NCBI RefSeq assembly: GCF_000264995.1
Contig: NW_006767433.1
Location: forward strand, 2,255,123 to 2,319,122
From: Punctularia strigosozonata HHB-11173 SS5
Lineage: Eukaryota; Basidiomycota; Agaricomycetes; Corticiales; Punctulariaceae
Direction of reading: 5' to 3'
Length of the DNA stretch: 64,000 nucleotides
Translations under genes and position numbers: made by a program
Shown: in pieces, positions 1 through 64,000 of the stretch
How the letters are laid out: each line of letters opens with the position of its first letter
How positions within the stretch are numbered: position 1 is the first letter of the stretch
The notes under the pieces: generated by a model
The model's database searches: none
What the model saw: the letters and a program-made list of their open reading frames with translations, nothing else
What the model was told of the DNA's origin: nothing

Positions 1-1584
1 CGATTGACGCATAGCCTGACGAAAGTACGGATGGATTCCAGCATTTCCAGTGGTTGCGGGAGGCTCAGACGGATTGAACGCAGGAAGCTCGATTACATTG
101 ATTCCTGGTTCATCCGTGGAGTTCAGCCCACCGAGGATAGTTAACGTGGTCGCCCCTCCTCGTGGATCATCGGAGTTAGGAAAACCGCTCCATGCAAGCT
201 TGAATATAGGCTCCCGTGAAACTATCTGACCAACGCCAGGCACGGAACAAGGGTCTGGAATCTTCTCTCCGTCGACGAGATTGACATCGAGGTCATCTAA
301 CGTGCGGACGAGCAGAGGCCTTTCGTTATCGTCTGTCGCCCAGAACGCAACGGAGCCATCTTCGTGGCCGACAGCAAAGAAGTGCCCAGTTGGGTGTATA
401 GATATCGCAGTCACTGGCGGACAGCGAAAAGTCATCAAGTCCTATTAAGCGATATGAGCTTCGTCGAAAGTGAGAGGTATTATGGGGTGAATGTTACGGG
501 CTGCGCATATCCGTTACCCCCTGGTGCCCCCGGAGGGAGAATATATTGAAAAGTACGCAGCGGCGACCGTTCACTCTGTATTTGTGCTCAATCATTTTGT
601 GTCTGGCGACAAGTTGGTTTCCTCACGACGTTCATGAGCACGATACCACCTTGGGTACAGGGCAGTTAGTAAGGCAGCCACCCCACATTTGGCCAGATTA
701 CTCGCCGCTGTACAGGACGAAAACAAGATTTAGATCTCGTGGATGGGACTCAATTCCGATAGCAGATTCCCTGTCAGTGATCATCTGCATGGAATGATTG
801 AAGAAGCAGATCATTGTGCTTACGACCGTGGTTCGGAGTGAACGCTCAGCCCGCTCCTTTCTAGCTTCTCCAAGTACAACAGCCATACATTTTCGATGGT
901 ATAAGGCGAAAATCGCAGACAGAGGAGGTCGTATGTCTTGACAACGCCTGAACTCAGGGCAACGAACATCTGTCGAGGAAGTTATATATCGAGATGTGTG
1001 TGATACTTGATAGTCATACGTGACTATGCGTCGGAGACACATGAATGGCACTGATGTCCGATGCGTTGCTTGATCAACAGAATTTAGACCTGCTTTGAGA
1101 AAGACGAACTTGATGACTTCCTTCATCTTGGTGCTGGTCTGTAGCTTGGGTCGGCCCTGTGCGGCCAGATCCCATACATATAGCCGATTCGCGGCATCTG
1201 GATACGCCTCAGGTACGAGTGCGTCGTAGAAACAGTGCTCTGACCAGCACACACTAGCTTTGACGCCGATGTGGCAAATTGAACGTATTTGACTTCGATT
1301 GGTTCGGGTATGAGCAGCCTGACAGTGACTCCTACGTTCCCGCTGAGATATATGACGCCGGTAGCAGTCCCTGGTCACATCGCATGAATGAACGATTATC
1401 GACGTGAATCAGAGCCGTCTAGCGAACCGGCGGCGAATAGACCGAGTACAGGATCCACGGCGAGAGCAACAACATCCAGAAGATGGTCCCAGGATCTGAA
1501 CGCGGACACGTTCCATTCCTTCGCGTCCGACAGTTCTGTCGATAAATCCAACGCCTTGCCACCCAGCTTGATGCCGGAAAGCAT
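1..1584 (-). CDS. SRO7: SRO7/Lgl (tomosyn-like) WD40 exocytosis protein, 5' part
   Basis: Minus-strand exons match the N-terminal beta-propeller of the Lethal giant larvae/Sro7 family, which binds Sec9-type t-SNAREs and the Rab Sec4 and regulates fusion of secretory vesicles at the plasma membrane. In order one reads ALAVDPVLGLFAAG just after the start, IPEPIEVKYVQFAT (about 1260-1320), a SSGVVKTYDL strand and PYTIENVWLLYLEK (about 860-960), and GHEDGSVAFWA near 360. These blocks lie in different frames separated by short introns. The start is taken as the ATG at 1584, directly before the conserved first exon; the exact first and second splice sites are unclear. The 3' part lies outside the window. 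The gene is head to head with the NTF2-like gene. Confidence 0.82.
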
Positions 1585-1785
1585 GCTGTCGATCGACGAT
1601 CCAGAGAAAGATTCGGACCAGAGATAGTCACCCCGGGTCCGGTGGCAGCGCGCGGCTTGACCTTGAACACAGGCAGCTGACGCACCGCTCGATGGGCATG
1701 TTCCAATGACGGACCCGACGTTCACCATCGCCCCCGCCGGCTCATCCAAAAATGCATATAAACTCCGGCGTTCGCAGCATCCTTC

Positions 1786-2656
1786 ATGTCCTTCGCCCTC
1801 AGAGCTAGTCATTGTCAGCGCCTGAGATCTTGGTCTTCACACCTGCACTCCAGCAAACAATTCGCCACCAGTTCTCGCAATCAAATGCCTTCGAGCAACC
1901 CGGACGCCCCCAACGCCTCCGGCCTCGCCGCAAACGAGACCAAGGCTTTGGAAGAGCGTTCTATCCAGCCTCATGAGGAGAGCATCATCCAGTCCATCAA
2001 AGAGATGTATACATGCAAGCCGAAGCAGGTGCGCACCTTTGGCGCTTCCTTTTGGTTACCGGCTCATCTTGGATGAGTGCGCGTTAGTCTACCTACGAGA
2101 TTTATAGCAAGGATGCTGTCTTTCACGACCCTATCGGCATTGCCAATGGCAAGGACTCCATCATAGCGCAGTTCAATGCTCTTGCAAAGGTGCCGAGCTG
2201 TTGTGCATGTCTGTACCGTTCGCCAACTAATGAACCGTAGATTTTCCCCAAGGCCGACATCCCGAAGTTCCGCCTTCTGCAGAATCCATCCAGCGTGCCA
2301 TCTAGTACGCTCCTAATCGACCAAGACGTCGCATATTATCGCAATCCGGACAAGGAGCCTACAAAGGTCATTGCGTGAAGTACGCTACGTGTGTTTTTCT
2401 AACACATCCTCCCTAACAGGTGGTGAACTCCCTGTTAACGCTTGAGACGTCGTCCGGTCTGGTTACCCGTCACACGGAGGAATGGGACCACCGCCACGAA
2501 CCCGCATCTGGGGATGGGTATGTGCATAGATGATTATTGCGAATGTCTACTCAACATGTGTCTAGGTTCTTCGGGTTTCTGAACGAACAGAGGAAGAAAG
2601 CGACAGCTGCTATGACGGATATGTTCACGAGCAAAGAGCCCCCTAAGAAAGAGTAA
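1786..2656 (+). CDS. NTF2/SnoaL-like fold protein, possibly mitochondrial
   Basis: Five exons joined by short introns (acceptors near 2090, 2239, 2419 and 2565) give a protein of about 200 residues. The core (STYEIYSKDAVFHDPIG, then a strand-rich part ending VTRHTEEWDHRHEP) looks like the cone-shaped NTF2/SnoaL fold, seen in many small conserved fungal proteins of unknown role. I do not recognise a specific function. Two starts are possible: the ATG at 1786 adds an Arg/Ser-rich, acid-free leader (MSFALRASHCQRLRSW) that looks like a mitochondrial presequence; the ATG at 1885 gives a cytosolic form starting MPSSNPDAP. The upstream start is chosen because of that leader. The C-terminus is lysine-rich (KEPPKKE). 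Confidence 0.7.
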
Positions 2657-2712
2657 ATGGGGTTGTCATTTTGAGCCAAACTAGCTAAGGATACGTGAAA
2701 CCTGTACGCTCA

Positions 2713-3991
2713 TCAAGTAATAGCAGCGTGTCGACCGTGGACGAATGCTTTCCAATTATGCTCCAGCCTGCGCACCGCGCCCCATCCACTCTTATGAACC
2801 CCTATTGCCACATCATCCTCTGCGTAAGACCACTCTTCCTCGACACCCCATCCCCTATTTTGCGCTATAACGCCTATCATTCGCCATGTCATAGGTCCAC
2901 TCTGGGCAGCGGTGTGATAATCTGACTCGGCAAGGATCCTCTCCGGAGCAGCAGCCTTGATCAAAGCAACGTGATTGGGTGACCGAGAGTTGATGCCCAC
3001 GGAAAGCGAAATATATACATTGGGATGTTGTGACTGGGCCGAATATTATATATATATATCATCAAGGAAGCAAAGGGAACACACCTGAATTCTTTTCCAA
3101 GTTTCTGAACTCAGACCACAGCTATGTAAGTCCACGTTGATCTCCAACCAAGCATGTCCATGTTTCGCTTTCAAACGGTTCAACAGGTCGACAGTGATCT
3201 GTTGGGCTTTGACACTGTGCAAACTAACACTTCTGCCAAGCTCCACAGCGAGATCAAGCTGTGCCTCTAATATGGCGAGTTGATGTTCAGTGGGTATGGT
3301 GAATGGTGACAAGAAACGAGGGTTAGCCGCGTATGAATGGGCGATCCTCGCGGATCTATCGATGCCTACTTCGCCAAGCATAGCTGAAGGGAACTCGAGA
3401 AGATGGGCACGGACATTATCCAGGATCGCTGACAGCGGCGTAGGAGCCGGAAGATGGGGAAGCAGAGCGCCAAAAGCCTCCTCCTGCGCGGGGTCTGTTG
3501 GATCGAACAGCTCCCTGTAATGCTCTTCTACAGGAGGCAGAGAATCAGCCGCCTTCACAGAGATCAGGTGGGTGAACCATGGATGGAATCCTGTAAGGAT
3601 CGAGTGGGCGGTTCGAAGGCTGCAGCAGCGAAGCTACATGGACGGGCTAACCAAAGCAAGGGATCACTTTGTCCGGGTACTCTCGTGCGAGCTGCGCCAC
3701 AAGTTTCTGGTCGCTTTCGCGGGTGGCCATGGCACAGAGCTTGTGTGGGAGAGTCCGAAAGACATCGGTTTCGATCCCGGAGTCGGTCGGATGGCAATGC
3801 ACGTCGACAATATGGGCGAGAACCGATGGGGAGATGGACGAATACTGGCTCGGCGCATCATGGTCGCCGCTCTTCTGCTGGTCCTGATCACAACTGGGAG
3901 CGGTGATGCCGGCATACTCATCAGCAAAAGGTGGTCGGCCCAGAGAAGCATTGTGATTGACGCCAAGTGTAGCTTGCTGTTGGTGCGACAT
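2713..3991 (-). CDS. SCN1: TatD-family metal-dependent hydrolase (SCN1-like)
   Basis: Three minus-strand exons (about 3991-3647, 3594-3085, 3033-2713) encode a TIM-barrel hydrolase of the TatD family; the closest named relative I recognise is fission yeast Scn1, the Cut9-interacting protein. Metal-binding motifs are visible: VDVHCHPTDS in exon 1 (HxH), a conserved FHPWFTH spanning the first junction, GEVGIDRSAR with the conserved Glu in exon 2, SLHSVKAQ, and ERILAESDYH with the late Asp in exon 3. The start ATG at 3991 leaves a 60-residue polar extension before the barrel. The gene faces TRM5 head to head. TatD proteins have 3'-5' exonuclease or amidohydrolase activity; the substrate here is unknown. 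Confidence 0.85.
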
Positions 3992-4267
3992 CAACAGTAG
4001 GTCTGGGTCGCAAAAAAGCGGGAGAGGTGGGGCGAGCGTGGGATGGGCTGGATGATGAGCGGAACAGTGGCGGTTTACGGCTGCCGCAGCTGCGTATCGA
4101 ATGAAATATCGGAACGGTAGCCAAGCAGCAGTTGCAGGAAGTCGATTTGATTGTGAGCGGGTTGCGAGGAATATGGGAACGACTATCAGTCCACTATCGC
4201 GTCCGAAAGCGCCGGTTGCGCCGGAGTTGGTCTCCAGACTCACTGACGCTGTTTCGCTGCGCGTCGA

Positions 4268-6144
4268 ATGCTCAACCTCGCGCGCCGCCGTATCCAGCGT
4301 CATCACATCTCATCGAACATTCTCAAGCTTGCATTGCCCGCACGACCGATCAGACCGCTTGCTATGCATCGAGCCGTAGGAATAGACACGTCGCCACCTT
4401 CAGCGCGATGGATGAAGGACAGGCTGGACCGCGACTTCTTCAAGAGGTCTGTTGAGGTCGTCGGCGCAAAAGTTCCGGCGGAAAAGACTGGACCTGCTCT
4501 GACGGCTCTTCAACCGAAGAGGTATGTCACGGCGCTACGATCTGATCTTGGCGCTGACAATTGACCAGGGCCGTGTTGCGCATACCAAAAATCAAAACTG
4601 CCGTGCCGCTTCCGTCAGGAGACCGTCTAATTCTGCTCAATTACTCGAAAGCAGGTAAACATTCCAGCCTTTCCGTAGTATGCGCACTGAATTTTCCGCA
4701 AGCCAGCCGATGTCGCGCCCGATGTGAAGTCGTACTTGGATACTTTGCCTGCTGAACTTTTATCGCACCATGTCGACTTGGAGTACGACTATTGGACCGC
4801 AGGTGAGCAACCACGCAATGCTTCGCAATAAGACCCGTGGTCAATGACTGGCTCCAGAGGAGATTCTCCATGCGATACTACCGGAGGAACTCTGCGACGG
4901 TGCTCCCGCAGGCTTTGCTATGACCGGCCATATCGGTTAGTTGAAGTACCAATCTAGAAAGTTCGCTTCACTCATACATGTGCGGTTAGCTCACATGAAC
5001 CTAAACGATGAATACCTCCCTTACAAACATATGATTGGTCAGGTTATCCTAGACGTACGTGGGCCGTCCTCAGTAATAATGGTTCTTGCTCAGCTTGGAC
5101 AGAAAAATCCCGCTGTTCGGACAGTGGTAAACAAACTTGACAGCATCGACCATCAGTTCCGTTTCTTCAAGATGGAGCTGCTCGCCGGAGAACCGGATTA
5201 CGTTGTAGAACACGTACGTTTGCGATATCAACAACCCGCCGTTATCCACGTTCAGCTATTAGCAGCACGAATCTGGCTGTCGTTTCACGTTCGACTTCAC
5301 CCAAGTGTACTGGAATTCGCGTTTGCACACGGAGCATGATCGACTCGTTCAGTCGTTCAAATCCGACGATATCGTCGCCGACGTCTTCGCGGGCGTTGGC
5401 CCTTTCGCTGTGCCCGCGGCTAAGAAAGGCTGCGCAGTCCTCGCCAATGACCTGAACCCGAACAGCGCAAAATACTTGCAGAAGAATGTCGACGACAACA
5501 AGGTGAGGCGGCAGTCATGAATAGAATGATCCAGCTGGGGCCGATGCCTTGCAGGTCGGAGATTTGGTCCGTGTCTCCTGTGAGGATGGCCGGGATTTTA
5601 TCCGGACAGCTGTTACTCGGGTACAGACGAACCCATTTCCTCCTTACAAAGGCCCGAAGCCCAGCAGATCTCAAGAGAAATCTCGCCGTCGTGCTATGCC
5701 CGCGGCAGATGTGGCGACACCCATAGAGCGGCAGCCGCGACAAGTCATTACCCACTTTGTGATGAACCTACCGGACTCTGCTATCACATTTCTTGATGCC
5801 TTCCGTGGGATATACACGGGTGCTCTACCGGAGTTCTCGGAGATCGTATCGGAGAGTGGTAACCAGCTTGTCGCCTCCAGTAGGCTGCCCATGATTCATT
5901 GTCATTGCTTCACGCGGGAGTTGGAAGCGGAAAAGGCGGAGGCTGACATTCGCCAAGTACGTCTGTTTGCTGTTGCTGTCTTTCGGTCATCTGACCGGGG
6001 AACTATCAGAGAGTGCAGGTGACGATGGGGGCGCCGTTGACGGAGGAAGTGTCGTTGCATCTCGTACGCTCCGTCGCGCCAAATAAACACATGTACTGCA
6101 TAAGCTTCAGGCTGCCAGCGGCCGTTGCGTTCAACACTCCTTGA
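4268..6144 (+). CDS. TRM5: tRNA (guanine37-N1)-methyltransferase Trm5
   Basis: Several plus-strand exons encode Trm5, which methylates N1 of G37 next to the anticodon and prevents +1 frameshifting. Visible are the N-terminal family block [17 protein letters not shown], the D1/D2 block [19 protein letters not shown], the SAM-binding block [15 protein letters not shown] followed by [13 protein letters not shown], and the catalytic region ending [16 protein letters not shown]. The stop is at 6142-6144. The ATG at 4268 gives an Arg-rich leader ([13 protein letters not shown]...) resembling a mitochondrial presequence, which fits the dual nuclear/mitochondrial location of yeast Trm5; a second in-frame ATG at about 4364 would give a shorter form. 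Confidence 0.88.
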
Positions 6145-6484
6145 TCGTGATTGCGCATCACTGTTCTCAAATTGCTTCAATGTCATCGACCAATTATGAT
6201 ATCTTGGATGGACGGCACTTATGCCAGCTTGACCAGACGCATATCGGAGTTTAAGCGGAATTCCTCGGGTGGATGCGTATACCCGTCGCCCACGTGATCT
6301 ACACCCCGCAACTTCCGGCGCCCCGAATGTGCCCTACCTGAGTGGGTGTGCTTGGGACCTGCTCTGCTCTGCTCTTGTCGTATCTCCCCCGGACCTGTTT
6401 TCACTCTTTTGCGGACATTTGGGCACATAAGACGCTCCCTAGACTATAGAGCACAACTCTACGATCGTCTATAGACAAATACAC

Positions 6485-9400
6485 ATGTGGCCCATCTCGC
6501 TACCCCGCATTTTCCCGGCCGTGCACTGTGACGCCGACAGCACCGGAAGCACTGTTGCAGGCGCGGCCATAAACACAGTCAAGAACGTGGTCTCCGTTCA
6601 GGAAACGGAGCTCAAGCGATGGCGTCGGACTTTCGAGTCGAACGCGAAGACTGAGGTTAACGGCGAGAAGTGCGTAGACTGGATTATATACGTGCTACTC
6701 GCCTAGCTAACTTCAATGCGATACACAGGTACTTGTCACCAGACCAGTTTGTGGAGGCGATAGCACCTGCCGGAGATGCCAAGATCGCGCGAAGTGAGAT
6801 TACCCAGGCGTATGGCATCGTCACTGCCTTGCCGCATGTTGAATTCGATTTTAGGCCAATTCGCAACCCTTTTTCGTGTGGCGGACACGTCAAAGCGTGG
6901 TCTTGTATCTTGGGACGACTTCGTGGTCTTCGAGACGCTGCTGAAGCGACCAGATGCCGACTACTGGATCGCTTTCCAGTACTTCGACGTGTCAGTGGAT
7001 TATGCTCCGGTTTGAGGAAGTAACTGACAATGTTTGGACTTCTTAGCGATGCGTCCGGCACTATCTCGTTTGACGAACTCAAGAATGTTTTTCTGGCGAA
7101 TGTGGGCCCGGATGCAATACCCTTCAATTTTGACTGGTACGGAGTTCGCTCCGTGCTATATAATTCTTTACTTATGGACCGTAGCGATTGGATGCAGCTC
7201 TATCTGGGCAAAAAGGACGGGAGGCATGTGCTTGGCTGTGAGCAAGTATGTCCTTCGGAGGGCTCCAATGCTGACGTCCATGACAGACAACGAGTTCACG
7301 CAAGTAATGAAGGGTCTTCAAGGCGAGCGGTTGCGGCAATCCTTCAATTACCTTGATGCCGACAAAGACGGTTTCATCAAGCCTGATCAGTTCAAGCGCA
7401 TCGTACTGGTGCGTGCCCGGGTAAACATTCTTGATTGTAGTCCATATATCGTCCCCATCTAGGAAATTGCAGGCCACAAACTCTCCGATGCAGTGTTGGA
7501 AAGACTTCCAACGTTAACCACTATCAGTCCCGGAGGCCGTATATCTTATTCAGAGGTCGTTGCTTTCTACAACGTGATCAGAGGTACGCTATACCACGGC
7601 ATCCATGCTTCGACGGCTTATGCTGCCTGCTCATAAGACATGGATATGATCGAGCGGTGTGTCCATTCACCCAGACTAACGCGATGCGGTTCTGACTTTG
7701 TTCAGTGTCATCCGGGATGCTACAGCGAGATCAAAGGATGGTCGTATAGATCAATCCGACTTCCTCAACCACGCGCAATCCAGCACTCGTTACTCGCTGT
7801 TCACTCCGATGGAGGCGGCTATCATCTTCCATTTTGCCGGCCGCGGCAACGGCGCTCAACGGCTGTCCCTCTTGGACTTCGGGCAGTTGCTTGATCCGCG
7901 GTGGCATGCTCCGGGAGAGCAAATCGAAGTCAAAGCAGCCTCCGCTACGTCATTCTTGCATCAAGTCGCACATTCTGTGTATAATTTCGGGCTTGGAGGT
8001 AGGTTTTTTGTTGGTTTCTTTACTCGCGTGATCCTCATCTTGCTGGGACAGGCATCGCTGGTGCATGTGGTGCAACTATTGTTTACCCTATCGATCTCGG
8101 TGAGTGTGGAAATCGCTTGAGTTTCATGAGTGCGGCTCATCTTGAGTATAGTCAAGGTAAGAGTGTCACTCCTTAGGTTTAGTGATGGGATTGACGTTCC
8201 AGAATCGTGGATTACAATGATGTCCAGACTCGGTACGGTCATATCCTCACCTTGCAAAGTTGAGTTGGGAGCTGACCCATCGCATCCGTATTCAGCATGC
8301 AGAACCAACGATCTACCGTCGGTGAGTGAACAGGAAACGAGGCAGCACGGGCGTCGCTGACTTGAACTAGTTGGTCAACTTCTGTACGAGAACAGTATAG
8401 ATTGCGTTCGCAAAGTCTTCCGCAATGAAGGTTTCGTCGGTTTTTACCGTGGCTTGGGACCCCAACTTGTGGTATGAATCCGAGCATGATTGACATGTCC
8501 TCTCGCTGAACCATCTCACAGGGAGTCGCTCCAGAGAAGGCCATCAAGCTGACTGTCAATGACCTTATCCGCGGGCGTGCCATGGACCCAGAAACGGGGC
8601 GTATAACGCTGCCTTGGGAACTGGTGGCGGGTGGAATGGCTGGGGGCTGTCAAGTGGTACGCGCCTCCTGCAGCGAACAAGTTTAAGGCCATGCTGGACC
8701 AAATTCGTTATCAGGTTTTCACCAACCCTTTGGAAATTGTGTAAGGCTCTTTACCTGTTCATGTTCGCGGATGTTTAATGATTAAACGGCCACGACAGTA
8801 AAATTCGTCTGCAAGTTCAGGGCGAAGCCGCGAAAATAGAAGGCGCCAAGCCAAAAGGCGCTGTGCATATCATCCGTCAACTTGGTTTATTGGGGTTATA
8901 CAAAGGGGCAAGCGCTTGCTTGTTGCGCGACATCCCGTTCTCCGCAATCTACTTCCCCGCGTATGCACATCTGAAGAAGGATTTTTATCACGAGGGATAT
9001 AATGGTAAACACCTCTCTTTCTGGGAAACGCTCTCCGCGGCGGCGATCGCGTGCGTGTCTCCTTCATCTGTTGCCTAGATGTTGACCATGGCTGACAATG
9101 TTGCAGAGGAATGCCTGCTGGTATGACCCACTCTTTTGCTGAATGTGTCAACATCGATCTCATGCTGGCCGTATAGCCTACTTCACGACGCCAGCGGACG
9201 TGGTGAAGACTCGCCTGCAAGTGGAAGCCCGCAAGGGCCAGTCCACTTACAAGGGCATGGGTGACGCATTCGCCAGAATATGTGAGTGTGTGGAGAATGA
9301 CGGTATGTATAATGCTGACCGACGGGTCTAGACCAAGAAGAAGGTTTCAAGGCGTTCTTCAAGGGTGGCCCGGCGCGTATTTTGAGAAGCAGCCCGCAGT

Positions 9401-9773
9401 TCGGCTTCACCCTGTTGGCTTATGAGTATTTGCAGAAGGTCAGAACATTGACAGATAGGTCCGTACTCCATGTGCTGATGTTACACGGATTGCCTCGTTG
9501 CGCCTGTATCATTAGTTCTTGCCGGTAAGCCACTTGTCCAGCAAAGCTGTGACTTCTCTGATGTACCCTTGGTTTCCGCAACAGTACCCGTGGAAAGAAA
9601 GTCCGAAACAGGTCGAGACGGCTCTCACGTCGCGGCCTGAAGATCTCTCACAGGTGCGGGCTCGCAATGCACTCAAGATTCTGCTAGATGTCCATGGGGA
9701 CTTCGGCCGCTACGAGCGGCAGCGGTCAGGAATTGCATCCTCGGCAAGGGGATCATCAATGTTCGCTGCGTGA
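6485..9773 (+). CDS. AGC1: Mitochondrial calcium-binding aspartate/glutamate carrier (aralar/citrin type)
   Basis: A heavily interrupted gene with an N-terminal EF-hand half and a C-terminal mitochondrial carrier half. EF-hand loops are visible: [24 protein letters not shown] (canonical) and [12 protein letters not shown]. The carrier half has the three signatures PIDLVKTRMQ, PLEIVKIRLQ and [10 protein letters not shown], then the family tail [20 protein letters not shown]. Such proteins exchange aspartate for glutamate across the inner membrane and feed the malate/aspartate shuttle; metazoan forms are activated by cytosolic calcium, and the intact canonical loop suggests the same here. The first carrier signature is assembled from two 5-nt microexons, listed separately. 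The start ATG at 6485 is followed by a hydrophobic stretch ([13 protein letters not shown]). Stop at 9771-9773. Confidence 0.9.
8152..8156 (+). other. 5-nt microexon (TCAAG) of AGC1
   Basis: The preceding exon ends ...ATCGATCTCG at 8099, an intron with GTGAGT and TATAG ends fills 8100-8151, TCAAG is left, and GTAAGAG opens the next intron at 8157. Joined as G+TCAAG it encodes Val-Lys of the obligatory PIDLVKTRMQ carrier signature. No longer exon in this interval gives the conserved residues. Confidence 0.85.
8228..8232 (+). other. 5-nt microexon (ACTCG) of AGC1
   Basis: It lies between an intron ending GTCCAG (8157-8227) and one opening GTACGG (8233-8295). ACTCG plus the first C of the 26-nt exon 8296-8321 encodes Thr-Arg of PIDLVKTRMQ. 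With the previous microexon it restores the family sequence exactly and in phase. Confidence 0.83.
9516..9524 (+). other. 9-nt microexon of AGC1
   Basis: TTCTTGCCG (Phe-Leu-Pro) sits between introns 9439-9515 and 9525-9584 and joins AYEYLQK to YPWKESPK. The second intron is 60 nt, phase 0 and free of stop codons, so its retention would add 20 residues without breaking the frame. Confidence 0.65.
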
Positions 9774-10518
9774 GGTCTGGGCGCCGGATGATTGGCTGTA
9801 TAGCATCACGTAGTTCCAGAGCCAATACGATCCTTGCTTTGAAACGATCTGCTACGAGGAGCCGGGTCGGCGATTGGCCCTTGGCAGTCGGGGCCAATGG
9901 CGCGCTTCGTCGGGCTGCTGTGTTGTTGCGTCGCAACCCCATCGCCCATCTCGGGGAACAGCAGATTGATGGTGGGACGGGGCGTGACCGTGACTATCCG
10001 TTCGCTTGGGTCGGCCTCAAGCACCTCTTGGTCGCTTGTGCGTGCCCGCAGGATATGTCGGTCGCGGAGGACATGCAGCACGGAGGATGCAGACGGAGAG
10101 TGCAATATCTGCAGCCCGAAGAGTCGAGAAACGGAGGATGCGAACTGAGTCAATTGCGCGTCAGCTGGAGACGAGCATGGCCATCGAGGAGACGTGACGA
10201 GTGACTGATCTTCTCATGAGCGTGCCCAGCCTCTTATAGGTCAAGATGAGAGCCCGTCCGTTGCTCTCCATCCCCCTTCGTCTTCCTCCCTTTCCCTTTC
10301 TCTTGCTCTCTTTTCGCGGTATGTATGACCTTCCAGACGTCCCTCATTAATATCTGACACATATCACAGTGCACTTGACTTTTCAAGTCCGCATCACCTG
10401 CTCATCTACTGCTAGACAGTGCCCCAGCGTAGACCGCTCACATTCGTTCGGACCCTCGACGCTCTCGACTGTTCTGCACAGGCTACCTCTTTGAACCCTT
10501 CCAGTCTTTTCAGCAATC
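9774..10518. other. Intergenic region upstream of the secreted repeat protein
   Basis: No convincing gene. A minus-strand open stretch at 9806-10153 has no recognisable domain. From about 10255 to 10320 the plus strand is strongly pyrimidine-rich, as is usual just upstream of highly expressed fungal genes, and a probable 5'-UTR intron follows. Confidence 0.5.
10319..10369 (+). other. Probable 5'-UTR intron of the secreted repeat protein gene
   Basis: A 51-nt stretch opens GTATGTATG right after the CT-rich block and closes ATATCACAG, about 150 bp before the ATG at 10519. The size and ends match the coding introns of this genome. Confidence 0.5.
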
Positions 10519-12212
10519 ATGAACTCTTTCATCGTTGGTCTTTCCCTTGCTGGCGCAGTTGCCGCCCAGGCTGTAAACGGTGTCTCCATGGTCCCCGCCT
10601 ACCAAGCCAACTACTACGGCTCGTCGTCTGATGCGTCCTCGTCAACGACCGCGTACGATTCGACATACACGTCGTCTTCCGCCGACTCGTACGGCCAAGG
10701 CTACTCGTCGTCTTCCGCCGACTCGTACGGCCAAGGCTACTACTCGTCGTTCATGTCTGGCGGGTACAAGACGATGAACTGTGGTTATGGCTACTCCAAG
10801 AACAGCGACGGATACTGTGTCGCGGAGTCGTGGTGGCAGACCTCGGGATGCTACGAGACCATCATCATGTGTGTCCCCAAATTGAACCGCATTGATCATG
10901 AATTGATAGCCGTTCCCCGCAGCAACAACAACGGTGGTGGCTACTGCGACAACTACGGCGGCGGCTACGGCGGCGGCTACGGTGGCGGCCAGACCGTCAC
11001 CGTCACCCAGACCTCGACTGAGTACAACACCGTCACTCAGACAATGACGAGTGTAAGCAGGATTTGCGTCCGTCCTGGTGCCTTTTCACGATTTTTACCT
11101 CTCCTTTGCAGACCATGACTGTCCCTACCACCGTGACCATGTTCGAGACTTCCACGCAGGAGCACACGGAGACGGCCACGCAGACGCAGACCGAGATCAT
11201 GACCTCCACCAAGCTCGTGCCTACGACTCGCGTGTGGGTTTCGACGGAGACCATCGACAACACCAAGACTGTCGAGCACACCCTCACCGCTACCGAGACC
11301 AGCACGCAGTACAACGTCTACACCCAGACGAAGACCGACACGGAGTCGTTCACCGCTACCCAGACCGCGACCGACACGATGTTTGTAACCCAGACTGTGC
11401 TGTCGACCATCGTCCAGCCCACCACCTACATCAGCACGTACCTCAGCACGGTGGTACATGACAACGTGGGTGGTATTTTTCTGTGGAAAATGCGTTCCCA
11501 GCTGAGCTAGCTTTTTCCTCAGACCGTCACTGATGTTCAGACGATGACCGACACCGTCACGGACGAGATGACTTTGGTCTCCACCATGACCCAGACTGCG
11601 ACGATGACTGAGACCGACGTTGTGACCATGACGGACATCAGCACCATGATCGTCCCGACCACCTACGTGTCTACCTACGTTCAGACGTCCGTGATCGACA
11701 ACGTGAGTAGTGAAATTTGTCATGTTTGTCTTTTCCTGACTCCCGCATAGACGAAGACCGTCGAGAACACCGTCACCGCTACCATGACCGAGGAGAACAC
11801 CATGTTCTCCACCGTCACGTACCTGTCGACCGCCACCGCTACCGAGAGCTTCACCGAGACCGCCACCGCCACCGAGACCCAGACCGTCCAGGAGACCGCT
11901 CTCTCGGGCTGCCTCAAGTCCTGCATGTCCAACAGCGGATTGACCTACGGCAACAGCTACTCCCAGAACACGTACATGAACAGCGAGTCGTCGACGGCGG
12001 TCACCGACTCCACGTCTTCGGTCGCGTACTCCTCGGCCTACGCGACTTCGTCCGCCGCCTACTCCGCTGCCACGGGCTCGGCCTACGCGAGTGTTAGCGG
12101 TTCTGCGTATTCCTCCGTCGCGACCGACTCGTCGTCAGCTTCCTCGACCGCGTATGCCGTGTCGTCCTCTAGCACGGGCGGGATCTCGCTTTGCACGTCC
12201 GGCTCGTGCTGA
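10519..12212 (+). CDS. Secreted Thr/Ser-rich repeat protein (adhesin- or cell-wall-like)
   Basis: Five exons: 10519-10868, 10923-11052, 11112-11465, 11523-11702 and 11751-12212. The N-terminus MNSFIVGLSLAGAVAAQA is a clear signal peptide. It is followed by a Ser/Tyr/Gly-rich part with two copies of SSADSYGQGY, a small Cys-containing segment (NCGYGYSKNSDGYC), a GGGYGGGY stretch, then about 300 residues built of Thr-rich beta-like repeats (TxTxT, PTTYVSTY), a Cys pair (GCLKSCMSN) and a Ser/Ala/Tyr-rich C-terminus ending SGSC. Such sequence is typical of heavily O-glycosylated surface proteins. No GPI-anchor hydrophobic tail is visible. No named family is recognised; an adhesive or structural wall role is inference. 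Confidence 0.8.
10669..10740 (+). repeat. Tandem 36-bp direct repeat inside the secreted protein gene
   Basis: Two adjacent 36-bp units, 10669-10704 and 10705-10740, are identical except for the first base. Each encodes (S/T)SSSADSYGQGY. The near-identity points to a recent duplication or copy-number variable minisatellite. Confidence 0.9.
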
Positions 12213-13339
12213 ACGCTCACTGCTCGCATGTAGATAATAGTGTCTGTCGGCTGTGGGACAGTTTAACATTACTCGATGGACCTCTTCAAGTTTAGGCCAC
12301 GCAATTTTGTTTGTTTGATTGGGACTGCTGAAAATTCTCCGCGCTTGACGCCTTGCTTAATATGTTCTTGGGTCGTTGAAGTACTGTCCGCTTCTTTACA
12401 GCTACTGTATCTAACTCAGTAGGCGCGCGCATCCGACATTACATTACTTGGTCTGCGGCGCAATAGATGACAAAGGGGGCTTTGGCATCTTAATTTATTG
12501 GTTCGAATGAGGCACTCAGATAAATTCAAGAACTGGCAGATTGGTTACGATCCCCGTTCAGAAGTCCAGCTTTGCATTAATCTCTCCTGCGGTTGTTCCC
12601 GTTCTCAGAATCTCTCTCATCGATTCTCCTATTATGTCACTGCGTGAGACGGTACTGCCGACGGATGTCTCCTCGTTGAAGACAGTGCCCGAAAACTACC
12701 TTATATTTTACTCGTCCCTCAACACGGAAGGAGATTTGTGGTGTCCGGTGCGCTATCATACTATTCATCAACATAAGGAGCGGCATTGATCGCGTACACC
12801 CGAACATTCAGGATTGTCGCGCGGTGCAATCAATCGTCAAGGATGTATTCAGCCGGGAATCAGGACCATCGGGCTTGATCGTATATGTGGGGCAACGAGC
12901 AGAGTGTGTTGCATCAGGCTACTTCCAAATGTTGATCGGCTCTAACATATGCATATGATCATGCTCCAGGTGGAAGGACGCAAATCATCCACTGCGCGGC
13001 TCTCCTTGGCATGTGTCGGAGATACCGACTGTTATCAAGCTGCATAATGTTAGCAGAGTTTCCCCTTCTGTCCATGGGACGATGCTTGATAAACGGTGTA
13101 GGGCGAAGAACAAGAACGCTTCGTACGGCCCGACATCGAGCAACGTTTTGCATCTTCTATTGGCTCACAGGACAGTGACACCGCGTAGGCGAAATTCCAT
13201 GAAAATTGGAGATCGTAACGAAAGCGGACATGGACGGTATCTTGTGTGTACCGACTTACACATGCAGAAGTGCCGTATCGACATCTAGCTCTTCACTCGA
13301 AAGTTTGTGTTCCACATTGGAACGCAGACGACCGAGGAA
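12213..13339. other. Convergent intergenic region
   Basis: About 1.1 kb between the 3' ends of the secreted repeat protein and the molybdopterin gene. Open stretches (for example 12541-12789) have no recognisable domain and codon use unlike the neighbours. I see no gene, RNA or repeat. Confidence 0.5.
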
Positions 13340-15654
13340 TCAAACGCTACGAGTGAAGGCACCACTCTGCCCGCCTGATTTGCGCTGGACGAGGATATCG
13401 GTGATGACCATTTCCTTTCCAGCGACGGCTTTGAGCATATCCCACACCGTCAGTAACGCCACCGAAGCTAGCGAGCGTAGGAGTTAGCAACGTGCTCATA
13501 GCGGAGTGAAGTTAGCTATGTACCTGCAGTAAGGGCTTCCATCTCTACGCCGGTCTTGCCTTCACTGGAGACCGTGGCACTGCATAATATCGAGTACTCT
13601 GGACACTTCCCGCTCGCATCCTCCTTCTTTGCTTCCGGCGTGAGGGTGACCGAGACGTGGGACAAAGCAAGCGGATGACACAGGGGAATGAGATCCGCGG
13701 TGCGTTTGCTGCCCATGATACCCGCAAGCTGGGCAACAGTAAGCGTGTCTCCCTTCGCCTTCGCTTTCACGAGCGAAGCTGCTTCCGAACTAGCGAGAGG
13801 TTCATCGGAAACTGAACCGGTTATGAGGTTGAAGGCCACACGAGGCACGATGATTCGCCCGCAGGCAGTCGCAGATCGTTTCGTGGGATCTTTGGATGAT
13901 ACATTAACCATAGAAGGTCGCCCCTGTGCATCGATATGTGTCAATGCGGGTTCAGTCGCTGGTACACTGGAGTCCGGGGCATTGCGGAGGCGGGGAACAC
14001 TGAATGAGAACGGTCGGCTAAGAAACGTGCTGTCGGATGCCCCAGTTGAGGCCAGAAGAAGGGGAGCGGAGTGTATGATACCCCCGTAAGGCAACCGCGT
14101 GGGCGCATTAGGTCCGCGAGCGGTGAATGTTTTCGAAGAACGCTTTCTGGCTGATGGATCATGAGCACAACAGAAGGGAGAGACGGATTCAGCCACTTAC
14201 CATCGAATGGAAAGCGGAACAAATCTAACCTCCAATGAGAATCATGGGACGATTGGTCTTGACGTCGATTTCCTCCATATCAGCGTGCTTTTCCGCCTTG
14301 TTTTTCACCGCCAACCCGATCGCCTGCAAGATCTGGTCATCCGAAGCGCCAGACCGCATCATGTCTCGCAGCGATATCTCTTTGGCGTCGAACAGGCAAA
14401 CCTTGATCTGACCGTCGGCGGTGATTCGCAGCCGATTGCAGCTCGAGCAGAAGTGGTCGCTCATGCTGCTGATGAACCCAAAGCTTCCCTTGTACCCTGG
14501 GACGTGGAACGACCGGGCGGTGTCGTTCAATTCATCCACGGTTTTGCGAACGGTAGGATGACTGTCGACGATTTTCGAGAGTAAATCGGACGATGGTACC
14601 ATTTTGTCGACCTCCCAGGCATTGCCTATGAATAAGTTCAGGCGCTTGGCAAAAGGAGATGGTGAGTGCTAGTGCTTACCTGTAAAAGGCATGAATTCAA
14701 TAAAACGCACGGAGAGCTTCCTGTCCTTGGTGAGCTCCACGAAATCGAGCACTTCATGATCGTTGAGGCCCTTCATGATGACTACGTTCAGTTTCACGGC
14801 CTTCAGCCCAGGAGAGGCAAGGGCGGTATCGAGGGAGCGCAAAACATGGGCATGACCGGGTCTCCGTGTCATGATCTCGAACTTGAAAGGATCTAGGGTG
14901 TCCAAACTGTGCATGCATCGTATGAAAGTTCCCTGCGAACATGCCGGAAAGTGCGGTTACCTCAGATTAAGATGCGTCAATCCATTTGCAACCAAATCTT
15001 GAAGTTGGCGATGGAGCACTAAGCCGTTGCTTGTCAAACCAATGCTTCGGAGCCCGGATTCTCGGAGCGTATTGAGTCTGCCTGGGTGTGGATGAGTTGG
15101 GGGCAAGGCAGGCAATGAAAAGCCGACCTACCTACGATGTCAACCAGCCCCTTCCGGACAGTCGGTTCACCGCCGGTGAGCCTGATCTTGGTAACGCCAC
15201 TTTTGACGAAGAGCGTGGCCAAGCGAAGCACTTCGTCATCGTCGAGGATATGTGAACGCGGAGAAAGATCAACGCCCTCGTTGGGCATACAATAGAAGCA
15301 TCTGAGGTTGCAGCGCTCCGTAAGTGATATGCGCAGGTAGTTATGGCGGCGGCTGAAGTTGTCCACGAGAACCGGCGAGAACTGGCTGGTGGCATCGACC
15401 TCTGCGATCCTCCTCTGGTAGCATGCCGACGTAAGGAAAGATGCACACGAGCCGGATCTTGATGATAGCTCACCTTGGCTCGCTCTCGCGGTGACGGCGA
15501 AACGACCTGAGTGAGGGTACGACGAGCTGGTGACAACGTCCACGATGCCAAGCCGTAGCGGAGGAAATGATTCGGGGAGTGCATCCGCGAGCCGACTGGG
15601 AGGGAGGGGAGAGATCAGCCTCGACCGGCAGTGTCGCACTGCTGACTCGGGCAT
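13340..15654 (-). CDS. Fused MoaA-MoaC molybdenum cofactor enzyme (MOCS1/cnxABC type)
   Basis: One minus-strand gene carries both steps that turn GTP into cyclic pyranopterin monophosphate. The MoaA half is a radical-SAM enzyme: [13 protein letters not shown] with the CxxxCxxC cluster, [23 protein letters not shown], and the second Fe-S site CSSCNRLR plus a later KVCLF. It ends PMILIGG, then an intron and a basic linker lead in frame into Moa[42 protein letters not shown] (key Lys and His), [10 protein letters not shown], and a last exon [11 protein letters not shown] ending AFTRSV with stop at 13340-13342. The first ATG of the open frame is at 15654; the leader is Arg-rich, consistent with mitochondrial import. 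Confidence 0.9.
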
Positions 15655-17308
15655 GGGCCGGAGAAGTCGGACTACTCTGACGGTGCAGCGGTGCTCGAGC
15701 GCTCGAGCTCCCAGGACCAATGACAATATTCCGATGCCGAACGCGCTCCTCTAGGCGCGATCACGTGCGTGGCAGCGATCTCTCTGGATCAGACCCTCTG
15801 GAGTCTCAGACCGTACCAGCCATCCACTCGGTGGCCATCTCTCGTGTGGGAGCTAGGCGACTGCTGCGATGCCCACGGACTTTACTGGCTGTTCTCATTA
15901 TACCCAAACCCGGCGCCTGCTGATGCGCCTCTGTCGCTCCGAGCCCAAGCCCAAGCGCGCTAGACAGCCAACATCCGCAGAGTCGACTCTTACTCTGAAG
16001 TCAGGAACATAGCCTTGCTGTGGATGACAGCGCTCGGTTACCGACGGTCACACAATATCCGAGATCTGAAGCTTGAAGTCCTGCGTGCCCGGTCTTGCTA
16101 CACCCAGTCACGCAAGAGGCCCGGCCTCAATAGCTTCTCATGCGGCGCGGACCTGACGAGTATACAGGGGTTTGTCGAATATATTTGCCCCGTTGCATGA
16201 GAACGGACCCCTTCGACGATATCGCTTGTCTTACGGACTGGTATAAATCTTCGCAAGGCGCGTTTCAGTTTCAGCTCCTCAGCTTGCTCGATGAATGCTC
16301 CGCTGAGGGCCCATGTGATTGCAGGCGGTCTCCAGGCTGTCGTCTAGTGAATCACAAACTTGTCTACAGCCTTCCCGTTGGTCTTTCTGGACCCATTCCT
16401 CGGTGATGTCAAGACCGAGCGGTTCGTTTAACCCCGGATCTGCGTTGCCCTCTCCCGAAACAGGTGGTGTATCCTTACGAGAAACCGAGTGAGGTTTTCA
16501 CCATGTTCCCGTTTCTGAACCATGGCGCACTACCCTCCGGAAGCGAATCAGACGGTTGCTTGCGCTCAACTGATTGAGTGAGAAGTTCGACAGCCAGCCC
16601 GGCTCCGGCTGAGTACATACGGCTTTTGCAGCACCGGCTCATCCATGTCTCCTTGTCTCCATCGGCCATAACAACCGCAAGGAATGACGCTTCGTATGTC
16701 GCGTGCATTTGTCAGCGACGGTGCGGTCTCCACCAAGGCCTTTGAGGATACAATGCATCACTGGCTGTATGCTGCTCTATGGCTCTGTCCAGCCGATTTC
16801 GACCATCTGCTTGTATGGAAGAGCGCGCTTAACTTTCGGGGAGACTTTCATCCGATCATGTTGGCGATTTGGTGTCGGTCTTCGGGTCGGATATGTTGTC
16901 CGTTTTTGCAAATATCTGCGACGGGACTTGCAGCGTTTGCAGGTTGACTGCCCTCGGGTCTGCCTCTAATGCAAGAGACTGCGGCTCTCTTTTATCCGTC
17001 GCGGTGTCTACGGACTACGGAGGTACCATGGCCGAAGCCGTTCGTTTCTCCATTAATTCTGGCTGCCTAGTCCGTTTCAGCGAGGGGGAAAGTGCCCATT
17101 CTTACTGCCATCTCTGCAGCTTATCGCATATATGGAGGAGGAGCAGAGTCGGTCGCCATCCACCATTGAACCTCACATCCTGCTTGAGCCTCCTCTCGAA
17201 CCATCGAAATGTCTGCTGCTGGTCAGTCACTGTGTAGTTGCTGTCATTGCAGCCGTGCTGAAGTGTTGTTTGTTCGGCTTCCGGTATGAAGATCGTACAC
17301 ACTGCCGT
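15655..17308. other. Large intergenic region, no gene recognised
   Basis: About 1.65 kb with only short open stretches (for example plus 16140-16406 and 16684-16947) lacking domains or exon-like continuity. It may contain promoter DNA for the molybdopterin gene (minus) and the dsRBD gene (plus), or a decayed gene I cannot identify. Confidence 0.4.
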
Positions 17309-17579
17309 ATGAACCTCAACAACTGGGCCCAACAACGTACTGGCAGTACTCAGTGCTTGCAGTGGCAAGTTCAGAAAAAGGGCCCTGACCACAGTGTCAC
17401 ATACATCGCTACGGTCTACGGTAATGCCTCTGGTAATTGACACGAACTCTGTTCTGATGAATCGCATCGAAGTGCTTGGTAATCCCTATGGAACCGGACA
17501 GGGTCGCCGTGAAGGGGAGGCAAAGGAGTCAGCCGCAGCCGCCGCTCTGCAGAACATCGCCCGCTCTCCCCCGCTATGA
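17309..17579 (+). CDS. Very small protein made of a single double-stranded-RNA-binding domain
   Basis: From ATG 17309 the product starts MNLNNWAQQ and continues LQWQVQKKGPDHSVTYIATV, the first helix and strands of a dsRBM; a second exon gives YGTGQGRREGEAKESAAAAAL, the third strand and the Lys/Ala-rich helix that contacts the RNA groove. A probable 40-nt intron (GTAATTGAC...CATCGAAG) joins them, giving about 75 residues, which is the domain and nothing else. Stop at 17577-17579. Single-dsRBM proteins of this kind occur in mushroom-forming fungi with no assigned role. The splice site is uncertain and a longer N-terminus cannot be excluded. Confidence 0.6.
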
Positions 17580-17835
17580 TTCAAACGTTTGTCGTCGTCC
17601 CGGCAATGAGCCAGGATATATATCCGACATACAAGCATACAACCGTATCCGCCCCCCCTTCGTTCTCTTCTATGTGCTCTTTATTTAGTTTGCGAAGCTA
17701 GTTACATAGTAATTCGAGGTAGATCGTCGTCCGAAAGCTCTAGTCACTTAATTGACCGACTTTGAAATTCGGCCCGTGGACAATTGTCTGAGCTTATATC
17801 GATACGCAAGGCAAAGCAGTAGTTGCGACTAAACA

Positions 17836-19143
17836 TCAACGAAGTGGGCTGTATGGAAGTGGGACCAAGACATTCGCTTCCATGAACTTGGCCATCTGAC
17901 TCGTCTGCGGACAATGATTAGCGACTATGAGAGCGCCGGAGCGCCACGATACCAACCTTGGAAACGGTCTCAGCCCATTCACCGAGCTTCCATGCCTTCT
18001 CACGGGTTTCCTTCCGGTCTTGAAGAGATCTGCGCGATGCAACCAGGATGTCGGCTGAGAGAAGGGCAGGGGTGAAAAGCGGCGATCAGACGCACCGATA
18101 CTGCCACAGGTGATGGACGTGATTGAGTCGGCCCACTTGCGAAAACCAAGCCCCGACGGGCTCCACAAACTGGCGACGGGCGTCGATCCCCTTCCGCCTT
18201 AGAGCCAAGTTACCGGATCAGACCTTCATTGCGAGAAGGTTGGTATTTACCACGTATGCTCCCATTGCAGGAGAGTGCCGGGCTTGAGGGTGTACGTCCG
18301 CAACTCGAAGATACCTCCTGCTTCGCGCGGGGGCGAGGAGGGCAGGAAGGCAAACTCCTGGCACAGCTGCAGTTCTCTACTGGTCAGGTGCGGAAGCAAT
18401 TCTCGATAGGCTTTGGCGTGCTGCGGAGTAGAAAGTAAGCACGGCGTGCATGCTTGGTCGCGCGTACCGACCTTGGAGTTCGCTATCAATTTGGTGCTCT
18501 TGTCGTATCCTCCAAAGTTCTCGTATTCGAGGATGTGAACTGCCACGCGCGCGGATGGTGTAAGCGTCATTGCGGCGTCCCACCCATTGTCAGGGCGCAC
18601 CGAAAGTGTCCTGTCGGCCGACGACTGTCTCCCAGCTACCAGTCAGCTTCACGTGCAGCTCGGAGTCGTCCTTAATGGCGGCGTAATATTGCTCTCTGCG
18701 AACGTAGAACGGGTTATGGCGCGTTCACCCGCATGCACGATCACTGACGCTGCTTTCTTGTATTTCTCCGCAGCCTCAGGTTTGACGGTATGAACTAAGC
18801 GCTAGCCACGTCAAGTTCTGGGGTTGCGGCGCTTAAGGTGATAACTCACTCTCAAAGCCGTGGACATACTTGCCCCTTCCCACAATCCTGGAATGCTGTT
18901 GTATCTCCACCTCACCCTCCGCCTTTGCTTCTTCAGAACCATGGAGTATCGACTAGAAGATGAAAGTATGGCAGGTCGAGGTGAGCAAGGTCAAATTGCG
19001 TGGGCTCAACAGGTGGTCATAGTCCTGCGTTCACTCACTTGAACCGAGATGCTTCGAATAGGATTCAGTGCCATCCTGGACACAGCAGTCCTCGACGCGA
19101 AACTTGTGTTGATGACCCTTGTTGCACTTCGAGCAGATATCAT
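17836..19143 (-). CDS. NIPSNAP-family mitochondrial protein
   Basis: Minus-strand exons give a NIPSNAP protein with its two ferredoxin-like repeats. The start at 19143 opens a mitochondrial-type leader (MISARSATRVINTSFASRT). Further exons read KPEAAEKYKKAA, YYAAIKDDSELHVKLTGSWE, HILEYENFGGYDKSTKLI, then the second repeat GGIFELRTYTLKPGTLLQWE, GAWFSQVGRLNHVHHLWQY and the tail AKFMEANVLVPLPYSPLR with stop at 17836. NIPSNAPs are mitochondrial proteins tied in animals to mitophagy signalling; the fungal role is not settled. The gene is head to head with the glycosyltransferase-like gene, start codons about 180 bp apart. Confidence 0.85.
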
Positions 19144-19321
19144 CGTAGCAAAAGCAAACCAAGAGTAAGAGTCGAAGGATACGGTGCAGGAAAAGCGCGT
19201 GGTTTGCGACCTTGATGGTCTGCCAGTGGCGGAGGTTAAGCGGCGCGGCCTGTGACGTAAGCGGGGTAACACAGGGACGCGTTGCTGTCAGTGTATTATT
19301 GGGAAGGGCTGCCTCTTTCAT

Positions 19322-21234
19322 ATGATGCATCCCATGCGTCCATGGACTGCTCTTTCGACGCTAGTCACGGCAATATTGTCGGCATATATCCTCAGAGATA
19401 CTCTAAATGGCCCAAGCGGAGGGCCTCATGACTTCACTGAAATCTTGCAAGAACATGGAATACCGCTGAATCGAGTCGCGACTTTTGCTGCCGAATCTTC
19501 CTATTCATTGAGCGCAATGACTTGGCAACACGGAAATTCTACGTTCGGGAACACATTGCCGCAAGTTACGGCCGTCGTTTTGAACTGGTCGCGATTCCAA
19601 AACGTGTTGCTCATCGCGAGTTTGCTGTGCTCCCCTGCGCTCGACGGTACCATCGCTCGGGTTGTCATATGAAATAATTCGCCCCGCAAGATCCGCTAGA
19701 AAGTACGCGTTATGCTTTTTGTCGAGCTCGCGGTGAAGGCTGGAGCTTGTCAGGACTTTGCACGCACCGGATGTGCATCACCCAAGCTGCAATTGCACAA
19801 CTCTGACTCCAACTTGTATTTTCAAGCGCGTTTCATCGCATGCGCCGAAGCCACAACCGAGTACTGTTTCATCCAGGTAAGCCGGGAGCAGCGATCTCCA
19901 GCGCTTGTGCAGCCAATGCCGATCCATCGTTGCAGGACGACGATTATCTCGTTCGTCCAGAAGTGATCAACGCCATGTATCAACGTCTGTCCTCCAGCCC
20001 TCTTACCCACCCAGGCGGGATTCATATTCTGCCGCCCCACGAGTATCTGTCTTCAACCCTGCGCACTCTCGTGGCAGGGCACAACCCGGCCACCAATGCC
20101 TATAACATACACACGACGTTTGCGTGGCTGGGGCACGGAGCACTTGTCCGTCGGTCGATGACCGCCGAGTTTCTTCAGCTGCTGACGTTGTTGAACGCGT
20201 CGGACGAGGAGAGGAAAAGGGCCGACAACTACTACACGATCCTAGGGAACCGGATACCGGAGATTTGGCTCGACCAGAGCATTGAACTCGGGGGCGGACA
20301 GCCGTTCACCGTTGGCACTGATGGTCACGAACGGAACCTCAAGCACATTGTAGGTTTCTTCTCAGCCGTGCCAAAATGCATGTTGACAGACAGGTATGCG
20401 ATTAAGACGAAGGCAACTCGATATCTCGATGCGGTGGTCGGTTGTGGGACGCCCCCCTGCATATTTACGAACATCTCCATGGTCCCATACATGGATCTGA
20501 CTCCCTCGTCCCTACCTGCTACGCAAAACACGCTAGCTGCGTATGCTGGCATGCCATGGACGTTGGAAACCAACATCGGATTGTTGCCATTCGGCCCACA
20601 AGTGGCTCGTGCAGCAGAGGACATGCTCCTGCTAGAAACCCGTTCCCTCGATGCGCTTGGACCCGAAGCACGGGCACGATACGTGACCCATCCGCTCAGC
20701 CATATAGCGGATGGGAATGCAGACACGTGTTTTGAGAGCGTCCACGGTGCGGGCCGAATCGTCCGACCTAGTTATGTCCTCCCTTAGATTATTCCTTTTG
20801 GTTTTGACCACAGGCGCGCAGAAGGGCGAGTACGTGCTATTGGACGTGGGCGATAAGCTCTGGGACGGCCGGTTGGGGAACGAACGAGATGTGATGCAGA
20901 TGACGCTCCTGGTTGCGTATGATGCAGCGCCAATGCTCCAGTCGTGCGCTTTCGAGGCGTCAGCTGATGGTGTATTTTGGGTACGTTCGTGCGGAAGGAA
21001 TGGGATCGGCGACGCGTGCTGATGTGCTTGCAGTCGGGCTTACGGGAGTCGCTGTCCTGTGTCCGTGTCGAGACGGGCGGGCGTTCGCTATCGGAGTGCG
21101 CAGTCGATGTCGTGCTCGAGGCGGAGCCAGGCGGTCGGGTGCGCACCGGGGTGCGCTATCTTCGGGTGCAGGCGCGCGAGGATTGGGCAGCGAGGTGGAC
21201 GATCTGCGAGGTTTGGCTTCGCGAGGAGCGGTGA
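19322..21234 (+). CDS. Membrane-anchored glycosyltransferase-like protein with C-terminal beta-sandwich; disturbed 5' exon
   Basis: The N-terminus (MRPWTALSTLVTAILSAYIL) is a signal anchor, as in Golgi type II enzymes. VTAVVLNWSRFQNVLLI, a WNN-like element and FIQDDDYLVRPEVI (Asp-rich DxD site made by splicing 19876 to 19934) resemble the GT-A fold of exostosin/GT64-type enzymes. The long exon continues with YYTILGNRIPEIWLDQ, and two last exons (KGEYVLLDVGDKLW; AREDWAARWTICEVWL) look like a discoidin-like domain. I do not know the substrate. Oddity: the first exon has an in-frame TGA at 19670-19672, where the fold would place Trp (VVI-W-NN), and TAG at 19697-19699 before the expected donor. 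Removing 19661-19699 as a 39-nt GT-AG intron keeps the frame open but deletes the motif. Either a damaged allele or unusual splicing. Confidence 0.6.
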
Positions 21235-21621
21235 CCGGCCTGGGGTCTAGACCGGGACACCACCCGTTCCAACCGATGCGCACCTTGTCCACCCGAAGGC
21301 GAGCAAACGCGGCGAGAGCGATACGTCATAGCTCGCGGGCCATCGCTTTGATGAGTCGATCTCCGGGCCCCTGCGAGAGCGGCTGGAGTGGGTGGCAGGG
21401 GACGGGAGGTCGTGTCGTCGGCTGTCGTTGTAGATACACCTGCTGGTTGCCACTCCAAGGCCGGTGCTGCAGGCTCGGACGGGGCGTGCGGCGGACAGAG
21501 TGGAGAGCCAGGACCGTATAGAGTAGTGACGTCGTGGGAAACAGCATCCTGGTCTGCTCTTCCCCCGGTCGTAAAGAGGTTTAAGAAGTGACGCACGGGC
21601 GGGGCATCCCTCCAATACGCC
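21235..21621. other. Intergenic region upstream of the Zn2Cys6 regulator
   Basis: GC-rich stretch of about 390 bp; open frames on both strands here show no domain. It probably holds the promoter and 5' leader of the downstream gene. Confidence 0.5.
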
Positions 21622-24600
21622 ATGCACTCGGCCGCTTCATCTTCGTACCACCACTACCCGACGTCCAGCGAGCGGCGCTACTCTGACCCGTCCGACGAAG
21701 AAGCCCTCAACGAGGCCCAGGCAGAGGCAGCGAGCAGGAAACGCAGCAGTCGCGGTAAGCGTCCGCACCCCCGTCCATCTCCGGCCTACCCTCATCGTCC
21801 GTCCCAGCGTGTGACCAGTGCCGGAAGACCAAGAGCAAGTGCGAGCGCGGGCTCGACGACAATGCACCCTGCAAAAGCTGCGCGGTCGCCGGTCTCGGTC
21901 AGCAGATTCCTCCGTTCCTCGCCTTCGGACACCCACGCTAATACGTCGCGCGTTAGAATGCACCTTCCTCGGTCCCAGCTACAAACGCGGCCCTCCGAAA
22001 GGCTACATCCACGCGATCGAACAACGGTGGCACCACGTCGAGTCGATTCTCGGAGCCATCCTCGCCTCTCCCGACCCGAGGGCCCAAGGCCTCATATCGG
22101 ACCTGCGCCGAGATGATCTTGCGCGGGAGATCTTGAATAGAGTTGACGCCGGTCCCTTCGTGCGTTTCCTGCGCCCTTTCTCGCCGCACATGCCGTTCAA
22201 CTCACCCGCGCATCCAGGGACCCTCCGGCCGGCTGCATCACCCAGCCTCCAGTACAAAGGAGGACATGTTCGCATCCATCCTCCATAGCCATCAGGCTTC
22301 TCAAAACCGGGAAGGCGGTCGTTCTCGAAGACAATCTCGTGTGTCAAGGGAGATCGTCTCCTCCAATTCAGGCAGGCGTCAAAACTGTCACGCGTGGCGG
22401 TGCATCGCTCATATTCCGCACAGATATCAACGCCCTCCCGACCCCAACGAATGAATGGCAAGATCGCCTGGCGGCCCGTCTGGCGACGTCCTCGTCGTTT
22501 TCACGCAACTCGTATGGTTATTCTAACGGCATCTCGTCCAATGAGGTCATGTACGATCAAAATGGTGCCCCGCTACCGCAGCGGAGGCGATTAGACTTGG
22601 GGAGTACCCAGCCCGATTGGAGTAATCTGTATACCATGGACGACAACTCAGGTTCGTGGCTACGTATCTCTGATGCAACGCATACTCATCGCTGGTTTCA
22701 GATATCGATAACGATATTGAGGACGGCGAAGGGGCAGATGCAATAGGCCATCTGTCGCTTGATGAAAACAGCGAGGTAACATCGCACTTATCCCTGCCAG
22801 AAGCAATTTGCTCACTGAGTCATAGTTACGGTATCACGGTACCTCCAGTGGTCTTCATTTATTGAACAGGACGGATCGCAAAGATGCTAGAAATGAAGGG
22901 GGCATATGGTAAATAATCTTCATGCTTTCTCGAACGCGTGTGCTCATCCATCTCACCCGCACCAGGCGCATGCCTATGGCTGGCGTCTGGCCCCACTCTA
23001 CTATTCGCCCAGCTCGACTTCCGACGGAAGAGGAGCTTAATGTTACTATGCCTCCCGTCGAAACCCGAGATATCCTGATAGAGGCCTACTTCACGCATTG
23101 CCACCCGTGCTTCCCGATCGTCAACAAAAGGCAATTCATGGCTGAATACAACGAAAAGTAGGTTGATCACCCTTTCCGGTCAACTGGTACTGATGCGTTC
23201 TCCCTTGCGAAGATACCACGGGTACGTAGTCGCGGAAGCACGCCTCGAACAGTCTCATGACCTCTTTCGCCATCAGCTCACCTCCCGCAGACCGTGCTTC
23301 TCGAGCGGATACGCCTGCTTCAGCGCAGGCGTCTCGACTTCTCCTGCTCGCCATGTTCGCTTTGGCATCTCGGTACGTTGGCCAACCGTCGACGATGCCG
23401 AACAACGAGATGTGGGAAGCGGGATGCAACTACGCCATGGATGCTCGCGAGGTTCTGAGTGAGTCATGCACTCAATGCAGACAGACCACCCACTAACGAC
23501 TAATTCCCAGACAAGATCTATCACCACAGCCGGCCGTCGACCTGCCAGGCTTTATTACTCATGGGACTGTACGAGTGTGGTATCGGTAGGTCTGCAATCA
23601 CCGGTCGCTTGTGCCGATCACGAGGCTGCTCAGGTTCCATGGAAAATAGTTGGCTATACATTGGCATGGCATGTCGAATGGTAAGACTCGTGCTTCGGAA
23701 CCATTCGACCTGTTGCTCACACGCAACGCAGGCCGAAGATCTTGGAATGAATCGTAACGCGGACAAGTGGTCGTACAACGGCGCTCGCTTGTTCAACGCG
23801 GTCGAAAAACAGATCCGGAAACAAATATGGTGGGGATGCTGCTTGTTGGACAAGTACGTGATGAAACTGGCTTTGGTCGCCGTTCATGCTGAACAGCATT
23901 TGAACAGGTACATTTCGGTGTATATGGGTTAGTGCCAGCGGCCTGGTCAAAAAGGGACCACTTACCTAGTCTTGTCCCCCCAGGCCGGCCTATCATGATC
24001 AATCGGACCGATTTCGACACTCCGTTGCCGGAAGTCACGCAGGCCGACGAAGACGAGACATGGCAACCATTACCGCAAGATCCTCAATATAACCCCAATT
24101 ACCCCCCGCTCCCCGAGAGAACGATGAGCTGCTTCCGTGCCTCTTGCATGCTCGGTGAGCTGGTTTACTGCCTGTACGAATCGGTGGGCCAACCTTCTTT
24201 CGTAATAACAGCGGTCATCATCGGGGATATCATGAAGAAGATATATCCGGTACGAATGACCACGTTCACTCGGCGCGTTGAGCTTCCCAAGCTTGAAACC
24301 AAACTCGACCATTGGTACATCGACTTGCCCGAGCCGCTTCGCTTCGACACCACGAGCAAGCGCACGGCCCCACCCCCGAATATCTTGCTATTGCACGTGC
24401 GGTATTGGTCAGCGGTATTGCTGCTTCACAGGGCATTTATCCCAAAGCGTAAAGGGTACGCCCGCCGGATAGGCTCGTGAACTTATCTGAGAACAAGATT
24501 CTCGTAGGACCCAGTTGGAGTCGGACACCGTGCTCCTTAAGTCGTTTGACCTATGTCAAACAGCGGCCAGCCATATGAGTGCTATCGGTAAGGATGCGGT

Positions 24601-25479
24601 TTAAAAGTCAACGCGTCATCTTACTGACGGGCGCCTCAAGCCACCATCTGGAACACGGAAATTGGATTGAAATGCGGCACGCCTTTCCTGCCACCGTACA
24701 TTCTCAGCGCTGGGTAAGTGACATTTCATGGGTAGACCGATCAAGGTCTGATAAGCTTCGGTACAGCATCATGCACGTTGTTACGTGTAAGTGAACGCAA
24801 CGTTAGATGGGAACTCTACGATCTGACCGATTCCGGATGCAGTGACTTTACGGCCAGGCAACGTTCAGGCCTCATTGGGTTTACGGCAAAGCCTAGCTGC
24901 TTTGAAGGAAATGGAGGTGCGTAGCGTTTTGCCAGACGCCACATGATTCAGACGTTGATAGCCGATGTTTAGATCCTCTGGCCGAGCGCTGGACGCGCTT
25001 GGGAGCTGCTTGATGGGGCTAGAGTGCAGTTTGAAGGCGTGATAACGCCTTTAGTCGACAGTTCTGAACGAGCGAGCACCAAGCGGGGCGCAGAAGATGC
25101 CTTCGGGCGAGAGACGAGCTCGGAGATGCTGCAGCGAGAAGCCTTCGGTGCCCTTCAGAAGCACCCATCACCACCACCGACGGCAGCGGGTTCCCAGGAT
25201 GTCGGCACCCGTATCATGGCTCACATGTTGGGCTTGGATATCCCCGGGATCGAACCTTCCACATCGTATTTCCCTGGTTACGAATGGTGGCCGCAGACCC
25301 GCGGGGCCGGTCACCCAAATATGTCTCAGGAAACTCGCTCACCAGCTACCCCGAATCAATACGGCATGCAAGGCAATTCTGGCCCGTTACCCCCAGTTCA
25401 AGATTGGATGCCAGGGCCCGGGATAATGAACGGTTACTCGTTCGACCCGACGCAGGGCCAGCACCCGCAGCATATGTAA
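21622..25479 (+). CDS. Zn(II)2Cys6 fungal transcription factor with Fungal_trans domain
   Basis: Exon 2 encodes CDQCRKTKSKCERG...CKSCAVAGL, and the next exon supplies the last Cys (ECTFLGPSYKRGPPKG), completing the binuclear zinc cluster and the linker that follows it. A long disordered region comes next, then RYHGTSSGLHLL, GGIW-RMPMAGVWP, YFTHCHPCFPIVNK, LLLLAMFALASRYVG, WLYIGMACRMAEDLGMNR and IRKQIWWGCCLLDKYV, the regulatory Fungal_trans domain of the type found in XlnR-like activators. The C-terminus is Pro/Gly/Gln-rich, possibly activating. The protein acts in the nucleus; its target genes are not shown by the context. About ten introns; stop at 25477-25479. Confidence 0.85.
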
Positions 25480-25906
25480 TCTAGTTTGGGCTTCCGGTCT
25501 TTTGTTTCTTTGGTAGTTTCCGACGTCCGTTCGCACTGTTTGGGCCTCCCTGCTGTCTAGTTGAAACCTCGCGTATGTGTCTAGCGCTGTACAAGATCCG
25601 TGTGTTGCAATAGTTGTCATGCTTGAATACGTTGTATAATATACCGGGAATAATGTACTTGTACGTCCCTTGATTTTTCTCGGCCCCACGCTGTATACCC
25701 GATGTCAAAGCACTGGTACGTGCTAACTGTTGTTGTAATGAGCGACTAGCGCGGCAGGTCTTGCCTGTATCGGGTTGCAGTGGATCAAATCGCTTGTTGT
25801 GCCTCGTGTCGTTCTATCTCCAAACAATGCGTCAACACGCCCCCACATCGTGCTCTCTGTTCTCTCTCTACCAAGCTCAGCAGTCAAGAGGGTGCGCGCA
25901 TTGAGT
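25480..25906. other. Intergenic region
   Basis: Terminator side of the Zn2Cys6 gene and promoter of the forkhead gene; nothing else seen. Confidence 0.5.
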
Positions 25907-27156
25907 ATGTCCCTGCGGCATCTATTGAATCCCCAGCAAGAATTCTCGAGTCCGTCCAGGTCTGTACTAGAACGACTACACGTGTTTCGGATAAATTGAT
26001 GCGGTTTGATCCTTGCACCGTCAAGGACCCATACTCCGCTCGATGGGTCTCAGTCGGACAGTCCATCGTCGGCGAGCGATACAGAACTCGAGGAAATAGC
26101 GGAGGATGTACAGAAGGCCGTGATCTCGCACGAACATAAACCACATCCGGATTGCCCTAGCAGCCTCTCATGTCTCCCCGACACGAGCGACAGGCCACAA
26201 CACACCTTGCCAATCATCCTGAGATGCGCCATTATGGGTAGTCCGAAGCAGCGTTTAACCATCAGAGAGATATACGCGGCGATGGAAGACAAGTATCCAT
26301 ATTACCGCACCGCGGGGACCACTTGGAAGGTGAGTCCCACAGGTCGAGCGGTTGGCAGAAAACTGACGGGCCTGGCGAACAGCAATCTGTGCGCCATCAT
26401 TTGTCGCTCAGTCGCCTCTTCGAGAGAACACCCAGACCTCCCACCGAGCCCGGCTTCGGCTCGCACTGGACGGTGAATTTGGCTGCACCCCCTGGGACGA
26501 AGCGGCCTCGAAAGCGGGGCAAGCGCAAAAGCCTTCCAGACACCCCGCCTGAAACTATCACGATATTACCTCGCATACGCGGCAATCTACTTCCCGCGGA
26601 CGAGGAACATCCGTACGGATCGCCGCTTTCGCCTAACATGCACTCTCCGCCTCCCCACCGGCCCAACAAGCGCTTGGAAGACCTTCCGCTCTCCGACGAG
26701 GAGCACGAACTCGAATCGCATCTGTCCTGTCGCCGCGACCGTGGGCGTTCGACGCAACCAAAGAGTCGTGATACACCAGCAAAGTCAGGCTCACAACCGA
26801 AATCGTTCCTGAATCGTCCAGCACGGTCCGCGACAACCCCGCCGACGCGCGTACAAGCGACCGACGATAACATAGCGGTGGACTACCATGAATACCGTCA
26901 AATCGAAAGATTCGACCAGGACATGGAAGGACGATCTCCGTATGCAAGGGACAGTAGCTCGTCAGCCGCGTCCAGGATGGCGGACGAACTCGCGCGCGCG
27001 CAATCCGAGGCTTACAGAGCGCTTGCCGAGTTGAAAAGGGCTTATGAGCTACTGGAGGACGAGACGAGGAGGCGAAGAGTGGCAGAAAGGGTGGCCGAAG
27101 AAGAGGCGAGAGCACGCAAAGCCGCTGAGGAGGCGCTCAGGCTTCTGCGCGCATGA
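25907..27156 (+). CDS. Forkhead (FOX) transcription factor
   Basis: Three exons: 25907-25959, 26026-about 26330, and a long last exon to the stop at 27154-27156. The ATG at 25907 (MSLRHLLNPQQEF) is chosen because its exon joins in phase to the acidic segment before the DNA-binding domain. The winged helix reads LPIILRCAIMGSPKQ, LTIREIYAAMEDKYPYY, then across the second intron TTWK-QSVRHHLSLSRLFER (recognition helix with the conserved RHHLS) and GSHWTVNL. A basic RPRKRGKRK stretch follows, likely nuclear localisation, then a disordered region and a C-terminal coiled coil rich in Arg/Glu/Ala (AELKRAYELLEDETRRRR). Target genes are unknown. Confidence 0.82.
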
Positions 27157-27695
27157 CAGGGACCCGATGCAATACTATGCACGCATCAGAACGGGAGCAG
27201 ATATCGGAACAATTTCTACATTGCTGGATTGAACCAGGCCGCGAGTGTCCATGGGGGATCGTAGATCATAGACGGGACTTTCTGTAAGCGCTTTCATGGT
27301 AGGAGTCGAGCGAATGTCTGTGGTACACGACCGAGCAGAAGCACCGTTCAGCTATCGTTCCTATTGTTTCCGAAGTCTGAGACCTATGAACTCGCCTGCC
27401 GGTGGAAGGAGACTCGTCCTGTACCGCATGCGCGCGCTGCAGATATATCGATCATGCCCTTTTCGTAGCCAGGCTAATAATGCGCGATGATTCCCTCATC
27501 TTGGGATGACCGGTAGTAAGAGAGCTTCATTCTGATTATTTTCGCGTCCTCGCGGTCGTGCAAGCCAAGGCATATCACAATAACACGAGGTCATCAAGTG
27601 GCCGGTCAGTCAGGCTAAAAGGCAACGATGACCCGCGCGCTCGCGCGCAAGTAAATATGAGTGTGGCTGTGCTAAACGAAATTTCTGCATCGACC
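27157..27695. other. Intergenic region before UTP13
   Basis: About 540 bp without a recognisable gene or repeat; promoter of UTP13 expected here. Confidence 0.45.
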
Positions 27696-30685
27696 ATGGC
27701 GGTCCCCGTACGCCCAAAGCTCAAAACCGCGTATGTACTTTGCCGAGTTCGACGATCGCGAGCTAAAATAACCAACAGCTTTAAGAAGGCTCGTGTCGTT
27801 GCCCCTCTATATACCGGGGGACCCGTAGCAGTGGCCGGTGATGGAAGCAAACTGTTCAGCTGTGTTGCTGAAGATGTGGTCATGACGGATATTGCCTCTG
27901 GCACGGAGATGTGTCGGTTTGCTGGCGTGAGTCATCATGTCAGCCTCCCGGAGAATAGCTCATCGAGGCAGTTGACAGGATACGGAATCTGTCACCGCAC
28001 TTGCAGTATCTCCTTCGTCAAACCATCTCATAATGTTCACTTCCTCCCTATCGCTCCGGGTGTACGAAGTTCCCGAGGCTACAGCAGATACATCGAAGCC
28101 AATACGACCTGTGCGTGTAGTGTCTCGGGCACACGACGCTCCCGTCCATGTGTGCAAGGTGGATCCGACGTCTAGTTACGTCGCATCTGGCTCTGCGGAT
28201 GGCGTGGTCAAAGTTTGGGACGTTCGTCGGGGGTACACGACCCATATATTCAAAGGCCATGGCGGGGTGGTCAGCGCCTTGACATTCAGTTACCCTCGGG
28301 ATCCTTCTGCCGTGACCTTACCCAAGATGCACTTGATTACCGCGTCGGTCGACACGCGGATCCGCATCTTCGATCTCTCGGCCTCGGTTTCTCGCAACGG
28401 AAGCTTCAAGGCAGAGCATATCCTCGAAGGCCACGTTTCCGTTCCTCGTGGGCTCGACGTCACAGCTGATGGGAAATGGCTCGTCAGTGGCGGACGGGAC
28501 TCGGTGGTCCTTCTTTGGGACTTGTCGTCTCTTGCTGGGAATTCCAACAAGCCAAAATCCAGTAAGGCGAAGGGCAAAGAGAAGGCGATGGTCCCTGCCT
28601 TGATGAAAACCATCCCCGCTCTCGAGCGGGTTGAGGCTGTCGGGCTGTTAGCCCCCTCAGAAGAGCTAGGGGGAACGTCGACCGGCACTGATAAGATACG
28701 CTTTTACACCGGCGGAGAGAAGGGTGTCATCAAAATATGGGACGGCCAGAGCGGATCCGTAATGCACACGTTTGGCTCTGAGTCTGAACTCGCCAGCGAC
28801 GAGGAACAAGAAGAGCAGCGTCAGATCGTCAACGCCATGTAAGCACTCTATCGTGTCCCTCCCATCCACATCCTGACAAGAAATCCATATTTAGCTACGT
28901 GCCGGCAACGTCCACTATAGTATCAATACACGCCGACCAGAACATCCTGTTCCATTCTCTGTCGACGAAGGCTTTGACTAGGCAGCTGATCGGTTATAAC
29001 GACGAGATCGTAGACGCGACGTTCCTCAGTGCCAGCGCGAATGACCCATCCGGCGTTGACTCGCACATCGCGTTGGCAACAAACTCTTCCCTCATTCGCG
29101 TCTACTCGACCTCACAATCGGACGCCCGCTTACTCGAGGGTCACAGCGATATCGTTCTCTCACTGGACCACAGCGCTCGTGGAGACGTTTTAGCCAGCGG
29201 CAGCAAAGACAGGACCGCCCGACTATGGAGGCCTGCACAATATAACAGAGAGAAAGCTGGGGAGTGGGGCTGGCGCTGTGTCGCAATCTGCGAAGGCCAC
29301 GCCGAGAGCGTCGGAGCAGTAGCGTTGCCGCGTAAAAGCGACGAGGAACGGCCTCGCTTCCTGTTCACTGGCAGCCAAGACCGCACCATCAAAATGTGGG
29401 ACTTGCTGCCTCTTGGCCCAGACACCATGACGGAGGATGCCCTCAAGTGCAAAAGTCTTACAACACACAAAGCGCACGACAAGGACATCAACTCCCTCGA
29501 TGTAGCCCCGAACGATCGCTTCCTTGCGTCTGGATCTCAGGACAAGACGGCGAAAGTATTTGAGATTGACTATGTCGTCACCGGCACAGGGTCGGTTCGC
29601 GGCGAGATCAGGCTCGTCGGGACATGCAAAGGACACAAACGAGGGGTGTGGACCGTACGGTTCGGCAGAGCGGAGCGGGTGTTGGCCACCGGAAGCGGAG
29701 ATAAGACGGTCCGATTGTGGAGCCTCGAAGATTTCTCATGCGTGAAGACGTTCGAGGGGCACACCAATTCCGTGCTGAGGGTCGACTTTTTGAACGCCGG
29801 CATGCAGATGGTCAGTGCGGCGAGCGATGGGTTGGTGAAGATATGGAACGTGCGTGAGGAGGAATGCACAGTAACACTCGACAATCACGAGGACAAGGTG
29901 TGGGCACTTGCTGTCAGCAGGGATGAACGGACCATCGTATCTGGCGCGGCCGACTCAGTGGTGACGTTCTGGGAGGATTCTACCGAGGAAGAAGAAGAAG
30001 AGAAGGAGAAGAAGCGGGCGGATATGGTTTTGAAGTGCGTTTCATTTCACTTTTACAACGCGCGAGCAGATATCTAACTATCGCCGCCATTCATAGAGAG
30101 CAAGACTTCCTCAATTACGTCTCGCTCCACGACTATCGAAATGCAATTTCGCTCGCTTTGGCAATGGAGCAGCCCGGTCGCCTCCTGAACCTTTTCAAGC
30201 AGCTGCGCTCCAACAGGGAAGATGATTCGGACATGGTGCCTCCCACGGATTGCATCACAGGCCATCCTACCGTCGACGAGGTCATCCGCACGATGCACGG
30301 CTCTGAGCTGACGAAGCTCCTGAAGTACGTCCGTGACTGGAACACGCATGCGAAGACAAGCGCCGTGGCGCAGGGCGTGTTGTTCGCCGTGGTCAAGCTC
30401 CGGAGCGCGGAGGACATTATGGGGGCCTTTACCGCCGGCGGCGTGGGTGATTTGCTGAGCGATAAGGCCGGCGCGGGGAGCACGGCCCTGAAGGAGCTGA
30501 TTGACGCCCTGATCCCTTACACGGAACGTCATCTGGCGCGCATGGAACGGTTGGTGCAGGAAAGCTATGTCGTGGACTATCTGCTGAGCGAGATGGACGA
30601 CGGGATGTTCGATGAGGTCGGCGCGGAGGAAGAGAGCGACGGAATGGACGTCGACGACGGCGAATGGGAGGGCATCGCCGCATAG
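27696..30685 (+). CDS. UTP13: UTP13/TBL3, small-subunit processome WD40 protein
   Basis: Start MAVPVRPKLKT at 27696 with an intron right after; the acceptor leads into SFKKARVVAPLYTGGPVAV. Two seven-bladed propellers follow, with many canonical blades, e.g. YVASGSADGVVKVWDV, FLFTGSQDRTIKMWDL, VLATGSGDKTVRLWSL. The last exon holds the Utp13 C-terminal helical domain (EQDFLNYVSLHDYRNAISLAL to VVDYLLSEM) and an acidic tail ending DGEWEGIAA; stop at 30683-30685. Utp13 belongs to the UTP-B (Pwp2) complex, which binds U3 snoRNA and pre-18S rRNA in the nucleolus. Length and domain order are as in the family. Confidence 0.93.
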
Positions 30686-30712
30686 GCCAACGCGTCGTGG
30701 CCGGTGCGAGCG

Positions 30713-31541
30713 CTAGGCGCTCTCCTGGTGTGGAGCTCGGACGTGAAGGCGGCCTATTTGACAGCCTTGCACTGCGTTGAAGAGCAGCGCCGTTTCGCCT
30801 TCGATCAAGGCTTCCTTCGTCAACACTCGTTCTGCGTCTTCCTCGATGTGACGGTGTTCCAGTAACCACCGGCGCATGACGCCCGGGAGGCAACCAGTGG
30901 ACGCAGACGGCGTCAGCCACCGTCCGAAGCGAAAGAGGGCGATGTTGCAGATGGAGGTCTCGGTGATCTCTCCTGCGAGATTGTACAGCAGGACATCGCG
31001 GGGAGGACCGGCGGTGCCCAGCGGAGGAAGGTGTGCCCTTGCGCGGGCAGCGTCGTAGTGATCCCTGCTTGTTGTCTTCGTAGTCGTGAGAATAGAGGAT
31101 GGCGTGCTTTGGGAATCGAGGACGACGGCGACGATCGCTGACGGCGAGGTGGGCGCGAGATCAGGGCGCGGGTCGAGGCCGGGAGCTCTGGAGAGCGGCG
31201 CGGCGGAGGCGTGGCACTCGCCGTTCTGGGAGAGGAGGATGCGGACCTGGGGGCGTGCCCGGACGATCAGACTCAACGATGCGCGCCCGTGGATCACGAC
31301 AGTCCCGAGCTTTTACCTTGCAGGCGCCGTGCTCGCCTTGGACAGCTTGGTCGCACAGCTCCTCCAGCTGCTCGCGGGTGACGCCGACGGCCCATCCGTG
31401 CGCGCGGGCCGCGTCGTTGAGGCGATCAGCATGGAACTGGAGCAATAGATACTTGGAGGGCGCGCCGCCGTTCGCCGCAGCGTTCCAGGCGACGGGCAGC
31501 ATCCCCGCCGGGTCGCAGCACACGGACGAGAGCAAGCGCAT
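30713..31541 (-). CDS. ABZ2: Aminodeoxychorismate lyase-like class IV PLP enzyme (ABZ2)
   Basis: Two minus-strand exons joined by an intron of about 70 nt. The first reads MRLLSSVCCDPAGMLP, SKYLLLQFHADRLNDAA; the second RILLSQNGECHAS, TTKTTSRDHYDAARAR (with the likely PLP-binding Lys), DVLLYNLAGEITETSICNIA, STGCLPGVMRRWLLE and ALLFNAVQGCQIGRL. This is the fungal Abz2 branch of the branched-chain/ADC-lyase fold, which splits 4-amino-4-deoxychorismate to p-aminobenzoate for folate and ubiquinone precursors. The start ATG at 31541 coincides with the conserved LLSS block. Stop at 30713. It is convergent with UTP13 and head to head with the NBR1-like gene (about 120 bp between starts). Confidence 0.82.
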
Positions 31542-31661
31542 GAGGCAACGCGCACGTGACGTCCGCCGCAGCCTCCGGAGTCAGGGGGTGACGCGGGCGC
31601 TCATACAAATCCAGGGCTCCGTCAGCCGCTCCCCCCTGCCTTTCCCTCTCTTGCCCCGACC

Positions 31662-34600
31662 ATGTTTACCGTCAAGGCTACCTACCGCGGCGAGACAAGG
31701 CGCCTCACCTTCGGTGACTCGCCCGCATTCCCGTCGTACGACCAGCTGTACCAGCAGGTAAGCGCTCGTCCCGCCGTCTCTTTCCCATCGTCGCTTATCG
31801 CCACTGCAGCTTTACCGAGTCTTCAGCGGCCACTCGTTCTCCCTCAGCAGGCTCATCTTCTCCCCCGCCTCGGGGCAGTCGATTCTCATAGGCACCGAAG
31901 TCCACAGCCAGGAGGAATACGACGCTCATACCGCACCGTACAAGGACAAGATCTGGCCCGCCGCCGTCCTCAAGCTCACGGTCGTTGACGAGACGCCGCG
32001 CAAGCGACCCCTCCCCGTCCCTCGTAGGGCGCTGTTACCTCCCACTGCACCTCGGCATCAGTCGTCTGAGCCGGACCTGCGCAGCAGGGGCGTCATGAGG
32101 CGGGAGTACGGGGATGAGCCCACTCCCCGGCGGCCTATCGCAGAGCGCCCGAACTCGATGCTCATCGACTTCCTATCGTCGTCTCGGCCCAGGCTTTCCA
32201 GTCCTCAGCGCGCATCGCTGCACTCGGAATCGCCGTACCAGCCGGCATACGTGCACTTGCCCAAGTCGTCGCATCCGGCGTCGTATCAGCCGATGTACAT
32301 ACCTAGCCCACCTCCTCCGGACACGACTTTCGTGATCCCACCTCCGCCTTGCATCCCTCCGCCCCCTGTTTTGAATACGCTGCCGCAGCCACCTCCCCTG
32401 GTGGTTCCTCCGCCTCCTATCATCTATTCGTCGTCTGCAGCTCCGAGCCCAGTAGAGAATATGCGCCAGCTAGGCAATGCACCGGCCGCTGCGCCCCGTC
32501 GCCCCTCACCCTGCTGCAGCGTTGAAGAGGGTCGCAAGGAGATCAAGAACATGCTCACGAACTTCCTGCGCGACTTTGAGAGGATTTCCAGCTCTACGTT
32601 CGGCGTCCCTGTGTTGACCGGTTTACCCGCCGAGGCTCCGGTGCCTGCGCCACCGACCCAATCTGCTATCAAAGAGTCCAACGAGCCCGCGGATCTCAAC
32701 CTTCACATCCCTGGGTCGTTCGAGCACGGCAGCCTGTCGGCTCGCTCTACCCCGGTACCGTTAGTTCACCCGCGTCAAACGTCGGATGATCCGACCGTCA
32801 TCCATGCTGGGATCGTTTGCGATGTCTGTCGCCAGACGATCGTCGGTGTCCGCCACAAGTGCATGCAGTGTCCCGATTATGACATGTGCACATCCTGCTA
32901 CGAGATGCCCGGTACTATGGCTAGACACCGTGGTGGACACAGGTTCTTCCAGATTGAGCAACCTGATGCGGTGGTACATCACAACATCGTGTGCGATCGT
33001 TGTGACCTCACCGTCGTGGGCTCTCGCCACAAATGCTTGGACTGCCAAGGTAAGCAATAATGTCAGATTTGGACGGTTCATTCACATGCTCACGATTGGC
33101 GTCAGATTACGATCTTTGCACCCGTTGCCTGAAGGACGTTACGGAGTTCCACAACCCCTTCCACTCGTTCTACGAGATCAAGGAGCCTGGTAGGGTTGTC
33201 GTACACAACGTGTATACTGGCACCGGGGAGGCGAACGTGGGCAGTGTCAGCGCTGCTCCTCACAGTCGGACAACGATGACAGGCCGAGCGCGAACGACTG
33301 ACGGTTCTCCTGCAATCAGCTCTGCTTCTGCTTCGCCAGTCCTCCATAATGCAACTTGCGACCTATGCTCTTCGAGGATCGAGGGCGAGCGCTACAAGTG
33401 CCTGAATTGCCCTGATTATGACACTTGCTCAGCATGCTTCAGCATTACGAAGGAGCAGCACCCGAATCATGGCTTTGTCAGGATCACGAGGAGGAAGGAT
33501 CTAATGGTATGCACATCTCTGTGACTATGTCGCGGCCGCCCTTGCTGATTGATCTTGAAGATGCGTGGCTCTCTCAGTAGCATGGAGAACACCAGGCACC
33601 AAGCAACGTGCAACGCCTGCCAGAAAGTTATCTACGGTGTGCGCTACAAGTGCATGCACCCGTCGTGCCCCGATTATGACCTTTGCGCCAACTGCGAGGC
33701 CCATCCGATTCCGGTCCACCCGCCGCTTCATCCTCTCCTCAAGATGAAGACCGCTAGCACGGTCATTCCGACCGTGTATCGCGTCGGGGGAACCGAGCTC
33801 ATCCCTGCTCCGAAGGTCACGGAACCTGCTCCCCAGATTCCTATGCCCGGGTCGGTCCCCATCACCAGCCGTCGAGAGACGGCTTCTCCTACGCTACCCG
33901 CGATGTTCGGCCAATGGCACGCGCGCGATGTCCTCGAACAACAGGAAGAGATGGCAGACTTGATTACCATGCCTGATTCCCCGCGATCTACGCCCTCTAT
34001 TCCAAGGATCCCCAATATCGACCTGAGCGGCGATCTCTATCGCGAACTTTGGCCAGCGGTTGCCTCCGAGTGGAACGGGATGGTTCAACCAATGCATGAG
34101 CAACCGGTCGACGCCGGAGCCTTCACCCCGCTCACTCCTGACATCAAGCACCTACTCAACCCCATTCCCGAAGAATCCCGCAGCGATATCGTCGAGGTGA
34201 CAAACGGCGCGCCACTCGTCGACGTCGAGATGCCGGAGTCCACGCACGTCACGGAGTCGTCTCTCAGTGCGGCGAACGCGTTCACAGAGACGCAGTCCAC
34301 GTCCGGGCCTTCCCCGCTCGGTGCAGAGGCGTTGCTAGCGACGCCTTTGTCGTCTTACGTGCCGACGAGCTACGCGGCCGACTACATGGAAGTTCTCCGC
34401 AAGCTCCAGCAAGACCTGCTTGCCCAGGCCCAGACTTCCCCTGCTTCTGTTGGACTCACTTCTCCGGTGACGGCACGTGCAGTCGCCAAGGAGGCTACCA
34501 AGAATATTGAGCTCACTCCCGACTTTTGCACACAAGCCTTGAACCCATTCAATGACACGGCTTTCTTCTTCTCCATCCCCAAGGTTCAAGTCCTCACTGT

Positions 34601-35766
34601 GCGCAAGGTCACCCCCACCGTCAGTTATGCGAAGGAAACAGAGCGATACCGTCTGACCGTATCTGACGGTGCTCACTTTATTCCGGCGCTGTTGGCTCCT
34701 GAATCCAACCACTTGGTTACGTCCAATGCCGTACAGAAGAACACCGTTATCACGCTCGACAACTTTGCCACGAACGTCGTTAACGGCAAGATGTGAGTTG
34801 ACTTCTTGTGTGGAGTTGAATCAATGTTGACCGGCTGCGTACTTTCAGTGCACTGGAGATATTTGCTATGACTGTTGTTGCGCAGCCCAACGAGAAGATT
34901 GGCTCCCCGATGATCTGCCTACCTCCCCAGGCCGTCGCTTCCCCGGAGAGCGTGACCAAGACCGTCTCGGAATCCGAGTCTGTTCCGTCGGTCAACGTGT
35001 CGGAAACCGAGACGGAGCTCGCCACCGCCATCGATGCCACGCTGCGCGCTTCGTTCCTCTCCGACGTCAACATCCCGGACGGCCAGGTGTTTCCTCCCGG
35101 CGCCGAGTTTGTCAAGTCGTGGTTGATCAAGAACGATGGTGAGGTTAGCTGGCCCGAAACCACGGAGCTGATTTGGGTGGCGGGCGACCGTATGCTACCG
35201 GACCACCAGACCGACGCTCGTGTCCATGTCGGCACTGTCCAGCCTGGCGAAGTGGTCACCATTTCCGCTCCTGAGATGAAGGCACCCGAGGTGCCAGGCA
35301 AATATGTCAGCTACTGGAAGCTCAGCGATGGGACCAAGGGTCGCGAACTCTTCGGCAACAATGTCTGGGCGGAGTGAGTTGTTCCATTCCTTGGAAGCAG
35401 GACGTTGCCTGATGATGCGTTGCTTTCAGTATCAACGTTGCAGAGCATAACAACGTATCGGACGCATCCAGCGAACACTCTTTGGCGTCTTCGTCCGTCA
35501 TCATGCCGCGCCCTGCCTCGCAAGACTCGCGGCAGACGGGCGCAGGAGCTGCCGTTCCGTCGACGAGCAGCGTGACCGCACCCTCCGACATGGGCTCGGA
35601 CGACTCGATCTCGCTTATCAACGACTCGGATGCGCACTCGCAGCTCTCCGCTGACTCGGATGACGAGATCTGGCAAGACAGCCGATCCGAAGTGGTGCCC
35701 GCCCAGCACGGCGAGATCGAGTACGTCGTCCTGTACGAAGAGGATAGCTCGTCCGAGGACGAGTAA
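31662..35766 (+). CDS. NBR1: NBR1-like selective autophagy receptor with an embedded RPA70N-like domain
   Basis: Six exons: 31662-31757, 31810-33049, 33106-33506, 33561-34792, 34849-35373, 35430-35766. In order: a PB1 domain (MFTVKATYRGETRRLTF, then YRVFSGHSFSLSRL); a polyproline region; four ZZ zinc fingers (VCDVCRQTIVGVRHKC, VCDRCDLTVVGSRHKC, TCDLCSSRIEGERYKC, TCNACQKVIYGVRYKC, each with DYDxC); a long acidic linker; an OB-fold matching the N-terminal domain of RPA1 (34505-34911); and the NBR1 four-tryptophan domain (KSWLIKNDGEVSWPE, LIWVAGDRM, YWKLSDG, NNVWADINV). The acidic C-terminus contains EIEYVVLYEED, a good Atg8-interacting motif. PB1, ZZ, FW and AIM are the NBR1 set; the RPA70N-like domain is not part of any NBR1 I know. 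Confidence 0.88.
34505..34911 (+). other. RPA70N-like OB domain inside the NBR1-like gene
   Basis: Exon 4 ends with LTPDFCTQAL, PKVQVLTVRKV, RYRLTVSDGAHFIPALL, NHLV and NTVITLDNFATNVVNGK; exon 5 continues ALEIFAMTVVAQPNEKIGSPM. The order and spacing follow the RPA1 N-terminal domain (pattern P-x-x-QV, RYRL-x-x-SDG, N-x-LV, KIG-x-P). Exon 4 also carries ZZ4 and exon 5 also carries the FW domain, so the block cannot belong to a neighbouring gene. Confidence 0.85.
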
Positions 35767-36188
35767 GATAAACGCCATCCGGATCTTTCGTCTTGAACTT
35801 GTACCACTACATTGCCTGCTTGGGCCGATTCGACTGTCATCATCCACTCTCATTCATTAATCATAAACATATGGGAAGTTACCTCTTGCTCCGTCTTGTA
35901 CGATACGCCGTAGGGATATAAATGGCAATCATTCAATGCCCTTGACCCTTGCGGAGATTGAGTACTGGAGCCCTATACCGATTAAGCCAGCTGGACAAGT
36001 AATTTGAGATAGTGGTGTACAAGATATTCGGAACACCATCATCGGTGTCCAGGGTAATTTACCTAGCACCACTTGCACTGGCAGTTCAAAGTTCCGCACA
36101 TAGGTCAAAGACTGACACCGAATAGATAGACTGATAGTATAAAGCTACAATACAGTACAACACGTAGACCGGAATGCGAAGAGGACAA
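35767..36188. other. Convergent intergenic region
   Basis: Between the NBR1-like and histone H4 stop codons; AT-richer than coding DNA, no gene or repeat seen. Confidence 0.5.
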
Positions 36189-37971
<1,783 letters not shown>

Positions 37972-38740
37972 GCTACTGTAGAGTCGCACATGACCCCCTC
38001 ATATTCAATGCTTGAACGCACTTGGTTTGCTAGCGCATGGGAGCTTGTGAGGGTTCGAACCTTCGTGGGTCGTGTTATCATCTATGTTTTGCAACGAAGG
38101 AATGCCGCTGAGCTGGGGCAGCCGCGTGGTTGATACTGAACTGAATAGGAATGCTTCGCGGAGGCTCAGGCTATTACCCGATTTCCACGGCCCGAGATGG
38201 GTGGGGATTTTTACGAACGCGCAGTTTGACTGTTGCCCTGCGATGAATAGAGGTGTGCGGAAGAGGCGATCGCGAGTTGTGTGCAAGGTGAAAGCTGGGT
38301 GAAACTTGGCCTGGTCGCTGGACGACGGCGGGGCAGGCACTGAGCACAGCAAGGCACAGGTTCGGATCCGGTGAATCTGGGAGCAAAACCAGGAACTCGG
38401 CTCGGCGCAGGTTCCGAGACCAACCACCTGGCCACCAGCGGCAAGCTCCTCGACTGTCGTCGCTGAAAGATAGCGGCCCAACTGTGCGATTCTTGGACGA
38501 TAGCTAGTTGGCGTTGATATTAGCAGACAGTGGAGATGCCGACGACGAGGACACCAGGCAGCGGATGCCGTGGGTGCCAGAAAGCGCGTCCGAGTCTGGC
38601 TCGCGCGATCGGCTGTGGATGACGTCGCGCATTGCAGCGCTTGCTTCATATCTCTTCACTTTCTCAGACCGCGTCGGGCCCAAGCCCAGCCTCGGCGGGC
38701 TGCCTCCTCCTCCTCCTCCTCCTCCCCTCCTCTCCCTCCC
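37972..38740. other. Intergenic region upstream of the RhoGEF gene
   Basis: About 770 bp. A minus-strand open frame (38005-38649) shows no domain. A GGTTCGAACC element at about 38050 resembles a tRNA T-loop but no cloverleaf forms around it. The last 40 bp before the RhoGEF start are almost pure CTC/TCC repeats, a usual fungal leader. Confidence 0.5.
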
Positions 38741-41700
38741 ATGTCGTTGATCGACAGGACTCCATCCCTCAGATGGTTTCGGCGCTCAAAGTCCTCCGCT
38801 GCCACTCTGTCTGCAACGAGCACGGCGATCCACGACCCGCAGAAGCCACCTATATTTGACAACGTGGTTAACGACCGTCCAGAGTTCTCTGCCAACCCGT
38901 CTTACCTCCCCGACCACGGCTCTGGCACCCACCTCGAGCTCGAGCACGCCCTCGCCCGTTCCGCAACCGCGAGCGCCTCCGCGTCGCCCAACCCGACCTC
39001 CTCGTATCACTCCCGCCCGCTCCCGCCGCTCCCAGTTGAGTCCCGGGGCAGAGCGCGGTTCTCAGTCGGACTCGACGATCCGGACCCGATGCTTAGATAT
39101 ACGCAGTCCGATATCGGACATGGCGGTGGCTACCTCGCCTCACGCACGTTCACGGAACCGGATTCCCACTCGAATCCGCTGACAGCGATATCAACCAAGC
39201 GACCTCGCAAATTGAAGAAGCCGGAGCACGCCCGTCTGTCCTCTCCAGACACGAGGGTGCAGGAGCGCCCTCGTCAAAAAGCTGCCTTGGCCCCTCATGG
39301 CCGGATCGGCTCGCGCTCGACCTCCGCCTTGCCTTTAAGCTCGCTGAATGAGTCCCCTCCCCCGAAGACGCCGTCCGCACCGTCTCTGCTCGCGTTGGCT
39401 GCACGACTGCCTTCCTTTAGACACTCGCATCACAATCATCCCAAAACGAGCACCGAGGACGCACCCACTCGACGATCACGACCACAGTCCGTCCCTGGCG
39501 CACAGGCGATGCTCGCGATACCCAATCCTACACGCTCTGGAGCAGGATCTCGTCTTTCGTCCGGGACAGCGATTACGGTGGCCTCGACCGCCAGCTCCTC
39601 GACTTCGGCAGCCATGTATTTTGGCAGCGCCTCTCCTCCTCCAAAGTCGCCGTCAGCGCCGACCCGCAAGCTGACCAAACGACGGCCACAGCCGACCAAA
39701 TCGGTCACCGCGCCTATCCCCGCCTCTGCTCCGGAAATCTCTCCTCCCGTCAGTCCGGTGACGGGAGTCTATCCGTCTAAGATCATTACCAACTACTCGA
39801 GACCGTTCAGTATGATTGATGGGGTCGCATCGGACACACGTTTATGGCAGTCCGTCAGCGAGAACGGCCATGGCTATTCAAGCCCGCCAATGTCGCCAGT
39901 CGCCTTGTCCCCATACAAACCAGCGTTTCACTCTATCACCGTGCTTGGTCACGGAGCGCCAGAGCTCGAGGAGCACGACTCCGTCATATCGCCTAATCCG
40001 TCTATAGAGTCGCTCCCGCGCCTCCAAACCGCCGCGCTGCTGGATCTATCGCTCACGACTTCGGATGATATCAACGTTTCCAGCAGCGCGATCGCTGCGA
40101 GGTCGAGCTTGCTCCACGCGGCGGACCGCAGCGGTTCGCAGCGAGATATATTCGTGCTTGATCCGAAGTGGACCATCGGAGAGGAAGGGGAAGATGAGGT
40201 GCGTACGGTGCCAAGACACGACGCTACTGGCTGCTCACTGTGTCGATTAGGTCGAACAGGATGGCATACGGGCGCGAGGCGGCGACTTTGATCCCTATTG
40301 CGACCTGAACGACTCTCCACCGCCGCTCGTCAGAGAGGACTCAACAGCTCAGACATCAACCGAAGGCTCACTCATGACGCCGCCGACGCCGCACGATTTC
40401 ACGCCGCTGACGAGCATACCGACTAACCTGGGTGCCTTGTCCGCTGCCTCGGCGGCAAAAGCGCAGCAGGGCGTCGACGAGCTTGGTTTCTCTTCTGTGG
40501 CTAAACCCCGACCTCAGTTCGATTCGGACAGATGCCATCCGCTGCGGAGATGGACGCTGGCAATGGCGGAAGCACCAGATGAGGTCGTCGCTCAGGAATT
40601 TGAGCTGCTACGTAAAGTAGACCAGGGAAGACGGAGCAGAAAATCGTCCATGGCGAGGACGATGTCGGCACCTATCTCGATGGTGGATGTTGAAGAAGAT
40701 GGGACGCAGGATGACGATGAACCCGAGCACACCCTGCGCATGCGTACGAGCTTGCTGAGCTTGGGGGCCCTCGGCGTGCTGAATGGAGCCATGGTGTATG
40801 GTGGCCCGAACACCGAGAAGGTCGAAGATCTCGCGGCGGACGAGGATCGGTCTAGCGACGAGGACGAAGCTGGCTGGGAGAACGTCCGGAAAGCGATTCT
40901 CTCCTGCAAGGACCTGATTCGGACGGAAAGGGCGTACCAAGCGAAGCTCTGTCAGTTGATCGACGGAGAGGTATGCTGAGATTAACATGTGATCGAGCAC
41001 TATCTCACGACCGGCTACTTAGACGGCAACTCCTCCACCACCTCTGATGCAGCGGTACCTTCCCGCTTTGATCAACGCCTCGCAGGCATTGCTGGCGCGA
41101 TTGTCGGAGGATCCGTCCGCGTGGGGTGTCAGTGCCGCGTTCGTCGGTATCGAAGAGCAGCTTGAGCAAGCATTCGTCGCTTGGTGTGGTATCGTTGGGG
41201 AGTTCTTCATCGACCGCCCTCAAGAACGCATGGTCCGGAAGATCGTCAAAACGCCTCCCGCGAGTCTGTTAAAGGTCGGTAGCACGTTGCGCCCGGCGCG
41301 ACCTCGCACCCGGAGCGGAAAGATTCATATAGAGCGCGCGGATACGAGCCCCGCAGCAAGTCTCCGCGCCAAACGCAGACTGACGCAAGCTTCGGCTGCG
41401 CGTGAGTCGAGGTCGTTCGACATGAAGAGGGTGGAGGACGAGTCCTGGCCAGACAGCCCTACTCGTTCCTTCTTCTCGGCCACCTTTGGCAATGCGTCGT
41501 CGGCCAAGCTCAACCCAGCGGCCTCTTCTGGCTCTGGCGCCGCGCCCTATCAGCCAAGGAGTTTGCCTACGGTGAGGGAATTGGCCATCCAGCCTGTGCA
41601 GCGCGTCATGCGCTACGTGCTCCATTACCGAGGTGGGTACTACCTGCCCCTCCTTATACGATACCATTTTCACGGCTCTACAGATCTTCTTAGCTATACT

Positions 41701-41814
41701 CCGGCGAACTCTCCTTCGCGATCGCTCATCGAACGTGCTCTGCAAGTCGCCGAGCGCATCGCGCAAAAGTGCGATCGCGCGCAAGACAACTCTTCGTTCC
41801 TGCTTCGCCGTTAA
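38741..41814 (+). CDS. RhoGEF (Dbl-homology) domain protein
   Basis: The first exon from ATG 38741 (MSLIDRTPSLRWFRRSK) encodes about 500 disordered, Ser/Pro-rich residues with many SP sites. Later exons carry the catalytic DH domain: RKAILSCKDLIRTERAYQAKL (CR1), YLPALINASQALLARL, a long basic insert of about 140 residues, RELAIQPVQRVMRYVLHY (CR3, with the typical QRVMRY), and DLLSYTPANSPSRSLIERAL to the stop at 41812-41814. DH domains load GTP on Rho/Cdc42 GTPases. The protein ends at the DH domain with no PH domain, as in a subgroup of fungal GEFs. The long insert inside DH is notable. The target GTPase is unknown. Confidence 0.82.
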
Positions 41815-42201
41815 CGAGCGTCGTCGGGTTTCATTATACCAGGCACCAGCATCCTCACCTCTGCATAGATATCCTTATTCCACATCGCAAACACGCTTTC
41901 TTGTAAGTTGTAGTAGCTCATCGACCTACCCCCTTCCTTCTCCGCATTCACTCGGATGGCTCCTGCATGCATGCCTCCCTGATAATAACCTATCAACCGG
42001 TTCCCGTATGTATAGTATATCTAGCATATGCGTTTACCCATTCCATCGTGTAGCGCTTGTAGTTGTCGTTAGTATTGAAATGATCATGACCTTCACGACC
42101 CACGGGCCACAACTGCCAGGTGCTTCCAGTATCCAACGTGGGAAACATGCAAGACGTTCTCATCCTTGTGGCGTGGAGGCTTCTCGTTCTCTGCACAACT
42201 A
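41815..42201. other. Short intergenic region with minus-strand open stretches
   Basis: On the minus strand, 42196-41993 and 41996-41811 are open and could join by a 60-nt GTAAAC...ATCAG intron into a small peptide (NDNYKRYTMEW joined to GGMHAGAIRV). No family is recognised, so no gene is called. Confidence 0.3.
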
Positions 42202-43716
42202 ATGGCTGAAGATCAAGTTGCTGCAGGGATCATCATCCTAGGGGCTGGTGTCATCGGGCTCACCATTGCCCATGTCCTCTCCGAAAATGAGGATATCGCC
42301 CGTCGGCTGACGATAGTGGCCCGCGACATGCCAGAAGATCTCGACTCTCAAGCCTTTGCTAGTCCTTGGGCTGTCCGTCTCGCAAACGCCACACAAAGAC
42401 TGGGTATGCACTGAAATCGACTCCTACACCTAGGGCGCAAATTGGTCCCCCATCGGTGGATTCAACGAGAGGATCCATGGATGGGAAACACTCTCCTTGT
42501 GGGCATATATAACACCATCACGCTCTTATTGTGTTGAACTCACTTACCTCGATCTTTGAAGCAACAAGTTCTGGGATATGATACCCTCCGGATTAGTGAG
42601 GGTGAGCACATTTTCGCCGAAGCTTTATATCCGGTGCACCCACCCCCGCATTATCGATAGGAATTGCCGTCAAAGGTCCTCTACACCTCGGAATCCATGC
42701 TATCCAACATATGGTACAAGGACCTCGTCCGAAAGGTACGCATGCCAAGTTCGAATGTACAAAAAGGGCGACAGCCGAGGTGACCCAGTTCCGCGTGTTG
42801 GACAGCTCAGAGCTTCCGTCTGGCACGTCTCCTGCGATCGTCGCGGGAGTAGCCTTCTCCACGATCTCCGTAGACCCGCAGACATATCTGCCGTGGTTGA
42901 AGGCCGAGCTCGTCAAACGCGGCGTTACCTTCGTCCGCAAGAAGATCTCGAGCCTTGGCGAGGCCACGTCTTACGCCGGACCAGGAGGCGTTCTGATCAA
43001 TGCATCTGGCTTGGGTGAGGACTTTGAACGGGTTGCCCATTGCTTGTCACCAGACTTTACGATTGTTTGGTAGGTGCAAGGTCCTTGTTCGGTGTGGAGG
43101 ATCTCGCACTTCATCCGATCCGGGGCCAGACTATCATCGTCCATTCCCCCAAAGCCTGGAATGAGTGTCTTATGGTCATGGGTGGTGGGTAACACGCCGA
43201 GCGATTTACTTGCTTTCGATATTAACGTGAAGTGCAGACCAACCCTCTCCGACTGGGGAATCCACGTATATCATCCCTCGCACAACTCCCGGGGTTGTCC
43301 TCCTGGGTGGCACGTTCCAGCCCCACAACTGGGACGTCTCCGTCGACTTGACCATAGCGGGCGGTATATGGGAAAGATGCGCCGCGCTTCAGCCCTATCT
43401 GAAGGATTCGGAGACGCGCATACTCAGTCACAACGTGGGCCTTCGCCCGGCGCGCACAGGCGGCCCGCGGGTGGAGACGACCTGGGTCGAATTGGGTAGA
43501 AGCAGGAATCGTTCCTCGCTGACGCCCTGGTACGTCACGGAGGGGTCAGCTGAAGGGAAGGTCCTTGTCATACACGCGTATGGCTTCGGGTATGTGCCTT
43601 GGAGTCCAATGGTGTTGAGATACTTACTGGAATGCAGGCCGGCGGGGTATCAGAACTCATGGGGTGCCGCATACGAAGTCGCCAAACTACTCAGCGAGGC
43701 TTCGAAGCAGAAATAA
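42202..43716 (+). CDS. DAO1: FAD-dependent D-amino-acid oxidase
   Basis: Start [20 protein letters not shown] at 42202 gives the Rossmann GxGxxG for FAD. Exons continue [92 protein letters not shown], the active-site region [15 protein letters not shown] (conserved Arg), and [21 protein letters not shown], the C-terminal FAD motif. The enzyme oxidises D-amino acids to imino acids with H2O2, normally in peroxisomes. The protein ends EASKQK, not an SKL-type signal, so peroxisomal import by PTS1 is doubtful unless the last exon is alternatively spliced. Stop at 43714-43716. Confidence 0.88.
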
Positions 43717-43892
43717 GGCCAAGAAGGAAGATACCAATCTTAGACAATATCTACGGACGAAAGCAGGAATGTACTAACATGATCTCCATGTATTACATTT
43801 ATACAACATGCTTGATAGCATCCAATACGGGAATTTCTAAATGCTCGCTAGTAAAACAATCACCGAACAATGACCATGGCAGCTGTCTGTCC

Positions 43893-45669
43893 TCAGTCGA
43901 CTGGCTCATGGGCGCCCCCACCCTCGCCCTGAGTCGGCCTGGGTGATGCCGATCGGGACTGACTACTACTCTCATCGCGGCTATGGCCAGTGTTGTTCTG
44001 GTTGTGATTGCCGGTGATCATGCTGATCAGCGAGCCTAGGATGCCCGAACCGCCTGATCCAGACCCAGTGCGATTGTGCCCTTGGCCGGTGCCACTGGAG
44101 TTCGGAGAACGAGGACGGGGAGGTATTGTACTGGGGCGGTCGGGGCTACCTGCGTTGTTCTCGCTTCCTCCACTCTGGTTCTGGCTCGATCCCGGCGCAG
44201 ACTGCGGAGCCTGCGCGGGGGACTCTCCAGGTCCATGATGATGGGGTTGCGGGACCAGTTCATATCTTACGATATATTTAGGTCAATACCGAAGGCCATA
44301 GCAATACCATGGTGTTTCGTACCTGCATGTTGGGCACGTGCCGCTGGACTTGAGCCAGGGAAGGATACAGGGCTCGTGGAAGGGGTGCTTGCAAGGCAGA
44401 GTGATGACGACCTGTTCGTCTGGATCTTCGGTGCCCAGCTTGAAAGGATCCTTGCACACGGCACAGTCCTTTTCTAACAATGGGGCTAACGGGACGATCC
44501 CGATCAAAACGCATGGCGCTGGCGCTAAGTATAAACTCACACCCCTCCTGCAGGACCTCACGCGGTAACTTCTGCATTACTTCCTCGCTCGCAGGAACAG
44601 GCCGGCTTGCGTTGGAATTCTCCATCATCTGGGTGATGATCTGATCCAATGCTTCACGGCAGTCAGACCAGAAAGTAGTATCTCGAGTGACAAAAGTATC
44701 TCACCTTCTTGGTTAAAGACATAGTCACCCCATCTTCCATTCTCCGCGCCATCGCCGAACGCAGGGCCGAACACCGATGCGAGTGGATTATCTCCGCCGA
44801 CTCGCATTCCTGGCGCGCCACCGAACAAAGACATCAGATAGTGCGCCATGAGCGCCCCGCTAATATCGCCTTCTCGCCGTGGGCCGTCCTCCGCTCCCCG
44901 CAAGAACCTGTTGAGGCGAGATCAGCGAGGGGCGATCGCAGACGGTGCACTCGGTGCGGCGTACTCAGATAATCCAGGAGCATTCTGATTGTCGCCGCTA
45001 CCAGATCCAGGCGTTCTGGGGTCACGTCCTAGAGTGTTGGGTCCGCCGAACACGAAGGTGCGCACGCCGCCGCCGCTTCCGCTGTTGAATTCGAATCGGA
45101 TCCCGCCGCTGGTTGTCTGTAGAGATACATTGGCTGATAGTAGCTTCGATCGAATGTGACACCCACTGTTGTTCTGGTCGTGGAACCAGGACTGGATGGC
45201 TGAGGTGCAGGGGTCGGTCGACCGGGTGGGCCAGCAAGCAGGCTTTGTAAGCCGACTAGGTCAGGTCTGAGTGATCGACATCGGGCGTAGGAGATGCCAG
45301 GGACTCACGGAGGAAGGTGTCTAGGGCAGGGTTGAAGTCGTCGTCGCCCGCGCCAGCGGCAGCATGAAAGGCTCGGGGGTCATCCTCGGGATTCTCGATC
45401 TGTGGCGCGAGTGTCTGTTAGGGACCGCATGACCGGGGCAGCTTGGGACTGACTCGTTCTACGAAAGTGCCGTTGCAGGATGCACAGTGCGGATCTGGAA
45501 CCTGCAGGATATTTATGAGGGACAGATTGGTAGGACTTGGTGTTAAGATCGGAGCGCACCATGAGCGGCCGCATCTCGGCGTTGCACTAGAGGAATGAGC
45601 ATACGGCATCCTCGCAGGTGGACGAGCACCTACTTCGTGGCAGTACCACATGGGTTCTCTTGTAGACAT
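43893..45669 (-). CDS. RING-H2 E3 ubiquitin ligase of the RNF126/RNF115 type
   Basis: The start at 45669 opens MSTREPMWYCHE, and the next exons give CNAEMRPLMV and DPHCASCNGTFVE: the N-terminal zinc ribbon of RNF126/BCA2 ligases, spread over small exons. A disordered Gly-rich region follows, then MAHYLMSLFGGAPGM, DQIITQMMENSNASRP and the RING: DCAVCKDPFKL, LPCKHPFHEPCILPWLK and TCPTCR, a C3H2C3 finger. The tail is Ser/Pro/Gly/Asn-rich and ends GGAHEPVD with stop at 43893-43895. These ligases handle mislocalised membrane proteins and endosomal cargo in animals; the fungal role is inferred only. Cytosolic. Confidence 0.85.
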
Positions 45670-46024
45670 GTCAGGAAACAATCTTGTGGGAGAAGGAGGT
45701 CAGTGTAGAGTACAGAACGGACTTCTGTAGTAAAGTGCCACTGGTACTTACATAAGAGGAAGGGTGCTCTTCTTCCCCCTTCCTCATTCCTCGCAACAAC
45801 TCGACCAAGTCTCCACCAGTCTCTCCACCAGTCTCTCGACCAACCACAAGCGAGTATATCACACCTTCTCCTCTTATTATTTCATACTGAACCGCTCGTC
45901 TACTCGTTTAGTGATTTCTCCTGTCTTTGTCGACTCTTGTCTCGGCCACGCTAGCCTCGCCCACGGCGAGCGACTTCTCTAACCTCAGCCTCGGTGACGA
46001 CTCCCGTTCAAGTGTTTCCTCCCA
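45670..46024. other. Intergenic region
   Basis: Promoter side of the RING gene and 5' side of the broken protease-like copy. Contains a short tandem CTCTCCACCAGTCT-like repeat near 45810-45840. Confidence 0.45.
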
Positions 46025-46735
46025 TGGCCCACTTCGTCTCCAAGGACGAGGCTATGTTTTAATATTCCGGAATCTCTCCGTCGCCCCCGAAGCTTGTCTA
46101 CACCGGACTGTTGACGACGCCCTGGGTCAAGCCTCAAGGGCCCGAGGCGTACCGCAAGCTCAAGCAGGTTCGTGGCGTGTTTAATCACCGAGTCAACGAC
46201 GTCTGGGAGGACCTAGGTCCCCAGGTTCGGGACCTACTGAACGTTCAGCGGATTTCGTGGACGTCCGTTGACGTCGCTCGTTTCATCACCGACGGAGAAT
46301 CTGACAAGGCGATTGTCGGGCCTGTGGTCCTATGGATCGGCGTTCGCCCCGGTTCGCTCGAGGGCGCACCAGCCTTCAGCTCTGGCGCGGAGATCCTGGA
46401 GATCCTCAAGTCCTTCGGCATCGAGGACGTCAAGGTAGAATATCGCGAGTCAATCTATATGCGGTCAGCCGGTCCAGAGCTCCTTCGTCACGTCTCCAAG
46501 GTCAACGACACCGTAGACGTTCGCAGTCCCCTCACTCCCACTCTCAGTCTCTCTATCGCTACGGTTGACAGGCCCGACGCCCAGAGCACCATGGGCCTGT
46601 ACTTCGCCAAGGGCGGCACGAGCAACAAGGTCCTCGGTCTCACCTGTCACCATGTCCTCTTTAGGACGGACGCCACCACCAACGACTCCTACATCCTCGC
46701 GAACGACGCCAGTGCTCCTCGCAAATACGTTCGGT
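46025..46735 (+). pseudogene. Broken copy of a protease-like family of unknown function
   Basis: From ATG 46025 (MAHFVSKDEAMF) the frame meets TAA at 46061-46063 and then continues YSGISPSPPKLVYTGLL, PWVKPQGPEAYRKLKQV, VDVARFITDGE, AIVGPVVLWIGVRPGS, YRESIYMRSAGPELL and GLYFAKGGTSNKVLGLTC-HHVLF. From memory, this is a large family in mushroom fungi whose TC-x-HVLF segment resembles the catalytic His of trypsin-like proteases. After PRK the homology stops: two T-rich intron-like stretches both ending CTTGACGTCTAG follow, and the expected C-terminal half is missing, with a copia fossil beginning nearby. An internal start at about 46111 could still yield a fragment. I call it a pseudogene. Confidence 0.6.
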
Positions 46736-46949
46736 TTCTCCTGTTGGCACTTCTCTTGACCGGTGCATTGCTCCTTCGGTCCGTCTCTCTTTTCCATCTT
46801 CTATTTTCCACTCATAACTCACGACCTTGACGTCTAGACTATGGGCTCGAGCACCTGTCGTTCTGGTTCGTCTCCTCTCCTTTGTCTCCTCTCTCGCGCA
46901 ACTGACCTCTTGACGTCTAGGCTCCGTACAACTTGTCATGGTCCGCTGG

Positions 46950-47400
46950 ACTGTCAGACCTTGCCACCTGCAAGCGGTGGTTTTGTGTAGGCATCTGCAA
47001 GGATCGTCGTGTCGTCTATCGTAGCTCGTGTTATCGGACATGGACACTGATAAAATAAGCGAAAGTTCGAGGCTGACAGCGAGAGTGCGACGCTCAAGGT
47101 GGCTTGACCCTCGCAATAGAACGTGACAGGCATCGAGTACATGTACGTCTCCCAGCTGTCATCGACCTTTACTCTTCTCATGGCTATTGGGGAATTAGGG
47201 AAACTCAGGTAGCGACGGCGCAACACCCAATACCTGGCGAAGTAGCGTACGATAGTTGGTAGCAAGACGCTGTTGCGTCGAAGGAGAGACGCTAGCAACG
47301 CACCATATAGAGGCCTCGGTCTGATAATATAACCCGTAGTGCGCAGTCCGCCTTCGGACTGATCCATTACGCTCGTCAAGTGTTTGATGTCGAAGCGCGA
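46950..47400 (-). mobile_element. Ty1/copia LTR-retrotransposon fossil
   Basis: The minus strand shows remains of the C-terminal reverse transcriptase/RNase H end of a Ty1/copia polyprotein (for example the ILADAYTKPP block near its end). Gag, protease, integrase and LTRs are not seen. It is a broken, partial copy with several breaks, probably old. Its outer limits are uncertain. Confidence 0.6.
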
Positions 47401-47833
47401 GCTGGAGGAAGCGACTCTGCCCTCTCGTGACAGCCGGAAGTGTGATGCATCAGCTCTCTCTTCGCGGTTTCCAGCCTGGTCGGCGTGTTTACCGACACAC
47501 AGGTAGGTATCAGGACGAGTCTATGACGCTCGACTTTCCGCAACCAGCCATCCACGTGGCTAGCGGGTCAACTGGTCATGCTGTTTTGCAGCGTTGTTGA
47601 TAAGTTACGTTCGCTACTGTGGCTCGCACACAGCAGTAGTATTCAGTTTTTACTGGCGGCCAAAGACTTGACCAACCGCATGGAACGAGCCCGTTGAAGC
47701 CGACTGTGGCTGTACAATGGCATAAGTATGTACGGTAAATGACCTCGGCACGTGCTCGACGCGACTCTGGTTGAACGTTTGAGGACAAGTTAGAACAGGC
47801 TCAAACCACGCGTTCAACGCGCTCTGTCTTGCC
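47401..47833. other. Intergenic region upstream of the aldehyde dehydrogenase
   Basis: No gene recognised; it may include further decayed element sequence and the promoter of the next gene. Confidence 0.4.
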
Positions 47834-50355
47834 ATGGGCTCGCTTGTCTCACTCGCACTGCTTTTGATACCTGCTGCTCTCGTCAGATGGTTCTCAAAAC
47901 ACTCACGAAGTGACGAACCCGACGTCCTTTACCCCCTCTCAATTTTCTTCGGCGTTGGCATATGGATCGTCATACGGCGGTACCAAAACATACGCGACCG
48001 TGCTCGCAACTTCAAACATCCCAAGCCTGTTCCGGATGCGAGTGCGCCGATTCTCTCAGCGATCGACGGTAGACTGACGTTTCATCCAGGCTGCTGAACT
48101 TACCTATCAGGCGCCTGTCATACCAAACCCTTCCTTGCACTCGCACAAAAGCGACCCAGACCTCCTGCCGCCGTTCCAGCCGACCGATAGAGAGTTCATT
48201 ACCTGCTACGATCCTGCTACCGGCATGCATATTGACACCATTATGGCGGACAACGCAGCCGATATCAACGCGAAGATCACACGAGCCAGCGTGGCCCAGA
48301 AGGAGTGGAAGAAAACCACCCTAGCGCAGAGGCGGCGTGTCGTTCGCAGCCTTAAGAAGTGGCTTGTAGAGAACCAGGATACCTGCGCACGCGTTGCTTG
48401 CAGGGACACCGGAAAGACAAGTGAGTGGCGCACCGTCGGTGAGGATTTGTCATTAATCGTCCCCAGTGCTCGATGCTGCCCTGGGAGAAATCCTCACGAC
48501 GTGCTCCAAGATGGACTGGCTCATCAAACATGGCGAACGCGTTTTACGACCCGATAGCCGATACCCCAACATGATGTTGCTTTACAAGAAATCACGAGTT
48601 TATTATGAACCTCTCGGTGTGGTTGCCGCCCTGGTCTCCTGGAATTACCGTAAGCTGCTACAAAAAGCGCTTTTATAACGTGTGCCCATTCTCCCCCCTC
48701 GGATTATAGCATTACACAACGCGCTATCCCCCATCATGGCATCCATTTTTGCAGGTAACGGTGTAGTGTTGAAGTGCTCGGAACATGTTGTATGGTCTAC
48801 CACCTGGTTTATCGGTGCTGTCAAGGAATGCTTGCGTGCCTGCGGTCACGACCCAGACCTTGTTCAGGTCCGTCCTCAGTTGTTTGGTCTGACACACCGT
48901 ATTCATCCCCGCGACGCAGCTGGTACGGTGTTACCCTGACGAAGCAGAAGCGCTGACGACCTCGCCCATGATTAAACATATCACCTTCATCGGGTCAGAG
49001 CGGGTCGGACGCCTCGTGAGTTCGTACCAGCCGACGTGATGTGCTGCTGATGGTTCTCTAGGTCGCACAAGCCGCCACTGAACATCTAACACCGGTAACA
49101 CTGGAACTCGGTGGAAAGGATCCTTGTATCATCATGAAGAACACCGACCTGAACAAATGGATCAGTCTGTGGATGCGAGGCGTCTTGTACGTCGCTTGCT
49201 CGTATGTCTCAATAGTTCTTTGCTCACCTCTGTCATCCTTGCAGCCAGAACGCGGGTCAGAACTGCATCGGCATTGAACGACTGATTGTCCACTCGTCGC
49301 AGCACGACGAACTGTACGAAATGCTTGTGGAACGCGTGGAGAAACTCCGTGCCGGATCCGTGCTTGCGCGAACGCAGGAAGGGTATATCTCGACCGTGGA
49401 CACCGGATCTATGATCAATGGGGACCGCTTCGCCGAGTTGGAACGCATGATCGCCGACGCAGAGAACAACGGCGCACGAGTAGTCGGTGGCAAAGCCTAT
49501 TCGCACCCTTACCACCGCGATGGTTCCTACTTTGCCCCGACCGTTATTGGCGACGTTGATCCGAACTCGGAGATCGCGCACACCGAACGTGAGTGTCCGC
49601 GCGTGCAGTGGATGAAACGCGCTGATTGTTGTCGATTTAATGCCAGTCTTCGCGCCTGTGGCTCTCCTCATTCAGTATGAGACCGTCGACGAAGCCGTGG
49701 AAATTGCAAACAACACACGGTACGGCCTAGGTGCCAGCATTTTTGGCATGGACCAGGATGAGTGCCTTAAAGTCGCGAAGCGCCTGGAATGTGGCATGGT
49801 ATCTATCAATGACTTTGGCGTCTTCTACGTGAGTGATATTCTAGACCGGGAGACATCCCCATACTGATTAATATCTTTCAAACAGCTGAAGTGAGTGGGT
49901 GGGGTTGTGCGCACATGGTGGAGACTAACCGCACGTCACTATTTAGCCAAGACCTGCCGTTTGGGGGTACTAAAGCCAGCGGTTACGGCAGATTTGGTGC
50001 GTTCACAGACGGACGCTATCAACGTGCCTCTCATGCGGTTCTCGTGCTCTAGGGGGACCCGAGGGTCTGCGTTCGCTCACGAACCCGAAGGCCATCATGA
50101 CGGATCGCCTTCCTTGGTTGATCCAGACTTCAATACCTGCGCCGTTGGACTATCCGGTGCGATCGCTGGTGCAAAGCTGGTAAGATGGCTCGTCGAACGC
50201 GCGCAACATTTCTCTGAGTCCGTCCTAGGGAATTCGTGAGCGGCTTGATCAGTTTCCTGTATGCCGATGGGTGGCGGGCGAGTTTCAACGGGCTGGGGAA
50301 GTTGATCGGGGCGTCTGGCGGGGCTCGGCGGCCGACGACGACGGAGGCGTTTTAG
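47834..50355 (+). CDS. MSC7: Membrane-anchored aldehyde dehydrogenase (MSC7-like)
   Basis: The N-terminus [20 protein letters not shown] and the [16 protein letters not shown] segment are membrane helices, as in the Msc7 branch of the ALDH superfamily. The core reads [92 protein letters not shown] (catalytic Glu), [16 protein letters not shown] (catalytic Cys), [19 protein letters not shown] and [14 protein letters not shown]. The last exon gives [18 protein letters not shown] with a stop at 50353-50355. It oxidises an unknown aldehyde with NAD(P)+; the membrane anchor suggests the ER. About nine introns. Confidence 0.88.
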
Positions 50356-50866
50356 TCCGCTTCATGTGGTGTCTGTCGAACGCTGTGTATATTGCTTTAT
50401 CTCCTCGTGCTAACGATGCTTTTGGACGGAACGCATGCGGGAAGGAAGACGGGTCACGTGTGTTACCATGCTGGCTGCGTTGCGAGCTGGCGGTGATGAG
50501 GTGCATGGGGCGCGAGCAACGCGAACAACGCGAACAACATGCGACGGGTGCACAGCTCCATCGCCTAAGATAGCGTCTCAGGTCGAACTCGCAGGCGCGG
50601 GCAGCCGGAGCAAGATCGGCGCTTCCGAGCCCCGTCACCATCTCCAGCCATCTACCCCATCTTCCTCCCCTTCGACGAACACCGTTCCACATGCTTCACC
50701 CGTCTTCGTAACCTCCACATCTAGCGCGATCAACCCATACGGTCGGCATGTTTCGCCTCCGGTCCATATATATTCTTCCCGTCCTCCCGCGGTGGAGGGT
50801 CAAGGCTCGCCCCCAGCCCTCAATCCCTGATCAGTCGACCGGACTCGTCCAGGAAAGCCACGCAAG
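50356..50866. other. Intergenic region upstream of RNase T2
   Basis: About 500 bp; no gene. A TATA-like element near 50765 is listed separately. A short GCGAACAAC direct repeat is visible around 50516-50540. Confidence 0.5.
50764..50772 (+). promoter_or_regulatory. Candidate TATA box of RNase T2
   Basis: CATATATAT about 100 bp upstream of the ATG at 50867, followed by a CT-rich stretch, in line with a core promoter. Confidence 0.45.
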
Positions 50867-52374
50867 ATGCTCGCTGCCAGCCTTGTTCTCGGTGCCCTCG
50901 CAGCTCCTTCTTTGGCCTTCCCCTTGTTCAGCTCTTACGAGCCGTTCGAGCTCTTCAAGCGCATCAGCTCCGGCTGCAGCACCACCGGCACCGCGTCCTG
51001 CCACAACTCCACTGTCGTGAAGGACACTTGCTGCTTCGAGGCCAACGGTCTGCTCCTGCAGACGCAGTACTGGGACTTCGACCCGGCTAGCGGACCCGAC
51101 GACAGCTGGACGATCCATGGTCTCTGGCCCGACTAGTGAGCTGCGCGCTCAGTATGCTTTTGCCATTATCGAGCCCTGACAACCATCGGTTAGCTGCGAT
51201 GGAACCTACCCCGCCAGCTGCGATTCGTCTCGCGCTTACACGGACATCTCGGGAGTGAGTCCTCTTACGATACCGTGACCGCCGTTCCTGAGAGAGTGTT
51301 TTTACTAGCTCCTTACGGACCAAGGCGCCTCGGATACCTTGGACTACATGGAGACGTACTGGGTTCAGCCCGCCAAATTCGGCACCGATGAATCATTCTG
51401 GGAGCACGAATGGGCGAAGCACGGCACATGCATGACGTGAGTGTTGATCCTGTAAACTATGCGCCTCATCTCAGATTGGATTGCAGCACTCTCGAGACCT
51501 CCTGCCTGCCTTCAGGCAGCTCTAAGGGTGCCGAGGCCGTTGCCTTCTTCAAGACGGTGGTCAAGCTGTTCAAGGTGAGGCTTTGGATCAGCGTGGCTCG
51601 TACATGGTACTGAGTTTTTCTTCAGAAGTTGCCAACGTACGATTGGCTCGCTAATCAGGGCATCACGCCCGACTCCGACAAGACGTACACCTTGAAGGAG
51701 TTGACCTCCGCCCTCGAGGCCGAGTCTGGCGGGTTTACTCCCGCGCTCGACTGCGACAGCGGCAACCTAAACATGATCAGCTGGTACTTCAACCTGAAGG
51801 GCTCTGTCATCGACGGCAAGTTCGTGGCCATCGATGCTCCGGAGGCCGGCTCGTGCCCTTCAAGTGGCATCAAGTACCCGCCCAAGTCGGGATCGTCGTC
51901 TTCGAGCACCACCACCACGAAGACTTCGACGAAAACCAGCACCTCCACCACCAGCACCGCGACCGCCACTGGCCTTCCTACCAAAGCGACGCTCGTCGCT
52001 AGCTCCAGCGGTGGCTTGCTCAGCGGGGGCACCTGGTCGACGCAGACCTTGGCTACGTACACCATCTCGGGTTCCGCCGACAGCTTCACGATGAAAACCT
52101 CCAAAGGAAGCTGCGGCGTGTCGAGCGGCGCGCTGAAATGTGGCAGCGGCGTTTCCTCATCCTCTTTCTCAGCCGTAAGCACGCCCGCGAATGTTCGTTG
52201 AGCATTTGCCTGATCATTCCTTGTTAGGTCTCCTCCGGCAGCAAACTGTTGCTCGCTTATGACGGATCCACCAAGTGGTCCTCCGACGATACCCCTAGCG
52301 GGAGCGACCAGGAGACGGTCTACACTGGCAGCAGCCATGACGAATCCTTTAAGATCTCAATCCACTCTACGTAA
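50867..52374 (+). CDS. Secreted ribonuclease T2
   Basis: Signal peptide MLAASLVLGALAAPSLAFP, then a Cys-rich mature protein. Both catalytic segments are present: WTIHGLWPD (CAS I, residues about 81-89) and FWEHEWAKHGTC (CAS II, near 51400-51430). Disulfide cysteines (SGCSTTG, ASCHNS, DTCCFE) fit fungal T2 enzymes. A Ser/Thr linker (51890-51970) leads to a C-terminal beta-sandwich domain of about 110 residues (GTWSTQTLATYTISGSADSF, SGSKLLLAYDG) found on many basidiomycete T2 RNases. The enzyme cleaves RNA by 2',3'-cyclic phosphate formation outside the cell or in the vacuole, probably for phosphate and nucleobase scavenging. Five short introns; stop at 52372-52374. Confidence 0.93.
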
Positions 52375-52546
52375 CGAGGCTGCTGGCCTATATATACCTG
52401 CACTGTGATGGCAATGTAGCAATGATGAATCGAAGCAGAAATGTAGCATAGTGCGCATCCGTGAAGTTGGGACGTCTCAAGCGGTGCCGCATGCCTGTCG
52501 GTAGAGAAGCACAATCCTGTTGGGTCATGTGTGCACTATCGAGCTC

Positions 52547-53081
52547 ATGCGATCTTCACTGGATCACCCTGCGCTCCATCTGCGCGTCCTGCCTGGCCTT
52601 TTCTTCGTGCGGCAGCTTCCAAGCAAGCCCGGTGTCCCCTTGGAAGAGGAAGTGTTGGCTTATCTGCGCGATGGCAGTAGATTCATATCCGTCACACGCA
52701 CGAACGAAGAAATATCCATAGTCGGGGAGGCTGGGCCGATAGCAGCAACGAATGTAGAGGCAAACTGGAAATGCATTCGAATTGCGGGCCCAATGGATTT
52801 TGGTCGGTCTCACAGGTGGACAAGTGTGGATACTTCGCATTTTCTGACAGCCAGCTGCGGGCAGGACTGACGGGCATCCTCTGCGATTTTACTACGCCGT
52901 TAAAGAAGGCTGCGGTACCTGTCTTCGCGGTCAGCACATAGTACGAATCAAGAGGCCAACGCGAGTGCGCATGCTCATATCTTCATGCTACAGCAACACC
53001 GACTATGTTCTTGTACCGAAAGGAAACATCGACGACGCAGTCCATGCGCTCAGAGAAGACGGCTGGATTTTCCAGGAGTGA
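52547..53081 (+). CDS. Small ACT-domain (amino-acid-binding-like) protein
   Basis: Three exons give about 135 residues: HPALHLRVLPGLFFVRQLP, EEEVLAYLRDGSRFISVTRT, EEISIVGE, WKCIRIAGPMDFG-LTGI, AAVPVFAVSTYNTDYVLVPK and DDAVHALREDGWIFQE. Two ferredoxin-like ACT halves are visible, as in the ACT_7/CASTOR-like group whose members bind small ligands such as amino acids. The ATG at 52547 is the first in frame; stop at 53079-53081. The ligand and role are not known; arginine sensing as in animal CASTOR must not be assumed. Confidence 0.75.
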
Positions 53082-53208
53082 AGTATATCAGATTTAGGGT
53101 TGGTCTGCATCGGCAATGCACTTCACGATCGAGACACGGGGCTTCGTCGATAAGAAACCTTGTAGCCTCGTACACTGGAAGAGGCCATATCGCATTGATC
53201 ATGCCTGC

Positions 53209-54705
53209 CTAATTGTGGCCGTACCGAAAACGCCTGTATAAGTTGATGAGTAGGTCGTTTGCGGTGAGAGTGATTATACTGTGTAGGTGATGTTATCAGT
53301 GCACGAGCAAAAATCGGGGAAAACTGTTCGCTCACGTATGAGGTGCAATGCGGAGGAAGTGAGCGGTTGAGCCTGAAAAGGGAGCAAGCTTAATGTTCAC
53401 CATGCAAGTAAGCCATTGCAGCCACGTACCTTTATACCAGCCAAACACGCCTTCTGTTTTAACGGTCTTCCACAGACAGTCTATTGGATTCTTGTATAGT
53501 GTTCCTGCATATCGACCATTAGGTAATTTCACCATGGGTTGATTGTACATTCGTGTTAATGCCTGTGAAATCGTCAGCGGCAGATCATAGTCTTAGAACG
53601 GCCACGTACTGTGTCGGCGGGCTGCATAGCAATGCACTAATTTTACGGCATAAGTCAAAGCTATACTTCCCCTTTCGTTCGCACTGACCACACACATCCC
53701 AGATACAGTGCTACTGAGGAGGTAGGTCCATACGCTGTTACTCGGCAGTATGCCTCGCGATACAAGCTGATTCTTGGTCCAATTGTAACTTGGCAACTGT
53801 ACGGAGGAGCCCATGGAGGTTCGCAGGATGGCAGCGTCGATTCCGTTCACGAGGCCTCTCCACTTCTGGGCTTTGAAGATGGTGGCCAGGGCGTCAAACG
53901 AGCTTTTGTAGTGGTGTTGTGCGCCAACCGGGAGCGCTGGTGAATAAGCCTGATGTACTGACGTCAACCACGGCAAGGCCAGCCTAACTTCAGCTTCAGA
54001 TGGAGCGTACTTGCATGCGAGCCTTTATGAGGAACAGCGGATTCCCGAGAGACGCTGAAAATGTCCGCGGAATGACTACTTGGCTTCATAGCCCACCTCT
54101 TCCGACATACCTCCAACAGCACCGCTAGCAGCACCAGCCAGAAGGGAGGTTATCGGAACCTGTTCTGTAGGCGACCATCCCAGTAAACGGTTTATGCTGT
54201 GCCGTATAGGTTCGTAGAAGCCTATGGGGTACTTGAGCACAGATGGCACGCCGCGAGTGATCAAACATACCCAGTCGTGAACCATTGAGTAATATCTAAG
54301 CGATTTAGATGGTTACAACGGAGACTTCAGCAAAGGTCTCACTTGGTACGCGTACTGTATACATGGATCAGTGAGGAAGCACGACATACACCAAACGTTA
54401 TACTCGCCGCCGGGGCCAATCCTCGCTGCAATCCTCGGACACCTTCGTTGCGCCAAGTCTTGCCCCACACATCGAACGCATTTCGGTAGACCTTCTCAAA
54501 GCCTCCCTTCATGAGCTCTCCCTGTAGCTGCAGACGCGTCTTGGCGACTTCCGCCGGGTTGGAGAAGGTGACCTGCGGATCACTGAGCGGAAGTCCGACG
54601 CAGCCTAAGCCAGGCACTGACAGCTATACATGCCGCGATTCCTCCCAAGACGAAGCCCTCCGCCGTCGAGAGCGGCTTGGGCGCGGACGGTGGAGGCGCT
54701 GTCAT
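53209..54705 (-). CDS. OAC1: Mitochondrial carrier of the OAC1/SLC25A34-35 type
   Basis: The start at 54705 opens MTAPPPSAPKPLSTAEGF and the first helix VLGGIAACIAV. Signature repeats: SNPAEVAKTRLQLQGEL, a middle repeat ending LRTSMGSSVQLPSYNWTKNQ, and a third with ALTRMYNQPMVKLPNG, LYKNPIDCLWKTVKTEG, FGWYKGSTAHFLRIAPH. The final exon reads IITLTANDLLINLYRRFRYG, stop at 53209-53211. Yeast Oac1 moves oxaloacetate, sulfate and isopropylmalate across the inner membrane; the motif pattern suggests the same group, though the substrate is inferred. The gene is head to head with the MDM1-like gene, start codons about 150 bp apart. Confidence 0.85.
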
Positions 54706-54856
54706 GTCCCGCGAGATGGAAGGGAAGAAGGAGGACAGGGAGCGAGAGGGAACGAGTAGACGATCACAGGGTCGTCCCGAGCGGACGCAAGGCCGAACAA
54801 GTCCGCGCGCGTCGGAGCCTTGCTTCCCGTCGCCCGACGATGACCTGACCGTCGCG

Positions 54857-57040
54857 ATGCCTGCCCCGCGAGTTGGGACCCATGCGCTGGTCGTCGTCGT
54901 CGTCGCCGCCGCCGTTCTTCCTGCTTTGACGCGTGTAGCTTACTACCCTGTCGTTCTACTCGTCTTCCTGCCGCTCTTCTTGGCCCTACTCTGCATCACC
55001 CACTTCGCCGGCTATGTCCTGTTGGCTAACCATCTCGACGCCAAGTACCACGAAGGAGCCAACCGCTCGCTACGTGCTGCCCGACCTCTTGCCTTCTCGA
55101 CGCCTGCGGCGTGGCAGGCAGTGTTGACGCGGTCGCAATGGCACAAATCCCCCCAATCATTCACGCATCTCGTCCCGCAATATCCCACCGTCTCCGCCAT
55201 CCTAAACGAGATCCTGATCATGATAGTCCGAGACTTCGTCTTGACGTGGTACAAGGACATATCCTCTTCTCCCTCCTTTCCCACCGCAGTTTCCTCTACA
55301 CTGCATAGCTCTATGGAACGTCTCCTTGACCGCACGACGAACATCGATCTCCCAGTGCTCATCGTAAAGCGCGTCCTCCCAAAAATAACGACACACCTCG
55401 AACAATTCCGGCAGTCGGAAACGACCCTTCGTGGCGCAGGGCTGGAGCGCAGGCTGACCCAGTCCGAGGAGCTGGACTTGCTTCTGGCCAGTCGATACGC
55501 AAGCAGAGGAGCGAAGCTGCATCCCGCGGTAAATAACCTGTCGTCCACCTTCACACGACAATCAGAGGAGGAGCATCTGCGGAAGCTAGTTGACAAAGTA
55601 CTGCCATTGATCCTGCCGGAGAACGAGGCTCGCAGTGCCGCCGTCAAGATTGTGGCGCGCGAGATAGTGGCATGCTCTGTGCTGTACCCCGTTGTCGACA
55701 TGTTGTCCGATCCCGATTTCTGGAATCGTACCATAGACCAGGTCGCAGGTGCCGCCATTCAGCAGCAGAAGTTGGTATCGCGGGTACGCAACGTCCTGGA
55801 AGCCCAATCACCGGGGCAGCCTTCCTCGGACGTTTCTCCAGCAACTTTGGCGCCGGAGGCCATCACCATCAATACCGATCCTCGTCACTTCGATGCGTTT
55901 CTGCGCAGCATCAGTCGTTGCTCGTCCTTGCTGGATGCTAGGCGCCTGAAGAACGACATTGTTGGCGAGATACGAAGGACGCGCGCCTTGCTAGGTTTGT
56001 CCAGTTACTTGTTGCAGTCAGATTCCGAGCCGAGTCTCATGAATTATAGCAAACCACGAGAACGAAGAATGGATTAACGGCAAAAAAACTGAAGATATAA
56101 TATCGTTCCTTGACCGTTTGTACACTGCCCGGCGCAAGGTAGAGAAGCGGATATCAATACTAGGTGGTGGAGAGCAAGAAACGGTACATTTGTTTATTTA
56201 TGCGGCTTGCTCGTCTTCGATCCTGACACGGTCCAACAGGTGGCCGTAAATTCAGATGCAGACTCGGAGAGCACTCAAAGCCTGAGTCTACGTGACGTAC
56301 TGTCGAATCCGAGCTCGCTGTCGTATTTCATGGAGTTCATGGACCGCAGGCACCGCTCCCTACTCGTACAATTCTGGTTAACGGTGGAAAGCTTCAAGGA
56401 TCCGCTCGAAACTGTGGATTCTTCTTCGTCCGGTGACGAAGATGAACTGCTGCAGGCGCCCGCTGATGCAGTTACGGTCAGAGAAGACATCTCCATGATC
56501 TATGACCTATACTTCTCTTCCTCGACTCCTCCTGCTGCGTTGTCCAATATCTCCCGCAAGTATATAAACGCGATCCGCGAATTCGCGACCGGCGAGCAAT
56601 CATCCTCACCTATCGTGGAAAGGAAGGTACGGCGCAGTGTACTGCTGGCCCAAAAACAAGCGGAGCAGGAGATGGAACACGACTTCGGTGACTTCCGGCA
56701 ATCAGAGCTGTGGTTTCGAGTGGTAGGAGATTCTGGGATGCCGCTATCCGCGGCGAGACAGAAGCAGTCTCGGTCGTCACCCACCTCACCCAAACTCGCT
56801 CGAACATCCTCGGGGGATGCAAGGGGGTTCATGCCGGCTGCCAGTCTAGTTTCGCGGGCAGATTCCACATCCAGTTTGGCCTCCGGCACACCTACCCCAT
56901 CATGGGCGCTGGGATCTTCCCACTCTTCAACTTCCGAGCCTTTCCCAGCTGCGATATCTTCCCGACCAGCCACCTCGAACTTAGCGCTTCTCATGTCATC
57001 CGATGCAGGGTCTCTGGCGAGTCTGCGCACGCCCGGGTCC
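54857..57040 (+). CDS. MDM1: MDM1-like sorting nexin, N-terminal part (TM, PXA, RGS)
   Basis: Start MPAPRVGTHALVVVVVAAAV at 54857, followed by two membrane helices (LPLFLALLCITHFAGYVLL), the PXA domain (FTHLVPQYPTVSAILNEILI, LLLASRYASRGAKLHPAV, REIVACSVLYPVVDMLSD) and, after introns near 56000 and 56190, a linker with FLDRLYTARRKVEKRI and the RGS domain (LRDVLSNPSSLSYFMEFMD). Mdm1/SNX13-14-25 proteins tether ER to the vacuole and lipid droplets. The plus-strand reading keeps frame to GGGTCC at 57035-57040; beyond that the family sequence continues on the other strand (57041-58167), then returns here at 58168. As assembled, the plus-strand message would end soon after (TGA at about 57140). Confidence 0.85.
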
Positions 57041-58167
57041 AACAATGCCGACATACTCAGCCGCTTGTCGGGTCAGACGTTGGATCATGACATCCAGCAT
57101 CGATGGTCCGAAGAACATATCGTCGATGCTATCGGTTACTGACTTGTAGACGCTGCGGACGAGGTTTTGCCCGGGGAAATTGGGCAAGGTTCGGCCTCGA
57201 GGCGGTTCAGAGGCAAGGAATGGGGAGTCGCGGGAGAGGAATGCACGTAATTCAGCGCTTTCGCAGACAGCAGGAATGGCTACGAGACCCTGAAAGGATG
57301 CATTAGCTACGACGCTGCAGAAAAGCAAGGAGTATGGCACATCATCACCTGCATGTACTTCTCTAATGCCTGTCGTCGGATATCGACAAAGCTTCCAGAC
57401 AGCGACGTGACAAGTCGTTTGCCAGGGAAGTCGAGGTTTCTGACCGAAGCATAACGCTCGCGGAGCTTGTTATGCATGCTGAGGAACTCATTGTACCTGC
57501 GAGCGACGACCCAACCAGAAGCAAAACCACCGTCTGGAGCAAGTTGCTGGACTTCGATGAGGTACCGCACCACGCTTCTTCCGTTCTCTTCACCCACGGT
57601 GGAATTTACGATTGCCACCTTTGTGCGGTCCGAAAGGAGGCGATTTGCGTTTTCCTGCTGCTCATACTGAGTCTTCTGAAAGGTTAACTCCCGAAGCTCG
57701 CGATCGAGGGAAGCCTTGGACTGGCGGAGGAGCCTGAGCTCCTGAGCGTCGCCTGTCAACTCGGCTTTCTTGATCAACGTATTGAGCATACCATCTTGTG
57801 ACTGAAGGTTATTGATCTTATCGGTCAAGCGGGATATGTCATAAGATAACTGAAGATCTCCTGGCGCCGCTAGCTTGAAGGATCCGACTTCTTTGTCTTC
57901 AAGGCCGAGAGTGTCTTCTTCCTCGGAGTGAACTTCGTCCTCGAACAAAACGCGCCGTTTCGGTCGGGAACCAGCAAATGGTTTGTTGGATTGAACATCA
58001 GGCTCCGGTATCGTAGAACTTTGCGATGCAGCGGGATTTGAGTTACCCGTCTCACGCTGCTCGAGGATGATGTCCGTCAACGCATGTTGTATGGCTGCGA
58101 TACGCTGTTGCTGTGCCTCGTCTGGAGCGAGTATCTTTGATTCGTCGAATTCGTCGAACAAAGAGTT
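57041..58167 (-). CDS. MDM1: MDM1-like sorting nexin, PX-domain part, inverted
   Basis: Read on the minus strand from 58167: NSLFDEFDESKILAPDEA, a coiled coil (LTDKINNLQSQDGMLNTLIK), the PX domain (VRYLIEVQQLAPDG, WVVARRYNEFLSMHNKL, DFPGKRLVTSLSG, RRQALEKYMQ), an intron, then CESAELRAFLSRDSPF, SIDDMFFGPSMLDVMIQRL and TRQAAEYVGIV ending at 57041. These are precisely the segments missing between the plus-strand RGS part and the plus-strand Nexin_C part. There is no start codon context or promoter of its own, so it is a displaced exon block rather than a separate gene. Confidence 0.88.
57041..58167. other. 1127-bp inversion within the MDM1-like gene
   Basis: The segment begins AACAATGCC and ends CAAAGAGTT, with AAC/GTT as a 3-bp inverted match at its two ends. 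Turning it round joins GGGTCC to AACTCTTTG and GGCATTGTT to ACGGACG, and both joints keep the reading frame and the family sequence. It is either a real local inversion or an assembly error. Confidence 0.85.
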
Positions 58168-58823
58168 ACGGACGAAGACCTGGTCGCGAACGCGCTCAAG
58201 GCGTCTGGCAAAGCATCTTCAGAAGATGCATTATCCAAGATGTCCGGAGACCTTCGACCTCTCGATGGCGAGACAAGCAGTTCCACGTTTTCTTCCCCTA
58301 TCTGCGATTTACTCTTAGCGCTGTTCGAACTCGACGAGAAGAAGAACTGGCTCAGACGGCAAGCGATCGTCATCATCCTGCAGCAGGTACTCGGCGGTAC
58401 CATCGAACGGTGAGCCTCTACCGAGATTTTCCGACCCCTGTCATCAAATGAGTCATGATATAGGAAAGTGAAGGAAGGTGTCAAATCAGTGCTCGACGAG
58501 ACCCATGTCATGCTTTTCCTCAACTCTTTCCGGGATAATCTCTGGCCGCAAGGCAAGCTGAAAACCCCTGTAGCTCCGCGGTCTACCGAGGAGAAAAATC
58601 GCACTCGGGATGAAGCAAACAGGAAGCTGTCCGCTCTGATGCCAGGTGAGAATCAACCGCGTCGGTCAGAATCGACTTCTGATCCATCGAAGATCTCGCG
58701 GCAAACGTCATCGGGAGATCGAATGCCAGACGAGGCGCGCGCCGTATCTTTGCAGCATTGCAAAATCGACGGCTTAATCAACATATCATATACACAATCA
58801 TAGACGAGGTGAATAATGAGTGA
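58168..58823 (+). CDS. MDM1: MDM1-like sorting nexin, C-terminal part (Nexin_C)
   Basis: The plus strand resumes at 58168 with TDEDLVANALKASGKASSED, LSGD-like linker residues, PICDLLLALFELDEKKNWLR, RQAIVIILQQVLGGTIER, an intron, KVKEGVKSVLDETHVMLFL, FRDNLWPQGKLKTP, RDEANRKLSALMP, and a last exon DLAANVIGRSNARRGARRIF to RLNQHIIYTIIDEV; stop at 58821-58823. This is the Nexin_C domain that closes Mdm1/SNX13-type proteins and contributes to membrane binding. It has no start codon in a sensible place, consistent with being the 3' part of the interrupted gene. Confidence 0.88.
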
Positions 58824-58972
58824 TTCCGGCTGACGGTCACTCATCACGGATGCCACAGGTCTTTAATGCGCTTTTCCCTGATACCCCAATATGATTCATG
58901 TATACCTGCATATTTTGCTCGGAATGATAGAATCAACATATCTGGTGGAACTGTACAGTACATTACGTGTCA

Positions 58973-60923
58973 TTATCTATCTTGTATGTCCGCAGCTGAG
59001 ACGGATAGTGAATGCGCCTGGAAAGCGGTGTTGGATCCTTCACTCAGAGGTGTTCCTGACCTTGAAGACTCGGTAGTGATTTCTTCAAGCACCTTCACTC
59101 TTTTGTTCTTCACGCGATAGGCCATGATGGAATTCGCTGACGGGTCGTCGTATCTACCCACGACCGTAAGGTGAGGTTATCAGGCGCACAATGATGCACA
59201 TACACTTTGATTGTATGTAACAAAAAACCGCCTGATCCGGACGTAGTCATGAATGGATGAGTTCGGCCAGGAAGTACCTGATCAGCCTCGTGAGCGCACA
59301 CCTACGAAGAAAAGCGGAAGTTGACATACCTGATAACGGCGTGTCCAGCTCTCGGACACGGTAGGTCCCAAGTATTGTGGCTTTCCGCGTAGCTCGCCTT
59401 GGAGGTCCGCTAAAATCTGATTCACGATGTGAATCAACCGAAGTCACTTATCGAGAATGTACAAGATCACTAACCTGCATGTAAGGGTTATGAACCACTA
59501 TAGACGCCGAGCCAGCTAGATATGGCGAGAGCTTGTCCATGATCGACAGCGGATCGTATTCGCTCGCTACCAGAAGTCTGGATATTTTAAATCGAAGAAG
59601 TCGCTGTTAAGCGTCAAATAGACTTACCCATCAAAACCACCTGCATATAGCTCTTCACGAAGGCCTTGGAGCGTATCGGCAGCAGCTTTCCGCTTATTCA
59701 GGCGCGATTTTTGCTTCTCAGATTTGGCCTGGCTCGCATGATCCTCAGAAGCCACTGCAAAAGGTGTCGGCTCACGCAATGTGAGTAACGGTGGATTGAC
59801 GGCGAAACGCGTACCTGGAATGTAATCTTCTTCGAGAGTTAACCAGTTCAGCGAGGATATGACAGAGTCAAGGACATTTTTGGGATAATTCATGTGGGTC
59901 AAGACGGGGTAGGTAGGCGGAGAATCGACATCACAGATTGTGAATATTCGACCGCTAGCTGTAACGCATGGTTAGTGGCGATCGAACGATGAGGAGCTCC
60001 ACAACATACCTCCGATACGATCCAGCACTGCAGAAACGACCATACCACCTGCATCGTCCACGACAAGGTACCGACCATCCGGACGTATATTGCATAGCGT
60101 AATCATTTGGGACAATGTATCTATACGGATTTCGCGGGTTCGAGTCTTGTCCTTGGCAAACCAGTATTCGCAGATATTGAATAAGGTCGGCTCCACGACA
60201 GTAAAATATTTGCCGTATCTACGGTGTTTCAATTTCACGGCGCGTTGCTGAGTGAAGGTACGACTTACTTGGCCTCCTTGCGTTTCTTGTACTTCTCCTT
60301 GCTGTATTCCGTTTTCAAAGCATACGTAGCGTGCATCTCTACTTGTTTCTTGATTATTTCCTGCGGAGACATTTTATCAGATTGTTTGAGTGGCGACATC
60401 CATATATGGTGGATATTCATACGATACCGATGCATGAACACCAGATTTTTTCAATGTGTCTATCTCCTCGGATGTTAGAGGTTGCACGAATTGTCCATCG
60501 TTGATGAGTTCGTTAGTTGCCTCCGTATCCTCTTCCTGCGATATGAGAGCGAATCAAGAAACGTGGGCGGAGCTGAACCAACCGAGATCTTGTATTGTCG
60601 GGGGTCTCATGAGTTTCAATTTCTTGTTGTCGATTTCGAACGACAGCCCATAACTTTGCCCAATAAGCTCATTCGCCGCGAACGAACCAAATCTTCCGAG
60701 ACTGATATTACTGGGCGGCGAACGTTCGACGAGAAGACGAGCAGACAAATGAGACGAATACCTACCTGTGCCCGTCGAGTTTGATACTTCGGACCTCGCC
60801 ATTGGGCAGTCGCAACAGCGTCGTGTGTCCTGGCTCGATGAGATCACTCCTCGCGTGTGAGAGTTGTGCAGATTCCGCTTGTCCTGAAAAGCTGGCAGAT
60901 ACGTGGCTTCCTGTTGCGTTCAT
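58973..60923 (-). CDS. TRM6: TRM6/GCD10, non-catalytic subunit of tRNA (adenine58-N1)-methyltransferase
   Basis: From ATG 60923 (MNATGSHVSASFSGQAES): SDLIEPGHTTLLRLPNGEV, ISLGRFGSFAANELIGQSYG, KLKHRRYGKYFTVVEPTLFN, ICEYWFAKDKTRTREIRIDT, LSQMITLCNIRPDGRYLVVD, LTHMNYPKNVLDSVISSLNW, and the C-terminal VLPGRTHPFMTTSGSGGFLL; the last exon ends SVSAADIQDR with stop at 58973-58975. Trm6 pairs with Trm61 to methylate A58 of tRNAs, needed for initiator tRNA stability, in the nucleus. The subunit lacks the SAM site, as expected. It is head to head with the UCS gene, start codons only 89 bp apart. Confidence 0.9.
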
Positions 60924-61012
60924 CAGTTGACAATCCTAGTCTGCCGGTAGCTGAGTTGGGCCGTGAAGCAAAAAGCGACCGCGTTGAGGGTTCTCACGGG
61001 TGCCTGTTCGCT

Positions 61013-63073
61013 ATGAGCCATGACCAGGAACTCGACGCTCTGCTCCAGCGTTCCGCTGAGAAATCGTTGAAATCGCTCAATGAGGAGGAAACTGCATGCT
61101 TAGTGTCGTCTTTTCTGCCATCTCATCCTCCTGCCGCTCGTTCAAAGGCATACTTAATCCTTTCTTCCTTCTGTCAGGCAGTGCGCTCAGCATACCAGAC
61201 TACCACTCAATCCGAGTCGGACCCTGCAGCTGCCTCGATTGCCCGCTCATTCTCCTCGCATGTACTCGAGAAACTGTCTGGAGCGAACGAATATGACACC
61301 CTCGCGTCTATCTCATTCCTGATTGCCTTATATCAGGTGGATTGGCAGGCGGCCACGTCCATCCTTTCTAGGGATGGTATTATCGACGCTGTCATGGATG
61401 CTCTAGATTTATTCTCGTCGTCGAAGGCTATAAACCTAGCCCTTGCGCATCTCCTCTCCCAGGCTAGCGGTCATACAACGGCGCGAGCCATGCTTCCGTC
61501 ACAGTGTTCCGAGTGGCTGGTCGCGAAATCTTCGCAGAAGACCGATCCTGCCCTGCGTGCGGCTGCTGTCGTGGCGCTCGTCAAACTTTCGCGAGCAGAA
61601 AGCTCTGATGCTTCCGCAACCAAACCGGCTGAAGGCGTCGCTACTGATGACGAGCTGGCGAACTTGATGAAGGATCTTCTCCTCGAAGGAAAGGACGAAT
61701 CTTCAGTGGCCGATGCTATCGAAGGCCTTGCGTACACAAGTACCGATCCTCGAGTGAAAGAATCGTTGTCCCAGGATGAGCCATTCCTACGGCGACTGTT
61801 TTCTCTCGTGCCGAAGCGACAAAAATCCATTTTGCAGGGTCTTCAGGAGGATCGAAATACGGCAGTCCTGTACGGCATCGTCATTATAATTGCCAATATA
61901 TGCGGCTATCGTCCACGTATCAGCAAGGAGCAGGCGCAAGTGGAGAGGTTGAAGAGAATGACGAAGACCGGTGCCTCACGATCGGGCAAGTTGGTCGATC
62001 CTGGCTCAGATCCTCTTGAGGATGACACTCGCGTAAAGGAGAGGGGAAGCCGAATCGTCAAACTCGGTGCCATCGACGCTCTAGTGTCGGCAGCGAGAGG
62101 TGTCGACAGTCGAGGTGTTCGAGTTGGAGTGGCAAATGCCCTGTTAAGCTTGGTCGAAGACAGGGAAAACCGGGGAAGGGCGCTGCAAAGTGGTGCAGCG
62201 AAGACCCTAATGGCTATCATGCGCGCATCACCAGCGCTCGTGGGGGATACCAAATCATCCGTGGATCCAGCGGATCTGCTTGCAGTACAAGCATTAGCCA
62301 AATTGGCCATAACGTCTTCTCCGATACAAGTCTTTGGACCCGACCCAGGAGTCATGTACGACACCATACGCCCCTTTTCTATCCTTCTCATGTCGTCATC
62401 ATCAAATCTGCTTCAACGTTTTGAAGCACTCATGGCCCTCACGAACATTGCATCACATGGACCTGAAGCATGCTCCCGCATCGCGAAGACGGATGGATTG
62501 ATGAACAAGGTTGAACTTTTGCTGCTGGAGGATCATGAAATGGTTAGAAGAGCTGCTACAGAGCTTCTTTGCAACCTTGTCGCGGGTTCTGAAGAAGCCT
62601 TCGAGCGATACTCTAGTGAGAATGGCGCGAAGTCCAGGCTGCACATCCTCGTGGCGCTGGCGGATGTAGAGGATCTGCCTACGAGGATGGCCGCGTCTGG
62701 AGCACTCGCGGCTCTGACATCGTCACCGAACACATGCCGCACACTCATGGAGCTGCAGCGGGAAAGACATAGCATGCTCTCTATCGTCGCGCAGTTGATT
62801 GACCCGTCAGTGGGCGTAGCTGGCGATGACAATACGGAACCCCGAAACCCTGCCCTTGTTCACCGCGGCGTCGTCTGGGCAAGAAATATCTGGGCTGGTT
62901 GCCCGGAAACTGATGCACGCAAGGATCTCGTCAAGGAAGCGGAGGCGTCGGGCCTTGTCCGGGCACTGACCGGCTTAGTGAGGGATGCGCCGAAGGTGGA
63001 TCCCGCGATTCTTCAACCAACAGCCGAGCTGCTAAGGCTGCTGGTGGGCTCGGGAATCGATATCAAGTTTTGA
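61013..63073 (+). CDS. SHE4: UCS-domain myosin co-chaperone (UNC-45/Cro1/She4 family)
   Basis: A single long exon, unusual for this window, of 686 residues starting MSHDQELDALLQRSAEKSLK. It is almost entirely helical armadillo-like repeats: DAVMDALDLFSSSKAINLAL, QKSILQGLQEDRNTAVLYGI, IVKLGAIDALVSAARGV, VRVGVANALLSLVEDRENRG, the UCS signature region NLLQRFEALMALTNIASHGP, MVRRAATELLCNLVAGSEEA and RGVVWARNIWAGCP. UCS proteins fold and stabilise myosin motor heads in the cytosol. The TPR domain of animal UNC-45 is absent, as in fungal Cro1/She4. Its client class I myosin is encoded immediately downstream. Confidence 0.9.
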   Translation: MSHDQELDALLQRSAEKSLKSLNEEETACLVSSFLPSHPPAARSKAYLILSSFCQAVRSAYQTTTQSESDPAAASIARSFSSHVLEKLSGANEYDTLASISFLIALYQVDWQAATSILSRDGIIDAVMDALDLFSSSKAINLALAHLLSQASGHTTARAMLPSQCSEWLVAKSSQKTDPALRAAAVVALVKLSRAESSDASATKPAEGVATDDELANLMKDLLLEGKDESSVADAIEGLAYTSTDPRVKESLSQDEPFLRRLFSLVPKRQKSILQGLQEDRNTAVLYGIVIIIANICGYRPRISKEQAQVERLKRMTKTGASRSGKLVDPGSDPLEDDTRVKERGSRIVKLGAIDALVSAARGVDSRGVRVGVANALLSLVEDRENRGRALQSGAAKTLMAIMRASPALVGDTKSSVDPADLLAVQALAKLAITSSPIQVFGPDPGVMYDTIRPFSILLMSSSSNLLQRFEALMALTNIASHGPEACSRIAKTDGLMNKVELLLLEDHEMVRRAATELLCNLVAGSEEAFERYSSENGAKSRLHILVALADVEDLPTRMAASGALAALTSSPNTCRTLMELQRERHSMLSIVAQLIDPSVGVAGDDNTEPRNPALVHRGVVWARNIWAGCPETDARKDLVKEAEASGLVRALTGLVRDAPKVDPAILQPTAELLRLLVGSGIDIKF

Positions 63074-63275
63074 ACCTGAACGTATATGGTTTGGGACAAG
63101 TTGTAGTGATGACCATAGTTCGAACATGTATGGCTATATTTGTGCAGCAATAGCAATCGTTGGACACCAGCTGCCGCCGTCCATGAGGTCACAGCCACGC
63201 GGCGCACAGCGTGCAACACGCAGCCAAGCCTCGTCTTGAACACAGCCAAATCGCTATTCCCAATCCACGTCCGAG

Positions 63276-64000
63276 ATGGTTAGCAGACCCCATTCAACTC
63301 GCGAATAATGGCTGAGTACATACGTTCAGGCTATCTCGAAGAAGGCAGGGAAGAAGCCTGTGGCGAAGAAGGCCGGGGGAGGTCCTGGAAAGGTGGCCAA
63401 GGTGCGCAATCGGTAGATGGTCAACACTGCGAGGAGCTCACGAGACACCAATCAGGCGGACTGGAAGGAAGGATTCAAGAAGAAACAAGTCGGTGTATCG
63501 GACATGACCTTGTTGACGACGATCAGCAATGAAAGCATCAACGAGAACCTGCAGAAACGCTGGAAGAGTGGGGAGATTTATACATATATTGGCCCCGTCC
63601 TCATCTCCGTCAACCCATTTCGAGGTGCGCAGTAACAAAGATGCCGGAACCCGATGAAATACTCATGATCATCGTTCAGATCTTGGTATCTACACCGATG
63701 AGGTCCTTCAACGATACAGAGGCAAAAACAGGCTTGAGGTTCCACCTCACGTCTTCAGCATTGCTGAGGGTGCCTACTACAACATGAAGGCGTATCATGA
63801 GAACCAATGCGTGATCATCTCTGGAGAATCCGGGGCGGGCAAGACGGAAGCAGCGAAGCGAATCATGCAATACGTTGCTGCTGTATCCGGTGGAGAGGAC
63901 AGTGGGATCCAACAGATCAAGGACATGGTTCTTGCAACGAATCCGCTCCTGGAGAGCTTTGGATGTGCTAAAACGCTGCGCAATAACAATTCCAGTCGCC
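63276..64000 (+). CDS. MYO5: Class I myosin heavy chain, N-terminal part
   Basis: The coding part of exon 1 is just ATG (63276-63278); a 51-nt intron follows, then exon 2 (63330-63401, [14 protein letters not shown]) and exon 3 (from 63456) [50 protein letters not shown]. Exon 4 gives [37 protein letters not shown], the P-loop [20 protein letters not shown] (GESGAGKT at 63823-63846) and switch I side [20 protein letters not shown] at the window edge. The K-rich start and [13 protein letters not shown] block are typical of fungal myosin-I (yeast Myo3/Myo5), the motor of actin patches and endocytosis. Most of the motor and the tail lie outside. Confidence 0.93.

Follow-up and report, generated by a model that had tools for sequence, protein, structure and literature searches.

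The choice of cargo by NBR1 has been described through the ZZ, FW (four-tryptophan) and UBA domains, and fungal Nbr1 is said to bind its cargo by means of the ZZ and FW domains (PMC9233695). The Nbr1 protein of Chaetomium thermophilum, one of the closest described systems, comprises a PB1 domain, four ZZ fingers, an FW domain and a LIR (PMC9233695). According to a review of NBR1, the UBA domain was lost by most fungi (PMC9582228), so this domain is not needed for membership of a fungal protein in the family. The discussion of a survey of PB1 domains places NBR1 in all five kingdoms, and the fungal section of the same survey deals with four families from 12 proteomes, NBR1 not being among them (PMC7051960).

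The N-terminal domain of RPA1 (RPA70N in human, the N-domain of Rfa1 in yeast) is a protein-docking module with more than 20 partners (PMC10479964). Acidic hydrophobic peptides sit in a basic and hydrophobic groove of this domain (PMC10479964; PMC5457501); mutation of R31, R41, R43 and R91 of human RPA70N weakens the binding of a HelB peptide (PMC10479964), and R31, R43 and R91 contact PrimPol peptides (PMC5457501).

We describe here a gene of the basidiomycete Punctularia strigosozonata, located within a contiguous stretch of 64,000 nucleotides that was analysed as a whole (hereinafter, the window), which apparently encodes an NBR1-type receptor with an RPA70N-like domain between the ZZ fingers and the FW domain.

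Organization of the NBR1-type gene

The splice sites of the gene were picked from consensus and reading frame, and the predicted features outside the RPA70N-like region are the following.

31662-35766, + strand: NBR1-type gene, six exons, 1276 amino acids
31662-31757, 31810-33049, 33106-33506, 33561-34792, 34849-35373 and 35430-35766, + strand: exons, predicted splicing
31662-31998, + strand: PB1-like N-terminus, amino acids 1-95, spanning intron 1; weak Pfam PB1 match
32800-32928, + strand: ZZ finger 1, amino acids 363-405, the best of the four Pfam ZZ stretches
32980-33179, + strand: ZZ finger 2, interrupted by intron 2 (33050-33105); limits set by eye from the cysteines in the translation
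33345-33485, + strand: ZZ finger 3, limits set by eye; Pfam counts four ZZ
33597-33746, + strand: ZZ finger 4, limits set by eye; in the open frame that also holds the RPA70N-like block
35069-35439, + strand: FW domain (N_BRCA1_IG), amino acids 1064-1168, PF16158 with E = 1.1e-29; final residues in exon 6
35722-35733, + strand: LIR-like motif YVVL, amino acids 1263-1266, preceded by EIE within the acidic tail; located by pattern and charge scan

All five introns of the model are of the GT-AG type and are 52-56 bases long, and the spliced translation contains a single stop, which is terminal. When the whole protein was compared to Pfam with E-values up to 1 admitted, five families were detected, namely, ZZ, N_BRCA1_IG, Rep-A_N, ZZ_ADA2 and DUF936. 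The ZZ model matches four stretches (7.7e-36), in agreement with the one to four ZZ fingers expected in the NBR1 family, and ZZ_ADA2 is a second ZZ model that matches the same protein (8.2e-11). The FW region, in which there are five tryptophans, is similar to the FW domain of human NBR1 (PDB 4ole, 6.1e-16), to ILRUN (6vhi, 4e-13) and to a fusion chain with Chaetomium Nbr1 (7vqo, 1.3e-7).

The termini of the protein are less clear-cut. A Pfam search with the N-terminus yielded a weak match to PB1 with E = 0.0097, which covers profile positions 2-42 of 84 and, at 16.3 bits, stays below the cut-off of 23.6; PB1 is absent from the families obtained for the entire protein with E-values of up to 1. 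Comparison of the N-terminus to PDB produced matches to eight chains, none of them PB1 and all of them beta-propellers; six of the eight had a whole-sequence E-value below 0.01, none of the eight had a stretch significant by itself, and we take these matches, in which one short repeated piece is aligned, to be due to chance. No UBA domain was detected in the whole protein by Pfam at E up to 1. At the other end, the tail (amino acids 1169-1276) contains 23 acidic and only three basic residues, and the LIR-like motif lies within it, at one of the 16 places in the protein where the bare pattern [WFY]xx[LIV] occurs. With the domain described below, the predicted product is an NBR1-type selective autophagy receptor, and its sequence directly shows ZZ, RPA70N and FW domains in this order. 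The layout and the short introns point to a fungal gene.

The neighbourhood was surveyed for domains in 10 of the 44 long frames of the window, including those with the Utp13, RNase T2, PXA/PX and UNC45 matches mentioned here. Directly upstream of the NBR1-type gene, at 27976-30682 (+), is a Utp13-type gene, which encodes WD40 repeats in frames 27976-28839 and 28788-30074 and, after them, a Utp13 domain (3.3e-46). Downstream and convergent is a histone H4-like gene (36189-36669, -) that begins with MSGRGKGGK, with the start at 36669, and that, judged by eye, we take to be an intron-containing histone H4 gene; the segment 36971-37500 (+), likewise judged by eye, presumably holds the beginning of a gene similar to those for riboflavin-pathway reductases. 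Further along the window, 51614-52198 (+) encodes the end of an RNase T2 (1.3e-8) and an RNase T2-like C-terminal domain (8.4e-17), and the interval 54587-58218 includes a PXA domain on the + strand (2.5e-53) and a PX domain on the - strand (1.7e-13), less than 4 kb apart. An UNC45-central domain (7.3e-27) is found at 60842-63070 (+), possibly marking a gene for a myosin chaperone.

The RPA70N-like domain

The region between the fourth ZZ finger and the FW domain is delimited as follows.

34503-34927, + strand: RPA70N-like block, amino acids 894-1016, including the C-terminal KIGSPM; cut by intron 4 (34793-34848)
34518-34792 and 34849-34882, + strand: match to Pfam Rep-A_N (PF04057), amino acids 899-1001, profile positions 3-100 of 101

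In the context of the whole protein, the nearly full-length match to Rep-A_N has an E-value of 4.6e-13 and scores 49.5 bits, the cut-off being 26.7. With the block as the sole query, the Pfam E-value is 7.3e-15 and, with only the part encoded in exon 4, which is a contiguous genomic stretch, it is 7.7e-14. Rep-A_N was matched by none of nine shuffled or reversed copies of the exon-4 part, and the sole hits to other families were two weak ones (0.16 and 0.21), both from a single copy. The NCBIfam model of RPA1 (TIGR00617, rpa1) was matched with E = 3e-10 at its positions 25-117 out of 608, in the register of the RPA1 N-terminus, and the score of 39.2 bits is far below the whole-protein cut-off of 334.2, as expected since only a single domain is present. 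A phmmer comparison of the block to human RPA70N chains gave a best E-value of 7.6e-4, the identity to human RPA70N being about 29-31%. A profile search from an alignment that included human RPA70N is circular and was left out of the evidence, and an AlphaFold2 model of the exon-4 part only, computed from the single sequence without an alignment, had a mean pLDDT of 41.5, too low to bear on the fold.

The original prediction was that a receptor of the NBR1 type contains a domain of the RPA70N family, and the Pfam, NCBIfam and phmmer results along with the shuffling controls bear this out; the RPA1-like motifs that it cited and their location between ZZ finger 4 and the FW domain are as it described. 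We put the probability that the predicted receptor contains an RPA70N-family domain at about 95%.

Among the side matches, the plant family DUF936 was detected below the cut-off, with E = 0.13 for the whole protein and 0.0028 for 34503-34790 (+), which hints that DUF936 contains a domain related to the RPA70N-like block.

An unusual domain combination raises the suspicion that an RPA-like exon has been joined onto an NBR1 gene by an error of annotation or assembly, and the present gene model does derive from the sequence of one assembly alone. Nevertheless, ZZ finger 4 and most of the Rep-A_N match are contained in one uninterrupted frame (33549-34796), exon 5 carries the end of the block together with nearly all of the FW domain, and the splice phase at intron 4 is such that the Rep-A_N match continues across the junction. 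Because the block is thus linked to ZZ finger 4 by frame and to the FW domain by exon, a spurious junction would have to involve two errors, both of them preserving the frame, and we consider it highly improbable, in accord with the original prediction, which argued from the contents of the two exons and whose limits for exon 4 (33561-34792) and exon 5 (34849-35373) are identical to those of the spliced model. On account of the common frame and the common exon, we also reject a separate gene between the ZZ and FW regions. The content of G and C in third codon positions is alike along the gene (0.64 in the RPA70N-like block, 0.69 in the preceding linker and 0.72 in the FW domain). No other RPA family, that is, none of the RPA1 DNA-binding domains A, B and C, was found in the whole protein by Pfam at E up to 1, and, given the absence of these domains from the Pfam list, we reject a fusion with an entire RPA1 gene.

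The combination of NBR1 with an RPA70N domain does not appear among the open-licence literature matches listed, as judged by titles and the beginnings of abstracts, which agrees with the earlier statement that no NBR1 with this domain was known. Because open-licence papers were covered, and these by titles and the beginnings of abstracts, the absence is weak evidence, and we would say that such an NBR1 has not been seen reported, rather than that it is unknown. Relatives were absent from viral contigs, prokaryotic genome contigs and plasmids (tblastn in the case of plasmids), as expected, and this result has no bearing on the spread of the domain among fungi.

The peptide-binding groove and possible functions

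For comparison of the groove, we used a set of 19 groove and side-pocket positions collected from two studies (PMC10479964; PMC5457501). In the pairwise HMMER alignment of the block with human RPA70N, R31, R41 and R43 are identical and R91 is replaced by lysine, so that the capture of proteins with acidic motifs appears plausible. Of the other basic positions, K88 is gapped and R81 is replaced by asparagine, and all seven hydrophobic positions examined differ (I33V, M57L, I83A, L87V, V93A, I95E and M97F). Altogether, 4 of the 19 groove positions are identical, compared to 23 of the remaining 70 aligned positions, so the groove is no better conserved than the rest of the domain. In a three-way alignment that included yeast Rfa1, the block shares 5 of 17 groove positions with the human protein (22 of 71 elsewhere) and the yeast N-domain 3 of 19 (14 of 68 elsewhere); here the block is gapped at R91 and V93, and I95 is kept. 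The two alignments thus disagree on the position of the last strand, and the R91K and I95E replacements depend on which of them is correct. In pairwise BLAST comparisons with human RPA70N, the block has an E-value of 1.4e-9 (28.9% identity in 97 columns) and the genuine N-domain of yeast Rfa1 one of 0.23, the block being the more similar of the two. It is plausible, then, that the block forms a basic groove, for ligands that might be unlike those of human RPA70N.

The reading that we favour, although we give it only about an even chance, is that the RPA70N-like domain is an added docking module for cargo or partners. Under this scheme, the domain would fold as an OB barrel with a basic groove that, as in RPA70N, takes up short acidic amphipathic peptides; the receptor would thereby gain a protein-docking surface additional to the ZZ and FW domains, and the docked partners would travel with it to the autophagosome via the LIR-like motif and Atg8. 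With regard to the nature of these ligands and to a link with DNA repair, both proposed originally, we can only extrapolate from RPA70N, and nothing in the present data points specifically to nuclear or DNA-repair cargo.

The extent of divergence in the groove suggests a different possibility, namely, that the domain was taken from a copy of RPA1 and is now an inert or structural insert, a spacer or a drifting domain. The replacement of all seven hydrophobic groove positions examined and the gap at K88 in the pairwise alignment, as well as the net charge of the block, which is -1, are compatible with such a fate. By contrast, the frame is open, the domain match is near full-length and the groove arginines are retained; furthermore, the N-domain of yeast Rfa1, which is functional, has a groove no more similar to the human one. 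We regard an inert insert as considerably less probable than extra docking.

Both LIRs and the ligands of RPA70N are short motifs of acidic and hydrophobic character. Conceivably, the RPA70N-like domain might act as a switch by binding, within one molecule or between subunits, the LIR-bearing acidic tail of the receptor itself, so that the binding of Atg8 is masked or gated. What makes this attractive is the acidity of the tail: among 20-residue windows along the protein, acidity is highest here, in one over EIEYVVLYEED and another over SADSDDEIWQDS. However, a simple ligand pattern that we devised for this purpose occurs twice in the protein compared to a mean of 6.1 in 500 shuffled versions, that is, shows no enrichment, and both of these acidic stretches fall outside it. 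Such a switch seems unlikely, and we rank it below extra docking and, by a smaller step, below the inert insert.

Returning to the docking module, the idea lends itself to a direct test with peptides because the groove is well mapped and the classes of ligands are known. If it is correct, a borrowed RPA70N reader would represent a further type of cargo or control surface in a selective autophagy receptor. In a more specific and doubtful version, a fungal lineage put an RPA70N reader into NBR1 and, with it, either delivers checkpoint, repair or replication factors that dock on RPA to autophagy or gates its own LIR. Selective autophagy might thus be tied to proteins of DNA metabolism.

Comparison with known systems

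With RPA1 (RPA70N and the Rfa1 N-domain), the block shares the PF04057 match, the rpa1 match in register and groove arginines that are largely retained, but it resides within an autophagy receptor, in which the DNA-binding domains A, B and C were not found. Human NBR1 and ILRUN have the FW domain in common with the present protein (4ole, 6.1e-16; 6vhi, 4e-13), which differs from them in its four ZZ fingers and RPA70N-like domain and in having no UBA detectable by Pfam. Chaetomium thermophilum Nbr1 resembles it in the four ZZ fingers and the FW domain (7vqo, 1.3e-7); the PB1 match is weak and the LIR putative in the Punctularia protein, and an RPA70N domain is not mentioned for the Chaetomium protein in the available part of its description (PMC9233695). 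The layout of the Punctularia receptor appears to be that of the Chaetomium protein with one extra domain, between ZZ finger 4 and FW.
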